The notes beneath the pieces were generated by a model that saw nothing but the letters and a program-made list of their open reading frames with translations, searched no databases and had not been told where the DNA came from. The translations under genes and the position numbers were made by a program. From assembly GCA_016790515.1 (NCBI GenBank), contig JAEUOY010000053.1, forward strand, positions 61,709 to 125,708: a stretch of 64,000 nt of DNA, read 5' to 3'. Shown in pieces: positions 1 to 64,000 of this stretch (position 1 is the first letter of the stretch; every line of letters begins with the position of its first letter). Source of the DNA: Burkholderiaceae bacterium (GTDB lineage Bacteria > Pseudomonadota > Gammaproteobacteria > Burkholderiales > Burkholderiaceae_C).

Positions 1-378
1 GTCCCAGTGCAGCGGGAACGCGGTGGTCAGCCATTCAATTTCTGGAAAAGTGGAGAATATCTCGGCAACGACTGAGAAGGCCCAGGGCGTGTATTTGTCG
101 TCGCTGTTGATCCAGGCCATGATGTCGCCCGAGGTGAACGAAAATCCTTCGGCGATGGCCGCGTAGAGACCGTCGTCCTTCCCGGACCTCCAGTGGGTGA
201 GCCGGTCGGCGTACCTGCCGATGATCTCGACCGAATTGTCGGTGGAGCCGCCGTCCATCACCACGTATTCGAGATCGTCGTAACCCTGTTCCAGGACCGA
301 TCGAATGGTTTCCTCGAGGAACTTGCCTTGGTTGAATGACGGGGTGACGATCGAAATCGTCGGTGGTCTGGATGCCAT
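1..378 (-). CDS. Glycosyltransferase family 2, 3'-truncated by window edge
   Basis: The 126 visible residues are the N-terminal Rossmann-like half of a GT-A fold glycosyltransferase. They show an opening beta strand (ISIVTPSFNQGKFLEETI), the acidic stretch YVVMDGGSTDNS and a later WINSDDKY carrying the metal/nucleotide-binding aspartates. Such enzymes move a sugar from an NDP-sugar to a growing glycan at the cytoplasmic face of the inner membrane. The ATG lies 33 bp downstream of the stop of the preceding minus-strand gene, so it is probably the last visible gene of the pseudaminic-acid operon. The C-terminus lies outside the window; donor and acceptor cannot be predicted. Confidence 0.88.
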   Translation of the reverse strand, partial: MASRPPTISIVTPSFNQGKFLEETIRSVLEQGYDDLEYVVMDGGSTDNSVEIIGRYADRLTHWRSGKDDGLYAAIAEGFSFTSGDIMAWINSDDKYTPWAFSVVAEIFSTFPEIEWLTTAFPLHWD

Positions 379-411
379 TCGAATCGAGACGACAGTTGGC
401 AGCGGGCCGCA

Positions 412-1353
412 CTAGAGCTGCAGGAAGTACTGGGGAAAGAGGCAGCGCAACCAGGCACGCACGCGGGTCTTGAAGTGCACCCACCACAGCGCGCGCCAGG
501 TGCGGTCGACCTGCGGGCGCGGTGAGATGCCGATGGCCTGCAGCCTTGCGCAGGCGGCGCGCAGGTCGTCGCGGTAGGGCAGGTAGAACTGCGCCATGGT
601 GGTCTGCGGAATCCGGTAGTCCAGCGTCGTCATCAACACATGTCCATCGCGCAGCGTGCGCAGGCCATGGAAGTGGTAGGCCACCGCCTCGCCGGGGGCA
701 AACCGGCTCGCGTTCCACGGGCCCTGAAGCAGCGCGCGGTCTTGCAGCACATGGACGTCGTGAGCGAACCGCCTGGGCCAGTCGTCGAGATACTTCTGGT
801 CGCCGAACTTGCCGTCCTCGAATCGGGCGTAGCACCATTCGATGCAGCGCTCGGCCCACCAACTGCGCACCCCTTCACCGCGATCGCGAACGAAGGTCAT
901 GAACTGGACACAGAAGCGTCCCGAGAGTCGTGACTGATCATGCTCGGGGGCGTAGGCGTGCTCGGTGATCTGAACGGCCTTGCCGGAGGCCTCCAATTCG
1001 TCGAACACCGGTTGCGGGCTGCGCGCCAGCCAGACGTCGGCATCGACATAGGTCACCCGTTGCGCGCTCGGGTCGGCGTCGAAGACGAAGCGCGGCGTGA
1101 AGGGCGTCAGTGTCCAGCACCACTCGGCCCGGGACCGAGTCGGCCGCACCCGGCGCAGATCGTCGTTCAACACCTCGTCGACGGCCAGCAGCCGCAGGTT
1201 CGGCAGCGCCAGCTTGCGCAGCGCCTCGAAGGCGTCGTCGTCGATGCACAGCACCCACAGCGTGTACGGCCCCGCATGGCGTTCGAGGGATGCGTGCAGC
1301 GCCAGACCCTGCGGCAGGAACAGGCTGTCGAACAGGGTGACGTAATGCTCCAT
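412..1353 (-). CDS. Nucleotide-diphospho-sugar glycosyltransferase-like protein
   Basis: A 313-residue GT-A-like protein starting MEHYVTLFDSLFLPQG, the typical opening of family 8-like transferases that act on cell-surface glycans. A DxD-type motif lies in VTYVDADVWLARSPQP, followed by an aromatic-rich region with FGDQKYLDDWP that resembles the substrate-binding loop of such enzymes. Its ATG overlaps the TGA of the upstream aminotransferase gene by 4 bp, which fixes the start and implies translational coupling. A much longer open frame runs upstream in the same frame, but it only shadows the aminotransferase gene. Donor sugar unknown. Confidence 0.8.
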   Translation of the reverse strand: MEHYVTLFDSLFLPQGLALHASLERHAGPYTLWVLCIDDDAFEALRKLALPNLRLLAVDEVLNDDLRRVRPTRSRAEWCWTLTPFTPRFVFDADPSAQRVTYVDADVWLARSPQPVFDELEASGKAVQITEHAYAPEHDQSRLSGRFCVQFMTFVRDRGEGVRSWWAERCIEWCYARFEDGKFGDQKYLDDWPRRFAHDVHVLQDRALLQGPWNASRFAPGEAVAYHFHGLRTLRDGHVLMTTLDYRIPQTTMAQFYLPYRDDLRAACARLQAIGISPRPQVDRTWRALWWVHFKTRVRAWLRCLFPQYFLQL

Positions 1354-2459
1354 CAGACGCCGGTTCCGAAAGCGTTGACGGCGTCGACGACGGTCTCGAT
1401 GTCGGCGTCGGTCATCTGCGGGTGGCAGGGCAGGGACAGGCACCCGGCGGCATGGGATTCGGCGGCCGGCAGCCCCAGAGGGTCGCGGGCCAGTCCCGCG
1501 CAGGGCGCCTGCCTGTGCACGGGGACCGGGTAGTGGATCAAGGTCTGCACTCCCTGATCGGCCAGGTGTTGCGCCAGCGCAGCCCGGTCGTCGCAGAGCA
1601 GCACGTACAGATGATGCACATGCGAAAGGGGCTGTCGCGGTGGCGCCAGCAGTCGCACCCGGGGATTGCGGATGCCCTGGTCGTAGCGCCCCGCAATGAC
1701 GCGCCGGCGCGCCGTGAAGCCGTCCAGCCACTTCATCCGCTCGGACAGCAGTGCGGCCTGCAATTCGTCGAGCCGGCTGTTCATGCCGAGTTCGGGGTGC
1801 ACGTAACGCTCGCTCTGCCCGTAGTTGCGCAGCCGGCCCACCCGCTCGGCCAGCGCCTGCGACTGCGTCACCAGCGCGCCGCCGTCGCCGATGGCGCCGA
1901 GGTTCTTGGTCGGGTAGAAGCTGTAGGCGCCGGCGCTGCCGATGCTGCCGGCCACCTGGTCGTCCCAGCGGGCCAGATGGGCCTGAGCGCAGTCCTCGAT
2001 CAGGTCGATGCCGGCCGTGCGGCAGAGGTCGCCCCAGGCTTGCATGTCGCGCATCTGCCCGTACAGGTGAACCAGCACCACCGCGCGGGTGCGCGGCGTC
2101 AGGCAACGGCGCACGCTGGCCGGCGACAACAGGCCGCTGTCGGGTTCGATGTCGGCCAGCACCGGCGTGGCGCCTGCGCGCAGGATCGCCAGCACCGTCG
2201 CGAACGCGGTCATCGGCGTGGTCACGACTTCGGCGCCGGGCCCGATGTCCAGCGCGCGCAGCGCAAGCTCGATCGCGTCCATGCCGTTGCCCACGCCCAG
2301 GCAATGGCGGGTGCCGCAGGCTTGCGCCCAGCGCTGCTCGAAAGCCTTCAGTTCGGTGCCGAGCACGTACCAGCCGGAAGCGAAGACGCGCGCTGCTGCG
2401 GTGGACATCGCCGCGCGCAACTCGGCCGGCTCGGCCTTGAAGTCGTTCATCAGGATCAT
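1353..2459 (-). CDS. DegT/DnrJ/EryC1/StrS family sugar aminotransferase
   Basis: A 368-residue PLP-dependent aminotransferase of fold type I. The Schiff-base lysine is K185 in SFYPTKNLGAIGDGG, and the substrate/PLP loop GVGNGMDAIELALRAL lies near residues 55-70. The family converts keto-sugar nucleotides to amino-sugar nucleotides. The N-terminus (ASGWYVLGTELKAFE) resembles the FdtB/QdtB/VioA branch that aminates dTDP-sugars, but the exact substrate is inference. The start overlaps the upstream epimerase stop by 4 bp; MNDF nine bases downstream is an alternative start. It is the second aminotransferase in the operon besides PseC, so the glycan probably contains another amino sugar. Confidence 0.88.
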   Translation of the reverse strand: MILMNDFKAEPAELRAAMSTAAARVFASGWYVLGTELKAFEQRWAQACGTRHCLGVGNGMDAIELALRALDIGPGAEVVTTPMTAFATVLAILRAGATPVLADIEPDSGLLSPASVRRCLTPRTRAVVLVHLYGQMRDMQAWGDLCRTAGIDLIEDCAQAHLARWDDQVAGSIGSAGAYSFYPTKNLGAIGDGGALVTQSQALAERVGRLRNYGQSERYVHPELGMNSRLDELQAALLSERMKWLDGFTARRRVIAGRYDQGIRNPRVRLLAPPRQPLSHVHHLYVLLCDDRAALAQHLADQGVQTLIHYPVPVHRQAPCAGLARDPLGLPAAESHAAGCLSLPCHPQMTDADIETVVDAVNAFGTGV

Positions 2460-3454
2460 GCGCTGGTGTCCCAGTAGTGGCTGGCGTTGGCCCGGAAGTA
2501 GTCGATGCTGCGCCTCAGCCCGGTGCGCAGGTCGACGCGGGGCGACCAGCCGAGTTCGCGCCGGATCAGCGAGAAGTCGCTGTAGTAGTCGCCGATGTCG
2601 ATCGCCTTGCGCTCGGGCGGGAAGGGCACGATCTCGGCGCGCCCGCCCGGCACCAGGCCAGTCATCAGGGCGGCCAGGTCGCCCAGGGAGACGACCTCGC
2701 TGCTGCCCAGGTTGTAGACCTTGCCGACCGCGGTGTCGTCGGTGGCCGCGCGCAGCAGCGCGTCGACGCAGTCGTCGACAAAGTTGAAGTCGCGCAGCTG
2801 CTTGCCGTCGCCGAAGACCTTGATCGCCTGGCCTTCGAGCAACTGGCGGATCCAGATGCCCAGGAAGGTCTGGCGCGCGTCCTTGACCCGCATGCCTGGG
2901 CCGTAGGTGTTGGTCAGCCGCAGCACGCTGGCGCGGATGCCGTAGACACTGCTGTAGAGCAGGTGGTAGCCCTCGCCGGCGAACTTGTTGATGCCGTTGA
3001 CATCGACCGGGCGGATCGGGTGCTTCTCGTCGACGGGCAGGTAGTCGGGCCGGCCATAGAGCTGGCGCGTGCTGGCGAACACCAGGCGGATGCCGGGGTT
3101 GACGCGGCGGCAGGCCTCCAGGATCGACAGCTGGGCCGCGGCGTTGATGTCGAGGTCGGTCTGCGGGTCGGTCATCGAGTCCAGGTGGCTGGTCTGGCCG
3201 GCCAGGTTGAACAGGTGATCCTGGTCGCGCAGCAGGTACTCGAAGGCGAAGCGGTCGCGCACGTCGCAGACGTTGACGGTGACCCGGTCGCGGATGTCGG
3301 CGATGTTCTGCAGGTTGCCGCCGTACTGCGGGATCAGGCTGTCGGCCAGCGTCACCTGGGCGCCCAATTGCACCAGGGCGCGCGCCAGGTTCGACCCGAT
3401 GAAGCCGATGCCGCCGGTGATCAAGACACGTCGCCCTGCGAATTCATGCGTCAT
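2456..3454 (-). CDS. NAD-dependent epimerase/dehydratase (extended SDR) with altered YxxxK site
   Basis: A 332-residue extended short-chain dehydrogenase. The NAD-binding motif ITGGIGFIGSNLARAL is at the N-terminus, and FASTRQLYG carries the usual catalytic Ser/Thr. The place of the catalytic YxxxK reads NGINK (within VDVNGINKFAGE), so the tyrosine is replaced by asparagine while the lysine is kept. The start chosen is MTHEFAGRRVL, preceded by an AGGGAG ribosome binding site; the frame stays open for about 50 codons upstream over the methyltransferase gene. The ATG overlaps the upstream stop by 4 bp. It likely modifies an NDP-sugar for the glycan; reaction unknown. Confidence 0.85.
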   Translation of the reverse strand: MTHEFAGRRVLITGGIGFIGSNLARALVQLGAQVTLADSLIPQYGGNLQNIADIRDRVTVNVCDVRDRFAFEYLLRDQDHLFNLAGQTSHLDSMTDPQTDLDINAAAQLSILEACRRVNPGIRLVFASTRQLYGRPDYLPVDEKHPIRPVDVNGINKFAGEGYHLLYSSVYGIRASVLRLTNTYGPGMRVKDARQTFLGIWIRQLLEGQAIKVFGDGKQLRDFNFVDDCVDALLRAATDDTAVGKVYNLGSSEVVSLGDLAALMTGLVPGGRAEIVPFPPERKAIDIGDYYSDFSLIRRELGWSPRVDLRTGLRRSIDYFRANASHYWDTSA

Positions 3455-4281
3455 GCAATCTCCCTTTCTGCGATCAGGCCGCGAAACTCGAACTGAAAGC
3501 CCGAGTCCGTCGTGAACGAGCCCTCCGGACATGGAAACTGTCCGACGATCCGGAGTCCCTCCTCCGACAGCACCTGCAACAACCGGCGTCGCGAGAGGAT
3601 CCAGCAAGGGTAGCTTGCGTCATAGATGGCCTTCGGCACGTGCTGCACCGTCAATCGGTGCTCGTCGATCTCCGACAGCGGCGTGCGATCCACGACCACG
3701 GCCGCAGGCTTTAGGCGCAGCAGGTCCCGGAGCATCTGCATCGGATCTTCCAGGTACTGCAGGACACTCGACAGCAGCAGGAGCGGCGGAGCGTCGAAGT
3801 CCGGCAACTCGGCCACCGACGATGCGAAGCTCAACTCGTCGGTCGTGAACTCGCGCCGGCCCGCCGCCACGAAGTGCGCCTGCTCCAGGACTCGCCAGCG
3901 CAGCCTGCGCAGCCCGGTCAACAGGGGCCGACACTGACGATAGGTGCTGCCAAGCGAGCCGCCGCAGTCGATCACGTCGAGGCAACCGTCCTGCAAGCTG
4001 GCCGTGCGCAGCAGTGCGGCAACGACCTCGTATCGGTAGTCGGCTTGATGAAAGAGCACCGAGTCGCGTTCGAACACGGCACGACCCGCCTGCACCTCGC
4101 GAGTCGCCTGGGCCACGCTGTCGACGATGAGGTCTGTCGCATAGCCCTTCGAACGGGCCCGTGCGGCAGCCCAGCCGCCGGGCTCGTCGGAGAAACGAAG
4201 GCCGCGTGCACCGAGCCACCTGCGGCGCGCTTCGAGCACCGCGGGTGGAATCCAGGCCCTGAGCGTCGTGCGCACGCTCAT
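3451..4281 (-). CDS. Putative methyltransferase, LIC12133-type (TIGR04325-like)
   Basis: A 276-residue protein. It carries the signature of a putative methyltransferase family found in surface polysaccharide clusters: VIDCGGSLGSTYRQ (SAM-binding glycine loop), then RWRVLEQAHFVAAGRREF and ELSFASSVAELPD. A long N-terminal stretch (SKGYATDLIVDSVAQAT) precedes the SAM domain, as is usual for the family. The start is MSVRTTLRAWIPP, preceded by AGAGGGG; the frame is open further upstream but overlaps the next gene. About 118 bp separate it from the upstream methyltransferase, one of the few real gaps in the operon. Probably O-methylates the glycan; acceptor unknown. Confidence 0.83.
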   Translation of the reverse strand: MSVRTTLRAWIPPAVLEARRRWLGARGLRFSDEPGGWAAARARSKGYATDLIVDSVAQATREVQAGRAVFERDSVLFHQADYRYEVVAALLRTASLQDGCLDVIDCGGSLGSTYRQCRPLLTGLRRLRWRVLEQAHFVAAGRREFTTDELSFASSVAELPDFDAPPLLLLSSVLQYLEDPMQMLRDLLRLKPAAVVVDRTPLSEIDEHRLTVQHVPKAIYDASYPCWILSRRRLLQVLSEEGLRIVGQFPCPEGSFTTDSGFQFEFRGLIAEREIA

Positions 4282-4399
4282 GCAGCTTGCCCCTCTGGGC
4301 CGGCGCCAGCTTGCATGGTGCCTGAATGCCGACGCCGCTGCCGGTCTGGGCGACGGGCCTGCGACACAGGCGCCGCACGGGAGCTTCGCTCGATGCCGT

Positions 4400-5122
4400 T
4401 CACTTCTCCGCCTCGGCAACGACAAGCTGATCCAGGAAGAGGTCTTCGTTCGTCGGCAGCATCGCCCCTGCCACCAGACCCAGCAGCGACAAGGGGCCGA
4501 ACAGCAGCACGGTGAGCAGCAGGTTCAGGTAGGGCGAGCGCGTCAGCGTGACCTTGTACAGGTAGGCAATGGCCAGCTGGAACAAAAGCGATGAGTCGGC
4601 CATCAGCTTGCGCTGTCGCAGCACGCGAAAGCCATGCTGCTCCAGCAGCGAGCGCAGCCCGAAGCTGGAGTAGCGGGCATAGTCCCAGGGCTGCTCGTGT
4701 TCGTCCCAGACAAAGGGCACGGTCAGCAGCAATCGTGCGCCCGGCGCCATCACGCGGTGGACCTCGGCCAGGAACTCCGACGGGTTGAACACATGCTCGA
4801 GCACCTGGTTGCACAGCACGGCGTCGAAACTGGCGTCGTCGAACGGGAAACGATGGCCGTCGTAGAAGGCGTCGGCCACCGCGAGCGATCGTGTGCGCGG
4901 GCTGTCGATGTCCAGGCCGGTGTAGGCGCAGCCGGCAAACAGCGAACGATAGGGTTGCGAGCCGCAGCCGACATCGAGCAGTCGGCCCGACAACTCGGTG
5001 CTGGCGGCGGCGATCTCGCGCCAGAGCAACCGGCGGGCAAGAAAGAACGGGTTCAAGAACGCGCCCGGCAGTCCGGGGTTGAACTGCTGGCTGGCGATGA
5101 ACCGGACCAAGGCGGCTTTCAT
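4400..5122 (-). CDS. Class I SAM-dependent methyltransferase
   Basis: A 240-residue protein with the Rossmann methyltransferase motifs in order. Motif I is LLDVGCGSQPYRSLF near residue 50, the acidic end of strand 2 is YTGLDIDSPR, and motif IV is FDAVLCNQVLEHVFNPSEFLAEVHRVM, typical of the UbiE/COQ5-like Methyltransf_11 group. The C-terminus carries a hydrophobic segment (LLLTVLLFGPLSLLGLVAGAML) that may associate with the membrane. Its ATG overlaps the stop of the upstream FkbM gene by 4 bp. A role in methylating a lipid-linked glycan precursor is inferred from context. Confidence 0.85.
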   Translation of the reverse strand: MKAALVRFIASQQFNPGLPGAFLNPFFLARRLLWREIAAASTELSGRLLDVGCGSQPYRSLFAGCAYTGLDIDSPRTRSLAVADAFYDGHRFPFDDASFDAVLCNQVLEHVFNPSEFLAEVHRVMAPGARLLLTVPFVWDEHEQPWDYARYSSFGLRSLLEQHGFRVLRQRKLMADSSLLFQLAIAYLYKVTLTRSPYLNLLLTVLLFGPLSLLGLVAGAMLPTNEDLFLDQLVVAEAEK

Positions 5123-5847
5123 GTCGGCGCGGCGGATGGAGCGTTCCTGCGCACGAAGACAGCGCTGTTGACCAGCTTTGCATAGGGCCGGTAGCCGACG
5201 CTGTCCATGAAACGCGCCACGTCAGATTCGAGCATGTCGGTGATGTCGGTGCCCAGCACCTCGGCAACCACGGCCAACGGTCGGTAGCGCGACCATTCGT
5301 TGGAGCGCAGGACTTCGAGGTCCAGTCCCTCGACATCGACGCTCAGGAGATCGATGTCTTGCACGCCCAGCGTGGGCAACTCGCGATCGAGGATCGCGGC
5401 CAGCGGTTGGCACTCCACCCAGCGAGTGCCTTGCATCGGCCAGCCGGCGTCGCGCCTTTGTTGCGCCAATGCCGGATCGAAGGTGTTCAGCGCGGGCTCC
5501 TCGAACACGCTGAACTGCAGTCGACCAGGCTCGGCACTGACGCCGAGTTCCAGGCTGACGTCGCGCGGACGGTGGCGATGGAATGCGGCCATCGCGTCGG
5601 GCCGAGCGTCGATGTTGATGCCGCGCCAGCCGCGCCGGTAGAGCAGGAAGGTGTTGGAGAAGCGGAACGGGTGATGCGCGCCGACGTCGACGAACACCCC
5701 AGCGGGGCTGCTCTCGAACAGCCGCTGCAGTACCAGGTCCTCGCCTTCCTGGGAATAGCTGCGGCCGGCGTAAGTGCGCTCGCCGAAGTGCTCGCGGAGC
5801 GAGTGTTTCCAGGCGGCCGGGATCAAGGACTTCAGCGACTTGAGCAT
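5119..5847 (-). CDS. FkbM family methyltransferase (first copy)
   Basis: A 242-residue FkbM-type SAM methyltransferase. The family opening SQEGEDLVLQRLFES is followed by the SAM loop VFVDVGAHHPFRFSNT and the acidic strand GWRGINIDARPDAM. The second-half signature DIDLLSVDVEGLDLEVLRS is diagnostic of FkbM. The start MLKSLKSLIPAAWK was chosen because the open frame upstream overlaps the next gene; the ATG lies 22 bp from that gene's stop. FkbM enzymes O-methylate sugars in macrolides and surface polysaccharides, and here probably a glycan hydroxyl. A second, divergent FkbM protein lies at 8567-9508. Confidence 0.88.
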   Translation of the reverse strand: MLKSLKSLIPAAWKHSLREHFGERTYAGRSYSQEGEDLVLQRLFESSPAGVFVDVGAHHPFRFSNTFLLYRRGWRGINIDARPDAMAAFHRHRPRDVSLELGVSAEPGRLQFSVFEEPALNTFDPALAQQRRDAGWPMQGTRWVECQPLAAILDRELPTLGVQDIDLLSVDVEGLDLEVLRSNEWSRYRPLAVVAEVLGTDITDMLESDVARFMDSVGYRPYAKLVNSAVFVRRNAPSAAPT

Positions 5848-5869
5848 GGTCGGTGCGCGCGACGGTGGC

Positions 5870-6775
5870 TCAATGACCGAGCGACATTGCGCCTGCGAGC
5901 ACACCTCGCACGCGTTGGCGCAGGCTCTGGTTGCGGCGATGGAAGCGCCTGAAGGCCTCGCGTGCGGCACGCGATTCCTCGACGGGGATAGGCCGCACGG
6001 CGATGGTCTCGCCCGAGGGCGCACCGGTGTAGTTGTCCGTGGTTCTGCAATGGGTGCCGCTGGAGTCGTTGCCGATGTTCTCCACCAGCGTGCGGCCCGG
6101 GTAGAGCGTGAGCAGTTCGTCGAGGAAACAGGCGGCATGCCAGCGGATGGCCCATGAGTCATTGCGGCCGGCGATCTGGTCTTCGAGCATGCGAGTGTTC
6201 GGGCAGCTGCCTTCGAGGTCGAACTGCCGGGTCAGGCGGCGTTGCTGCAGGCGGGCGAGCAGCTTGCCGCCGTCGGGCTCGAAGTGGCGCCAGGCGCGGG
6301 CCCAGGTCGCCCAGCCCCAGCAGTCGGCACCGCGCTGGAAAAAGGTCTCGGGAAGGGCCTCGCCGGTCGGGTAGGTGTAGCCGTGGATCGAGGCGACCCG
6401 CGGCTCGTCGGCATAGAGATCGAGCCCCTGGTTCATGTAGCGCAGGAAGTGCGGCGACACCACCAGGTCGTCCTCGATCACGATGACCCGCTCCGACGCG
6501 GCCAGCTGCGCGCCCACGCCGCGGATGATGGACGCGGCCAGGCCGAGGTTGGCATCGCTGGTCACGACCGCCAGCGATCCGAAGCCCTGGGCGGCCTGCG
6601 CGACGGCGCGCACCGCGGCGACCGCTTCGTTGTCGGCGTCGCGGCGCGGCCCGTCGCAGTAGATCGTCAGCGACGTCAGCCGTGCCTCGGGGCAGTCAGC
6701 CAGCGCTGCCAGCGTGCGCGCCAGGTGCTGCGGCCGGTTGAAGGCGAAGAGGGCGATGGGAGAGGGTGCGGGCAT
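5870..6775 (-). CDS. Glycosyltransferase, GT2/GNT-I-like
   Basis: A 301-residue GT-A transferase starting MPAPSPIALFAFNRPQHL, with the acidic cluster VIVIEDDLVVSPHFLRYMN as the metal-binding motif. The element CWGWATWARAWRHFEPDGG and a C-terminal part with VENIGNDSSGTHC are characteristic of a GT2 subgroup common in EPS and flagellin-glycan clusters. The start is placed at the internal ATG because the open frame upstream runs into the ABC exporter gene; only 7 bp separate it from that gene's stop. Probably transfers one residue of the repeat unit; sugar specificity unknown. Confidence 0.82.
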   Translation of the reverse strand: MPAPSPIALFAFNRPQHLARTLAALADCPEARLTSLTIYCDGPRRDADNEAVAAVRAVAQAAQGFGSLAVVTSDANLGLAASIIRGVGAQLAASERVIVIEDDLVVSPHFLRYMNQGLDLYADEPRVASIHGYTYPTGEALPETFFQRGADCWGWATWARAWRHFEPDGGKLLARLQQRRLTRQFDLEGSCPNTRMLEDQIAGRNDSWAIRWHAACFLDELLTLYPGRTLVENIGNDSSGTHCRTTDNYTGAPSGETIAVRPIPVEESRAAREAFRRFHRRNQSLRQRVRGVLAGAMSLGH

Positions 6776-6782
6776 CGCTGGC

Positions 6783-8549
6783 TCAGGTGGCGAGGTGGGG
6801 TTCTGCCGGCAGGGGCTGCGGCGCAGGCGCATCGCCAGGTTGCGAAGCCAGGCTCAGAACCAGGTCGGCCTCTTCGGCCAGCGTTTCGTCGTGGGTGATG
6901 AAGATCAGGACGCCGCGACGCATGAAGCTCCGCAGGTTCGCGACCACCACATGGCGTGTCTGTGCATCGAGCGCGCTGGTGGCCTCATCGAGGATCAGGA
7001 CCTGCGGATCACGGATCAGGGCCCGGGCGATGCCCAGGCGTTGGCGCTGACCGCCCGAGAGGTTTGCGCCTTGGTAGTCAAAGGGCGCGGCCAGGCCCCC
7101 GGGCAGTGCGAGAACATGGGCCTCCAGGTCGACGAGGCGCAAGGCTTGCCAGAGCACTTCGTCAGGATGGCTTTGACCGAGCAGCAGGTTCTCGCGCACG
7201 CTTGTCGAGAAGATGCGCGCCTGCTGCTCGACCAGGATCACATGCTGCCGCAACGCGGCCAGGCTGCCGTGACCCCCGTTGACCAGCAGCCTGCCACTGT
7301 CGGGGCGAAGCAGGCCAAGCAACATGTCGGCCAGCGTCGACTTGCCGGATCCCGAGGGGCCGACGATCGCGATGGTTTCGCCAGCCCGAAACTTGAAGTC
7401 GAGTCCATCGAGCACCTTGACGCCGCTTCGGTAACCATACCCGACGTCCTTCAACTCGATTTCCCGGAGAGCCTCTGGCGCCGCCGCCGCGTCATGCGGT
7501 TCGGAATGGGCGGGGCTGTTGAGGAGCTCGTCGATGTCGGTGGCAGCACGAAGGTCCATCAACATCGCCGACATCAGCGTCACAGTCGTGCCCAGCGCGG
7601 CAAACAGACGAATCAGCAGCAAGGTGACGGCGAAGAAGTAGCCCGGGGTGATGCTGGCGGCACGATCAGTTCCTGGCCAGAGAATCACGACCCCGACGAG
7701 CAGGGCCACGATGGCTGGCAGCACTCGCGTTCCGCTCTTGATCGCATCGATGGCGAAGAGCATTCGAACATAGCGCCTGATCTGGTCGGCATAGCTCATC
7801 AGGAAGAAGTGCTCCGACCCCATGGATCGGATGGACCGCAGTCCGTTGAGTGCTTCGATATAGGCGGTGCTGAGTTCGCGCGACAGCGCAATCGACGCCG
7901 CGTTGGTGCGCATCAGGGTTCTGAACGCGACCGTCACCATCAAGGCACAAACACTGAGGAATCCCAGGGTGGCCCAGAACACAGTTGCCGAGAACATGTA
8001 CAGCAGGCCGAATCCTGCGATCGCGGACATGATTGCCGCGAGCGCCTGCGAGGCCGTGTTGATGATCGTGCCGGCCCGGAAGGTGTCGTCCCCGGCCAGC
8101 GTGATGTAGTAGCCGATGGATCGCCGGTAGATGTTGATCATCGGCTCGTCGATCAGCACCCGCCGAAAGGTTCGTTCGCTCAGCGAACTGTGGACCTGTT
8201 TGGACAGCCAGTTCGTCAGCAGCATGTGTGAATAGCCCAGCAGCGTGCGCAGGGCCAGCAGCAGCAGGAAGAGCCAAAGCCAGGTTGACGGCGTTGGCGG
8301 CAACTCGAGCAACTGCGCAACCGCACTCCAGAAACGCAGGACAGAGCCACCGGGCTGATCTCCGTCGCCTGTTGACGCGAGCGGCATCATGAGACTGAAG
8401 ACGGCGTACTCGAGCGTCAGCAGCAGCAACGACATCAGCAGCGCCAGCCGCGCCAGCGGAAACTGCCGCATCACATAGGCGAGGAACGTCGGAAGGCGGC
8501 GTGCCGCCGCGAGCAACGTGGGGCGCTTGGCGGGTGAGGAGATGGACAT
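6783..8549 (-). CDS. ABC exporter, MsbA/PglK-like half transporter
   Basis: A 588-residue fused permease-ATPase. About six hydrophobic helices occupy residues 35-330. The nucleotide-binding domain starts near residue 362, with Walker A GPSGSGKST at 397-405, the signature LSGGQRQRLGIARAL, Walker B VLILDEATSALD and a switch histidine in FITHDE. It works as a homodimer in the inner membrane. Among pseudaminic-acid and glycosylation genes it most likely flips a lipid-linked oligosaccharide or exports a glycolipid. Spacing of 17 bp to the upstream FkbM gene indicates co-transcription. The flippase substrate is inference. Confidence 0.88.
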   Translation of the reverse strand: MSISSPAKRPTLLAAARRLPTFLAYVMRQFPLARLALLMSLLLLTLEYAVFSLMMPLASTGDGDQPGGSVLRFWSAVAQLLELPPTPSTWLWLFLLLLALRTLLGYSHMLLTNWLSKQVHSSLSERTFRRVLIDEPMINIYRRSIGYYITLAGDDTFRAGTIINTASQALAAIMSAIAGFGLLYMFSATVFWATLGFLSVCALMVTVAFRTLMRTNAASIALSRELSTAYIEALNGLRSIRSMGSEHFFLMSYADQIRRYVRMLFAIDAIKSGTRVLPAIVALLVGVVILWPGTDRAASITPGYFFAVTLLLIRLFAALGTTVTLMSAMLMDLRAATDIDELLNSPAHSEPHDAAAAPEALREIELKDVGYGYRSGVKVLDGLDFKFRAGETIAIVGPSGSGKSTLADMLLGLLRPDSGRLLVNGGHGSLAALRQHVILVEQQARIFSTSVRENLLLGQSHPDEVLWQALRLVDLEAHVLALPGGLAAPFDYQGANLSGGQRQRLGIARALIRDPQVLILDEATSALDAQTRHVVVANLRSFMRRGVLIFITHDETLAEEADLVLSLASQPGDAPAPQPLPAEPHLAT

Positions 8550-8566
8550 CGAGAGATGCGAAGGTG

Positions 8567-9508
8567 TCAGTTCATGCGAGCAATGGCTGCCCGCAAGGTG
8601 TCGATCGCGCAGCCCCGCTCAACGAGAAAGCTCGAAGCTTCCTTGTCTTCCTCCATCAGCGAAAGCGACTCCTCGTAGAAGCCGTAAGTGAGGTAGAAAG
8701 CCAGCAGGCTGACACGGTACTCGACCGGCAGTCGCTTGGCGACATCACGGCGAAGTGCGAAGACCGCGTCGCACTCGTTCAGGTAGGTCAGCCCTTTCGG
8801 CTTCGCGTTGCCAAAGCGCGAAGGCCCATGGATGGGTTTGATGCGCAATAGTTCGAACCCCTGCATCTCGAGGAACTCGCAGCCTTGCCAGAACTTGGCA
8901 GACCCCCGCATGAAGGGTTGGGCCAACATCGTGAATTCCGATTCGACGCCCACGATGCGCTGCTCGCTCAACAGTTCGGCGGCGCCGGAAAGGATGGAAA
9001 GCTCGCTGCCCTGTGTATCGAGTTTCACGAACACCGGCGCCGAGACCTGCTGCGCGCCGACGACTTCTGCCAGCGTCTTCGTCTGTATGGTGCGCCGCTC
9101 GAACGGAAAGAAGTAGTCCAGGTTCTTGATCCGGCTCGCCATGCTCGGCGGAATCACGGGTTCCAGCAGGCTGGACCCGCTGTCCACTGGGGTCACGTAG
9201 AGCGTCTGCGGACCGCCCTCCTTGCTCAGGCCGGTGGTGCACGATGCCACCGGACACGGGAAACGCCAATCTTCCAGGTACCCGAGATTCGCCTCGTTCG
9301 GCTCGACCGCGACCCAGCGGGTGTTGGGCGCGTGGAGGAAGAGCCACCACTTGTCATGCGGATAGTAGGAGGCACCGACGTCGACACAGATGCTCTGAGG
9401 AAGGTAGGGGCAGATCGCCTCGATCAGGCGCGAGGCTGGCGTGAACCGACGCACAAAGCGCTTGGCGGGCCGGCCGACCCCGGACTTGAGAGCGCTGAGG
9501 ATGCTCAT
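8567..9508 (-). CDS. FkbM family methyltransferase (second copy)
   Basis: A 313-residue FkbM-type methyltransferase, longer than the first copy and not a close duplicate. The SAM site is ICVDVGASYYPHDKWW, with RWVAVEPNEANLGYLEDW as the acidic strand and FVKLDTQGSELSILSGAAELL as the FkbM C-terminal signature. About 70 further C-terminal residues rich in Glu, Leu and Tyr follow and are not part of the core domain. Its ATG overlaps the stop of the upstream dioxygenase-like gene by 4 bp. Base usage looks a little less GC-biased here than in the housekeeping part, which may reflect horizontal transfer of the glycan genes. Confidence 0.86.
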   Translation of the reverse strand: MSILSALKSGVGRPAKRFVRRFTPASRLIEAICPYLPQSICVDVGASYYPHDKWWLFLHAPNTRWVAVEPNEANLGYLEDWRFPCPVASCTTGLSKEGGPQTLYVTPVDSGSSLLEPVIPPSMASRIKNLDYFFPFERRTIQTKTLAEVVGAQQVSAPVFVKLDTQGSELSILSGAAELLSEQRIVGVESEFTMLAQPFMRGSAKFWQGCEFLEMQGFELLRIKPIHGPSRFGNAKPKGLTYLNECDAVFALRRDVAKRLPVEYRVSLLAFYLTYGFYEESLSLMEEDKEASSFLVERGCAIDTLRAAIARMN

Positions 9509-10722
9509 GCAATGGCTCGCTTGATCTTGCCGATGATCCGGCTGCGCAGCTTCGGCTTCTGGTCGAAAACCACCTGGAGGGCGATGCGTTCGCCTTGCTG
9601 CATCAGGCCACCTCGATGAAACAGGCGGGCGCCGTCGAAGACGATCAATGTTCCCGGCGGACCGGTCATCACGCGCTCGCGCGCCACCAGCGCGGACTCG
9701 AGTTCACTGTCGGGGAGCACGTCCCAGCCGAGGTGCGAGTTGAACCTCAGTTCCGGCGGCAGGCGCATGAAGTGACGCCTGAACGGCTCTGAGGTCACTG
9801 ACTGGTGATACCGCTTCTGGTAGTGCGCACGCAGCGGCGAGTCCATGGAGTTCCCGACATTGCCGACTACCCGGCCGATGATTTCCTGAAGCGGCTGGAT
9901 TCCAAGGTCCTCGTACGCGTGCGGGTAGCAACTGGTAGGACCGTTGCACGGTTCGACGGCGGACAGGTAGACGATCGACTTCGGTGCGGTGATGGACTCG
10001 TCCAGGTGCGCATACAAGGTCAGCGCGGGCCGCGGCAAGCCTTGCAGGCCGTTCGCCCACCAGGTGGCCTGTGGAACGCTCAGCTCCAGCGCCAACCCGC
10101 CAACCATCATCGGGTAGCCCATGTAGGCGCTGACTGCATCCAGAGTGCCCGAGGCATCGAACTCCCGGTTCAGGATGCGGGCAATGGCCTGGACTGCCGG
10201 TCCGTCGTTGACCGAGAGATCCTCGCGCCTGAGCCGTCCCTGTCTCGCGTTCTCGCGGAAACCGGCCAGATGCGCCTCGGCAAGCTGCCGCATCTCCTCG
10301 ACCGCGGCAGCCGGCAAGGCACTGAAATAGTGACGCTCGCTGCGCAGTTGCTGAAGCAGCGGCCGAGATCGGGTGCCGGGAAATTTGCCCGTCTTCGCCG
10401 CCGATGCCTTGGCGAAATGTCCCAGTTCTGTGCGGAGCATGCGTTGGCACTCGGACAGCAGTTCCATCAGAAAACGACGCTCGGTGTCGTCCTGAGCCTG
10501 CGAGGACAAACCAATGAAAACCTGCTGCAGGCACCGTTCGCATTGTTCCTGATGCCACGCAAGCTCAGTTGCTGCCCCTTTCGCGGCGGCGTCGCGAGCT
10601 GCCTGGTACGCCGTGTCGAAGGAGTGCACAACCGAAAGGTCGGCGGTCATCGCCGAATGGGCGAAGCGGAAACTCGGGTGGGCGGCGTAGCTATCGGCCA
10701 GTGGTCGTGCAAGGGCACTCAT
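9505..10722 (-). CDS. Predicted Fe(II)/2-oxoglutarate dioxygenase (PhyH-like) in glycan operon
   Basis: A protein of 405 residues with no strong named-family match by eye. The C-terminal half fits the double-stranded beta-helix dioxygenase pattern: an HxD pair (H239, D241 in LTLYAHLDESITAPKSIVYL), a distal histidine H369 in IVFDGARLFHRGGL, and an arginine R379 ten residues later (GERIALQVVF) that would bind 2-oxoglutarate. The N-terminal 180 residues look helical and may be a separate substrate domain. The start chosen (MSALARP) forms an ATGA overlap with the upstream gene; an ATG six bases upstream is equally possible. It may hydroxylate a sugar or lipid carrier of the glycan; function is inference. 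Confidence 0.65.
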   Translation of the reverse strand: MSALARPLADSYAAHPSFRFAHSAMTADLSVVHSFDTAYQAARDAAAKGAATELAWHQEQCERCLQQVFIGLSSQAQDDTERRFLMELLSECQRMLRTELGHFAKASAAKTGKFPGTRSRPLLQQLRSERHYFSALPAAAVEEMRQLAEAHLAGFRENARQGRLRREDLSVNDGPAVQAIARILNREFDASGTLDAVSAYMGYPMMVGGLALELSVPQATWWANGLQGLPRPALTLYAHLDESITAPKSIVYLSAVEPCNGPTSCYPHAYEDLGIQPLQEIIGRVVGNVGNSMDSPLRAHYQKRYHQSVTSEPFRRHFMRLPPELRFNSHLGWDVLPDSELESALVARERVMTGPPGTLIVFDGARLFHRGGLMQQGERIALQVVFDQKPKLRSRIIGKIKRAIA

Positions 10723-12323
10723 TGACATACTCGTTGGAGGGGCGGATCGCGAAGGAGCCGACCGACAAAGGTCTCGAATCCGCCCAGAGAAGCCATCGTC
10801 TCGAAGGCTTGCACTATGGCCGCCGGGGGCGCATCGTCGTCGTGGCATTTCATCCAACTGGCGATCAGTGCGTCCCTCAATTCGCGCTCCGGGGCTGGCG
10901 AGCCCAGGTTGTGCATGACGTAGAACTGCAGCACCTGGCTGCGCATCGCCTCGCGGTCGTAGGCCTGTTCGGTCGTGGCACAGCGCAACAACTCGGCGTA
11001 CTCGGCGCGGCTGCGGGCGGTGCGGCAGAAGTCGAAGGCGATGTGCGGATGGCGTGCGCAGGCGATGGCCGGCACGCCCAGGTAGGCCATCTCGTGCGCC
11101 ACCGTGCCGTAGACCGTCACGGCGCAGGCCATGCCGGCGTCCACCAGTTGCCGGTTGGTGACGGCGGGCGAGATCAGTTCGAGTTCCGGGAAACGCTGCT
11201 TCAACTCGTCGATCACTCGGTCGCTCAGCGCAATCTGGTTCGGGTGCGGCTTGACCAGGAAACGGATGCCTGCCGCGCGCAGCGTCTCGACGGTGAAGCA
11301 GATCCACTCCCAGAAGTCCGGGAACACCAGGTCGGCATAGACATGCGGGCTGTCGTAGAAGTCGTGCAGGAAGATCACCACGGCACCGCGGGCGTCGGGC
11401 ACCTTCTGCGTGGTCTCGCGGTAGGCCGAAGCCGCCATGTAGGCGGTGGCCGTGTCGATGCCGCCCGACAGGCGGGTCTCGAGCTGTCGGCGGGCTTCCT
11501 GCAGCAACGGCGCCGGGTCGCCGAGCTGCTCGAAGTCGCGCCGGTAGTGCAAGGTGTTGCGGGTGTGGTAGCTGTCGTCGGTGCTCAGACGCTTGCCGAA
11601 CTCCTGGAAGTTGCCGAAGGAGAACACGCGCACGCCCTCCTGCAGGGCCACGCGCGCGGCCACGCCGTGCTGCACATAGGTGGTGTAGGAAGTCAGGTAC
11701 AGCACCGGCCGCGCCCTGCGGAAGTACCGCCGCGCGCGCCGAACGTCCCGGTGCGCCTGCCACAGCACCAGCGCCAGGAACGGGTCGTCCAGGTTCACCC
11801 TGGGCGAAGGCCGGAAGCGCAGGTAGCTGTCGATCACCAGATCGCCGCAGGGAACACCATCGATCACCACCGCCTCCAGCGCGTCGGCCGACTCGAGACG
11901 TCGCCACAGGCGCCAGCTTCGCCAGGCGTCGACCAGATCGCCCAGCGGGTGGTCCAGCGAGCTGCTGCGATAGCCGACGCGCTTGCTCAGCACCTCGTAG
12001 AGCCGGACCCACTGGTCGGACTGCAGCCGGCCCAGCGGGAAGGCACGCAGCAGCGAAAGCTTCCAGCCGGTGCCGATCGCCGCGTCGAACGAGCGCGGCA
12101 CAAAGAGTTCGACCCGCAGAGCAGTGCGTTGGCGCAACGCGTGGATCAGGTGCGTGAACAGCGCGAGGTAGTGGCTGTCCTGGACACACTGGACGGTCAC
12201 GCGCGCTGCGTCCGGCGCGCCTGGCGACGCCCGCAGCGGCAGCAGCGCCGCGTGCATGCGCTGCGCACGCTCGTCGGCGGGCAGGCGCCGCGTCAGGCGA
12301 TGCAGGACGCGAAACGGATTCAT
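10719..12323 (-). CDS. Capsule-type polysaccharide glycosyltransferase/biosynthesis protein
   Basis: A 534-residue protein whose C-terminal half has GT-B-like features seen in Capsule_synth (KpsC/KpsS-like) proteins. These are VVIFLHDFYDSPHVY, the nucleotide-sugar-binding FLVKPHPNQIALSD, and VTVYGTVAHEMAYLGVPAIAC, where a serine/threonine-glycine and a glutamate contact the donor. The N-terminal part is poorly conserved. Its ATG overlaps the stop of pseI by 4 bp. Lying directly after the CMP-pseudaminic acid genes, it is the best candidate for the transferase that uses CMP-Pse. That assignment is inference from position. Confidence 0.7.
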   Translation of the reverse strand: MNPFRVLHRLTRRLPADERAQRMHAALLPLRASPGAPDAARVTVQCVQDSHYLALFTHLIHALRQRTALRVELFVPRSFDAAIGTGWKLSLLRAFPLGRLQSDQWVRLYEVLSKRVGYRSSSLDHPLGDLVDAWRSWRLWRRLESADALEAVVIDGVPCGDLVIDSYLRFRPSPRVNLDDPFLALVLWQAHRDVRRARRYFRRARPVLYLTSYTTYVQHGVAARVALQEGVRVFSFGNFQEFGKRLSTDDSYHTRNTLHYRRDFEQLGDPAPLLQEARRQLETRLSGGIDTATAYMAASAYRETTQKVPDARGAVVIFLHDFYDSPHVYADLVFPDFWEWICFTVETLRAAGIRFLVKPHPNQIALSDRVIDELKQRFPELELISPAVTNRQLVDAGMACAVTVYGTVAHEMAYLGVPAIACARHPHIAFDFCRTARSRAEYAELLRCATTEQAYDREAMRSQVLQFYVMHNLGSPAPERELRDALIASWMKCHDDDAPPAAIVQAFETMASLGGFETFVGRLLRDPPLQRVCQ

Positions 12324-13396
12324 CGGCGGTCGGCCTTGTCGATCAACAGGTCCCAGGACAGCGGCGTGCCACGCTTCACGTCGTGGGCGACGCGCGCGCC
12401 CAGCGCCTGATCCAGGTACTTCGGCGGCAGGCCGCCGCCGGGGCGGATCGCGCGCACTGCGCTCGCGTCCAGCACGTCCCCGGCACGCAGGTCGCGCGCG
12501 ATGTAGAGCGAGCGGCGGAAGACCTTGGACTTCTCCTCCGCCGCCGTGGCGCCGTAGCACACCTGGCCCAGGGACTGCCAGGCACGCTCGGTCTCGACCA
12601 CCAGGCTGTGCATCTCGTCGGGCTCGAGCGAGAAGGCCGAGTCGACGCCGCCGTCGGCGCGGCGCAGCGTGAAGTGCTTCTCGATCACCGACGCACCCAG
12701 CGCGACGCTGGCCACCGAGACGCCCAGGCCCATGGTGTGGTCCGACAGGCCGACTTCGCAGCCGAACAGCTCGCGCAGGTGCGCGATGGTGCGGATGTTG
12801 GTGTTCTGCGGCGTCGCCGGGTAGTTGCTGGTGCATTTCAGCAGCACCAGGTCGCGGCAGCCGGCATCGCGCGCGGCGCGCACCGTTTCATCGAGTTCGG
12901 CCACCGAGGCCATGCCGGTGGAGATGATCATCGGCTTGCCGGTGGCGGCCACGCGGCGGACCAGCGGCAGGTCGGTGTTCTCGAACGAGGCAATCTTGTA
13001 GCAGGCCGAGTCCAAGGTTTCCAGGAACTCGACGGCGCTGGCGTCGAACGGCGTGCTGAACGGGATCATGCCCAGCGCCCGGGCACGCTCGAAGATCGGT
13101 GCGTGCCATTCCCAGGGTGTGTAGGCCTGGCCGTACAGCTCGTACAGGCTCCTGCCGTGCCAGAGGCTTGTCGGGTCCGAGATGAAGAAATCGCCCTCGG
13201 CCAGGTCCAGGGTCATCGTGTCGGGCGTGTAGGTCTGGATCTTCAGTCCGTGCGCGCCGCTGCGCGCTGCAGCCTCGACGATCTCCAGCGCACGCTCCAG
13301 CGACTGGTTGTGGTTGCCCGACATCTCGGCGATGACGAACGGTGCGGCATCGAGCCCGATCGGCCGGCCGGCAATCGTGAAGGACGGCGTGCTCAT
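12320..13396 (-). CDS. pseI: Pseudaminic acid synthase
   Basis: A 358-residue NeuB/PseI-family enzyme. It condenses phosphoenolpyruvate with 2,4-diacetamido-2,4,6-trideoxy-L-altrose to give pseudaminic acid in the cytoplasm. The N-terminal TIM barrel starts FVIAEMSGNHNQSLERALEI (residues 21-40), followed by LKIQTYTPDTMTL, ISTGMAS and LLKCTSNYP, all conserved in this family. The EMSGNHNQ opening favours PseI over sialic acid synthase NeuB. The last 70 residues (RRSLYIARDLRAGDVL onward) are the SAF/antifreeze-like domain. ATGA overlap with the upstream pseG fusion. Confidence 0.93.
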   Translation of the reverse strand: MSTPSFTIAGRPIGLDAAPFVIAEMSGNHNQSLERALEIVEAAARSGAHGLKIQTYTPDTMTLDLAEGDFFISDPTSLWHGRSLYELYGQAYTPWEWHAPIFERARALGMIPFSTPFDASAVEFLETLDSACYKIASFENTDLPLVRRVAATGKPMIISTGMASVAELDETVRAARDAGCRDLVLLKCTSNYPATPQNTNIRTIAHLRELFGCEVGLSDHTMGLGVSVASVALGASVIEKHFTLRRADGGVDSAFSLEPDEMHSLVVETERAWQSLGQVCYGATAAEEKSKVFRRSLYIARDLRAGDVLDASAVRAIRPGGGLPPKYLDQALGARVAHDVKRGTPLSWDLLIDKADRR

Positions 13397-14922
13397 GGCG
13401 GGGTGTCTCCTAGGCGCGCGACGTAGACCAGGTGGTCCGGCACGTAACCCGCCTGACTGAAGGTCGCGATCGATGTCCGATTGCCCGGCAGGATGCTGGC
13501 GACCAGTGCGGCAATGTGAGGGTGGTGCCGGCGCACCCACCGCGTACCTGCCTGCAGCAGCGGCACGCCCAGGTGCTGGCCTTGTCTCGACGGGACAAGA
13601 TAGACCGAGACCGTGGCGTCGACATCGCGCAGGTCGTAGCGCAGCACGCCGACCGGGCCCGACGCGTCGAAACCGATGAGCAGGATGCGTTGCCCGTCGT
13701 TCAGGCTGTCGGCAAACCAGCGCTGATGGCTGTCCCAGCGGATCGGACCCGGATCGTGCGAGCTGGCACGCACGGAAGGGTCGTTGCGCCACTCGAACAG
13801 GCTTTCGCAGTCGTCGGGCCCAGCGCGGCGAAGGCCGACGACCGGCGGCAACATCGCGTCGGCCACGCGCCGGCAGCCGTCGCCGTCCACCAGGCGCATG
13901 CCGCGCTCTGCCATGCCTTGGCTGAAGGCCGGCGCGAGATGCAAGGCCTGCAGCAGGCTGAACAGCGTATCGGCGGTCACCGCCTTCGGGTCCGCTGTAC
14001 CGATCGTCAGTCCGGCCTCGCAGAGGCTGGTCAGACCGGGCACCTGGTTGTCGGCGATGGCCACGGTGACCGTCGGCAGACCCAGGCACAGGCGCTCCCA
14101 GGCGCTGGAGCCGGCCGCACCGACGGCGATGTCGGCCGCCGCCATGAGTTCGCCCATGCGATCGGTCTGCACATGAACCCGGACTCGCTCCAGCGATGCG
14201 CAGCGTTCGGCCAGTTCGCGATGGGCCTGGTAGGCGGCGCCGACGACCACGTCGATCTCACAGTCCGAAGGCAGCCTCAGCGCGGCATCCAGGGCCACCG
14301 CGGTGATGTTCGCCGCGTCCGCACCGCCCAGGCTGATGAGCAACCTGCGCATCGAGCCGTCCCTGCCGCGGCGTCGTGCACGGGCGGCGGTGAACTCGGG
14401 GCGCAGCAGGGCGTAGCGGGGTCCGAGCAGTCGTCGGCAGCCGCGGGGTACATGACCGTCGTAGCGTTGCTCCGCGCACCGATGGTAGTTCTGGTCCAGC
14501 AGCAGGTCGCAATCGTGATCGCGATCGGCCAGGTCGTCGATCACCATCACGCGTCCGACCCGTGGGCGCACGGCCTGCTCCCACCGCCGGTCGAGCGCGT
14601 AGTGGTCGACCACCAGCCACTCCGGCTGCAACGAGCTCAGCGTCCGAGAGGCAACGGCGGCGTCTTCACGCTGCGCGGTGCCCAGCCAGGCGGCGTGCCG
14701 CGGGCCGTCGGGTTCGGGCGGCTCCGGGTTCGCAATCGCGATGTCGTGCCATTGATGTTGGCGCGACTCGACCTGCGTGCGGGCACTTGCCGGCAAGGGC
14801 CTGCCGAGGAAGTGGGTTTCGCATCCGCGAGCCTTCAAGGCGTCGGCCAAGGTCAGGCAGCGCATCAGGTGCCCGCTGCCGATGTGCGGCGCCGCATCCA
14901 CACGAAAGGCGACACGCATCAT
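13393..14922 (-). CDS. pseG: PseG-PseH-type fusion: UDP-sugar hydrolase with C-terminal GNAT acetyltransferase
   Basis: A single uninterrupted frame of 509 residues. Residues 1-360 are PseG: the opening FRVDAAPHIGSGHLMRC holds the catalytic histidine (H18), and the C-terminal GT-B lobe has LLISLGGADAANIT and AVGAAGSSAWERLCLGLP. It hydrolyses UDP-2,4-diacetamido-2,4,6-trideoxy-L-altrose to the free sugar. Residues 362-509 are a GNAT domain beginning LRRAGPDDCESLFEWRNDPSVR and containing SRQGQHLGVPLLQAG as the acetyl-CoA loop, as in PseH, which N-acetylates the preceding 4-amino sugar. No separate pseH is present, so this domain would supply the step. ATGA overlap with pseF upstream. Confidence 0.9.
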   Translation of the reverse strand: MMRVAFRVDAAPHIGSGHLMRCLTLADALKARGCETHFLGRPLPASARTQVESRQHQWHDIAIANPEPPEPDGPRHAAWLGTAQREDAAVASRTLSSLQPEWLVVDHYALDRRWEQAVRPRVGRVMVIDDLADRDHDCDLLLDQNYHRCAEQRYDGHVPRGCRRLLGPRYALLRPEFTAARARRRGRDGSMRRLLISLGGADAANITAVALDAALRLPSDCEIDVVVGAAYQAHRELAERCASLERVRVHVQTDRMGELMAAADIAVGAAGSSAWERLCLGLPTVTVAIADNQVPGLTSLCEAGLTIGTADPKAVTADTLFSLLQALHLAPAFSQGMAERGMRLVDGDGCRRVADAMLPPVVGLRRAGPDDCESLFEWRNDPSVRASSHDPGPIRWDSHQRWFADSLNDGQRILLIGFDASGPVGVLRYDLRDVDATVSVYLVPSRQGQHLGVPLLQAGTRWVRRHHPHIAALVASILPGNRTSIATFSQAGYVPDHLVYVARLGDTPP

Positions 14923-15601
14923 CCGGCCTTCCAGACGCGATAGAGCTGTTCGGCACGGTCCCAGTCTTCCGGGGTGTCGATGTCCTGCACTCGCGCGCGC
15001 GGCAATTCGTAGGCCAGCGATCGCGCCTCGAACGGCACGTCGTACCGTCCGAACGAATCCGGGCGACCCCAGTAGAACTGCCCGGCGTCATGCAGCGACT
15101 CCTGCAGATCCTGCGAGCGCATGCGGATCCACTGCGGGAACATCGGTGCGACGTGGCCATCGGCCGTGCGAACCAGCGCCCGCTGGACCGGGAAGTCGAA
15201 ATGCGTGGCGGCAAAGACGAAGTCGACGTCGGGCGTCAGCATCGCGTGGGCGGCGCGGAGGTCGTCGGCGGTGACGAACGGCGCGGTGGCGTAGAGGCAG
15301 CAGATTTCAAGGGCCGGCGCACCCTGGCCGGCCGCCCATTCGGCGGCGTGCCTGACGACGGCATTCGTCCCGGTGTGGTCGTCGGCCAGCCCGGCAGGCC
15401 GACGGAAGGGCGCTTCGGCGCCCCAGCGGCGCGCGCATTCGGCAATCTCGTCGTCATCGGTCGACACCAGCACGCGGTCGAACAGGCGGCTGTCGTTGGC
15501 CGCCTGGATCGAATAGGCGATGATCGGCCGGCCGTGAAACGGCTTCAGGTTCTTGCGCGGGATGCGCTTGCTGCCGCCGCGCGCCGGGATCACCGCCAGT
15601 C

Positions 15602-15605
<4 letters not shown>
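14919..15605 (-). CDS. pseF: Pseudaminic acid cytidylyltransferase
   Basis: A 228-residue CMP-sugar synthetase that activates pseudaminic acid with CTP, giving CMP-Pse. The N-terminal nucleotide-binding motif ARGGSKRIPRKNLKPF (residues 8-23) is complete. It is followed by VLVSTDDDEIAECARRWGAE, CCLYATAPFVTADDLRAAH and, near the C-terminus, VQDIDTPEDWDRAE, whose aspartates bind metal. The family is shared with NeuA and KdsB; the gene context and the FPQWIRMRSQDLQES stretch support PseF. Overlaps pseC by 4 bp (ATGA) and pseG by 4 bp. Confidence 0.92.
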
Positions 15606-18166
<2,561 letters not shown>

Positions 18167-18202
18167 GTCTGTTCGAGGTCCGAATGGGGGTCAGCGCAAG
18201 AT

Positions 18203-18221
18203 GCGTTCATTACGTGAACGC
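18203..18221 (-). promoter_or_regulatory. Inverted-repeat operator candidate for the EPS MarR gene
   Basis: Two perfect 7-bp arms, GCGTTCA and TGAACGC, flank TTACG. The site lies between the predicted -10 box at 18224-18229 and the MarR start codon at 18166, and covers the likely +1. A dimeric winged-helix repressor bound here would block initiation. That this regulator binds it is inference. Confidence 0.6.
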
Positions 18222-18223
18222 TG

Positions 18224-18229
18224 ATTCTA
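18224..18229 (-). promoter_or_regulatory. -10 box of the pse operon promoter
   Basis: TAGAAT on the minus strand, 5/6 match to TATAAT and the same hexamer seen before other genes in the window. No good -35 hexamer is visible at 16-18 bp, which would suit an activated or weak promoter. The gap 18167-18390 holds no convincing gene. Confidence 0.45.
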
Positions 18230-18390
18230 CACTGCGCCCTGGCAAACCCTGTGCTCGGCCAGCCCGTGATCCGCAGAACGACGAGGCGAGGCGGCTGGCA
18301 GTCCGCCGCGAGGCGCTCGATCAGGCCCGCGCAGGCAACCGGGCGACGGGCACCGTGAGTGGCGCGACGGCTTGCCGGGACTCGTCCGGT

Positions 18391-19545
18391 TCAGGCCTGG
18401 GTCCGGTCCTCGATGCGACGTCCGGCGGCGCCACCCGACGACTGGCCATAGCCTTGACGGACCAGCACGATGACGGTCAGCCCGACCAGCGTGACCAGTG
18501 CGCTCACCAATGACATCAGGGCTCGCTTGGGCTTGCTCTTGCGCTCGGGCGGCGAGGCCATGTCCACGACCTGAACCAAGGTGCCCTGGCGACTCTCGTC
18601 GACGCGCGCCAGTTCGAACTGGCGCGCGTACAGTTCGAACAAGGTTTCCTGGTACTTGAACTCCCGGTACTTGCTGACGTAATCCGGCCCGCCGCTGAGG
18701 TCGATAGTCTGTTCCAGGCGCGCCAGCTGGCCACGCAACGCCGCGAATTCCGATTGCTGCCTCAGCACTTCCGGCGAACCGTCTGCCCGCGATTCGCGCA
18801 AGGTCTGAAGGCGGACCTCGGCCGTCGTCACCTCGGCCTTCAGCCGTGCGTAGGCGTCCGCGGCTGCCCGGGGCTCGGTCTTCAACGCACCGGCACTGAA
18901 TCCGGTCGCCTGCAAGGCCTGCTGCGCCTGGATGAGTCCATCGCGCGTGCGCTCGAGCTGCTGCTCGAAGAAGACTCGTCGCTGCTGGGCTTCGGTGACG
19001 GCCAGCGAACCCAACAGGGTTCGCAGTTCGACGACGTAGCGGTTGGCGATATCGGCTGCGCGCTGCGGAATCGTGTCGTCGACCTCGACCTTGATCAGGC
19101 CATCCTTCTTGCCGACCGTGATCTTGACCTGGCCCGCTAGTCCACCGCGCGCGTCGACGCGCAGCTTCGCCTTGTAGACGTCCATCAACGCGAAGTGATC
19201 GATGATGCGATCGGAGACGGCGTTGCTCTGCATCAGCGAGACGTAGCGATCGACCGAGCCACCCTGGCCGCCTCCTGCACCGGCCAGCGCAGCGAGCGGG
19301 CCCAGCGAAGCCAGCGCAGCAGCCAGACCGCTCTGGGTCTGCTGCGGCGGCATGAATGTGGTCGAGGCGGTGTAGACCGGCGACAAGGTCCCGGTGTACA
19401 CGGCCATTGCAGCACCTGCCACCAGCGGCGCGATGGCCAGCAGCAAAGCCCTGCGGCGCAAGGCGCTCAGCATCTCGGAAAACGTCATGCCCGGCTCGTC
19501 TTCGACATCAGCCAGGCCATGAACGGCCCTGTGGTTCTCGCTCAT
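18391..19545 (-). CDS. Wzz/GumC-type polysaccharide chain-length determinant
   Basis: A 384-residue inner-membrane co-polymerase. Transmembrane segments lie near residues 33-50 and 344-363, with a large periplasmic domain between them containing long coiled-coil stretches (about 185-310). The N-terminal Wzz motif is VYTASTTFMPPQQTQSG, and a basic SKPKRALMSL precedes the second membrane helix. No Walker motifs follow, so this is the kinase-less form. It controls chain length in Wzy-dependent polysaccharide export and would interact with the SLBB export protein encoded 13 bp upstream (19559-21628). Confidence 0.87.
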   Translation of the reverse strand: MSENHRAVHGLADVEDEPGMTFSEMLSALRRRALLLAIAPLVAGAAMAVYTGTLSPVYTASTTFMPPQQTQSGLAAALASLGPLAALAGAGGGQGGSVDRYVSLMQSNAVSDRIIDHFALMDVYKAKLRVDARGGLAGQVKITVGKKDGLIKVEVDDTIPQRAADIANRYVVELRTLLGSLAVTEAQQRRVFFEQQLERTRDGLIQAQQALQATGFSAGALKTEPRAAADAYARLKAEVTTAEVRLQTLRESRADGSPEVLRQQSEFAALRGQLARLEQTIDLSGGPDYVSKYREFKYQETLFELYARQFELARVDESRQGTLVQVVDMASPPERKSKPKRALMSLVSALVTLVGLTVIVLVRQGYGQSSGGAAGRRIEDRTQA

Positions 19546-19558
19546 CCGTCAGGCCCGA

Positions 19559-21628
19559 TCAGTAGTTGAGCGCGTTCTTGATGCCTGCCAGCCCGATACC
19601 GAACTGGTACAGCAGCAAGGTCCAGTCCTTCGCATCCTGGATGAAGGTCGTCTTGTTCAACTGCTCGGGGACGAAGATCGTGTCGCCGGGGTCGACCGTC
19701 ACGCCGGCGATCTGGTTGCCGCGCGAGAAGAAGCCGGCGTTCTGCAGGCTGCTGCGCACCGAGCCGTTGGCGCGGACGACGAAGATGCTGCTGTCGTCGG
19801 CACCGCGTTGCGGGCCGCCGGCGAGACCCAGGTAGTCGTTGACCGTGCGGCTCGGCGAATACAGGTAGCTGCCCGAGCTGAACACGCTGCCGAAGACGCC
19901 CACCGTGCTCGGCTGCGGCGGGATGTAGATGCGGTCGCCGCTCTCCAGCACCAGCTCGGGCAGGGCCGTCGATTCGGCCGTCAGCGGCAGCACCACACGG
20001 CCGGTCGGCTTCAGCGTGCGCAGCTGCTCGATCAGCCGGGCGCCGGCGCTGGACGACGAGCCCACCGCCGCCGCTTCCTCGGCGGTGTCGGTGCGGCGGG
20101 TGGTCGCGTTGCGGACGATCTGCGTTTCGAAGTCGCGCAGCGCGCGCTCGTAGTTGCGCTGCTGGGTCTCGCGCACGCTCTCGCGATTCAGCTCGATCGC
20201 GTAGAAATAGGCGTGGGTCGTCGTGCCGCCGGCCGCGCGCACCGCATCGGCGATCGTGCTCGCCGGCGGCAGCACGTATTCGCCGGGCTTGACGACCTCG
20301 CCCTCGACCTTCACGCGCGTGTTCTGGCGCAGCAGCGGCTGCAGCGATTCGACGGCGTTGAAGGCGCGGAACACGTCGCCATTGGCCAGCGTCAGGCGCG
20401 CCGCCATCGGCTGGTCGACCTGCGTCACGCGCACCGTCGCGCGCTCGTCCAGACGTTCGATTGCCAGCCGCGTCGTGTCGGCCACCGTGCTGTAGCCGCC
20501 GGCCATTCGCATCAGGTCGTCGACGGTCTCGTTCTTCCGGATCTCGAAGATCGCCGGCCGGTTGACGCTGCCCAGGATCGCGACCTGCGGGCCGATCGGC
20601 CCGACATGGATCACGTCGTCGGGCTGCACCAGCTGGTCGGCCGAGCGGTTGCCATTGACCAGCAGGTCGTAAAGGTCGATGTTCGCCGCCGCGGCGCTGC
20701 CACGGCGCAGCTGGACATTGCGGAAGCTGCCGGCCGCCGAGGGCCCACCGGCGCGCATCAGCGCCTGCACGGCGGTCGACAGGCTGGTGACGACGACGGC
20801 GCCGGGCCGCTCGACGAAGCCGGTCACGTAGACCCGCACGCCGCGCAACTGGCCCAGCGACACGCTGACCTGGAAGTTCTTGTAGACCTGGGCCACCCGG
20901 CGGCTGATCGCATCGGGCAGGTCGGCATAGCGCGTGCCCGACACGAAGATCGGACCGACGCGCGGGATCGTGATGCGCCCCGAGCGGTCGACCAGCAGGC
21001 GCAGGTCGGCGTCGACCGACCCCCAGACCGTCACCACCAGCTCGTCGCCGGCACGCACCAGGTAGTCGGGCGGAACGATCGGGCTGTAGTCGGGCGCGTC
21101 GTTCCAGGTCGGCAACATGGCTTCGCTGGCGGCTGTGAACGGCGATCCCGTCAGGTTGGTTCCGCCGGACACGCCGTTCACGTTGCCGCCGCCGCTGACC
21201 GGCCCTGCCTGGCGCGCCGCGACGCCCGCCGAGGCGCCACCACCCGTTGCCGTGGTCGCAGGTCGGAAGGTCGAGAGCGCCCCGCCGGTCGACATGTCGA
21301 ACCCGAAGCGCCGGATTTCGCTGCCGCCGGGCAGGCTCTGGACATACAGCTCGAACTCGCCCGGCTTGTAGACGGAGGCAGCAGTGCCAAGGCCCAACGC
21401 CGATCCTTGTCCGAAGCGACCATCGGCCCGCGTTGCCGCCCCGGCCTGATTGGGCTGCCGCAGCGTCGAATTGACACCGGGATTGACCGCACCCTCCTGG
21501 ATGGCCTGCACCTGCGCCGGGTCCGAGGACTGCGCCTGTGCGAAGGGCGCTCCGATCAAGGCCATCGCCATCGCGAGGCGACCCGCCCAGGGTCTGAGGG
21601 TCTTGGCAGCGCGACGAGTCGAATTCAT
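19559..21628 (-). CDS. SLBB-domain polysaccharide export outer-membrane protein (Wza-like)
   Basis: A 689-residue protein with a signal peptide (MNSTRRAAKTLRPWAGRLAMAMALIGAPFAQAQ, split here only for description: basic region then hydrophobic core ending AQA). A Poly_export domain follows around residues 195-275 (DYLVRAGDELVVTVWG). Several SLBB domains come next, recognised by VYVTGFVERPGAVVV, VAILGSVNRPAIFEI, VEGEVVKPGEYVLPP and VGVFGSVFSSGSYLY. It ends GIGLAGIKNALNY. At nearly 700 residues it is longer than Wza (about 380) owing to extra SLBB repeats. No lipobox cysteine is seen. It forms the outer-membrane exit for EPS; transcribed with the Wzz gene. Confidence 0.87.
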   Translation of the reverse strand: MNSTRRAAKTLRPWAGRLAMAMALIGAPFAQAQSSDPAQVQAIQEGAVNPGVNSTLRQPNQAGAATRADGRFGQGSALGLGTAASVYKPGEFELYVQSLPGGSEIRRFGFDMSTGGALSTFRPATTATGGGASAGVAARQAGPVSGGGNVNGVSGGTNLTGSPFTAASEAMLPTWNDAPDYSPIVPPDYLVRAGDELVVTVWGSVDADLRLLVDRSGRITIPRVGPIFVSGTRYADLPDAISRRVAQVYKNFQVSVSLGQLRGVRVYVTGFVERPGAVVVTSLSTAVQALMRAGGPSAAGSFRNVQLRRGSAAAANIDLYDLLVNGNRSADQLVQPDDVIHVGPIGPQVAILGSVNRPAIFEIRKNETVDDLMRMAGGYSTVADTTRLAIERLDERATVRVTQVDQPMAARLTLANGDVFRAFNAVESLQPLLRQNTRVKVEGEVVKPGEYVLPPASTIADAVRAAGGTTTHAYFYAIELNRESVRETQQRNYERALRDFETQIVRNATTRRTDTAEEAAAVGSSSSAGARLIEQLRTLKPTGRVVLPLTAESTALPELVLESGDRIYIPPQPSTVGVFGSVFSSGSYLYSPSRTVNDYLGLAGGPQRGADDSSIFVVRANGSVRSSLQNAGFFSRGNQIAGVTVDPGDTIFVPEQLNKTTFIQDAKDWTLLLYQFGIGLAGIKNALNY

Positions 21629-21734
21629 GCTGAGGGGCCCGAGGGTCGGACCTGGACGGACTGGTGGGGTTGCGGGTCCGGCGATCGGCGCAGTTGCCGA
21701 GGCAAGTGCAGGGCTTCGATCGACGGAGGCCGCG

Positions 21735-21740
21735 ATTCTA
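21735..21740 (-). promoter_or_regulatory. -10 box for the polysaccharide export genes
   Basis: TAGAAT on the minus strand about 107 bp upstream of the SLBB protein start, in the divergent gap 21629-21782. The opposite-facing box at 21769-21774 is only 28 bp away, so the two promoters are back to back. Confidence 0.45.
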
Positions 21741-21768
21741 TGCGGCCGGCCCCAGTCGCCCCGGCCCA

Positions 21769-21774
21769 TAGAAT
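21769..21774 (+). promoter_or_regulatory. -10 box for the initiating transferase gene
   Basis: TAGAAT on the plus strand ends only 8 bp before the ATG at 21783. Transcription starting 6-8 bp downstream would give a mRNA with almost no 5' leader, and no Shine-Dalgarno sequence is seen. Confidence 0.45.
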
Positions 21775-21782
21775 GCCGCGCC

Positions 21783-22874
21783 ATGCTCGAACTGCTTGCC
21801 GCCTTCGCGGTATCGCTGGGGTGCACGCTGCTGCTGGTCCGTCGCGCCCGGGCTGGTGTCCACCGCTTCCACGACCACGACCTGTCGGGACCGCAGAAAT
21901 TCCATTCGGCGCCGGTGCCGCGGGTCGGCGGCATCGGCATCTTCGCCGGCACTTTGACCGGCGTGGCGGTGCTGTGGTGGCGCCAGCCGTTGCACGGTGC
22001 GTCGGCGGCACTGTTGCTGGCCTGCGCACTGCCGGCCTTCGGGTCCGGCCTGACCGAGGATCTGACCAAGTCGCAAAGCCCGCGCCGGCGGCTGTTCTTC
22101 ACGGCGGTCGCGGCGGCGCTGGCGGTCTGGCTGATCGACGCGGTGATCGAGCGAACCGCGATTCCCGGTCTCGACTGGGTCGTGTCGTTCCCGCTCGGCG
22201 CCGCCGCGGTGACGGTCTTCGTCGTCGCCGGCGTCGCGAATTCGCTGAACATCATCGACGGCTTCAACGGGCTGGCGTCGATGTGCGGCGTGCTGATCCT
22301 GATCAGCATCGGCTACGTCGCATTCCAGGTCGGCGACACGCTGATCGTGTACCTCGCGGTGGCCGGGGTCGGCGCAGTCCTCGGCTTCTTCGTCTGGAAC
22401 TTCCCGCTGGGACTGATCTTCCTGGGCGACGGCGGGGCCTATTTCCTCGGCTTCTACGTCGCCGAACTGGCGATCCTGCTGCTGCACCGCAACCCGACGG
22501 TGTCGCCGATGTTTCCGCTGCTGGTGTGCATCTACCCGGTGTTCGAGACCGTGTTCTCGATCTACCGGCGCGTCAGGCTGCGCGGCCAGCCGGCCGGCAT
22601 GCCCGACGGCATCCACCTGCATTCGCTGATCTATCGCCGCATCATGCGCTGGGCGGTCGGCAGGCAGTCCAAGCGCACGCAGGCCAGGCGCAATTCGATG
22701 ACCTCGCCGTACCTGTGGATGCTGTGCATGATGGCGGTGGTGCCGGCGATGCTGTTCTGGGACAGCACCGCGGTGCTGGCCTCGTTCATCGTCGCCTTCG
22801 GCTTCGTCTACACCACGCTGTATTGGCGCATCGTGCGCTTCCGCTCGCCGCGCTGGATGATCACCAAGCGCTGA
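21783..22874 (+). CDS. WecA/MraY-family undecaprenyl-phosphate glycosyl-1-phosphate transferase
   Basis: A 363-residue polytopic membrane protein (about 10-11 hydrophobic segments) of glycosyltransferase family 4. Diagnostic motifs are KFHSAPVPRVGGIGIFAG, ANSLNIIDGFNGLASM, the metal-binding LGDGGAYFLGF and the cytoplasmic loop DGIHLHSLIYRRI. It starts glycan synthesis by loading a sugar phosphate on undecaprenyl phosphate. The start is the first ATG after the TAGAAT box; longer upstream frames would overlap the divergent promoter. It likely initiates the polysaccharide exported by the adjacent Wzz/SLBB proteins. Sugar donor not predictable. Confidence 0.9.
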   Translation: MLELLAAFAVSLGCTLLLVRRARAGVHRFHDHDLSGPQKFHSAPVPRVGGIGIFAGTLTGVAVLWWRQPLHGASAALLLACALPAFGSGLTEDLTKSQSPRRRLFFTAVAAALAVWLIDAVIERTAIPGLDWVVSFPLGAAAVTVFVVAGVANSLNIIDGFNGLASMCGVLILISIGYVAFQVGDTLIVYLAVAGVGAVLGFFVWNFPLGLIFLGDGGAYFLGFYVAELAILLLHRNPTVSPMFPLLVCIYPVFETVFSIYRRVRLRGQPAGMPDGIHLHSLIYRRIMRWAVGRQSKRTQARRNSMTSPYLWMLCMMAVVPAMLFWDSTAVLASFIVAFGFVYTTLYWRIVRFRSPRWMITKR

Positions 22875-22883
22875 TCGGCGCGG

Positions 22884-23444
22884 TCAGAGCGTCTGGGCAT
22901 CGGCCAGCAGCGGCGCCTGGGCATCCTTGGGCGCCAGCCGCGGCTGCAGCCCGGCCGGCCAGGCGATGCCGATCGCCGGGTCGTCCCAGCGGATCGCGCG
23001 CTCGCAGTCCTTGGCGTAGAAGTCGGTGGTCTTGTAGAGGAAGCGGGTGTCGTCGGCCAGTGCGATGAAGCCGTGCGCGAAGCCTTCGGGGATCCACAGC
23101 TGGCGGCGGTTGACCGCGTTCAGCTCGGTCGCGACCCATTGCCCGAAGGTGGGCGAACCGCGCCGGATGTCGACCGCGACGTCGAGCACCGCGCCCTGGA
23201 CCACCCGCACCAGCTTGCCCTGCGGGTGCGGCGGCAACTGGTAGTGCAGGCCGCGCAGCACGCCGTGCGCCGACATCGATTCGTTGTCCTGCACGAACGG
23301 GCGCGGCAGCGGCAGGCCCAGCGCCGCCAGGCCCTCGTTGAAGCGCTTCTGGCTGTAGCTCTCCATGAACCAGCCGCGGTCGTCGCCGAAGACCGCCGGT
23401 TCGATGATCACGACGTCGGGCAGGTGGGTGGCGGTGAATTTCAT
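22884..23444 (-). CDS. rfbC: dTDP-4-dehydrorhamnose 3,5-epimerase
   Basis: A 186-residue cupin enzyme that epimerises C3 and C5 of dTDP-4-keto-6-deoxyglucose. The signature is QDNESMSAHGVLRGLHYQL with the catalytic histidine, followed by GKLVRVVQGAVLDVAVDIRRGSPTFG, which holds the partner aspartate, and IPEGFAHGFIAL. The length matches the family (about 180). It lies 22 bp downstream of rfbD and is probably co-transcribed. Convergent with the GT4 gene, only 9 bp from its stop. Confidence 0.95.
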   Translation of the reverse strand: MKFTATHLPDVVIIEPAVFGDDRGWFMESYSQKRFNEGLAALGLPLPRPFVQDNESMSAHGVLRGLHYQLPPHPQGKLVRVVQGAVLDVAVDIRRGSPTFGQWVATELNAVNRRQLWIPEGFAHGFIALADDTRFLYKTTDFYAKDCERAIRWDDPAIGIAWPAGLQPRLAPKDAQAPLLADAQTL

Positions 23445-23466
23445 CGGTCGTCCGTCGAACGCGCGG

Positions 23467-24372
23467 TCAGCGCAGGTTCAGGGCTTCGCAGAGCATGCGG
23501 TCCACGCCGCTGCGCCAGTCGGGCAGATGCAGGCCGAAGCGCTGGCGCAGCAGGCGCGTGTCCAGCCGCGAATTCAACGGCCGGACCGCGGGGGTCGGGT
23601 AGTCGCGCGTGGCGATGCCCTGCACGGCTTCGGGCCCGGCCTTCAGGGCCACGCCGCGCTGCCGGGCCCAGGCCAGCACATGGCGCGCATAGTCGCACCA
23701 GCTCACCTCGCCCGCGGCCACCGCGTGGTAGGTGCCGCCGAGGCCGGCATCGAGCACCGCGCGGCGCAGGGCATGGGCGGTGATGTCGGCCAGCAGGTCG
23801 GCGCCGGTCGGTGCGCCGACCTGGTCGTCGACCACCGTCAGCCGGTCGCGCTCGGCGGCCAGTCGCAGCATCGTGCGCGCGAAGTTGCCGCCGCGCGCCG
23901 CATGCACCCAGCTCGTGCGCAGGATCAGGTGCTGGCAGCCGCTGGCGCGGATCAGGTCTTCGCCTTCGAGCTTGGTGCGGCCGTAGACGCTGAGCGGGCC
24001 GGTCGGCGCCTGCTCGTCGCGAGCCTGGTCGCCGCTGCCGTCGAACACGTAGTCGGTGCTGTAGTGCACCAGCCAGCCGCCCAGCTCGGCCAGCGCCAGC
24101 GCCAGTGCGCCGGGTGCCCTTGCGTTGACGGCGCGCGCGGTCCCGGCATCGGTCTCGGCCTTGTCGACCGCGGTGTAGGCGCCGGCGTTGACGACGACGT
24201 CGGGCCGCAGCGCCATGACCGTGGTGTTCAGCGCCTCGGGGCGGGTCAGGTCGCCGCAGCGCTCGGGGCTGACATCGGCGCGGGTCAGCGCGATCACCTC
24301 TCCGAGCGGGGCCAGCGCGCGCCGCAGTTCCCAGCCCAGCTGTCCGTCGGGCCCCAGCAACAGGATCTTCAT
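23467..24372 (-). CDS. rfbD: dTDP-4-dehydrorhamnose reductase
   Basis: A 301-residue SDR enzyme that reduces the RfbC product to dTDP-L-rhamnose with NAD(P)H. The Rossmann motif is GPDGQLGWELRRAL, with VVVNAGAYTAVDKAE, the catalytic YGRTK within SVYGRTKLEGED, and LRTSWVHAARGGNFARTML. rfbA and rfbB, which normally accompany it, are absent from the window and must be elsewhere if the pathway is complete. First gene of the rfbDC pair. Confidence 0.95.
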   Translation of the reverse strand: MKILLLGPDGQLGWELRRALAPLGEVIALTRADVSPERCGDLTRPEALNTTVMALRPDVVVNAGAYTAVDKAETDAGTARAVNARAPGALALALAELGGWLVHYSTDYVFDGSGDQARDEQAPTGPLSVYGRTKLEGEDLIRASGCQHLILRTSWVHAARGGNFARTMLRLAAERDRLTVVDDQVGAPTGADLLADITAHALRRAVLDAGLGGTYHAVAAGEVSWCDYARHVLAWARQRGVALKAGPEAVQGIATRDYPTPAVRPLNSRLDTRLLRQRFGLHLPDWRSGVDRMLCEALNLR

Positions 24373-24443
24373 GCGCAGCGTGTCTTCGCGAGGGCGGTGG
24401 TCGAGGGGTTGGGCCGGCGGGCCAGGCGCCGGCGCAAAGCGGC

Positions 24444-24449
24444 ATTCTA
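24444..24449 (-). promoter_or_regulatory. -10 box upstream of rfbD
   Basis: TAGAAT on the minus strand about 70 bp upstream of the rfbD start, again without a clear -35 hexamer. It matches the -10 form seen at other promoters in the window. Confidence 0.4.
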
Positions 24450-24508
24450 GGAAGCCCGCCCGGTCTGCGACCGCGTCACCGGGGGTCGAGGGCGCGAATT
24501 TCGCACAT

Positions 24509-24523
24509 CAGGGATAATCCCTG
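24509..24523 (+). promoter_or_regulatory. Palindrome containing the -10 box directly before rhlE
   Basis: CAGGGAT and ATCCCTG arms meet around a single A, and the -10-like GATAAT lies inside at 24513-24518. The ATG follows after 9 bp, so transcription would start within 2-3 bases of the start codon. There is no Shine-Dalgarno sequence. A regulator or the RNA helicase mRNA itself might use this palindrome. Confidence 0.4.
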
Positions 24524-24527
24524 GTTG

Positions 24528-26078
24528 ATGACCGAACACACCCCCAACGCCGATCCGATCGACGATCTCCCCGCCCTGTCACCCGAGCGGGCCGCCGCGG
24601 ACGCTGCCCCGCGGCGCTTCGACACGCTGGCGCTCGACCCCAAGCTGCTGCGCGCCGTCGCCGAATCCGGCTACACCGCGATGACGCCGATCCAGGCCAA
24701 GGCGATTCCGCTGGTGCTGGCCGGGCGCGACGTGATGGGTGCGGCGCAGACCGGCACCGGCAAGACCGCCGCCTTCTCGCTGCCGCTGCTGCAGAAGATG
24801 ATGAAGCACGAGACCGCGTCGATGTCGCCGGCGCGGCATCCGGTGCGCGCGCTGGTGCTGACGCCCACGCGCGAGCTGGCCGACCAGGTCGCCAGCAACG
24901 TCAAGACCTACGCCAAGCACACGCTGCTGCGCTCGACCGTGGTCTTCGGCGGCATCGACATGAAGCCGCAGACAGCCGAGCTCAAGCGCGGTGTCGAGGT
25001 GCTGATCGCCACGCCCGGCCGCCTGCTCGACCACATCGAGGCGAAGAACTGCGTGCTCAACCAGGTCGAGTACGTGGTGCTCGACGAGGCCGACCGCATG
25101 CTGGACATCGGCTTCCTGCCCGACCTGCAGCGCATCCTGAGCTACCTGCCCGTGGGCAACCGGCAGACGCTGCTGTTCTCGGCCACCTTCTCGCCCGAGA
25201 TCCGCAAGCTGGCGCAGAGCTACCTGCAGGATCCGATCACCGTCGAGGTGGCGCGGCCCAACGCCACCGCCACCAACGTCGAGCAGCGCTTCTACAGCGT
25301 CGCCGAGGACGACAAGCGCGCCGCGGTGCGCCAGTTGATCAAGGCACGCGATCTGGCGCAGGCCATTGTCTTCGTCAATTCCAAGCTCGGCGCGGCTCGA
25401 CTGGCGCGCTCGTTCGAACGCGATGGCATGCGGACCTCGGCGCTGCACGGCGACAAGTCGCAGGACGAGCGCCTGAAGTCGCTCGACGCCTTCAAGCGCG
25501 GCGAGGTCGACCTGCTGGTGGCCACCGACGTGGCCGCGCGCGGGCTGGACATTGCCGACCTGCCTGCGGTGTTCAACTTCGACGTGCCGTTCAACGCCGA
25601 GGACTACGTCCACCGCATCGGCCGCACCGGCCGCGCCGGCGCCTCGGGGCTGGCGGTGACGCTGGTCGATCGCGACGACATGCGCCTGGTCGGCGACATC
25701 GAACGGCTGATCAAGAAGAAGATCGAGATCGAGCCCTTCGAGCTCGTCGACGACCGGCCGCGTCGGGCCGGCTACCGCGGCCGCGACAGCTACGACCGCG
25801 CTGACGAAGCGCCGGCACGGGACGGTGCTCGGCCCGAGCGTGGCCCCCGCGACAGCGAGCGTTTCGGCCGTGACGCCGAACGGCCGCGGCGCGGCTACGC
25901 GGCGCCGGCCCCGGTGGCCGACCCGTTCTTCGACCAGCCCTACGAGCCTCCGGCGGCCGATGTCAAGCCGGCCTGGGAGCAGAAGGCCGCCGCACCGGTG
26001 CCGCTGCGCGGCCTGTCGCCCAATATCCGCAGTCGGCGCAAGGTCGCGTCCCTTCTGGGCGGCGGCAACAAGGCCTGA
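24528..26078 (+). CDS. rhlE: DEAD-box ATP-dependent RNA helicase, RhlE-like
   Basis: A 516-residue helicase with all core motifs: the Q motif (SGYTAMTPIQAKAIPL), motif I AQTGTGKTAAF, motif Ia PTRELADQV, motif II DEAD in VVLDEADRMLDIGF, motif III SATF, motif IV IVFVNSK, motif V TDVAARGLDI and motif VI HRIGRTGRAG. The last 120 residues are a low-complexity, Arg/Asp/Pro-rich tail, as in RhlE proteins that act in ribosome assembly and RNA decay with RNase E. A TTG codon precedes the chosen ATG directly. Convergent with the methyltransferase gene; a CGCCGGCCGGCG palindrome at 26082-26093 sits between the stops. Confidence 0.92.
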   Translation: MTEHTPNADPIDDLPALSPERAAADAAPRRFDTLALDPKLLRAVAESGYTAMTPIQAKAIPLVLAGRDVMGAAQTGTGKTAAFSLPLLQKMMKHETASMSPARHPVRALVLTPTRELADQVASNVKTYAKHTLLRSTVVFGGIDMKPQTAELKRGVEVLIATPGRLLDHIEAKNCVLNQVEYVVLDEADRMLDIGFLPDLQRILSYLPVGNRQTLLFSATFSPEIRKLAQSYLQDPITVEVARPNATATNVEQRFYSVAEDDKRAAVRQLIKARDLAQAIVFVNSKLGAARLARSFERDGMRTSALHGDKSQDERLKSLDAFKRGEVDLLVATDVAARGLDIADLPAVFNFDVPFNAEDYVHRIGRTGRAGASGLAVTLVDRDDMRLVGDIERLIKKKIEIEPFELVDDRPRRAGYRGRDSYDRADEAPARDGARPERGPRDSERFGRDAERPRRGYAAPAPVADPFFDQPYEPPAADVKPAWEQKAAAPVPLRGLSPNIRSRRKVASLLGGGNKA

Positions 26079-26100
26079 GCACGCCGGCCGGCGGCAACGC

Positions 26101-26883
26101 TCAGCCCGCCAGCCAGCAGAAGACCGCCGGCAACCGGCCTCCCAGCGCCGGGCCGCGCGATGCCCGCCAGGCCTGCACCCGGCGTGACTCGCAGCGTTCA
26201 CCGGGCAGCGTGAGCCCGCAGGCCACCGCGAGCCGGGTGGCCGGCTGCAGGTGCTCGATCAGGGCGCCCAGCAGGGCGTCGTTGCGGTAGGGCGTCTCGA
26301 TCGCGATCTGGGTCTGGTGGGCGCGACGCGACAGCGCCTCCAGTTCACGGACGCGGGCGGCGCGCGCCGCAGGTTCCACCGGCAGGTAGCCGACGAACGC
26401 GAAGCTCTGGCCGTTCAGGCCGCTGGCCGCCAGCGCCAGCAACAGCGCGCTCGGCCCAGCCATCGGTTCGACGCGCAGCCCCAGCTCATGCGCGGCCTGC
26501 ACCAGCGCTGCGCCGGGGTCGGCCACTGCCGGCAGGCCGGCTTCGGACAGCAGCCCGACGTCATGCCCGGCCAGCGCCGGCGCCAGCAGCGGCGACAGGT
26601 CGACCGCCGCCAGCGATCCCTTGCCGGCGGCACCGCCCTTGGGCGGGCGCGGCAGTTCGCTGATCTGCACCTGCTGCAGCGGCCGCGCCAGCGGCGCCAG
26701 CCGGTCGACCCGCTTCAGGAAGGCCCGGGTCGTCTTCGCGCTTTCGGCCACCCAGTGGCCCAGCGCCGCCGCCTGCGCGATCACCGCCTGCGGCAGCACA
26801 TCGCGCAGATCGACCTCATGGTCGGTGCCCAGGTCCAGCGCATTGGGCACCAGCACCAGCCGGCCGGGGCGGGCGATCGTCAC
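26101..26883 (-). CDS. SAM-dependent methyltransferase of the tetrapyrrole-methylase fold (RsmI/YraL-like)
   Basis: A 260-residue protein related to RsmI, the 16S rRNA 2'-O-methyltransferase, though the N-terminal signature differs (GRLVLVPNALDLG instead of the usual ATPIGNL). The SAM-site features GHDVGLLSEAGLPAVADPGAALVQAAHELG and VEPMAGPSALLLALAASG are intact. The start is a GTG overlapping the maf TGA by 4 bases (GTGA), which fits translational coupling and the family N-terminus. It commonly sits beside maf in beta-proteobacteria; substrate is unproven. Confidence 0.85.
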   Translation of the reverse strand: MTIARPGRLVLVPNALDLGTDHEVDLRDVLPQAVIAQAAALGHWVAESAKTTRAFLKRVDRLAPLARPLQQVQISELPRPPKGGAAGKGSLAAVDLSPLLAPALAGHDVGLLSEAGLPAVADPGAALVQAAHELGLRVEPMAGPSALLLALAASGLNGQSFAFVGYLPVEPAARAARVRELEALSRRAHQTQIAIETPYRNDALLGALIEHLQPATRLAVACGLTLPGERCESRRVQAWRASRGPALGGRLPAVFCWLAG

Positions 26884-27506
26884 CTGGCGCCCTGCAACGG
26901 GTCGATGCCGGCCTGGCGCAGCAGCGCGCAGGTGCGGATCAGCGGCAGCCCGACCAGCGCGGTGGGGTCGTCGGACTCGATCGCGTCGAGCAGCGCGATC
27001 CCCAGCGTCTCGCACTTGGCGCTGCCGGCGCAGTCGTAGGGCTGTTCCAGCCGCAAATAGCGTTCGATCTCGGGATCGGACAGCGGCCGGAACTGCACCG
27101 TCACCGGCGCCAGCAGCACGCGCGCGAAGCCGCGGTCGGCCCGCACGACGGCCACCGCGCTGTGGAAGACGACCCGCCGGCCCCGCATCGATTGCAGCTG
27201 GGCCACCGCGCGGGCATGGTCGCCGGGCTTGCCGACAGCCCGGCCGTCGAGCTCGGCGACCTGGTCGGCGCCGATCACCGCCGCGCCGGGGTGACGCCGC
27301 GCGACCTCCTGCGCCTTCTCCAGCGCCAGCCGTTGCGCCAGCGCGGCTGGCACCTCGCCCGGCAGCGCCAGCTCATCGACCCGCGGCGCATCGACATCGA
27401 ACGACAGCCGCAGCCGCTGCAGCAGCTCGCGCCGGTACGGCGAGGTCGAGCCCAGGACCAGGCGGGGCGCCACCTCGTTCGGGTCGGGCTGGCGGGCGGC
27501 TGGCAT
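26880..27506 (-). CDS. maf: Maf-like nucleotide pyrophosphatase (YceF type)
   Basis: A 208-residue Maf protein, a house-cleaning enzyme that hydrolyses modified nucleoside triphosphates to monophosphates. The N-terminal motif LVLGSTSPYRRELLQRL is that of the YceF branch, which prefers 7-methyl-GTP. VIGADQVAELDGRAVGKPG holds the conserved acidic residue, and KCETLGIALLDAIESDDPTALVGLPL is the C-terminal family mark. ATG chosen at the first codon before the conserved strand. Divergent from yceD, with the promoter of the latter in the 39-bp gap. Confidence 0.92.
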   Translation of the reverse strand: MPAARQPDPNEVAPRLVLGSTSPYRRELLQRLRLSFDVDAPRVDELALPGEVPAALAQRLALEKAQEVARRHPGAAVIGADQVAELDGRAVGKPGDHARAVAQLQSMRGRRVVFHSAVAVVRADRGFARVLLAPVTVQFRPLSDPEIERYLRLEQPYDCAGSAKCETLGIALLDAIESDDPTALVGLPLIRTCALLRQAGIDPLQGAR

Positions 27507-27533
27507 GGACTCGATTGTCCCATCGCCGCGCCG

Positions 27534-27539
27534 TACACT
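27534..27539 (+). promoter_or_regulatory. -10 box for yceD, giving a near-leaderless start
   Basis: TACACT ends 6 bp before the yceD ATG at 27546, so the expected transcription start coincides with the start codon. No ribosome binding site is present in the short gap. Confidence 0.45.
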
Positions 27540-27545
27540 GCCCCG

Positions 27546-28112
27546 ATGAAACGGCCGCACGACCCCTTGCGCCTCGACGTCGCCGCCTTCGCCGCAGAGG
27601 GCGCGCAGCTGGCGGACCGCTGGCCCGGCGTCGGGCTGCAGCGGCTGGCCGATTCGCAGACGCCGCCGCAGGACCTGGTGCTGCCCGAAGTGGCCTGGTC
27701 GGTGCACGGCGAGCGGCTGCCGGTGGCGGGCGGCGAGCCCGAGCTGTGGCTGACGCTGGCGGTGCAGGCGTCGGTCTGGCTGACCTGCCAGCGCTGCCTG
27801 CAGCCGTTTCGGGTGCCGCTGGCGTTCGAACGGCGGCTGCGCTTCGTGCGCGGCGAAGCCGAAGCCGAGGCGCTGGACGCCGAATCCGAGGAGGACGTGC
27901 TGGCGCTCAGCCGCTGGCTCGACCTGCGCGAACTGGTCGAGGACGAGTTGCTGCTGGCGCTGCCGCTGGTGCCGCGGCATGAGGTCTGCCCCGAACCACT
28001 GCCGGTGTCCGCCGGCGAGGCGGCGCCGGGCGACGACGCGCCCGAACCACTCCACCCGTTCGCGGCGCTGCAGGCGCTGAAGGCCGGCCGCGGCCCGGCC
28101 GGCAAGGCTTGA
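27546..28112 (+). CDS. yceD: YceD/DUF177 family protein (23S rRNA accumulation protein)
   Basis: A 188-residue member of the DUF177 family, encoded directly before rpmF in most bacteria and linked to 23S rRNA accumulation. The hallmark is the cysteine pair in VWLTCQRCLQPF, then SRWLDLRELVEDELLLALPLVPRHEVC with a further conserved cysteine. It may bind RNA or metal; the mechanism is not settled. Starts at ATG with a predicted leaderless mRNA; followed after 187 bp by rpmF. Confidence 0.9.
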   Translation: MKRPHDPLRLDVAAFAAEGAQLADRWPGVGLQRLADSQTPPQDLVLPEVAWSVHGERLPVAGGEPELWLTLAVQASVWLTCQRCLQPFRVPLAFERRLRFVRGEAEAEALDAESEEDVLALSRWLDLRELVEDELLLALPLVPRHEVCPEPLPVSAGEAAPGDDAPEPLHPFAALQALKAGRGPAGKA

Positions 28113-28132
28113 GCCGCCCGCTGGTCGCCGGG

Positions 28133-28141
28133 TGCTATACT
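28133..28141 (+). promoter_or_regulatory. Extended -10 promoter upstream of rpmF
   Basis: TGCTATACT has both the TGn extension and a 5/6 -10 hexamer, enough for recognition without a -35 box. It lies about 160 bp before the rpmF start, leaving room for a leader in the otherwise gene-free gap 28113-28299. Confidence 0.55.
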
Positions 28142-28299
28142 CACGGGCTTTCCCTCATGGTGCCCCCTTGTGGCCTTTCAGGCTGCTCCCGGCTGGTGCC
28201 ACCGCGCCGATTCGCGCAAGACTGTCATACCCGGCTCGCGGGCTCACCAGCGCATGACGCGCGGCGGAACCGGGGCTGAAGCCCGATCAGGAGAACCAC

Positions 28300-28482
28300 A
28301 TGGCCGTTCAACAGAACAAGAAGTCGCCTTCGAAGCGTGGCATGCACCGCTCGCACAACGCCCTGGTGACGCCGGGCACCGCGATCGAGCCGACCACCGG
28401 TGAAGTGCACCTGCGCCACCACATCAGCCCGACCGGCTTCTACCGCGGCCGCAAGGTGCTCAAAAGCAAGGCCGACGCCTGA
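28300..28482 (+). CDS. rpmF: 50S ribosomal protein L32
   Basis: A 60-residue basic protein, full length for bL32. The N-terminus [19 protein letters not shown] is the family signature, and the middle [20 protein letters not shown] is typical. The usual cysteine zinc ribbon is absent (C-minus form). A ribosome binding site (AGGAG) lies eight bases before the ATG. It heads the conserved rpmF-plsX-fab cluster that couples ribosome and phospholipid synthesis. Confidence 0.97.
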
Positions 28483-28552
28483 TCCTGCGCTCGGGCGCTG
28501 GTCCGGCAGCTGTCGGCCCTGATGCCCTGGATGCCTCGATGGTGATGACTTC

Positions 28553-28582
28553 GACCCGGCCCGCCTGCCGCGCGGCCGGGTC
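28553..28582 (+). terminator. Hairpin downstream of rpmF (possible attenuator)
   Basis: A perfect 9-bp GC stem (GACCCGGCC / GGCCGGGTC) closes a 12-nt loop in the 269-bp gap between rpmF and plsX. The following bases (TCGTCCTTG) are only mildly T-rich, so it may reduce rather than stop read-through. No gene is visible in the gap. Confidence 0.35.
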
Positions 28583-28751
28583 TCGTCCTTGTGCGGCCCG
28601 GTCCGGCGGCTGCCGGCCGGGCAGGGCGGGCCCACTTGTGCGCGGAACGGGCTTCGCCTACCGTCGCAGCTGCACGCCGGTCGACCCGTCGGCCGTCTGA
28701 ACCCTGCCTGCATCCGCTGCCGTGTCCTCCGCAAACCCCTTGCACCCACCG

Positions 28752-29852
28752 ATGCAACCGCTGGCGCGTGTGCGCGTGGCGATCGACTGCATGGGCGGCG
28801 ACCACGGTCCGACGGTCACGCTGCCGGCCTGTCGCAGCTTCCTCGATGCCCATCCCGACGCCGATCTGCTGCTGGTCGGCACGGCGCAGGCGCTGGCGCC
28901 GGCACAAGGCTGGCCTCGCAGCACACTGATCACCGCCACCGAGGTGGTGGCGATGGACGACGCCATCGAGGTGGCGCTGCGCAAGAAGCGCGATTCGTCG
29001 ATGCGGGTGGCCATCGCTCAGCTCAAGCGGGGCGACGATGGGCTGGCTGCCGCCGACGTCTGCATCTCGGCCGGCAATACCGGTGCGCTGATGGCGCTGG
29101 CGCGCTACGTGCTCAAGACCTTCGACGGCATCGACCGGCCGGCGATCGCCGCGCTGCTGCCCAACATGAAGGGCGGCTTCACCAAGGTGCTCGACCTCGG
29201 CGCGAATGTGGACTGCACGGCCGAGCACCTGCTGCAATTCGCGGTGATGGGCAGTGCGCTGGTCAGTGCGCTCGACAACGACGAGGAGCCCAGCGTCGGG
29301 CTGCTCAACATCGGCGAGGAAACGATCAAGGGCAGCGAGGTGATCAAGCAGGCCGGCGAACTGCTGCGCGCCGCCGCAGCGGCCGGACAGATCAACTTCC
29401 ACGGCAACGTCGAAGGCAACGACATCTTCAAGGGCACGACCGACCTGGTGGTCTGCGACGGCTTCGTCGGCAACGTGCTGCTGAAGACCAGCGAGGGCCT
29501 GGCCGGCATGATGAGCCAGTTCATCAAGCAGGAGTTCACCCGCTCGCCGCTGTCCAAGCTCGCCGCGCTGGTCGCGATGCCGGTGCTCAATCGCTTCAAG
29601 ACCCGGGTCGACCATCGCCGCTACAGCGGCGGCGCGCTGCTGGGCCTGCGCGGCCTGGTGTTCAAGGCCCACGGGTCGTCCGATGCGTTCGCCTTCGAGC
29701 GGGCGCTGGCCCGGGCTTATGATGCGGCCCGCAATCGGCTGCTCGACCGGGTGCACGACCGCATTCGCGACACCCTCGCCGTGCTGCCGGCCGCGTCGGC
29801 CGGTGCCGAGTCCGAAGCATCTGCCAACGCGACGTCCGCGAAAGCCGCATGA
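28752..29852 (+). CDS. plsX: Phosphate acyltransferase PlsX
   Basis: A 366-residue enzyme that makes acyl-phosphate from acyl-ACP, the first step of phosphatidic acid synthesis with PlsY. The N-terminal [13 protein letters not shown] is the family motif. [18 protein letters not shown], the glycine-rich [16 protein letters not shown] and [17 protein letters not shown] follow in order. The ATG start gives a normal N-terminus; a GTG 30 bp upstream is an alternative, and neither has a good ribosome binding site. The stop overlaps the fabH start (ATGA). Confidence 0.94.
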
Positions 29853-30859
29853 AGCCCAGTCCCACGACCGTGTCCACTCCGCTGCCGAAGCACACCCGCA
29901 TCGCCGGCACCGGCAGCCTGCTGCCGGCGCGCCGGGTGACGAACGCCGACCTGGCCGCCGAACTGGCCGCCAAGGGCATCGAAACTTCCGACGACTGGAT
30001 CGTCGAGCGCACCGGCATCCGCGCCCGCCATTTCGCCGACGCCGGCACGACGGCCAGCGACCTGGCGGTGGGGGCGGCGCGCCATGCGATCGAGGCCGCC
30101 GGGCTGACGCCCGGCGACATCGACCTGATCGTGCTGGCCACCTCGACGCCGGACATGGTGTTCCCGTCCACCGCCTGCATCGTGCAGCAGAAGCTGGGCA
30201 TCGTCGGCTGCCCGGCCTTCGATCTGCAGGCGGTCTGCTCGGGGTTCGTCTATGCGCTGACGGTGGCCGATTCGCTGATCCGCACCGGCACCGCGCGCCG
30301 TGCGCTGGTGATCGGCGCCGAGGTCTTCTCGCGCATCCTCGACTTCAACGACCGCGGCACCTGCGTGCTGTTCGGCGACGGTGCCGGCGCCGTGGTGCTC
30401 GAGGCCAGCGACACGCCCGGCCTGCTGGCCACCGACCTGCATGCCGACGGCCGCCATGTCGGCATCCTCTGCGTGCCGGGCACGGTCTCGGGTGGACAGG
30501 TGCTCGGCGACCCGCTGCTGAAAATGGACGGCCAGGCGGTGTTCAGGCTGGCGGTGGGCGTGCTCGAGCAGTCGGCCCGCGCCGCGCTGGCCAAGGCCGG
30601 CCGGGTCGACGCCGACATCGACTGGCTGATACCGCACCAGGCCAATCTGCGCATCATGCAGGGCACCGCGAAGAAGCTGAAGTTGCCGCTGGACAAGCTG
30701 ATCGTCACCGTCGACGAGCATGGCAACACCTCGGCCGCGTCGATCCCGCTGGCGCTGGACCATGCGGTGCGGTCCGGTCGCGTCCAGCGTGGCGACACGC
30801 TGATGCTCGAAGGCGTCGGCGGCGGCTTCACCTGGGGCGCGGTGCTGCTCGACTACTGA
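29849..30859 (+). CDS. fabH: 3-oxoacyl-ACP synthase III
   Basis: A 336-residue thiolase-fold enzyme that condenses acetyl-CoA with malonyl-ACP to start fatty acid synthesis. Its catalytic triad is visible: C130 in [13 protein letters not shown], the histidine in [12 protein letters not shown] and the asparagine in [14 protein letters not shown]. The C-terminal [13 protein letters not shown] is the family end. The length is slightly above E. coli FabH (317) because of about 15 extra N-terminal residues. 4-bp overlap with plsX. Confidence 0.95.
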
Positions 30860-30914
30860 GCGCGCCTGCCGGACATCCAACGAACCTCTAGGCTTGGCAG
30901 GAGCGATTCCCAAG

Positions 30915-31853
30915 ATGACTTCGTTCGCCTTCGTCTTTCCGGGCCAGGGCTCCCAGTCGGCCGGCATGCTCGACGCCTGGGGCGACCATCCGGCGGTGCG
31001 CGCCACGCTCGACGAGGCTTCGGCTGCGCTGGGCGAGGACCTGGCCGCGCTGATCGCCCGCGGCCCGAAGGAGCAGCTCGACCTGACCACCAACACCCAG
31101 CCGGTGATGCTGACCGCGGCAATCGCCTGCTGGCGCGCCTGGCGCGCCGAGGGCGGCGCGGCGCCGGCGGCGGTGGCCGGCCATTCGCTGGGCGAGTACA
31201 GCGCGCTGGTGGCGGCCGAGGCGCTGACGCTGGCCGAGGCGCTGCCGCTGGTGCGGCTGCGCGCCCAGGCGATGCAGCAGGCGGTGCCGGTGGGCGCCGG
31301 GGCGATGGCGGCGATCCTCGGGCTCGACGCGGCTGCCGTCACCGAGGGCTGCGCCCAGGCCGCGGCAGCGACCGGCGAGGTGGTTTCGGCCGCCAACTTC
31401 AACGACCCGAAGCAGACGGTGATCTCCGGCAGCAAGGCCGGCGTCGACAAGGCCTGCGAGCTGCTGAAGGCGATGGGCGCCAAGCGCGCGCTGCCGCTGG
31501 CGGTGTCGGCACCGTTCCACTGTGCGCTGATGAAGCCGGCGGCCGACGTGCTGCGCGAGCGGCTGGTCTCGGTCGCGCTGGCGGCGCCGAAGATCCCGGT
31601 CGTCAACAACATCGACGTCGCGGCGCCCGGCGAACCCGACGCGATCCGCGACGCGCTGTACCGCCAGGCCTTCGGCCCGGTGCGCTGGGTCGAGGTGATC
31701 CAGGCGCTGAAGGCGCGCGGCGTCGGCCTGGTCGTCGAATGCGGCCCGGGCAAGGTGCTGGCCGGCATGGTCAAGCGCATCGACGGCGAGCTGCAGAGTG
31801 GCGCGCTGTTCGATCCGGCGACGCTGCGGGAGCTCGAGGGGATGCTGGCATGA
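30915..31853 (+). CDS. fabD: Malonyl-CoA:ACP transacylase
   Basis: A 312-residue acyltransferase that loads malonyl groups on ACP. The N-terminal FVFPGQGSQSAGM, the nucleophile elbow AVAGHSLGEYSALVAA with the active serine, and the catalytic histidine in SAPFHCALMKPAA are all present. The ATG MTSFAFVF was chosen over an upstream TTG in the same frame. It lies 55 bp after fabH, and the stop overlaps fabG by 4 bp. Confidence 0.95.
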   Translation: MTSFAFVFPGQGSQSAGMLDAWGDHPAVRATLDEASAALGEDLAALIARGPKEQLDLTTNTQPVMLTAAIACWRAWRAEGGAAPAAVAGHSLGEYSALVAAEALTLAEALPLVRLRAQAMQQAVPVGAGAMAAILGLDAAAVTEGCAQAAAATGEVVSAANFNDPKQTVISGSKAGVDKACELLKAMGAKRALPLAVSAPFHCALMKPAADVLRERLVSVALAAPKIPVVNNIDVAAPGEPDAIRDALYRQAFGPVRWVEVIQALKARGVGLVVECGPGKVLAGMVKRIDGELQSGALFDPATLRELEGMLA

Positions 31854-32587
31854 GCGATGTGAAGCAGGTGGCGCTGGTGACAGGTGCGAGCCGGGGGATC
31901 GGCCGTGCGATCGCCCAGGCGCTGGCCGGCCAGGGCTTCACGGTGGTCGGCACCGCGACCAGCGAGTCCGGCGCCGCGGCGATCTCGGAGGCGCTGGCGC
32001 CGCTGGGCGGCCGCGGGCTGTGCCTGGACGTCAACGATGCCGCCGGGGTCGACGCTGCGGTCGATTCGATCGTCAAGGCCGACGGCGGCCTGCACGTGCT
32101 GGTCAACAACGCCGGCATCACCCGCGACACGCTGGCGATGCGGATGAAGGACGAGGACTGGGATGCGGTGCTCGACACCAACCTCAAGGCCGTCTTCCGC
32201 TGCAGCCGCGCGGTGCTGCGCACGATGATGAAGCAGCGCTGGGGCCGCATCATCAGCATCACCTCGGTGGTCGGCGCCAGCGGCAACGCCGGCCAGGCCA
32301 ACTACGCCGCCGCCAAGGCCGGCGTCGCGGGCATGACGCGCTCGCTGGCGCGCGAACTGGGCAGCCGCAACATCACGGTCAACTGCATCGCGCCGGGTTT
32401 CATCGCCACCGACATGACTGCCGAACTGCCCGAGGCCCAGAAGGCCGCGCTGCTCGGCCAGATCCCGCTGGGGCGGCTCGGCACGCCCGAGGAGATCGCC
32501 CATGCGGTGGCCTTCCTCGCATCACCGCTGGCCGGCTACATCACGGGCGCCGAACTGCATGTCAACGGCGGCATGTTCATGAATTGA
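31850..32587 (+). CDS. fabG: 3-oxoacyl-ACP reductase
   Basis: A 245-residue classical SDR that reduces beta-ketoacyl-ACP with NADPH. The cofactor motif is VTGASRGIGRAIAQAL, followed by LVNNAGITRD, the catalytic SSV-type serine in ISITSVVGASGN, and YAAAKAGVAGM with Tyr and Lys. The C-terminus GYITGAELHVNGGMFM is diagnostic of FabG. Start fixed by the ATGA overlap with fabD. Confidence 0.95.
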   Translation: MSDVKQVALVTGASRGIGRAIAQALAGQGFTVVGTATSESGAAAISEALAPLGGRGLCLDVNDAAGVDAAVDSIVKADGGLHVLVNNAGITRDTLAMRMKDEDWDAVLDTNLKAVFRCSRAVLRTMMKQRWGRIISITSVVGASGNAGQANYAAAKAGVAGMTRSLARELGSRNITVNCIAPGFIATDMTAELPEAQKAALLGQIPLGRLGTPEEIAHAVAFLASPLAGYITGAELHVNGGMFMN

Positions 32588-32686
32588 CCATCGACGGGTG
32601 GCGCTGCCACCTGGACGATCACGCCGGTTCCTGGCCCGACCGGCGCGGCGTGGACGCAGCCATCGGGCACTGCGCCCCAGCGCCGG

Positions 32687-32692
32687 TAGAAT
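32687..32692 (+). promoter_or_regulatory. -10 box upstream of acpP
   Basis: TAGAAT, about 37 bp before the acpP ATG. It would give acpP its own promoter, as usual for this very highly expressed gene. No convincing -35 is visible. Confidence 0.45.
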
Positions 32693-32708
32693 CCCGGGCT
32701 GTTTGTGA

Positions 32709-32969
<261 letters not shown>

Positions 32970-32981
32970 TGCCGGTCTGAT

Positions 32982-34226
<1,245 letters not shown>

Positions 34227-34244
34227 CCGTCGCCGGCATCGCGC

Positions 34245-34733
34245 ATGCGCGCTGCGCCGGCGGTTGATGCGGCGCTCGGCAGCGGGCGCCTCGAGCGCTT
34301 GCTGATCACGCTGCTTTACGGCGCCACCGGTGCTGCGCTGGCGCTGTGGGGCGCAGGTCATGCGGAATGGACCGACCGCGGCCCGACACTGGCGCCGGGG
34401 CTGGCCGCGGTGGCTGCCGCATCGGTGATGGCGGCGACGGGCGCCTGGCTGGCTCGTCGCGTGCTGCCGCCCGGGCCGGCGCGGCTGGTCTGGGACGGCT
34501 CGACCTGGCAGTTGCGCGGCGACCGCTCGACGGCGCCGAGCCGCTTGGTGGTGGCGCTCGATCTCGGCCACTGGGTGCTGCTCGAGCTCGCTGCGGCCGA
34601 GGGTCGCTCGACGCTCTGGCGGGTCGCCAGAGCCCGCAGTTGCGGCGCTGACTGGCACGGCCTGCGGGTGGCGCTGCAGGCCCATGCAGGCGACGCGCAG
34701 CCACGGGCCGGCAGCCCGGGGGCATCGCGATGA
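34245..34733 (+). CDS. Small membrane protein of unknown function between fabF and rpoE
   Basis: I do not recognise this 162-residue protein. It has two hydrophobic segments (LLITLLYGATGAALALWGAG near residues 19-38, and LAPGLAAVAAASVMAATGAWLA near 49-70). A soluble C-terminal part follows with LVWDGSTWQLRG, which looks like a short beta-rich domain, and an Arg-rich end. It overlaps rpoE by 4 bp (ATGA), so translation of the sigma factor is probably coupled to it. Similar small membrane genes are often found here in Burkholderiales. It might act in membrane stress sensing, but nothing in the sequence shows this. Confidence 0.7.
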   Translation: MRAAPAVDAALGSGRLERLLITLLYGATGAALALWGAGHAEWTDRGPTLAPGLAAVAAASVMAATGAWLARRVLPPGPARLVWDGSTWQLRGDRSTAPSRLVVALDLGHWVLLELAAAEGRSTLWRVARARSCGADWHGLRVALQAHAGDAQPRAGSPGASR

Positions 34734-35341
34734 AGGCCGACGACACCGACCTGCTGCTGGTCGAGCGCGCCAAGCGGGGCGACAACAAGGCCTTCGAGAT
34801 GCTGGTGGTCAAGTACCAGCGCCGCATCGAGCGCCTGATCGCCCGCATGGTCCGCGACGTCGACCTGGTGCAGGACATCGCGCAGGAGAGCTTCATCCGC
34901 GCCTACCGGGCGATGCCGCAGTTCCGCGGCGAGAGCGCGTTCTACACCTGGCTCTACCGCATCGCGGTCAACACCGCGAAGAAGGTGCTGGTCGACCTGA
35001 AGCGCGACCCGCTGGTCACCGAATCGGCGCGTGCCGGTGCAAATGAGGACGACGATGAAACTTACCGGGTCGAGCGCGAACTAACCGACGGTGAAACGCC
35101 CGAGGCCGTGCTGGCGAGCAAGGAGATCGCCCAGACCGTCAACGCGGCGATGGAAGCGCTGTCCGACGATCTTCGCCAGGCGATCACGCTGCGCGAGATC
35201 GAGGGCCTGAGTTACGAAGAGATTGCCGAGTTGATGAACTGCCCGATCGGCACGGTGCGCTCGCGCATCTTCCGGGCACGCGAGGCCATTGCGCAAAGGC
35301 TGCGGCCCTTGCTGGACACGCGAGAAGGTGAACGATGGTGA
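34730..35341 (+). CDS. rpoE: Extracytoplasmic function sigma factor RpoE
   Basis: A 203-residue ECF sigma factor for envelope stress. Region 2 includes DLVQDIAQESFIRAYRAMPQFRGESAFYTWLYRIAVNTAK (core binding and -10 recognition). Region 4 includes LREIEGLSYEEIAELMNCPIGTVRSRIFRAREAI (-35 recognition helix-turn-helix). It is followed by rseA, rseB and mucD, the standard sigma-E module, so it is predicted to be held by RseA and freed by proteolysis. Confidence 0.96.
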   Translation: MKADDTDLLLVERAKRGDNKAFEMLVVKYQRRIERLIARMVRDVDLVQDIAQESFIRAYRAMPQFRGESAFYTWLYRIAVNTAKKVLVDLKRDPLVTESARAGANEDDDETYRVERELTDGETPEAVLASKEIAQTVNAAMEALSDDLRQAITLREIEGLSYEEIAELMNCPIGTVRSRIFRAREAIAQRLRPLLDTREGERW

Positions 35342-35396
35342 GTGACGGCTTCGACCCGCTGCCGCGGGCCCTGGCCGGTCGAGGAAGAAGACGATC

Positions 35397-35996
35397 ATGC
35401 AGAGCACTCCGGACAACTCCGCAGGCCCGCACCGGCAGGCCCTGTCGCTGCTGATGGACGGCGAATTGCCGCCCGGCGAGGCCGCCGCAGCACTGGCCGG
35501 TTTCCGCCATGACCTGGCGGTCCGAGCCGACTGGCATGCCTATCACCTGATCGGCGACGTGCTGCGATCGGAGGATCTGGCCGTCGCGCCGGCACATGAC
35601 GAGCGCTTCCTGCAGGCCCTGCGCGGCCGGCTGGCGCAGGAGCCCGCGCCGTCCGACGTGCTGCCGCTGGTGGCACTGGCGCCGGGTGCAGCGGCCGAGC
35701 CCGCGCCGGCCGCATCGCCTCGCCGGCGTGCCGCGAACTGGCTGGTGGCGCCGGCCGCGGTGGCGGCCGGTTTCGTCGCGGTCGCGGCGGTGCTGGTCGT
35801 CAACAAGGCGGCGGATGCGCCGCCTGCCGCCGCGCCGGTGATCGCCCGGGCGCCGGCCGCTGCGGTTCCTGCGACGACGCTGATCCGCGATGCCCAGCTC
35901 GACCGCTACCTGGCCGCCCACCGCAACCTGGGCACGGGGGTCGCTGGCGCCGGCGGCGCCGAGCGCACGGTGCAGATCGTCTACGAGCCCAAGTGA
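35397..35996 (+). CDS. rseA: Anti-sigma-E factor RseA
   Basis: A 199-residue inner-membrane protein. The N-terminal cytoplasmic domain (LSLLMDGELPPGEAAAAL and DWHAYHLIGDVLRSEDLA) is the RseA sigma-binding motif set. One transmembrane helix lies at residues 114-135, and the periplasmic tail is short, Ala/Pro-rich and ends AERTVQIVYEPK. It binds RpoE until cleaved by DegS/RseP-like proteases. The stop overlaps the rseB GTG start. Confidence 0.9.
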   Translation: MQSTPDNSAGPHRQALSLLMDGELPPGEAAAALAGFRHDLAVRADWHAYHLIGDVLRSEDLAVAPAHDERFLQALRGRLAQEPAPSDVLPLVALAPGAAAEPAPAASPRRRAANWLVAPAAVAAGFVAVAAVLVVNKAADAPPAAAPVIARAPAAAVPATTLIRDAQLDRYLAAHRNLGTGVAGAGGAERTVQIVYEPK

Positions 35997-37003
35997 GCGA
36001 TCGTCCCGCTGAGGCCCGACGCGAGCTCGGGCGGCTGGGCCTGGGTCTGGCGCTGCTGGGTCTGCCGATCGCGGCGCTGGCGCAGGGCCCGGGCGATGCC
36101 AGCGTCTGGCTGGCGCGCATCCAGCAGGCCGCCGTCGAAGGCAGCTACCAGGGCACGCTGATGTTCAGCGCCGGCGGCGTGGTGACCAGTTCTCGCCTGG
36201 AGCATTACTGCGACGGCCGCCAGCGCTACGAACGGCTCGAAGTGCTCGATGGCCATGCCCGGCTGCAGTTCCGGCACAACGACAGGATGGTCACGGTCTG
36301 GCCTGCCAGCAAGCTGGCGACGGTCGAGCAGCGCGAACTGCTGGCCGAATTCCCGGGCCTGCCGCTGCTGGCGGGACTGCGCGTGACCGACAGCTACGAG
36401 GTCCGCAGCCTCGGCAAGGACCGTGTGGCCGGCCACGATGCCGAGGTGTTGATGGTCGCGCCGCGCGACCGGCATCGCTTTGCCCAGCGGCTGTGGGCCG
36501 AGCGCGAGACCGCCCTGCTGCTGCGCAGCGACGTGCTGGGTCCGGCCGGCGAGGTGCTCGAGTCTTCGGCCTTCACCGATCTCAAGCTCGGCGTCCGGCC
36601 GCAGCCCGAGGCGATTCTCAAGACGATGAAGAAGCTCGACGGCTACCGGGTGCTGCACCCGCAGATCGAGCGCGCGCAGCTCGAGACCGAGGGCTGGCTG
36701 CTGGCGCGGCCGGTGCCCGGATTCCGCCTCGCCAGCTGCACCAAGCGGCCGCTCGACGCCGCGGCCGAGGCTGCGGCGGCGGCGGCGCAGGTGCTGCAGT
36801 CGGTGTTCAGCGACGGCATGGCCCATGTCTCGGTCTTCATCGAGCCCTACGATGCCAGGCGCCACAAACAGGCCATGGGCACCAGCCTGGGCGCCACGCA
36901 CACCCGGATGAGCCGCCGTGGCGACTGGTGGTTCACCATCGTCGGCGAGGTGCCGATGGCCACCGTCCAGCTGTTCGAGGGCATGCTCGAGCGCAAGCGC
37001 TGA
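35993..37003 (+). CDS. rseB: Sigma-E regulatory protein RseB/MucB
   Basis: A 336-residue periplasmic protein with a cleavable signal peptide (hydrophobic LGRLGLGLALLGLPIAALAQ). The large N-terminal LolA-like domain has SYQGTLMFSAGGVVTSSRLEHYCDGRQRYERL, and the smaller C-terminal domain ends WWFTIVGEVPMATVQLFEGML. It protects RseA from cleavage and senses mislocalised lipoprotein or LPS. Start is a GTG whose bases overlap the rseA TGA (GTGA). Confidence 0.92.
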   Translation: MSDRPAEARRELGRLGLGLALLGLPIAALAQGPGDASVWLARIQQAAVEGSYQGTLMFSAGGVVTSSRLEHYCDGRQRYERLEVLDGHARLQFRHNDRMVTVWPASKLATVEQRELLAEFPGLPLLAGLRVTDSYEVRSLGKDRVAGHDAEVLMVAPRDRHRFAQRLWAERETALLLRSDVLGPAGEVLESSAFTDLKLGVRPQPEAILKTMKKLDGYRVLHPQIERAQLETEGWLLARPVPGFRLASCTKRPLDAAAEAAAAAAQVLQSVFSDGMAHVSVFIEPYDARRHKQAMGTSLGATHTRMSRRGDWWFTIVGEVPMATVQLFEGMLERKR

Positions 37004-37123
37004 TGTCGCCGCTTCCTGCGCGGGAGCTGGCCGGCGCATGACTTGAAATCCGGCGCCGAGTGCGCCACATGATGCCCTTGCGCGGCGCCGCCGCGGGCGA
37101 TCCTTCGATGACGAGGTGAGTGG

Positions 37124-38602
37124 ATGACCGATCTGGTTCCGACAACGACGCTGGCCCCGCACGGGCCGGTTCGCGCAGCCCGCCGGCTGGCGATGCGGGC
37201 GGCAATGGCCGTTGCACTGGTGTGTTCGCTGCTGCCGCAGGTCGGCTCGGCGCAGGCCAAGGGCGAGCTGCCCGACTTCACCGAGCTGGTCGAGAAGGTC
37301 GGCCCGTCGGTGGTCAACATCCGCACGCTCGAGCGCGGCCCGCGCGGCAGTGCCGCCGGGCCCGGCGGCATCGACCCGAACATGGAGGAATTCTTCCGCC
37401 GCTTCGGCATCCCGCTGCCCGGTGGCCGCGGCGGCCCGCGCGGCGGCGACGACGAGCCGCAGCAGCGCGGCGTCGGCTCGGGCTTCATCCTCAGCGCCGA
37501 CGGCTACGTGATGACCAACGCCCATGTCGTCGACGGTGCCGATGAACTGCTGGTGACGCTGACCGACAAGCGCGAGTTCAAGGCCAAGGTCATCGGTCTG
37601 GACAAGCGCACCGACGTCGCGGTGGTCAAGATCGAGGCCAGCGGCCTGCCGGCGGTGAAGCTGGGCGACGTCAACCGGCTGAAGGTCGGCGAATGGGTGA
37701 TGGCGATCGGCTCGCCCTTCGGGCTGGAGAACAGCGTGACCGCGGGCATCGTCAGCGCCAAGGCGCGCGACACCGGCGACTACCTGCCGTTCATCCAGAC
37801 CGACGTGGCGATCAACCCCGGCAACTCGGGCGGCCCGCTGATCAACCTGCGCGGCGAGGTGGTGGGCATCAACTCGCAGATCTACAGCCGCTCGGGCGGC
37901 TTCATGGGCATCTCGTTCGCGATCCCGATCGACGAGGCCAGCCGCGTCGCCGACCAGCTGCGCACCACCGGCCGGGTCATCCGCGGCCGCATCGGCGTGA
38001 CGATCGCGCCGGTGACCAAGGACGTGGCCGAGTCGATCGGTCTGGGCAAGCCCGCCGGCGCGCTGGTGCGCGGGGTCGAGGGCGGCGGCCCGGCCGACAA
38101 GGCGGGCATCGAGGCCGGCGACATCATCACCAAGGTCGACGGCAAGGTGATCGAGAAGTCGGGCGACCTGCCGCGAATCGTCGGCGCGACCAAGCCCGGA
38201 AGCAAGACCGTGCTGCAGGTCTTCCGCCGCGGCGGCTACCGCGACGTGGCCGTGACGGTGGCCGAGTTCGAGCCCGACGCGCCGACCCGGGTCAGCCAGA
38301 CCGAGCCAGGGGCGTCGGCCCCCGGCAAGACTGCGCTGGGCCTGACGGTCAGCGATCTCAGCGATGCGGCCAGGCGCGAACTCAAGCTGCGTGGCGGCGT
38401 TCGCGTCGATGCGGCCGACGGCGCGGGGGCGCGCGCCGGCCTGCGCGAGGGCGACGTGATCCTCGCGCTCGACAACACCGAGATTGCCGACGCCAAGCAG
38501 TTCATGTCGGTGGCGGCGAAGGTCGAGAAGGCGCGGGCGGTCAGCGTGATGGTGCGCCGCGGCGAGTGGGTCAATTACCTGGTGATCCGCCCGGGCCGCT
38601 GA
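37124..38602 (+). CDS. mucD: Periplasmic serine endoprotease, DegP/MucD family
   Basis: A 492-residue HtrA protease with a signal peptide (hydrophobic stretch near residues 26-44 ending SAQA). The catalytic triad is H134 (TNAHVVDG), D164 (KRTDVAVV) and S235 (NPGNSGGPL). Two PDZ domains follow, at about 285-375 and 395-490, the second ending VNYLVIRPGR. It degrades misfolded periplasmic proteins and is a usual sigma-E target. A 120-bp gap separates it from rseB. Its TGA stop codon is also the first base-triplet of the 79-bp repeat described next. Confidence 0.94.
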   Translation: MTDLVPTTTLAPHGPVRAARRLAMRAAMAVALVCSLLPQVGSAQAKGELPDFTELVEKVGPSVVNIRTLERGPRGSAAGPGGIDPNMEEFFRRFGIPLPGGRGGPRGGDDEPQQRGVGSGFILSADGYVMTNAHVVDGADELLVTLTDKREFKAKVIGLDKRTDVAVVKIEASGLPAVKLGDVNRLKVGEWVMAIGSPFGLENSVTAGIVSAKARDTGDYLPFIQTDVAINPGNSGGPLINLRGEVVGINSQIYSRSGGFMGISFAIPIDEASRVADQLRTTGRVIRGRIGVTIAPVTKDVAESIGLGKPAGALVRGVEGGGPADKAGIEAGDIITKVDGKVIEKSGDLPRIVGATKPGSKTVLQVFRRGGYRDVAVTVAEFEPDAPTRVSQTEPGASAPGKTALGLTVSDLSDAARRELKLRGGVRVDAADGAGARAGLREGDVILALDNTEIADAKQFMSVAAKVEKARAVSVMVRRGEWVNYLVIRPGR

Positions 38603-38771
38603 GCCCGGACCGAGCGAGCACCTGCGTGCTCGCGAGTGCCTGGCGAAGGATCTGCCGGCATGCCCGCCGGCAAGCTCCCGAGCCCGGACCGAGCGAGCAC
38701 CTGCGTGCTCGCGAGTGCCTGGCGAAGGATCTGCCGGCATGCCTGCCGGCAAGCTCCCGAGCCCGGACCGA
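38600..38771 (+). repeat. Tandem 79-bp hairpin repeat starting at the mucD stop codon
   Basis: Copy 1 is 38601-38679, copy 2 is 38680-38758, and a 13-bp start of a third follows at 38759-38771. The two copies differ at one base (38665 C, 38744 T). Each contains a hairpin with 8-bp arms GCGAGCAC / GTGCTCGC and loop CTGC (38614-38633 and 38693-38712). A second hairpin has arms TGCCGGC / GCCGGCA (38653-38672 and its copy). The shared opening TGAGCCCGGAC begins with the mucD stop. A related single copy lies at 58321-58381. The rest of the gap, 38772-39130, shows no gene. Confidence 0.9.
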
Positions 38772-39124
38772 CCCGGCATCCGACTCGAATGGCGGGTCTT
38801 TCCGCATGGCGGGAAATTGGGTCAACCCAACCGAGCCGGGCAGAAGCCTCGGTGGTAGACCAAACGGGATCGGCAAGGCTTCGAAAGTTTGTGTGCACTC
38901 GCTTCGAGCTCGTCGCGAACATCGATCGGCTTTGCCGCCGGCTAGAATTCACCAATGCTGGCAGGCGTTTAGCGCCGCCGTCCGGCCATCGGCGGGAGCC
39001 GCCGCGCAATCGACGGCCGGTGTCGTCAAGCTTGTTGAGAAGCTGTTGATAACTTTCGGCTGTTGGTGCGCTGCAACGAGCCGGTTTCGAGCAACGGCGC
39101 GGCTTCCAGCCCGGTGGATTTGGC

Positions 39125-39130
39125 TACAAT
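39125..39130 (+). promoter_or_regulatory. -10 box of the small-RNA candidate
   Basis: TACAAT, 5/6 match to consensus, 6-7 bp upstream of the first hairpin of the candidate RNA. The best -35 at proper spacing is a weak CTTCCA at 39103-39108. Confidence 0.5.
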
Positions 39131-39136
39131 GAAGGC

Positions 39137-39199
39137 CCAACAAGCAGTTGCCAAACATTTGTTGGAAGGCGCGTCTCCTCTTGGACGTGCCTTTTTTTT
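39137..39199 (+). ncRNA. Small-RNA candidate with two hairpins upstream of lepA
   Basis: A -10 box (39125-39130) is followed within 7 bp by a stem-loop with 7-bp arms CCAACAA / TTGTTGG (39137-39165). A strong intrinsic terminator (39166-39199) follows directly. The predicted transcript is about 63 nt. It is AT-richer than its surroundings, unusual for a genome of this composition. It could be a free sRNA, perhaps in the sigma-E regulon, or a terminated leader controlling lepA; no known family was recognised. Confidence 0.5.
39166..39199 (+). terminator. Strong rho-independent terminator upstream of lepA
   Basis: A 10-bp stem (AAGGCGCGTC / GACGTGCCTT, one G-U pair in RNA) with an 8-nt loop is followed by an uninterrupted run of eight T. 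It is the clearest intrinsic terminator in the window and separates the sigma-E module from lepA. Confidence 0.85.
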
Positions 39200-39305
39200 A
39201 TGCCCCGACGGGGTGTCAGCCGCTGTGGCGCAGCGCCGGATCGCGCGCGCCGTGGGCCACGCGCCGGCGCATTGAGCGCGGGCCGAACAGCGCACCATCG
39301 AAGCC

Positions 39306-41114
39306 ATGGACCACATCAGAAACTTCTCGATCATTGCCCACATCGACCACGGCAAGTCGACGCTGGCCGATCGGCTGATCCACCGCTGCGGCGGCCTCAG
39401 TGACCGCGAGATGGAAGCCCAGGTGCTCGACTCGATGGACATCGAGCGCGAGCGCGGCATCACGATCAAGGCCCAGACCGCGGCGCTGCAGTACACCGCC
39501 AGGAACGGCCGCATCTACAACCTGAACCTGATCGACACGCCGGGGCATGTCGACTTCAGCTACGAGGTCAGCCGCTCGCTGTCGGCCTGCGAAGGCGCGT
39601 TGCTCGTCGTTGACGCCAGCCAGGGCGTCGAGGCGCAGACGGTCGCCAACTGCTACACCGCGCTCGACCTGGGCGTCGAGGTGGTGCCGGTGCTGAACAA
39701 GATGGACCTGCCGCAGGCCGACCCCGACAACGCGAAGGCCGAGATCGAGGACGTGATCGGCATCGACGCCGAGGATGCGATCCCCTGCTCGGCCAAGACC
39801 GGCATGGGCATCGACGAGATCCTCGAGGCGGTGATCGAGCGCATGCCGGCGCCCAAGGGCGACCCCGACGGTCCGCCGCGGGCGATGATCATCGACAGCT
39901 GGTTCGACAACTACGTCGGCGTCGTGATGCTGGTGCGGGTGGTCGACGGCGTGCTGCGCCGGGGCGACCGCATCCGCATGATGGCCACCAACGCCAGCTA
40001 TCCGCTCGAGCAGCTGGGCGTGTTCACGCCCAAGAGCGAGCCGCGCGAGGAGCTGAAGGCCGGCGAGGTCGGCTTCCTGATCGCCGGCATCAAGGAGTTG
40101 CAGGCGGCCAAGGTCGGCGACACCGTCACCCTCGACAAGAAGCTGCCGAACAACGCCGGCCCGGCGGAATCGCCGCTGCCGGGCTTCAAGGAGATCCAGC
40201 CGCAGGTCTTCGCCGGTCTCTACCCGACCGAGGCCAGCGAATACGACCAGCTGCGCGATGCGCTGGAGAAGCTCAAGCTCAACGACAGCTCGTTGCGCTA
40301 CGAGCCCGAGGTCTCGCAGGCGCTGGGCTTCGGCTTCCGCTGCGGCTTCCTGGGCCTGCTGCACATGGAGATCGTGCAGGAGCGTCTGGAGCGCGAGTTC
40401 GACCAGGACCTGATCACCACCGCGCCCAGCGTGGTCTACCAGGTCGAGCTCAACGACGGCACGGTGCTCGAGGTCGAGAACCCGAGCAAGATGCCCGACC
40501 TCGGCCGCATCAAGGAGATCCGCGAGCCGATCGTCACGGTGCACCTGTACATGCCGCAGGACTACGTCGGCCCGGTGATGACGCTGGCCAACCAGAAGCG
40601 CGGCGTGCAGATGAACATGGCCTACCACGGCCGCCAGGTGATGCTGACCTACGAGCTGCCGCTGGCCGAGATCGTGCTGGACTTCTTCGACAAGCTGAAG
40701 AGCGTCTCGCGCGGCTACGCCAGCATGGACTACGAGTTCAAGGAGCACCGCGCCGCCGACGTCGTGAAGGTCGACCTGCTGATCAACGGCGACCGCATCG
40801 ACGCGCTGTCGATCATCGTGCACCGGGCGCAGAGCCAGTTCCGCGGCCGCGCCGTGGCGGCCAAGATGCGCGAGCAGATCCCGCGCCAGATGTACGACGT
40901 GGCGATCCAGGCGGCGATCGGCGCCAACATCATCGCCCGCGAGAACATCAAGGCGCTGCGCAAGAACGTGCTGGCAAAATGCTATGGGGGTGACATCACC
41001 CGCAAGAAGAAGCTGCTCGAGAAGCAGAAGGCCGGCAAGAAGCGCATGAAGCAGATCGGCTCGGTGGAAGTGCCGCAAGAAGCCTTCCTGGCGATCCTCC
41101 AGGTCGAAGACTGA
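39306..41114 (+). CDS. lepA: Elongation factor 4 (LepA)
   Basis: A 602-residue translational GTPase. The G motifs are in order: G1 [15 protein letters not shown]2 region [13 protein letters not shown]3 [12 protein letters not shown] and G4 [10 protein letters not shown]. Domains II and III follow, and the LepA-specific C-terminal domain contains [16 protein letters not shown] near the end. It promotes ribosome back-translocation or assembly at low temperature and high salt. The ATG lies about 100 bp after the terminator; lepB follows after 14 bp, the conserved lepA-lepB pair. Confidence 0.97.
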
Positions 41115-41128
41115 AGAACCCCCTCCCC

Positions 41129-42100
41129 ATGATGAGTGCTCTGACCGCCGTGCTGTACGGCGCCCTGCTGGTCTACGGCGCCGGCTGGTGGCTGGGTTAC
41201 TGGATCGGCAACTTCTCGCTGCTGCTGTTCGTCTTGACGATCGTCACGCTGGGCTACTGGCTGGCCGAGCGTTTCCGCTTCGCGCCGGCGCGCGCGGCCG
41301 CCGCGCAGGCCTTGACCACGCAGGATGCGAAGCGCCGCGCCGAACTGAGCCGGCAGGGCATCGCGCAGGTCGACGGCAACGTCGAGGCGGCGCGCGACAA
41401 GCTGCTGATGCAGCCCTGGTGGCTGGACTGGACCGCCGGGCTGTTCCCGGTGATCCTGGTGGTGTTCCTGCTGCGCTCGTTCCTGTTCGAGCCGTTCAAG
41501 ATCCCCTCGGGCTCGATGATCCCGACGCTGCTGGTCGGCGACCTGATCCTGGTCAACAAGTACCACTACGGCATCCGCCTGCCGGTGCTCAACACCAAGC
41601 TCGTCGCCAACCACGACCCCCAGCGTGGCGACGTGGTCGTCTTCCACTATCCGGTCGACCCGCGCATCGACTACATCAAGCGGGTGGTCGGCATTCCCGG
41701 CGACGAGGTGTCCTACACCAACCAGGCGCTGGCAATCAACGGCCAGCCGGTGCCGGTGCAGTCCCAGGGCGACTACTACGACGAGGACAGCATGCGCTAC
41801 GCGCCCAGGTTCAGCGAGAAGCTGGGTGCGGTGTCGCACAGCATCCTGGTCGATCCCAAGCGGGCGTCGATCTACCGGCCGATGGACAGCTTCGTCGGCT
41901 TCCGTGACAACTGCCGCTACACCGCCGAGGGCGTGACGTGCAAAGTGCCGGCCGGCCACTACTTCGTGATGGGCGACAACCGCGACAATTCACAGGATTC
42001 ACGCTACTGGGGCTTCGTCGCCGACGAGCACATCGTCGGGCGCGCCTTCATGGTGTGGATGAACTTCGGCAACCTGCGCCGCATCGGCACCTTCGACTGA
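41129..42100 (+). CDS. lepB: Signal peptidase I
   Basis: A 323-residue membrane protease. Two N-terminal hydrophobic segments (residues 7-48) and a third near 104-119 anchor it; the catalytic domain is periplasmic. The Ser-Lys dyad is S129 (IPSGSMIPTLLVGD) and K184 (RIDYIKRVVGIPGD). The C-terminal box GDNRDNSQDSRYWGFV is intact. It cleaves Sec and Tat signal peptides, including those of RseB, MucD and the SLBB protein here. Either of two consecutive ATG codons may start it. Confidence 0.95.
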   Translation: MMSALTAVLYGALLVYGAGWWLGYWIGNFSLLLFVLTIVTLGYWLAERFRFAPARAAAAQALTTQDAKRRAELSRQGIAQVDGNVEAARDKLLMQPWWLDWTAGLFPVILVVFLLRSFLFEPFKIPSGSMIPTLLVGDLILVNKYHYGIRLPVLNTKLVANHDPQRGDVVVFHYPVDPRIDYIKRVVGIPGDEVSYTNQALAINGQPVPVQSQGDYYDEDSMRYAPRFSEKLGAVSHSILVDPKRASIYRPMDSFVGFRDNCRYTAEGVTCKVPAGHYFVMGDNRDNSQDSRYWGFVADEHIVGRAFMVWMNFGNLRRIGTFD

Positions 42101-42122
42101 TGCTGCGATCCACCCGGGCAAC

Positions 42123-42503
42123 ATGACGTCTGCACATCGCCACCCGTCGCCCGCGCGGCGTCGCCAGCGCGGCATCACCCTGATCGGCCTGCTGGCCTGG
42201 GCGGTCGTCGTCGGCTTCGTCGGCTACCTCGCGGTGCGCATCGTGCCGACGGTGACCGAGTACTACACCATCCTGGGCGCGGTGCAGCGCATCGCGGCAT
42301 CGCCGGCCAGCACCGTGCCGGAGATCCGCGCGGCCTTCGACAAGCAGCGGCAGATCGACCAGGCGATCACCTCGGTCGACGCCAAGGAACTCGACATCAC
42401 GAAGGAGAACGACCGGGTCGTGATCTCCTTCGCCTACGAGAAGGAAATCGAGATCGCCGGCCCGGTGTTCCTGCTGATCAAGTACGCTGGGCGATCCAAG
42501 TGA
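42123..42503 (+). CDS. DUF4845 membrane protein with prepilin-like N-terminus
   Basis: A 126-residue protein of the DUF4845 family, which lies between lepB and rnc in many beta- and gamma-proteobacteria. The N-terminus RRRQRGITLIGLLAWAVVVGFVGYLAV resembles a class III signal (glycine before I-T-L-I) followed by one membrane helix; the position-5 glutamate typical of pilins is replaced by glycine. The short C-terminal domain (PTVTEYYTILGAVQRIA to the end) is periplasmic if the helix inserts normally. Function unknown. Confidence 0.82.
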   Translation: MTSAHRHPSPARRRQRGITLIGLLAWAVVVGFVGYLAVRIVPTVTEYYTILGAVQRIAASPASTVPEIRAAFDKQRQIDQAITSVDAKELDITKENDRVVISFAYEKEIEIAGPVFLLIKYAGRSK

Positions 42504-42514
42504 GCAGGGCGCGA

Positions 42515-42530
42515 CCGGCAGCGCTGCCGG
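42515..42530 (+). promoter_or_regulatory. Perfect palindrome in the rnc leader
   Basis: CCGGCAGC followed by its inverse GCTGCCGG, with GCG / CGC extending the stem around one bulged A. It lies 27 bp before the rnc ATG. RNase III in E. coli controls its own mRNA through a leader stem; whether this short stem serves so here is inference. Confidence 0.35.
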
Positions 42531-42557
42531 CGCCCGAGCTGGAGGTCGTTCTGAGCC

Positions 42558-43286
42558 ATGGATTCCCGCCCCGATAGCCGCCCCGACACCCGCCTCGATG
42601 CGCTGCAGGCCCGGCTCGGCCATCGCTTCGCCGACGCCGGCCTGCTGCAGCGCGCGCTGACCCATCGCAGCTTCGGTGCCGATCACAACGAGCGGCTCGA
42701 GTTTCTCGGCGACGCGGTGCTGAACATGGCGGTCTCCGGACTGCTGTACGAGCGCTTCTCAGGCTCCGACGAAGGCGACCTGACCCGCGTGCGGGCCCAC
42801 CTGGTGCGCGAGGACAGCCTGCACCGCGCCGCGCTCGCGCTAGGCCTGCCCGAGGTGCTGCGCCTGTCCGAGGGCGAGGCACGCGGCGGCGGCGCGCAGC
42901 GGCCGTCGATCCTGGCCGATGCGGTCGAGGCGCTGATCGGCGCGATCTACCTCGATGGCGGCCTGGTCCCGGCCACGCGGCTGGTGCGCCAGCTGTTCGG
43001 CGAGCTGATCGCTGGCACCGAGGCCGACAGCTGGAGCAAGGACGCCAAGACCGAACTGCAGGAGTGGCTGCAGGCGCGCAAGCTGTCGGTGCCGGCCTAC
43101 CGCATCGTCGCCACCCGCGGCCAGGCCCATGCCCAGACCTTCGAGGTCGAATGCGCCGTGCCCACGCTGGGCCTGGCCGAACAGGGCGAGGGCCGATCGC
43201 GCCGCGCCGCCGAGCAGGAGGCCGCGCGCCGCATGCTGGGCAAGCTGAAAGCCAGCGACAGGCCGGGCGGGCCGTTGCGATCCTAG
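42558..43286 (+). CDS. rnc: Ribonuclease III
   Basis: A 242-residue double-strand RNA endonuclease. The catalytic signature NERLEFLGDAVLNMAVSGLL is intact, with a later acidic residue in LADAVEALIGAIYLDGG. The dsRNA-binding domain begins near residue 160 (DAKTELQEWLQARKLSVPAYRI) and ends RRAAEQEAARRML. It matures rRNA and several mRNAs. Followed directly, with no gap, by era. Confidence 0.96.
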   Translation: MDSRPDSRPDTRLDALQARLGHRFADAGLLQRALTHRSFGADHNERLEFLGDAVLNMAVSGLLYERFSGSDEGDLTRVRAHLVREDSLHRAALALGLPEVLRLSEGEARGGGAQRPSILADAVEALIGAIYLDGGLVPATRLVRQLFGELIAGTEADSWSKDAKTELQEWLQARKLSVPAYRIVATRGQAHAQTFEVECAVPTLGLAEQGEGRSRRAAEQEAARRMLGKLKASDRPGGPLRS

Positions 43287-44300
43287 ATGTCCGACCTAGC
43301 TGCCGGGTCCACCGACCGCGATGCCGCGCCCGCGCAGCGCTGCGGCCTGGTCGCCATCGTCGGCCGGCCCAACGTCGGCAAGTCGACGCTGCTCAACGCG
43401 CTGGTCGGGCAGAAGATCAGCATCACCTCGCGCAAGGCGCAGACCACGCGGCACCGCATCACCGGCATCCGCACGCTGGGCAGCAGCCAGTTCGTCTTCG
43501 TCGACACGCCGGGCTTCCAGACCCGGGAGATCCGCGGCCGCACCGCGCTGAACCGCAACCTGAACCGCACCGTCACCGCGGTGCTGGGCGACGTCGACGT
43601 GGTGCTGTTCATGGTCGAGGCCGGCCGCTTCAGCCTGGACGACGCCAAGGTGCTGGCGCTGCTGCCGCCGGACAAGCCGACCTTCCTGGTGGCCAACAAG
43701 CTCGATGCGGTGGCGCGGCGCACCGACATGCTGCCCTGGCTGAAGAGCATGCAGGAGCGGCATCCGTTCACCGAGTTCGTGCCGATGTCGGCGACCAGGC
43801 CGGCCGACGTCGAGCGCCTGTTCGAGATCGTCGAGCCCTACCTGCCCGAGCAGCCCTGGATGTACGAGGAAGACGCGCTGACCGACCGCAGCGACAGGTT
43901 CCTGGCCGCCGAGCTGATCCGCGAGAAGCTGTTCCGCCTGACCGGCGACGAGCTGCCCTACGGTGCCACCGTGGTGATCGACAAGTACGAGGAAGAAGGC
44001 GAGACCGACGACCCCCTGGCCGCTGCGTCGCAGCGGCCGTCCTCCGGGGGGAGCAAGGCCGCCTCGGGCGGCCGGGCGCGGCCGCTGCGCCGCATCGCCG
44101 CGACCATCGTCGTGGAGCGCGACGCCCACAAGGGCATGGTGATCGGCGAAGGCGGCGAACGGCTCAAGCGCGTCGGCAGCGAGACACGCGTCGAACTCGA
44201 GAAGCTGACCGGCTGCAAGGTGTTCCTCGAGCTGTGGGTCAAGGTGCGATCGGGCTGGGCCGACAGCGAGGAGCACCTGCGCTCCTACGGCTACGAGTGA
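43287..44300 (+). CDS. era: GTPase Era with an in-frame insert in the KH domain
   Basis: A 337-residue ribosome-assembly GTPase, about 35 residues longer than E. coli Era. G1 is [15 protein letters not shown]2 TTRHRITG, G3 DTPGFQ and G4 NKLD. The KH domain contains [23 protein letters not shown] and [23 protein letters not shown]. Between the first two strands of the KH domain, residues about 239-268 are a Ala/Ser/Gly/Arg-rich insert encoded by palindromic DNA (see repeat at 44011-44073). The insert should form a surface loop and leave the RNA-binding GxxG intact. Confidence 0.95.
44011..44073 (+). repeat. Palindromic repeat inserted in frame within era
   Basis: A 21-bp hairpin has arms GGCCGCTGC and GCAGCGGCC around GTC (44018-44038) and is framed by CCCCC (44012-44016) and GGGGGG (44046-44051). 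A second hairpin has arms GGCCGCC and GGCGGCC around TCG (44057-44073). It resembles short C5/G5-bordered palindromes common between genes in Burkholderiales, but here it is translated. Confidence 0.7.
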
Positions 44301-44301
44301 C

Positions 44302-45060
44302 GTGGCCGCTGCGCGCTCGACCCAGCAGCCCGCCTATGTGCTGCACCAGTGGGACTGGAGCGAGACCAGCCTGATCGTCGACCTGTTCACCCGCGATCAA
44401 GGCCGCGTCGCGGCGGTGGCCAAGGGTGCGAAGCGGCCGTATTCGCAGCTGCGGCCGGTGCTGATGCCGTTCCAGCGGCTGCTGGTGGCCACCGCCCGGC
44501 CGAAGGCCGACGAGGGCGCCGACATCGTGACGCTGCGCGCGGCCGAATACGCCGGGCAGGGCGAAGCCCTGCCGGCCTCGCGCCTGTTCAGCGGTTTCTA
44601 CCTGAACGAGCTGCTGATGAAGGCCCTGGCCCGCGGCGACCCGCATGAACGCCTGTTCGATGCCTACGGCGAAGCGCTGGCGGCCCTGGCGCGCGACGAC
44701 GACGAGGCCGCGCTGCGGGCCTTCGAACTGCTGCTGCTGCGCGAAACCGGCGTGCTGCCCGAGCTGGGCCTGACCACCACCACGCAGCAGCCGGTGCAGC
44801 CGGCGGCGACCTACCAGCTGCAGGCCGAAGCCGGGCTGGTCGCCGCCGCCGGCGGCGAGGGCCTGCTGACCGGCGCACAGTGCCTGGCGCTGCAGGCGGC
44901 GCTGGACAGCGAGCGCTTCGAGGCGCTGCGCAGCGGCTGCGCCGATGCGCTGCCGGCGCTGAAGCTGCAACTGCGCGCCGTGCTTCACTATCATCTCGGT
45001 TCGCCGCCGCTGCGCACCCGACAGCTGATGCTCGACCTGCGGCGCCTGCTCGACGCCTAG
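44302..45060 (+). CDS. recO: DNA repair protein RecO
   Basis: A 252-residue RecO. The N-terminal OB fold contains [35 protein letters not shown]; the helical C-terminal domain follows with [14 protein letters not shown] and [15 protein letters not shown]. The zinc-binding cysteines of some RecO proteins are missing, which is normal in proteobacteria. It loads RecA with RecR on SSB-coated DNA. The start is GTG, one base after the era stop; no ATG gives a complete OB fold. Confidence 0.93.
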
Positions 45061-45089
45061 CCTGCCGCCTCCAACCCACCCGGCCTGCC

Positions 45090-45890
45090 ATGAACCCGCT
45101 CGTCGCCCCCGAGGCCCATGCCCGGCCCTACCGTACTGCGCTGTCGGTCAACGTCAACAAGATCGCGCTGCTGCGCAACACCCGGCACATCGGCATCCCC
45201 GACGTGGTCAGGCTCTCGCGCATCGCGCTCGAGGCCGGCGCGCAGGGCATCACGGTGCACCCGCGGCCCGACGCGCGGCACATCCGGCCGCAGGACGTGC
45301 ACGACCTGGCCGCGCTGATGAAGCAGTGGCCCGAGGCCGAATACAACCTCGAGGGCAACCCCTTCCACAACCTGATGGCCTTCGTGCGCGAGGTGCGGCC
45401 GCACCAGGTGACCTTCGTGCCCGACAGCGCCGACCAGTTCACCAGCGACCATGGCTGGCGCTTCCCCGACGACCTGGCCCGGCTGCAGCCGGTCATCGAC
45501 GAGGCCCGCGCGCTGGGCGTGCGGGTCAGCCTGTTCATGGACCCGCTGCCCGAGATGATGGCCGGCGCGCGGGCCACCGGCGCCGAGCGGGTCGAGCTCT
45601 ACACCGAGGCCTATGCCAGCGCCCACGGCACGCCGCGGCAGGCCGAGGTGCTGGCGCGCTACGCCGCGGCCGCCGAGGCCGCGATGGCTGCCGGGCTCGA
45701 ACTCAACGCCGGCCACGACCTCAACCGCGACAACCTGGGCGACTTCCTGCGCGCGGTGCCGGGCGTGCTCGAGGTGTCGATCGGCCATGCGCTGATCGCC
45801 GATGCGCTGGAGCTCGGCCTCGCCGAGACGGTGCGCGACTACCAGCGCTGCATCCAGTACGCGTTCGCCCCCGCCGTCGACTCGCGATGA
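45090..45890 (+). CDS. pdxJ: Pyridoxine 5'-phosphate synthase
   Basis: A 266-residue TIM-barrel enzyme forming pyridoxine 5'-phosphate from 1-deoxyxylulose 5-phosphate and 3-amino-2-oxopropyl phosphate. Family motifs are [50 protein letters not shown] and [14 protein letters not shown], with [15 protein letters not shown] near the end. It supplies the PLP needed by PseC and the DegT enzyme. Stop overlaps the acpS ATG by 4 bp, the common pdxJ-acpS arrangement. Confidence 0.96.
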
Positions 45891-46288
45891 TCTTCGGCAT
45901 CGGCACCGACGTCTGCGACATCCGCCGCCTGCGCGCCACGCTGCAGCGGCGCGGCGACCGCTTCGCCGAGCGGGTGCTGGGGCCGGCCGAGCTGCAGGTC
46001 TTCCACGGCCGCCGCGCCCGCGCCGAGGTGCGCGGCGTCGCCTACCTCGCGACCCGTTTCTCGGCCAAGGAGGCGTTCTCGAAGGCGATCGGGCTGGGCC
46101 TGCGCATGCCGATGACCTGGCGCGCCTGCGAGATCCTCAACCTGCCCAGCGGCCAGCCGGTCGTGCGCCTGAACGGTGCGCTGGCCGAATGGTTTGCCGA
46201 GCGCGGCCTGCGCGCCCATGTCAGCGTGACCGACGAAACCGACTACGCCGCCAGCTTCGTGGTGGTGGAGAGAGAACCGACCCCATGA
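45887..46288 (+). CDS. acpS: Holo-ACP synthase
   Basis: A 133-residue phosphopantetheinyl transferase that activates AcpP from coenzyme A. The metal-binding pieces are [14 protein letters not shown] (Asp8) and [15 protein letters not shown] (Glu). The C-terminus [17 protein letters not shown] is typical. Starts by ATGA overlap with pdxJ and overlaps nagZ in the same way, so the three are coupled. Confidence 0.95.
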
Positions 46289-47346
46289 CCTCCGACCTCG
46301 GCCCTGGCCACGCGCCGGTGGTGCTCGACATCGCCGGCACCCGCTTGAATGCCGACGACCGCCGCCGCCTCGGGCACCCGCTGACCGGCGGGCTGATCCT
46401 GTTCGCCCGCAACTGGGTCGACCGCGCGCAGCTCACCGCGCTGACCGCCGAGATCAAGGCGATCCGGCCCGACCTGCTGATCTGCGTCGACCACGAGGGC
46501 GGGCGGGTGCAGCGCTTTCGCAGCGATGGCTTCACCCACCTGCCGGCGATGCAGGTGCTGGGCGAGGCCTGGATGCGCGACGCGCTGGCCGCCACCGATG
46601 CCGCCACCGCGGCCGGCTACGTGCTGGGCGCCGAACTGCGCGCCTGCGGCGTCGACCTGAGCTTCACCCCGGTGCTCGACCTGGCCCACGGCGGCAGCAG
46701 CGTGATCGGCGACCGCGCCTTCCACCGCGATGCCCGGGTGGTGACGATGCTGGCCAAGAGCCTGATGCACGGCCTGCTGCTGGCCGGCATGGCCAACTGC
46801 GGCAAGCATTTCCCGGGTCACGGCTTCGTCGCGGCCGACAGCCACGTCGCGGTGCCGGTCGACAAGCGATCGCTGCAACGCATCCTGGCCGACGACGCCA
46901 GGCCCTACGGCTGGCTGTCGACCAGCCTGGCCAGCGTGATGCCGGCACACGTGATCTACCCGAAGGTCGATGCGATGCCGGCCGGCTTCTCCGAGCGCTG
47001 GCTCAAGCACATCCTGCGCGGCGAGCTGGGCTTCCAGGGTGCGATCTTCAGCGACGACCTCAGCATGGAAGGCGCCAAGGTCGCCGGCAGCACGCTCGAT
47101 GGCGCGCTGGCGGCGCTGCACGCCGGTTGCGACATGGTGCTGCTGTGCAACCAGTCGCTGGCCGGCGGCCAGGCGGTCGATGCGCTGCTCGACGGCCTGC
47201 TCGCGTCGCAGGCCGCGGGGCAATGGCAGCCCGACGCCGACAGCGAGGCGCGCCGGCTCGACCTGCTGCCGCTGGCGCCGCCGCTGCCCTGGGACGAGCT
47301 GATGCACCAGCCGGCCTACCAGCACGCGCTGGAGATCCTGCCCTGA
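46285..47346 (+). CDS. nagZ: Beta-N-acetylhexosaminidase NagZ
   Basis: A 353-residue family 3 glycoside hydrolase for peptidoglycan recycling; it removes GlcNAc from GlcNAc-anhydromuropeptides in the cytoplasm. The substrate motif [13 protein letters not shown], the mobile catalytic loop [14 protein letters not shown] with its Asp-His pair, and the nucleophile region [15 protein letters not shown] are present. No signal peptide. Its stop abuts the stop of the convergent aminopeptidase gene. Confidence 0.95.
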
Positions 47347-48726
47347 TCAGCCGCTGCCGTAGCGCTGCTGCAGATGCGCCAGCAGCGTGCGCAGCGTCTG
47401 CGCCTCGCCGCCGGCGGGACGGCCGGGGCGTGACTGGTCGTTCCAGGCGTACAGGTCGATGTGCAGCCAGTCCTGCCCGGCCGGCACGAAGTCCTCGAGG
47501 AACAGCGCGGCATTGATCGCGCCGGCCTGCGGGCCGCGGCCGGTGTTGACGATGTCGGCGATCTCGCTCTCGATGCCCGGGTGGTAGTCGCGCCACAGCG
47601 GCAGGTGCCACAGCGGGTCGTGCAGCGCCAGGCCGCGGTCGACCAGCGAACGCGCCTGGGCCAGGTCGCGGCAGAACAGCGCCGGCAGCTGTCCGCCCAG
47701 CGCCACCCGCGCGGCGCCGGTCAGCGTGGCCAGGTCGATGATCAGGTCGGGCTTGGCTTCGGCAGCGTAGGCCAGCGCGTCGCACAGGATCACCCGGCCT
47801 TCGGCATCGGTGTTGCCGATCTCGATCCGCAGGCCGGCGCGGGTCTCGATGATGTCGCCGGGCCGGTAGGCGTTGCCGGCGATCGCGTTCTCGACCGCCG
47901 GGATCAGCAGCGTCAGGCGCAGCTTCAGCTTCAGCGCCATCACCAGCGTGGCCAGGCCCAGCGCGGTGGCGGCGCCGCCCATGTCCTTCTTCATCTGGCG
48001 CATGCCCTCGGCGGTCTTGATGTCCAGCCCGCCGGAATCGAAGCAGACCCCCTTGCCGACCAGCGTCAGCCGCGGTGCCTTCGGGTCGCCCCAGTTCAGC
48101 TCGATCAGCCGGGGCGCCTGCGTCGCGGCCCGGCCGACCGCGTGGATCGCCGGAAATCCGGCCTTCAGCAGCGCGTCGCCGACCGTCTGGCGGCATTGCG
48201 CGCCATGGGCCCGGGCCATCCGCTGCACCGCGGCGGCCAGCTCGGCCGGGCCCATGTGCTCGGCCGGGGTGTTGATCAGGTCGCGGGTGTCGGCGATGGC
48301 TTGGGCCAGCAGCAAGCCGTGGCGGGCGGCCGCGCCGGGCGCGAGCAGCAGCTCGGCCGCCTCGCGGCGGGGCGTCTTGTAGCGGCTGAAGCTGTAGGCG
48401 CCGAGCTGCCACGACAGCGCCGCGGCCTGCGCATCGGCCGCGAGTCCGGCGTCGCCCAGCCGGTAGCGGCCGGGTGGCAGCGTGCGCGGCAGCGCGGCCA
48501 GCGCCCAGGGATGGTCGGCCGCGTGAACACCGGCCCACACCGCCTGCAGCCGGCCCTGCTCGTCGGGCAGCAGCGCGTGGGTGTCGGGCGCGCCACCGAA
48601 TCCCAGCGTGTCCAGCCATTGCCGCGCGGCGGCCGGCAGCGCCGCGGCATGGCGCGCGAACCGGGCCTGGTCGGTCAGGTGGACGGGAACGCAGGCCGGC
48701 GTCGGTTTCTTCAGCGTGACGGTCAT
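47347..48726 (-). CDS. Leucyl aminopeptidase family protein (M17)
   Basis: A 459-residue M17 metallopeptidase. The C-terminal catalytic domain has VGKGVCFDSGGLDIKTAEGMRQMKKDMGGAA (metal and substrate lysine/aspartates) and the family signature NTDAEGRVILCDALAYA. The N-terminal domain is shorter and different from PepA, so the protein belongs to the shorter M17 group often called PepB-like. It releases N-terminal residues from peptides with two divalent metals, probably as a hexamer. Terminator-like hairpin 48791-48820 separates it from rne upstream. Confidence 0.9.
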   Translation of the reverse strand: MTVTLKKPTPACVPVHLTDQARFARHAAALPAAARQWLDTLGFGGAPDTHALLPDEQGRLQAVWAGVHAADHPWALAALPRTLPPGRYRLGDAGLAADAQAAALSWQLGAYSFSRYKTPRREAAELLLAPGAAARHGLLLAQAIADTRDLINTPAEHMGPAELAAAVQRMARAHGAQCRQTVGDALLKAGFPAIHAVGRAATQAPRLIELNWGDPKAPRLTLVGKGVCFDSGGLDIKTAEGMRQMKKDMGGAATALGLATLVMALKLKLRLTLLIPAVENAIAGNAYRPGDIIETRAGLRIEIGNTDAEGRVILCDALAYAAEAKPDLIIDLATLTGAARVALGGQLPALFCRDLAQARSLVDRGLALHDPLWHLPLWRDYHPGIESEIADIVNTGRGPQAGAINAALFLEDFVPAGQDWLHIDLYAWNDQSRPGRPAGGEAQTLRTLLAHLQQRYGSG

Positions 48727-48790
48727 GGGGTGCTTGCGGCGGTGACTGATGGGGAGGGTGGCGGCCGGCGCTTCGGTGCCGGCGATGAAG

Positions 48791-48820
48791 AACGCCGCCG
48801 CGGCGCGGGCCGCGGCGGCG
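48791..48820 (-). terminator. Hairpin terminator downstream of rne
   Basis: A perfect 12-bp stem (ACGCCGCCGCGG / CCGCGGCGGCGT) with a 6-nt loop lies 21 bp past the rne stop. On the minus strand it is followed by TCTTCATCG, a short T-rich run, so termination would be moderate. Confidence 0.55.
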
Positions 48821-48840
48821 TCTCAGGGCGGCGGCCGGGG

Positions 48841-51726
48841 TCAGCCGGGCGTGGCGGTCGATGCGGTCTCGAACGGCAGCTTCAGCTGCGACAGATCCTT
48901 GCGCGTCTCCACCAGCACCAGCGGGCCTTCGTCGACGCGCAGCACCGGCTTGCGCTCGCGCGGCACCCGCGCCGGCATCGGCTCGGCAGCGATCGCCGCC
49001 TGCGCAGCGCGAATCTTCTCGCTGTCGGAATTGACCCACAGCAGGCCCGACGCCTCGGCGATGTGCTGCAACTCGTCGATCGGCAGCACGAACGGTGCCA
49101 CCACCTGGCTCGGCATCGCCGGCTCGGCAGCCTCGCCATCGGCCACCGCCGCTTCGGCGGCGGTCACCACCTCGGCCGTGGCGGCGCTGTCGCCGGCGCC
49201 CGCCGAGGCATCGACCACAGGCGCTTCGGCGCCCTGGTCCTCGCGCTGGTCGCGGCGGTAGCGGTCGCGCCCGCGGCCGCGGCGGCGGCCGGCTTCGCCG
49301 GCCTCGCTTTCCGAGGCCGGCTCGGCGCTGGCGCCGGCCGCCTCGGCGGCGGCGGTCGCCGCGCCGGCATCGGCCGCGGCGAGGTCGGCCGTGGTCTCGG
49401 CACCGGCTTCGGCCACCGCCTCGTCACGGTTGGCCCGGCCGCCGCGGCGCCGGCGGCGCCGGCGCTGCTCGTCGCCCGCGGTGTCGGCGTTGTCGCCACC
49501 TTCGGCGAGGGCCTGGCTCTCGGGCTGCGCGGCCGTCGCTTCGGTCAGTTCGGCCGGGCGCGGTTCCTGCTCCGGGCGGCCGGATCGGCGCGGCATGTCG
49601 GTCGCCGGCGCCTCGGTGCTCTCCGCCAGTGCAGCGGCATCGGCCGACTTGGCCGGGCGTTCGCTGCGCCGGCCGTCGCGGCGGCCTTCGCCCCGCGCTG
49701 CGTCGCCGCGCTCACTGCGCGGCCCACGGTCGGCGCGGCCTTCGCCGGGCTTGGCCTCGCGGCCACGATCGGCGCTGCCTTCGCGGCCGCGGCCGCCGCG
49801 GCCGCCGCCACGCTCGTTGCGCCGGCCGTCGCCGCGGGCCTCGCGCTTCTCCGGTGCAACCTCGGTCGGTGCCGCGGCCACCGTCGCCGCGGCGGCCACC
49901 GGGGCGGGGGCCGGTGCCGTGGTCTGGGCCGGCGCAGCGCCGCCGAACAGCTTCCTGACCCAGCCGAAGAAGCCGCTGCCGGCCGCCGGCGGCGGCGCTT
50001 CGGCCACCCAGCTGGGCGGCACCGGGGCCTGCGGCGCCGCGGCGGTCGCCGGCGCTGCGGCCGCAGCTGCCGAGGCGGCACGGGCAGCCGGCTCGGGCTT
50101 GGGCGTCGGCGCGGCGACGGGCGCCGGCTGGTCGGGCAGCACGCCCTTGATCACCGGCTCCTGCTTCGGCTTGGCCTTCTCGCGGCGGGTGATCCCGACC
50201 TCGTCGTCGGGCTCCTCGATCATCGTGTAGCTGGCCTGCAGGTTCTCCAGCCGCGGGTCGTCGTGGCGCAGGCGCTCCAGCCGGTAGTTCGGCGTCTCCA
50301 GGTGCTTGTTCGGCACCAGCAGCACGGTGCAGCGCTGCTTCAGCTCGATCTTGGTGATCTCGGTGCGCTTCTCGTTGAGCAGGAAGCTGACCACCTCGAC
50401 CGGCACCTGCACATGCACCGCGGCGGTGTTGTCCTTCAGCGTCTCCTCCTGGATGATGCGCAGGATCTGCAGCGCGGAACTTTCCGTGTCGCGGATGTGG
50501 CCGGTGCCGTTGCAGCGCGGGCAGGTGATGTGGTTGCCTTCGGAGAGCGCCGGGCGCAGCCGCTGGCGGCTCAGTTCGAGCAGGCCGAACTTGGAAATCG
50601 AGCTGAACTGCACCCGCGCGCGGTCCTGCCGCATCGCGTCGCGCAGCCGCTGCTCGACCTCGCGGCGGTTCTTGCTCTCCTCCATGTCGATGAAGTCGAC
50701 GACGATCAGCCCGCCCAGGTCACGCAGCCGCATCTGGCGGGCGATCTCGTCGGCGGCCTCGAGGTTGGTGCGGGTCGCGGTCTCCTCGATGTCGCCGCCG
50801 CGGGTGGCGCGCGCCGAGTTGACGTCGATCGACACCAGCGCCTCGGTGTGGTCGATCACGATCGCGCCGCCGGCCGGCAGGTTGACGGTGCGGCTGAACG
50901 CGGTCTCGATCTGGTGCTCGATCTGGAACCGGCTGAACAGTGCCGCGTCGTCGCGATAGCGCTTCACCCGCGCTGCCGATTCGGGCATCACGTGGTTCAT
51001 GAACTGCAGCGCCTGATCGTGGATGTCGTCGGTGTCGATCAGGATCTCGCCGATATCCGACGTGAAGTAGTCGCGAATCGCGCGGATCACCAGCGAACTT
51101 TCCTGGTAGATCAGGAACGCACCCTTGCCCGCCCTGGCCGCGCCGTCGATCGCGCTCCACAGCTTGAGCATGTAGTTCAGGTCCCACTGCAGCTCGGCCG
51201 CGCTGCGGCCGATGCCGGCCGTGCGGGCGATCAGGCTCATGCCCTTCGGGTACTCGAGCTGGTCGAGGTTCTCCTTCAGCTCTTCGCGGTCCTCGCCCTC
51301 GATGCGCCGGCTGACGCCACCGCCACGCGGGTTGTTCGGCATCAGCACAAGATAGCGGCCGGCCAGGCTGATGAAGGTGGTCAGCGCCGCGCCCTTGTTG
51401 CCGCGTTCCTCCTTCTCGACCTGGACCAGCAGTTCCTGGCCCTCGCGGATCGCCTCCTTGATCGTGGCGTTCTTGGCCTCGACCCCTTCGCGAAAGTACT
51501 GCTTCGAAATCTCCTTGAACGGCAGGAAACCGTGGCGATCTTCGCCGTACTCCACGAAGCAGGCTTCGAGCGAGGGCTCGACCCGCGTCACCACCGCCTT
51601 GTAGATGTTGCCCTTGCGCTGCTCGCGCCCCTCGATCTCGGTCTCGAAGTCGAGCAGTTTCTGCCCGTCGACGATCGCCAGGCGCCGCTCTTCCGGCTGC
51701 GTGGCATTGATCAGCATGCGTTTCAT
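48841..51726 (-). CDS. rne: Ribonuclease E
   Basis: A 961-residue endonuclease and degradosome scaffold. The N-terminal catalytic part (about 1-520) opens [21 protein letters not shown] and has an S1 domain ([23 protein letters not shown]). DNase I-like motifs [12 protein letters not shown] and [12 protein letters not shown] hold the catalytic aspartates, and the Zn-link CPRC is in [12 protein letters not shown]. The remaining 440 residues are disordered, Ala/Pro-rich, with several Arg-rich blocks ([31 protein letters not shown]) for RNA and partner binding, and a conserved end [22 protein letters not shown] chosen: AGGAG lies 5 bases upstream; an in-frame GTG two codons earlier overlaps that site. 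Confidence 0.96.
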
Positions 51727-52341
51727 GTGCACTCCTGTCCCACCTGCCCCGTCGCCGGGGCAGGTGTTGTCCGATCACCGACCTGACCTCAGCGGGTCAG
51801 GGCTGGCGACCTGTTCCGATGCACGAGAAACGAGTAACGGCCGGAGAAGGTATCGCCCTGGGCTGCGGTGATCGGCGGGCGATCAGGGATGCAGCGGGGC
51901 CGCGTGCGGCGAAGCGGTGGGGGAGGGCGGCGCCGCGGTCTTCCGCCCCGGCGCCAGGCGCTGGGGCGGCACCCCACCGGTCGGCAGGGCCGCACCGGCA
52001 GACGGCCGGGGCTGTGCCGTCGCGTCGCAGGACGCGCTCGGGTGGGTGGCGGGGAAGGGCGGCATGCTGACCCTGTGGGCTTCGACGCGAACGGCAGATC
52101 CCCGTGACCGGGAGGTCTGCCGTCCATGAGCTGTGTTTCTTTCCCTGTGACAGGACGGCTGTGACGACGTGTCTCTTCCACCTGGCCCGCGGAGCCGCCG
52201 CATCGCTTGGGGGACTGCGGCCTGCTGCGCGCGACGCGGGTGTTGCATCAACGCTTTTGACGCCCGCAAGGGCGTCGGTCCACGATAGCGCCGGCTCGTA
52301 CCCGGGTAAACTCTGAAAAATCAAGCACTTACGGCCCAATC
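51727..52341. promoter_or_regulatory. Structured divergent leader region of rne and rluC
   Basis: A 615-bp gap without a convincing gene. It carries several perfect or near-perfect stems: ACCTGCCCC / GGGGCAGGT at 51742-51765, next to the rne ribosome binding site; CCTGACC / GGTCAGG at 51782-51801; ACGGCAGA plus TCCC paired with GGGA and TCTGCCGT at 52091-52123; and GACGCCC / GGGCGTC with a 4-nt loop at 52259-52276. A long folded leader suits rne, whose mRNA controls its own decay in E. coli. A weak minus-strand -35 TTGATT lies at 52319-52324. Confidence 0.6.
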
Positions 52342-53358
52342 GTGGCGCGCCCGATTATAAGCAGCAAACCGTCACCGGGCCGCCATGACCGCGCCGCGCC
52401 GGCCCCCGAGGTGCGCCGGGTGGTCGTCGACGAGGCCGGCGACGGCCAGCGGCTCGACAACTTCCTGTTGCGTCTGCTCAAGGGTGTGCCCAAGACCCAT
52501 GTCTACCGGGTGATCCGCTCGGGCGAGGTGCGGGTCAACAAGGGCCGGGCGGCGGCCGACACCCGGCTGACGGTCGGCGACGAGGTGCGGGTGCCGCCGG
52601 TGCGAACGGTCGACCGGCCCGCCGCCGCGGCGCCAGCCCCGGCGCGCGAGTTCCCGGTGCTGTTCGAGGACGAACACCTGCTGGCGATCGACAAGCCCGC
52701 CGGCATCGCCGTGCACGGCGGCTCGGGCGTGAGCTTCGGCGTGATCGAGCAACTGCGCCAGGCCCGGCCGACCGCGAGCTTCCTCGAACTGGTGCACCGG
52801 CTCGACCGCGAGACCTCGGGCATCCTGCTGCTGGCCAAGAAGCGCAGCGCCCTGGTGGCGCTGCAGGACCAGTTCCGCAGCCGCGACACCGGCAAGACCT
52901 ACGCCGCACTGGTGATCGGCGCCTGGCCGGCCCGGCTGAAGGTGATCGATGTCGCGCTGCACAAGACGCTGGACGCGCGCGGCGAACGCCATGTGCAGCC
53001 GGTGGCTGCCGACCACCCGGACGGCCGGCGCTCGATCTCGCTGGTCCAGGTGGCGCAGGTCTTCGAGGGCTTCACGCTGCTCGACGTGACGATCAAGACC
53101 GGTCGCACCCACCAGATCCGGGTGCACCTGGCGCAGGCCGGCCATCCGATCGTCGGCGACCCGAAATACGGCGACTTCGCGCTGAACCGGCAGTGGGCAC
53201 GCGGCGAGGGCTTGTCCGGCGCGCGCTTCGACCGCATGTTCCTGCATGCCCGCCGGCTGGCCTTCGATCACCCGGCCAGCGGCGCGCGCATCGAGCTGAG
53301 CGCTGCATTGCCGGCCGAATGCGCCACACTGCTGTCCCGCCTGCCGCAGCCGCACTGA
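52342..53358 (+). CDS. rluC: 23S rRNA pseudouridine synthase RluC
   Basis: A 338-residue RluA-family enzyme that isomerises uridines in helix 39/domain II of 23S rRNA. The N-terminal S4 domain contains GQRLDNFLLRLLKGVPKTHVYRVIRSGEVRVNKGR. The catalytic aspartate is in LVHRLDRETSGILLLAKKR, and KTGRTHQIRVHLAQAGHPIVGDPKYGD is the RluA C-terminal motif. The only start giving a full S4 domain is GTG at 52342 (or GTG codons about 22 codons later). Its divergence from rne is conserved in proteobacteria. Confidence 0.94.
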   Translation: MARPIISSKPSPGRHDRAAPAPEVRRVVVDEAGDGQRLDNFLLRLLKGVPKTHVYRVIRSGEVRVNKGRAAADTRLTVGDEVRVPPVRTVDRPAAAAPAPAREFPVLFEDEHLLAIDKPAGIAVHGGSGVSFGVIEQLRQARPTASFLELVHRLDRETSGILLLAKKRSALVALQDQFRSRDTGKTYAALVIGAWPARLKVIDVALHKTLDARGERHVQPVAADHPDGRRSISLVQVAQVFEGFTLLDVTIKTGRTHQIRVHLAQAGHPIVGDPKYGDFALNRQWARGEGLSGARFDRMFLHARRLAFDHPASGARIELSAALPAECATLLSRLPQPH

Positions 53359-53362
53359 AGCG

Positions 53363-54028
53363 ATGAACCTGAACCCACGCCGATTCGACCTGATCGTGTT
53401 CGATTGGGACGGCACCCTGTTCGACTCGACCGCGCTGATCGTGCGCTGCATCCAGGCCGCCTGCGCCGACCTGGGGCTGGAAGTGCCCAGCGACGAGCGC
53501 GCCGCCTACGTCATCGGGCTGGGGCTGCACGATGCGCTGCAGCATGCGGTGCCCGGGCTGTCGCCCGACCGCTACCCCGAGCTGGGGCGGCGTTACCGCC
53601 ACCATTACTTCGAGCGCCAGCATGAGCTGGTGCTGTTCGAAGGCACGGTCGAGATGCTGCAGGCCCTGAAACATCGCAACCATTGGCTGGCGGTGGCCAC
53701 CGGCAAGAGCCGGCGCGGCCTCGACGAGGCGCTGGCCACGGCGCAGCTCAGGGGCATCTTCGACGGCACCCGTACCGCCGACGAGACCGCCGGCAAGCCC
53801 CATCCGCTGATGCTGCAGGAACTGATGGGCGAGCTCGGCGCCGAGCCCGGGCGCACGCTGATGATCGGCGACACCACCCATGACCTGCAGCTCGCGCTGA
53901 ACGCCGGCACCGCCAGCGTCGGCGTCAGCTACGGCGCCCACGAGCCCGAGGCCTTCGCCTCGCTGGGCCCGCTGCACGTGGCGCACAGCACGGCCGACCT
54001 GCGCGACTGGCTGATCCGGCATGCCTGA
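53363..54028 (+). CDS. HAD-superfamily hydrolase, phosphoglycolate phosphatase-like
   Basis: A 221-residue HAD phosphatase. Motif I FDWDGTLFDS carries both aspartates, motif II LAVATGKSRRGLDEAL, the lysine of motif III is in ETAGKPHPLMLQELM, and motif IV is LMIGDTTHDLQLALNAG. The cap between motifs I and II is of the small alpha-helical type, as in Gph and PpaX. Commonly the gene after rluC. Substrate not predictable. It starts 4 bp after rluC and overlaps the next gene by 8 bp. Confidence 0.9.
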   Translation: MNLNPRRFDLIVFDWDGTLFDSTALIVRCIQAACADLGLEVPSDERAAYVIGLGLHDALQHAVPGLSPDRYPELGRRYRHHYFERQHELVLFEGTVEMLQALKHRNHWLAVATGKSRRGLDEALATAQLRGIFDGTRTADETAGKPHPLMLQELMGELGAEPGRTLMIGDTTHDLQLALNAGTASVGVSYGAHEPEAFASLGPLHVAHSTADLRDWLIRHA

Positions 54029-54416
54029 GCCGGCCGTGCCGCAGCGGCTGTGCGCGGCCGCCGACCTGGTCGAGCGCGGCAAGGCGATCGTCTTCGATGT
54101 CCTGGTGTGGCGCCAGCCGGCGCGGGCCTTCGCGCTGCGCTTCGACGGCGAACTGGTGGCCTATGTCAACCGCTGCGTCCATGTGCCGATGGAGATGGAC
54201 TGGCAGCCCGGCGAATTCCTCGACCAGGACCGGCGCTGGATCGTCTGCGCAACGCATGGCGCCACCTACGAGCCCGCCGACGGCCGCTGCGTCGGCGGGC
54301 CCTGCGGCCGCGGCCGGCTGATGCGCATCGCGATCGCCGAGATCGACGGCCAGGCCTGTTGGTATCCTTCGGCCGATATCCGGCCGGCGTCTGCCGACGC
54401 CCCGGCAGCCCCCTGA
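54021..54416 (+). CDS. Rieske-type [2Fe-2S] ferredoxin-like protein
   Basis: A 131-residue single-domain Rieske protein. The cluster ligands are C52-x-H54 (NRCVHVPMEMDW) and C76-x-x-H79 (IVCATHGATYEP), with the later loop GRCVGGPCGRGRL that normally shields the cluster. There is no signal peptide or membrane helix, so it is probably a cytoplasmic electron carrier. Its 8-bp overlap with the HAD gene and 9-bp gap to sppA place it in the rluC operon. Redox partner unknown. Confidence 0.88.
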   Translation: MPEPAVPQRLCAAADLVERGKAIVFDVLVWRQPARAFALRFDGELVAYVNRCVHVPMEMDWQPGEFLDQDRRWIVCATHGATYEPADGRCVGGPCGRGRLMRIAIAEIDGQACWYPSADIRPASADAPAAP

Positions 54417-54425
54417 AAGCCCCCG

Positions 54426-55427
54426 ATGACCCCGCAGGACGACTCCGCAACCGCCACGCCCGCCACCGGCCCGTCGCCACCGGCCGATTCGTCGGCCGCG
54501 CCGCGGACCACGCTGGAGCAGACCGTCGAGAAGCTGGCCCGCGAGCTGATGGCCGATCGCCGCAGCGAGCGCCGCTGGCGGATCTTCTTCCGCCTGGCCT
54601 GGCTGGGCCTGCTGCTGGTCATCGTCTGGGGCGCGATGTCCAGCCGCAGCGGCCACGGCACGACCAGCGCCCCGCACACCGCGCTGGTCGACCTGCGCGG
54701 CGAGATCGCCGACGACACCACGGCCAGCGCCGAACAGATGGTCTCGGGCCTGCGCAGCGCGTTCGAGGATGCCGGCGCGCGCGCCGTGGTGCTGCGCATC
54801 AACAGCCCGGGCGGCAGCCCGGTGCAGGCCGGCATCATCAACGACGAGATCCGGCGCCTGAAGTCGCTGCACCAGAAGAAGGTCTACGCGGTGGTCGAGG
54901 AGGTGTGCGCGTCGGGCGCCTACTACGTCGCGGTCGCCGCCGACGAGATCTACGTCGACAAGGCCAGCATCGTCGGCTCGATCGGCGTGTTGATGGACGG
55001 CTTCGGCTTCACCGGCCTGATGGACAAGCTGGGCATCGAGCGCCGGCTGCTGACCGCCGGCGAGAACAAGGGCATGCTCGATCCGTTCACCGCGCAGAAC
55101 CCGAAGCAGCAGGCCTACGCCCAGACGATGATCGACCAGGTGCACCAGCAGTTCATCCGTGTCGTGCGAGACGGTCGCGGCTCGCGTCTGAAGGAAACGC
55201 CCGAAACCTTCTCGGGCCTGTTCTGGAACGGCGAGGAGGCCGTCAAGCTCGGTCTGGCCGACAAGTTCGGCAACCTCGACTACGTCGCCCGCGAGGTGGT
55301 CAAGGCCGAGGAGGTGATCGACTACACGCCGCGCGAGAACGTCGCCGAGAAGCTGGCGCGGCGCTTCGGCGCGGCCATCGGCGAAGGGGCCGTGCGCACG
55401 GCCATCGGCATGGCGCGCCTGCGCTGA
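54426..55427 (+). CDS. sppA: S49 signal-peptide peptidase (SppA-like)
   Basis: A 333-residue membrane serine protease of the short SppA type. One N-terminal membrane helix lies at about residues 56-72. The nucleophile is S163 in VEEVCASGAYYVAVAADEIY, and the general base is K215 in LLTAGENKGMLDPF; the 52-residue spacing equals that of Bacillus SppA. The oxyanion region RINSPGGSP is intact. It degrades signal peptides left by LepB in the membrane. The N-terminal 30 residues are Thr/Pro/Ala-rich. Confidence 0.93.
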   Translation: MTPQDDSATATPATGPSPPADSSAAPRTTLEQTVEKLARELMADRRSERRWRIFFRLAWLGLLLVIVWGAMSSRSGHGTTSAPHTALVDLRGEIADDTTASAEQMVSGLRSAFEDAGARAVVLRINSPGGSPVQAGIINDEIRRLKSLHQKKVYAVVEEVCASGAYYVAVAADEIYVDKASIVGSIGVLMDGFGFTGLMDKLGIERRLLTAGENKGMLDPFTAQNPKQQAYAQTMIDQVHQQFIRVVRDGRGSRLKETPETFSGLFWNGEEAVKLGLADKFGNLDYVAREVVKAEEVIDYTPRENVAEKLARRFGAAIGEGAVRTAIGMARLR

Positions 55428-55451
55428 CTTCCCGGCATCGACGCGGATGCG

Positions 55452-58301
55452 ATGCTGCGCGCGCTGACCGTCGATGCGTTGCCCGCCGCCGCGGGCCAGG
55501 GCCGGCGGCACTGCGCCGCCCGCCCGGCGGCGGCCGCGCTGCGGGTCTCGGTGCTGGTGATTGCCGTGGCGCTGGCCGGCTGCGGCGACCCCGTCGCCCG
55601 CAAGCTGGACAAGGCGCGCGAACTGCTGGCGCAGAAGCAGCGGCCGGCGGCGATCGTCGAGATCAAGTCGCTGTTGCAGGACCAGCCCGATCTGGGCGAT
55701 GCGCGGCTGCTGCTGGGCACCGCCTTGCTCGACGCCGGCGACCCGGTGGCCGCCGAGATCGAGCTGCGCCGGGCACTGGCACTGGGGATCGCCGAGCCGC
55801 GGGTGGTGCCGCTGCTGGCGCGCGCGCTGCTGGCGCAGGGCCAGCCGGCCAAGCTGATCGCCCAGTACGGCAACCTGGCCTGGCCCGACGCTGCCGCCAC
55901 CGCTGCCCTGAAGACCGCAGTGGCCGAGGCCGAGGCGACCGAAGGCGACCTGGCCGCTGCGCGTGCCAGCGTCGAACAGGCGCTGCGCGCGCTGCCCGAC
56001 CACGAGCCCGCGCTGCGGGTGCAGGTCCGGCTGACGGCGGTGGCGGGCGACCTGGGCGCCGCGCTGGACCAGGTCGAGGCGTTGCTGAAGATCCACCCCG
56101 ACAGCGCCGAAGCCTGGGTGCTGAAGGGCGACCTGCTGGCCCGCCGGCAGGCCGCGCCCGCGACGGTCATGGCCGCCTACCGCCAGGCGCTGGCGGTGCG
56201 GCCCGACCACGCCGCGGCCCACGGCGCGCTTATCGCGCTGCAGCTGGCGCAGGGCGAGCGCGAGGCGGCGCAGACGCAGTTCCTGGCGCTGCAGAAGGTG
56301 GCGCCGAAGCATCCGCTGACCTTGCTGTTCGAAGGGCAGCTGGCGGTCCTGAAAGGTGACCTGCCGCGCGCACGCGAACTGTTCCAGGCCCTGCACCGCG
56401 CCGCGCCCGACAACCTGGCGCTGCTGCAGTCGGCCGGGCTGGTCGAACTGCGGCTGAACGCGCCGGTGCAGGCCGAGGCGCTGCTGAGCAAGGCGCTGCA
56501 GATCGCCCCCGAGGCCGCGAGCACGCGCCGGCTGCTGGCCCAGTGCCACCTGCAGCTCGGCCAGCCCGACCGGGCCTTGGCCGTCCTGGCGCCGCTGATC
56601 GAGCGCGAGCCGGCCGATGCCGAGGCGCTGGCGCTGGCCGCCCAGGCCCGGCTGCTGGCCGGCCAGCCCGACCAGGCGACGGCGCTGTTCGAGCGCGCCG
56701 CCAGGCTGCAGCCCGACGATCCGAAGATCCGCACCGCGGCTGCGCTGGCGCAGCTGGCCCGTGGCAACACCGAGGCGGCGCTGGTCGAGCTGCGCGCCGT
56801 CGCCGAGGCCGACAGCGGCATCGGCGCCGACATGGCGCTGATCGCCGCCCAGCTGCGGCGCCGGGACTTCGGCGAGGCGCTGAAGGCCGTGGCGGTACTG
56901 GAACGCAAGCAGCCCGATCGGCCGATGCCGGCTCACTTGCGCGGCCAGGTGCTGCTGCTGCAGCGCGACCCGGCAGGCGCGCGCCTGGCCTTCGAGCAGG
57001 CGCTGCAGCGCGATCCCCGCTATGTCCCCGCGGTGGCCTCGCTCGCGGCGATGGATGTCGGCGCCGGCAGGCCCGAGCAGGCCAAGGCCCGCTTCGAGGC
57101 GCTGCTCAAGCTCGACCCGGCCAACGGCCCGGCGCGCCAGGCGCTGGCCGAACTGGCCGCTCGCAGCGGTGCCGACCGCGACGCGGTGGCCGCGCTGCTC
57201 GAGGAGGCGGTCAAGGCCGGGCCTGACGACATCGCCCGGCGACTGGCGCTGATCGACCACCACCTGGCCACCTACAACGCCAGGGCAGCGGTGGTGGCCG
57301 CGCAGACGGCGCTGGCCCGCTTCCCCGACGCCTTCGACCTGCTCGGCCGGCTCGGCCAGGCGCAACTGCAGGCTGCCGAATACCAGCAGGCGCTGGGCAG
57401 CTTCGGCCGCATGGTGGCGCTGCAGGGCAAGTCGCCGCTGGGCTACCTGGGCCAGGCCGAGGCCCAGCTGGCCAGCAACGAACCCGCCGCGGCGCTGCGC
57501 AGCGCCCGACGCGCGCTGGAGGTCGCGCCCGGCCACCTGGGGTCGCAGCGGCTGGCCATCACCGCCGCGCTGCGCGCCGGCCAGCGCCAGCCGGCGCTGG
57601 CCATCGCGCGCGAGGTGCAGCAGCAGCGGCCCGGCAAGGCCATCGGCTTCGTGCTCGAGGCCGAGATCGAGATGACGCACCAGCGCTGGGACGCCGCCGT
57701 CACGCTGCTGCGCAAGGCGCTGACCCTGGCCGAGCCCGGCCAGGCACCCGAGCGGCTGCACCAGGCGCTGCGCGCGGCGGGCCGAAGCGCCGACGCCGAT
57801 GCGCTGGCCAGCCGCTGGCGCCAGGAGCACCCGCGCGACATCGCCTTCCTCTTCTACCTGGCCGACACGGCGACGAAGGCGTCGGACCCGGCGGCCGCCG
57901 AGCGCCACTACCAGGACTTGCTGGCGCTCGACCCGTCGCATGCGCTGGCGCTCAACAACCTGGCCTGGCTGCTGCTGCAGCAGAAGCGGCCCGGCGCCTT
58001 GGCGCTTGCCGAACGCGCGGTGCGTGCCGCGCCGTACAACCCGGCGCTGCTGGACACGCTGGCCCTGGCCTATGCCGCCGACAACCAGCCGGCCAGGGCG
58101 ATCGAGGTGCAGACCCGGGCCCAGGCGATGCTGCCCGACGACCCGTACCTGCGGCTGAATCTGGCGCGCTTCTACGCCCAGGCCGGCGAGAAGCGCAAGG
58201 CCAAGGCCGAGCTGGACCGGCTGGCCGCGCTGGGCGAGCGCTTTCCGAAGCAGGACGAGGTTGCGGCGCTGACCAAGGGGCTGGGCGGGCGGCAGCCCTG
58301 A
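55452..58301 (+). CDS. PEP-CTERM system TPR-repeat lipoprotein (PrsT-like)
   Basis: A 949-residue protein with an N-terminal lipoprotein signal: hydrophobic RVSVLVIAVALAGC with lipobox cysteine C44. Behind it are about 20 tetratricopeptide repeats to the C-terminus, seen as repeated patterns such as ARLLLGTALLDAGDPVAAEIELRRAL and ALNNLAWLLLQQKRPGALALAERAV. Length, lipobox and repeat density fit the PrsT family that accompanies PEP-CTERM/exosortase exopolysaccharide loci. No exosortase or PEP-CTERM protein is seen in the window. It may link the outer membrane with EPS export. The long n-region suggests the true start could be slightly further in. Confidence 0.85.
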   Translation: MLRALTVDALPAAAGQGRRHCAARPAAAALRVSVLVIAVALAGCGDPVARKLDKARELLAQKQRPAAIVEIKSLLQDQPDLGDARLLLGTALLDAGDPVAAEIELRRALALGIAEPRVVPLLARALLAQGQPAKLIAQYGNLAWPDAAATAALKTAVAEAEATEGDLAAARASVEQALRALPDHEPALRVQVRLTAVAGDLGAALDQVEALLKIHPDSAEAWVLKGDLLARRQAAPATVMAAYRQALAVRPDHAAAHGALIALQLAQGEREAAQTQFLALQKVAPKHPLTLLFEGQLAVLKGDLPRARELFQALHRAAPDNLALLQSAGLVELRLNAPVQAEALLSKALQIAPEAASTRRLLAQCHLQLGQPDRALAVLAPLIEREPADAEALALAAQARLLAGQPDQATALFERAARLQPDDPKIRTAAALAQLARGNTEAALVELRAVAEADSGIGADMALIAAQLRRRDFGEALKAVAVLERKQPDRPMPAHLRGQVLLLQRDPAGARLAFEQALQRDPRYVPAVASLAAMDVGAGRPEQAKARFEALLKLDPANGPARQALAELAARSGADRDAVAALLEEAVKAGPDDIARRLALIDHHLATYNARAAVVAAQTALARFPDAFDLLGRLGQAQLQAAEYQQALGSFGRMVALQGKSPLGYLGQAEAQLASNEPAAALRSARRALEVAPGHLGSQRLAITAALRAGQRQPALAIAREVQQQRPGKAIGFVLEAEIEMTHQRWDAAVTLLRKALTLAEPGQAPERLHQALRAAGRSADADALASRWRQEHPRDIAFLFYLADTATKASDPAAAERHYQDLLALDPSHALALNNLAWLLLQQKRPGALALAERAVRAAPYNPALLDTLALAYAADNQPARAIEVQTRAQAMLPDDPYLRLNLARFYAQAGEKRKAKAELDRLAALGERFPKQDEVAALTKGLGGRQP

Positions 58302-58320
58302 ACGGCCTCACGGCCTCGCA

Positions 58321-58381
58321 GAGCTCGGCCGGTTCGCCAGGCGCAGACCCGTCCGCAGGGACGGTTCCGCGTCCGGGCTCA
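58321..58381 (-). repeat. Single copy of the stop-codon hairpin repeat, with a different stem
   Basis: Read on the minus strand it begins TGAGCCCGGAC, whose TGA is the stop codon of the ABC ATPase gene, as at mucD. A hairpin follows with arms CCGTCC / GGACGG and loop CTGC, then GCCTGGCGAA, and the end GAGCTC. The flanks and loop equal those of the 38.6-kb copies, but the stem sequence is different and still pairs. It fills most of the 77-bp gap between two convergent genes and may serve as a terminator. Confidence 0.75.
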
Positions 58382-59476
58382 CCCACAGTCCAGGACGGGG
58401 GCGCCTTCGCGCTTGTAGGCCACCACGTGGTCGACCTCCAGCCGGATGCCGATGCGCTCGCCGATCGCGTGGTTGTGGTGCGAGGGCACCAGCGACAGCA
58501 CCGTGGTGCCGCTGTCCAGCCGCAGCGTGTAGAGGAACTCGGCGCCGCGGAAGGCCTTGGCCAGCACCTCGGCGGTGACCGGGCTGGCGTCGTCGTGCAC
58601 CACGTCGTCGGGGCGCAGCAGCACGTCGACGCTGCAGCCGGTGTCGCACAGGTCGCCGTGCTCGGTGCAGCGGATCGGCTGCTCGCTCTGCAGCTGCCCG
58701 AGCTCCATCTGGATGTGCTGGCCGCGGCGCACGGTGCCCTGCAGGAAGGCACCCTGGCCGACGAAATCGGCGACGAAGCGGTTGGCCGGCCGGTGGTACA
58801 GGTTGTAGGCGGTGTCCCATTGCTGGATGCGGCCGCTGCTCATGATGCCGATCTCGTCGGCGATCGCGAAGGCCTCATGCTGGTCGTGGGTGACCAGCAG
58901 CGCGGTCGTGCCGGCGGCCTTCAGCAGGCCGCGCAGCTCGCCGCCCAGCCGCTCGCGCAGTTCGATGTCGAGGTTGGAGAAGGGTTCGTCGAGCAGCAGC
59001 AGCCGCGGCGCCGGCGCCAGTGCCCGCGCCAGCGCCACCCGCTGCTGCTGGCCGCCCGACAGCTGGTGCGGGTAGCGCGATCCGGCGCCGCCCAGGCCGA
59101 CGGTGTCGAGCATCTGCTGCACCCGCTGTGCCGCGCCGGGCAGGCCGCGCAACCCGAAGGCGACGTTGGCCGCCACCGTCAGGTGCGGGAACAGCGCATG
59201 GTCCTGGAACACCATGCCGATGCGGCGCTGCTCGGGCGGCAACTGGCGCTGCGCGCTGCTGACCAGCTCGCCGTCGAGCCGGATCTCGCCGGCGCTGACC
59301 GGTTCGAAACCGGCGATCGCCCGCAGCACCGTGGTCTTGCCGCAGCCCGAGGGCCCGAGCAGGCAGCCCACCGTGCCGCGCGGCAGGGTCAGCGAGAAGT
59401 TCTCGACCACGGCGCGCTTGCCGTAGGCCACGGCGATGCCGGCCAGCTGCAGCCAGGGTGGTTCGGCGCTTGTCAT
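58379..59476 (-). CDS. Fe3+-type ABC transporter ATP-binding protein (FbpC-like)
   Basis: A 365-residue ATPase. Walker A is LLGPSGCGKTTVLRAIAG, the Q loop VFQDHALFPHLTVAANVAFG, the signature LSGGQQQRVALARAL, Walker B LLLLDEPFSNLD and the switch LLVTHDQHEAFAIAD. The C-terminal 120 residues form a TOBE/OB regulatory domain (VDVLLRPDDVVHDDASPV). This architecture is that of FbpC/PotA-type importers for Fe3+ or small solutes. Divergent from its probable partner permease; no periplasmic binding protein gene is nearby. Confidence 0.88.
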   Translation of the reverse strand: MTSAEPPWLQLAGIAVAYGKRAVVENFSLTLPRGTVGCLLGPSGCGKTTVLRAIAGFEPVSAGEIRLDGELVSSAQRQLPPEQRRIGMVFQDHALFPHLTVAANVAFGLRGLPGAAQRVQQMLDTVGLGGAGSRYPHQLSGGQQQRVALARALAPAPRLLLLDEPFSNLDIELRERLGGELRGLLKAAGTTALLVTHDQHEAFAIADEIGIMSSGRIQQWDTAYNLYHRPANRFVADFVGQGAFLQGTVRRGQHIQMELGQLQSEQPIRCTEHGDLCDTGCSVDVLLRPDDVVHDDASPVTAEVLAKAFRGAEFLYTLRLDSGTTVLSLVPSHHNHAIGERIGIRLEVDHVVAYKREGAPVLDCG

Positions 59477-59503
59477 CGTGGCCGGATGATAGGGCGCCGC
59501 CGA

Positions 59504-59509
59504 TACACT
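59504..59509 (+). promoter_or_regulatory. -10 box for the Fe3+-type permease gene
   Basis: TACACT, 30 bp before the GTG at 59540. Its position argues against the in-frame ATG at 59486, which lies upstream of this promoter and only 9 bp from the divergent ATPase start. Confidence 0.5.
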
Positions 59510-59539
59510 GCCGCCTCGCCGATCGCCCGCCCCAGTGCC

Positions 59540-61243
59540 GTGACCCTTCGCCCCGAGACCCTGCCGACGCCGCCCCTGCGGCCGTCGCACGGTGCGGCGC
59601 ATCGGCAGCGCTGGTCCGCTCTGGTGGCGATCGCGCTGCTGACCGCCGCGCTGGTGGCGGTGCCGATCCTGTCGGTGGTGTCGAACCTGTTCGGCGGCGG
59701 CACCGGCGGCACCTGGGCGCATCTGGCATCCACCGTGCTGCCCGACTACGTCGTGACGACGCTGTGGCTGTGCGCCGGCGTCGGCGTCGGCGTCACGCTG
59801 CTGGGCGTCGGTTCGGCCTGGTTGGTCACGCGGCATGAGTTTCCCGGTCGCGCCGCCTTCGAGTGGGCGCTGGTGTTGCCGCTGGCGGTGCCGGCCTACG
59901 TGATGGCCTACACCTACACCGACCTGCTGCAGTACGTGGGCCCGGTGCAGACCGCGCTGCGCGAGGCCTTCGGCTGGAAGCGGGCCGACTACTGGTTCCC
60001 CGACGTGCGATCCACCGCTGGGGCGGTGGCGATGTTCTCGCTGGTGCTGTACCCCTATGTCTACCTGATGGCGCGCACCGCGTTCATCGAACGCGGCGGC
60101 GCGATGATCGAGGTCGCCCGCTCGCTGGGGCTGACACCCTGGCAGGGCTTCCTGCGGGTCTCGCTGCCGATGGCGCGGCCGGCGATCGCCGGTGGTGTCG
60201 CGCTGGCGCTGATGGAGACGCTGGCCGACTTCGGCACCGTCAGCTACTTTGCGGTGCAGACCTTCACCACCGGGATCTACCGCGCCTGGTTCTCGCTCGG
60301 CGACCGGGTGGCGGCGGCGCAGCTGTCGGCGGTGCTGCTGGGCTTCGTGGCGGCGGTGCTGCTGCTCGAGCGCGCCAGCCGCGGCGCCCGCCGCTATGCC
60401 GACGCCAGCCTGCACCGCGGCGCCACGGCACGCAGCGCGCTGCACGGCGCCCGATCGGCGCTGGCGGTGGCCGCCTGCGCGCTGCCGCTGGCCGGCGGCT
60501 TCGGGCTGCCGGCGGTGCTGCTGCTGCGCATGGCGCTGACCGAGGGCGACGCCCAGTTCGGCGAGAAGTTCCTGCGGCTGGCCGGCAACAGCACGCTGCT
60601 GGCCGGGCTGACCGCGCTGCTGGCCGTGGCGCTGGCGCTGCTGATCGGCTACGCCGCGCGGGTGCACCGCGGCGCGGCGATGCGCTGGGCGCATCGGGTT
60701 GCCGGCCTGGGCTATGCGCTGCCGGGTTCGGTGATCGCGGTCGGCGTGCTGATCCCGGTGACCCGGCTCGACCATGCCTTGGCTGCCTTGCTGCGCGACG
60801 CCTTCGGGCTGCAGGCGGGCCTGCTGTTCACCGGCGGCATCGCGGCGCTGGTCTACGCCTGCCTGGTGCGCTATCTCACCGCGGCGATGCATGCGGTGGA
60901 TGCCGGGCTGGCCAAGATCACCCCCAGCATGGACCAGGCCGCGCGCAGCCTGGGCCACACCCCGGCGCAGACGATGCGGCGCGTCCACCTGCCGCTGCTG
61001 CGCGGCAGCATGCTGACCGCCGGCCTGCTGGTGTTCATCGACGTGATGAAGGAACTGCCGGCCACCCTGGTGATGCGGCCGTTCAACTTCGACACCCTGG
61101 CGACCCAGGCCTATACGCTGGCCGCCGACGAGCGGCTGGCCGAGGCGTCGACCGCCGCGCTGGCGATCGTCGTCGTTGGGCTGCTGCCGATGGTGGTGAT
61201 CTGCCGCCAGATTGCGCGCGGTGACGCGGTCAGCGCCAGCTGA
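59540..61243 (+). CDS. Fe3+-type ABC transporter permease (FbpB-like)
   Basis: A 567-residue inner-membrane protein with about twelve hydrophobic segments and two binding-protein-dependent transport domains. The EAA loops are in MIEVARSLGLTPWQGFLRVSLPMARPAIAGG and, in the second half, MDQAARSLGHTPAQTMRRVHLPLLRGSML. Fused double permeases of this kind import Fe3+ with FbpA and FbpC. Start chosen at GTG 59540 from the promoter position; ATG 59486 would add 18 residues. It ends at a TGA followed by a 488-bp repeat-rich gap. Confidence 0.88.
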   Translation: MTLRPETLPTPPLRPSHGAAHRQRWSALVAIALLTAALVAVPILSVVSNLFGGGTGGTWAHLASTVLPDYVVTTLWLCAGVGVGVTLLGVGSAWLVTRHEFPGRAAFEWALVLPLAVPAYVMAYTYTDLLQYVGPVQTALREAFGWKRADYWFPDVRSTAGAVAMFSLVLYPYVYLMARTAFIERGGAMIEVARSLGLTPWQGFLRVSLPMARPAIAGGVALALMETLADFGTVSYFAVQTFTTGIYRAWFSLGDRVAAAQLSAVLLGFVAAVLLLERASRGARRYADASLHRGATARSALHGARSALAVAACALPLAGGFGLPAVLLLRMALTEGDAQFGEKFLRLAGNSTLLAGLTALLAVALALLIGYAARVHRGAAMRWAHRVAGLGYALPGSVIAVGVLIPVTRLDHALAALLRDAFGLQAGLLFTGGIAALVYACLVRYLTAAMHAVDAGLAKITPSMDQAARSLGHTPAQTMRRVHLPLLRGSMLTAGLLVFIDVMKELPATLVMRPFNFDTLATQAYTLAADERLAEASTAALAIVVVGLLPMVVICRQIARGDAVSAS

Positions 61244-61347
61244 GCCGGGCTTGGAGGATTGCAGAGGTCGTTGCGGCAGCGACGGGAAGCGGCTCGGTGC
61301 GGAAGTCGCCCTGCTGCTTCGCAGCGGACACCCGGACGACGGGACGA

Positions 61348-61587
61348 GAGCGTCAGGCCAGGCTGCCGTGCTCTGCTCCGTGTCCCCCGCCGTCGCCCTG
61401 ACGGACGCCGGCTCCTCCTTTACCTGCGCAGAACACGGCAGCCCGTCCTGACGCTCCGGCACCACCGGGGCATGCCAGGGCCGCCAAGACCGTCGCACGC
61501 GCCCGGCGGTGCCGGGACGAGGGCGCCGGGTGACCGGACGACGTAGGTAAAGGAGGAGCCGGCCGCAGGCCGGCGGGGGACACGGAG
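61348..61587. repeat. Nested inverted repeats in the gap after the permease gene
   Basis: The main pair is 61376-61428 and 61542-61587 in opposite orientation: both read CTCCGTGTCCCCC, a hairpin-forming core that differs between copies, then GGCTCCTCCTTTACCT. Similarity continues inward (CGGCACC-R-CCGGG at about 61457-61470 and 61502-61516). A further pair, GAGCGTCAGG..GGCTGCCGTG (61348-61370) and its inverse (61434-61456), brackets the left copy. The 488-bp gap 61244-61731 holds no gene. Confidence 0.8.
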
Positions 61588-61731
61588 TCGGCCGGTCGCC
61601 CGGTGGCCTCGGCCTCGTCCACACGCCGAATCAGCTTCGATGCTTGTTGCGAAAGCCGCCTTTCGGAATACCTGCAACGAGCCGCCACCCGACATCGCCC
61701 ACCAGAACCCGGGCACGAGCGCGCCGCGGAA

Positions 61732-62667
61732 TCAAGCCGCGAAGCCGCCCGCCAGCGCCTCCCGCAGGAAGCCCACCAGCGCCTGCACCGCGCGCGGCAC
61801 ATAAGGGCTGTAGGGCCGGATCGCGTAGAGCTGCTCGCCGAAGCTGCCGACCGGCTGCCACTGAGGCAGCACGACAGCCAGCCGGCCCACACGCAGCGCC
61901 GCCTGGGCGCTGAAGTCGGGCAGCAGCGCAATGCCCAGTCCGCCCAGCGCCGCCTCGCGCAACGCCTCGCTGTTGTTGGCGGCGAAGCAGCCGCTCACCG
62001 GCACCGTGACCTTCTGGCCAGGGCCGTCCCTCGGCGCGAGCTGCCAGGCCGGCGATTCGCCGGCGCGCAGGTAGTGCAGGCAGTCGTGACCGGCCAGGTC
62101 GGCCGGCTCGGAGGGCGTACCGCGCCGACGCAGGTAGGCACGGCTGGCCACCAGCAGCGATCGGGTGCTGCAGAGCGTCCACGCGACATGCGTATCGGGC
62201 GGCGCCGGGCTGTGACGGATCGCCAGATCGAACCCCTCCTGCGCCAACGGCACCAGCCGGTCCGACAGGTCCAGCTCGATGCGCACCTCGGGGTGGGCGC
62301 GCAGGAAGACCGGCAGCCGCGGCACGATCTGCTGGCGCGCCAGCGCCACCGGCGCCGTCACCCGAAGCCGGCCGCGCGGTGTCGCCGCCAGGTCCTTGAT
62401 GCCGGCGAAGGCGGTGCCGATCTGCGCGAACGCGCTGCCGGTGGCGTCGGCGAGCTGCTGGCCGGCCTCGGTCAGCCGCACGCTGCGGGTGGTGCGCAGC
62501 ACCAGCGGCACGCCGGCGGCGCGCTCGAGCTCGGCGATGCGCTGGCTCATCGCCGCCTTGCTGACGCCCAGCCGCTGCGCCGCCGCGGTGAAGCTGCCCA
62601 GCGTGCCCAGCACGCTGAGCCAGTGCACGTGGCTCCACAGCGTCTCGATGCGGCGGGTGTCGGTCAC
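61732..62667 (-). CDS. LysR family transcriptional regulator
   Basis: A 311-residue LysR regulator. The N-terminal winged helix contains LGSFTAAAQRLGVSKAAMSQRIAELERAAGVPLVLRTTRSVRLTEAG. The effector domain follows with RGRLRVTAPVALARQQIVPRLPVFLRAHPEVRIELDLSDR and ALGGLGIALLPDF. The GTG start places the first helix at the usual distance from the N-terminus; an ATG 11 codons upstream (62700) lies inside the palindromic operator. Divergent from the mmsA-like gene, which it probably controls. Effector unknown. Confidence 0.88.
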   Translation of the reverse strand: MTDTRRIETLWSHVHWLSVLGTLGSFTAAAQRLGVSKAAMSQRIAELERAAGVPLVLRTTRSVRLTEAGQQLADATGSAFAQIGTAFAGIKDLAATPRGRLRVTAPVALARQQIVPRLPVFLRAHPEVRIELDLSDRLVPLAQEGFDLAIRHSPAPPDTHVAWTLCSTRSLLVASRAYLRRRGTPSEPADLAGHDCLHYLRAGESPAWQLAPRDGPGQKVTVPVSGCFAANNSEALREAALGGLGIALLPDFSAQAALRVGRLAVVLPQWQPVGSFGEQLYAIRPYSPYVPRAVQALVGFLREALAGGFAA

Positions 62668-62697
62668 GGGGGTATGCTGTTCCGGATTCCGGATTTG

Positions 62698-62721
62698 CAT
62701 TGTTCATCGATCTGAACAATG
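62698..62721. promoter_or_regulatory. LysR-type binding site between the regulator and mmsA
   Basis: Perfect 9-bp arms CATTGTTCA and TGAACAATG flank TCGATC, containing the LysR T-N11-A pattern. Its centre lies about 65 bp before the predicted transcription start of the dehydrogenase gene, the classical position of a LysR recognition site. Confidence 0.7.
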
Positions 62722-62762
62722 AATCCAGCCGAAGCCCGCTACCGGCCGCGCCGCGACCGCCC

Positions 62763-62768
62763 TAGACT
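62763..62768 (+). promoter_or_regulatory. -10 box of the mmsA-like gene
   Basis: TAGACT, 4/6 match, about 36 bp before the ATG. The lack of a good -35 box fits activation by the LysR protein from the site at 62698-62721. Confidence 0.4.
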
Positions 62769-62803
62769 GCGGAACTCGCCAACTCATCACCGGAGACAAG
62801 ACC

Positions 62804-64000
<1,197 letters not shown>

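Follow-up and report, generated by a model that had tools for sequence, protein, structure and literature searches.

Why should a short palindrome recur at the stop codons of unrelated genes, and why should its arms go on pairing while their sequence changes? The question is raised by a repeat at two places in the window (the whole stretch of 64,000 nucleotides that was analyzed), for which a preliminary description had proposed three roles, namely terminator, RNA-stabilizing 3′ element or substrate of a transposase acting on hairpins. When the window sequence was re-read, the feet, the CTGC loop, the inner stem CCGTCC/GGACGG and the strand given there for the copy at 58.3 kb all proved correct, and the two-feet pattern GAGCCCGGAC-N4..30-GCCTGGC was found three times, at 38601-38644 (+), 38680-38723 (+) and 58336-58380 (-), the mean number of matches in 100 dinucleotide shuffles of the window being 0.00 and the largest 0.

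The 58.3-kb copy stands at the end of a gene whose scanned part (58379..59446 (-)) matches the profiles of an ABC transporter ATPase (ABC_tran, TOBE_2). Its left foot, GTGGG (58382..58386 (-)), contains the last sense codon, GGG (Gly), at a position where orthologues of the ATPase mostly have TGC-GGC; the TGA that follows (58379..58381 (-)) is at once the in-frame stop of the gene and the left part of a GA/GA internal loop; and hairpin 1 (58336..58378 (-)) is made of a lower stem, GCC.GG.A.. / ..CC.T.GGC, a variable upper stem and the loop CTGC. The stem is longer than originally described, because pairing extends into the feet, interrupted there by an A bulge and a C.T mismatch. The fold of this copy (L016; z -3.44) is equaled by 2 of 200 shuffles, and the covariance model R1 matches it at 58329-58384 (-) with 73 bits. 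The region of hairpin 2 (58311..58331 (-)) corresponds to CGGCC-GA-GC-TCT-GC-GA-GGCCG, the consensus of 36 copies, from which the pairing favored by the minimum-energy fold of the window copy differs, and immediately after it a second TGA can be read (58308..58310 (-)), a candidate for the original stop of the ATPase gene.

At 38.6 kb the host gene encodes a trypsin-like/PDZ protease (scanned part 37550..38602 (+), ending at TGA 38600-38602); since the profiles give an ABC transporter ATPase in one case and such a protease in the other, the two host genes are indeed unrelated, as had been claimed. Hairpin 1 with its feet (38597..38651 (+); R1, 53.3 bits) is followed by hairpin 2 (38652..38674 (+); CTGCCGGC..GCCGGCAAG, from the fold of L015), by a second copy (38676..38730 (+); R1, 47.7 bits) placed in tandem at 79 nt with 99% identity over the unit, and by a truncated third copy consisting of the first 20 nt (38759..38778 (+); 85%). 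The array is one duplicated 79-nt unit plus this truncated copy, so that its two full copies are not independent; they belong to a different subtype (CGC-TGA...GGATCTGCC) from that of the 58.3-kb copy (GGG-TGA...CCGGCCGAGC).

In general the unit, of ~75-90 nt, comprises hairpin 1 and hairpin 2, with GTGG added in the commonest subtype; some units stand alone and others in tandem, and a further, truncated copy of the left end is often present. For the structural analysis, 113 matches in 100 loci were aligned by fitting to R1, with the omission of four near-identical composites at contig ends of the window's own genome (L024, L025, L026 and L030) and of its locus L035, already inside L032, the weak matches L125 1659-1711 and L155 (reverse strand) being unused; the set for genomic context, taken from the matches listed, consists of 113 + 7 = 120 copies. 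The 18 pairs of the model have 95.9% of their cells paired, double changes in 15 pairs and 430 double-change cells against 107 after shuffling. When three outer pairs are added (21 pairs, 110 distinct copies) 93.6% of cells are paired and there are 481 double-change cells against 123.5, so that the earlier statement that the arms remain paired without keeping their sequence is true over 110 distinct copies. The score of the 21 pairs is 0.532 compared with 0.051-0.082 for slid partners, in an alignment that is biased toward pairing, having been fitted to the model structure, and with controls (column shuffles and slid partners) whose correction for relatedness is incomplete. The three outer pairs, which are absent from the model and include the third base of the last codon and the T of the TGA, are paired in 80.3% of cells with double changes in each, the outermost being broken in 51 of 110 rows. 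Least variable are the GA/GA internal loop, to which the stop codon contributes its GA, the A bulge (kept in 109/113) and the C.T mismatch (T kept in 109/113); the G and A on either side of the foot also vary little, and in the commonest subtype hairpin 2, which contains a second GA/GA, hardly changes from copy to copy (36 copies). Folded singly, most of 10 copies beat their shuffles (z -1.8 to -5.6).

Larger arrangements also occur. A composite repeat on contigs C52 and C169 of the same genome (L004 1-330 and L012, with similar sequence at the contig ends L005-L008) has, in this order, a long outer stem, GTAGGTAAAGGAGGA, a hairpin and the hairpin 1+2 module; its outer stem differs in sequence between the two folded copies and pairs in each (z -8.6 and -7.4), and a version devoid of the hairpin 1+2 module lies at L004 1-60 (reverse strand). 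Directly 5′ of many intergenic copies of hairpin 1 (L102, L099, L108, L033, L132 and others) is found an intergenic repeat of the CCCCCGAAGCGCC..GGCGCTCCCCC type and CCCC[AC]CGTCGCTTCGCTCCTGCCCCCCGAGGGG.

As to the spread of the family, a pattern search of the window's own genome gave 16 match rows at 15 places (0 in the reversed control), and R1, built on 11 copies, detected 24 copies at E<=0.001. The covariance-model search of Burkholderiales genomes called for in the preliminary description returned, under stricter filters, matches in 25 of 60 genomes, distributed among 21/21 of the genus, 3/15 others of the family and 1/24 others of the order, with 1 to 56 matches per genus genome, a count from which these filters may lose weak copies. 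At least 117 stretches match the exact pattern in named genomes; among the matches listed these are mostly from Rubrivivax, Piscinibacter, Ideonella, Roseateles, Aquabacterium, Pelomonas, Paucibacter and Burkholderiales MAGs, the Alcaligenaceae being represented by Castellaniella, Paracandidimonas, Candidimonas, Pusillimonas, Pollutimonas and several Bordetella. R1 was positive in all 13 genomes picked from exact-pattern loci; Castellaniella denitrificans has 46 matches and Paracandidimonas soli 26. Two pattern matches, L200 (Phycisphaerales) and L270 (Polyangiaceae), were dismissed as chance, their inner letters looking unpaired. Plasmids contained no match to a 91-nt query, Rfam gave 0 matches in the window at gathering score and, for six other loci at E<=1, one sub-threshold match elsewhere, and no description of the family was found in the literature searched, subscription papers being largely outside its reach. 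Because the copies within one genome are strongly divergent from each other, no recent burst of this hairpin subtype is apparent.

The placement of the element at stop codons was claimed from the outset to exceed coincidence, and the larger set upholds this: by crude gene calls, the stop of a gene coincides exactly with the element's TGA in 57/120 copies, and under stricter coding filters the codon preceding such a stop is Gly in 41/49 cases against 15/166 in the background (Fisher p 1.7e-23, with orthologous genes counted repeatedly), this codon being preceded by T in 15/49 and 9/166, respectively. Within the exact-pattern set, some of whose copies are also in the first, 27/120 copies among the matches listed are at such stops, 17 of the 27 with Gly. 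Elements at gene ends run in the sense direction and lie immediately behind the last sense codon, preferring (T/G)GG(C/G) followed by TGA; the foot before the variable S base in the 58 gene-end copies is GTGG in 14 and TGGG in 16. About half of the 120 copies lie away from stop codons; a single one is within a called gene, and the remainder are intergenic, some inside larger composite repeats. The gene upstream shares the element's strand in 99/120 and lies on the opposite one in 16, while 4 copies are undecided.

Does the glycine come with the element, or was it there before? Among 16 other genus orthologues of the ABC ATPase, 15 of them with a visible stop, none has an intact element (0/15) and 12/15 have a final Gly. 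The orthologue of genome G011 (L161, G011:C582) reads GGCTGAGTCTGG and then GGGCCGTGGGGTGCG at its stop, which may be a remnant of an element with its middle deleted. Five more genes, named by profile on fragments (ThiS family, SoxY, Rho, acetoacetyl-CoA or 3-ketoacyl reductase, and PilT), provided, read by eye, 14 filled sites, including one diverged variant and one with TAA, and 62 empty ones, every one ending in Gly. Since the 62 element-free orthologues end in Gly too, the target site precedes the element. In the three genes ending in Gly-Gly, GGT stands before the last codon in 9/9 filled and 6/38 empty sites (by eye). The TGATG of the next gene follows the element in 3/3 filled ThiS-family sites, and downstream of the stop the filled site of G020 and the empty one of its sister G017 come back into alignment after ~19 nt. 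No filled and empty pair with identical flanks was found among these sites, and the right end of the element is ragged, differing between copies. We read this as insertion of the element between GGN and TGA, the left foot being either selected in the target or brought in.

In our judgment, the element is probably a REP-like, non-coding mobile palindrome with a preference for (T/G)GG(C/G) before TGA, recognized folded and single-stranded by an enzyme. Insertion would take place in sense orientation directly after the last Gly codon and before the TGA; since the element sits directly after the last sense codon, the C-terminus of the protein is kept and translation ends at the TGA that the element brings. 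By analogy with the action on REPs that is ascribed to HUH Y1 enzymes, the present hairpin may move as a folded single strand, with the GA/GA loop, the A bulge and the C.T mismatch as its fixed marks of recognition, and be joined at GTGG-like feet, a point against which is the occurrence of the exact GTGG in only 14/58 gene-end copies. The enzyme would have been lost, have diverged or be of another kind in this genus, and any effects of the transcribed hairpins on mRNA would be secondary. The more specific picture, in which a hairpin seeks stop codons, enters between Gly codon and TGA, carries the stop within the recognized fold, has a fold that outlasts its sequence and moves with no active RAYT, by means of some other enzyme, is offered tentatively, as a possibility open to real doubt when taken whole. 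If the mobile reading is right, a non-coding element can colonize gene ends cheaply, and even proteins with a conserved C-terminal Gly-Gly, such as SoxY (GGCGG), would tolerate it because target and element both hold the stop.

An unlikely reading, that of selection on an RNA element, would have the stop-codon hairpin protect the 3′ end of the mRNA or bind an RNA-binding protein, its copies being kept as useful. The predominance of same-strand upstream genes and the double changes in the stems agree with it, as do three double paired changes and one one-sided paired change found in the four closest orthologous pairs (L043/L050, L048/L052, L054/L056 and L020/L128); yet the same four pairs, too few for showing constraint after insertion, contain three changes that break pairing. 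Furthermore, this reading explains neither the preference for a Gly codon nor the patchy presence among orthologues, and roughly every second copy lies away from a stop. Were it true, we would be dealing with a widespread 3′-end structure so far unlisted.

If, as we favor, the palindrome is mobile, one candidate for moving it is a RAYT. One protein of the window's genome matches Y1_Tnp weakly, and a RAYT homologue (L001/L376) lies at G000:C20:12533-13222 (-). With the genome's own protein as query, homologues were found in 49/60 genomes and in 21/21 of the genus, so that the impression given by PF01797, a profile that misses divergent RAYT homologues in the genus, that the Y1 gene is missing from several element-rich genomes was wrong. 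This conservation, the head-like GTGG foot adjoining the palindrome and the RAYTs outside the genus, with HxH retained in 11/11 and Tyr in 10/11, are what one would expect if the homologue moved the hairpin as a canonical REP, or did until recently, but we hold this to be distinctly improbable. In fact, in 19 of the 21 genus homologues (L377-L393 and L395 among them) the scored tyrosine, which we take to be the catalytic one, is kept in 0/19 and HxH in 10/19; judged by its sequence, the genus homologue is likely a domesticated or dying Y1 protein. No R1 copy at E<=0.1 was found near Y1/RAYT genes in sets of 8, 22 and 14 loci (usually 1.5 kb each side), and the IS200-like genes of G007 and G014 have no flanking copies. 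Moreover, 12/15 other family genomes have the homologue but lack any R1 match at E<=0.001, in G045 a single weak copy was detected and the search for a homologue found none, and three element-rich Alcaligenaceae have no match to PF01797, a profile that also failed to detect divergent homologues within the genus. The REP-associated Y1 gene whose presence had been suspected thus exists as a conserved homologue, but one unflanked by copies and deprived of its tyrosine in 19/19 genus copies. Because the genus homologues are without Tyr and no R1 copies lie near the tested genes, the moving enzyme was not found among the Y1/RAYT homologues tested; it may be distant or of another kind. If the mobile reading holds, this association of a REP-like family with a degenerate RAYT homologue would be a case in which to study whether such repeats survive their enzyme or exchange it.

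Finally, an intrinsic terminator, to which strong hairpins just 3′ of stop codons might point, is highly improbable, because no T-tract follows the hairpin (TTTT within 15 nt after hairpin 1 in 0/120 copies; 15-45 nt downstream in 1/120), and it would leave the Gly preference and the conserved feet unexplained. Of the three roles originally proposed, it is the substrate in hairpin form that fits best.

Compared with known families, the palindrome is a REP in the broad sense, being short, imperfect and dispersed, with 24 copies in its own genome and 1/120 inside a called gene, and falls below the usual REP abundance of >100 copies per genome with its 1 to 56 per genus genome. The Bor repeats of Bordetella, in the parts of Petrillo et al. 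(2006, PMC1590033; 2008, PMC2267715) considered here, are structured and near coding regions, Bor-1 being 93-117 nt long and intergenic; they occur in the Alcaligenaceae, as does the hairpin family, to which they may be related, and, in a comparison by description only, those parts mention no Gly or stop-codon preference. According to the portion of Nunvar et al. (2010, PMC2817692) drawn upon, Stenotrophomonas REPs have a GT(A/G)G head adjoining an imperfect palindrome and form regularly spaced clusters, usually exceeding 100 copies per genome, and RAYT genes lie between two inverted REPs. The head-like foot beside the palindrome and the regular spacing of clusters are found here too, whereas no tested RAYT gene is flanked, none of 19 genus homologues is intact, copies are fewer and tandem copies are mostly direct rather than alternating. 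The GTAG and CGTC REPs, in the sections of Di Nocera et al. (2013, PMC3733652) considered, are likewise short palindromes with alternative complementary stems that lie mostly 3′ of genes, alone or in clusters; those of the GTAG kind often supply ORFs with their TAG stop, and those of the CGTC kind have no dedicated transposase. The present hairpin, of a Burkholderiales family not named in those sections, differs in the TGA stop inside the palindrome foot after Gly, in its two-hairpin unit and in bearing neither tag at its end (GTAG foot in 0/58 gene-end copies); it is REP-like and stands outside the GTAG, CGTC and RAYT-flanking families as defined.
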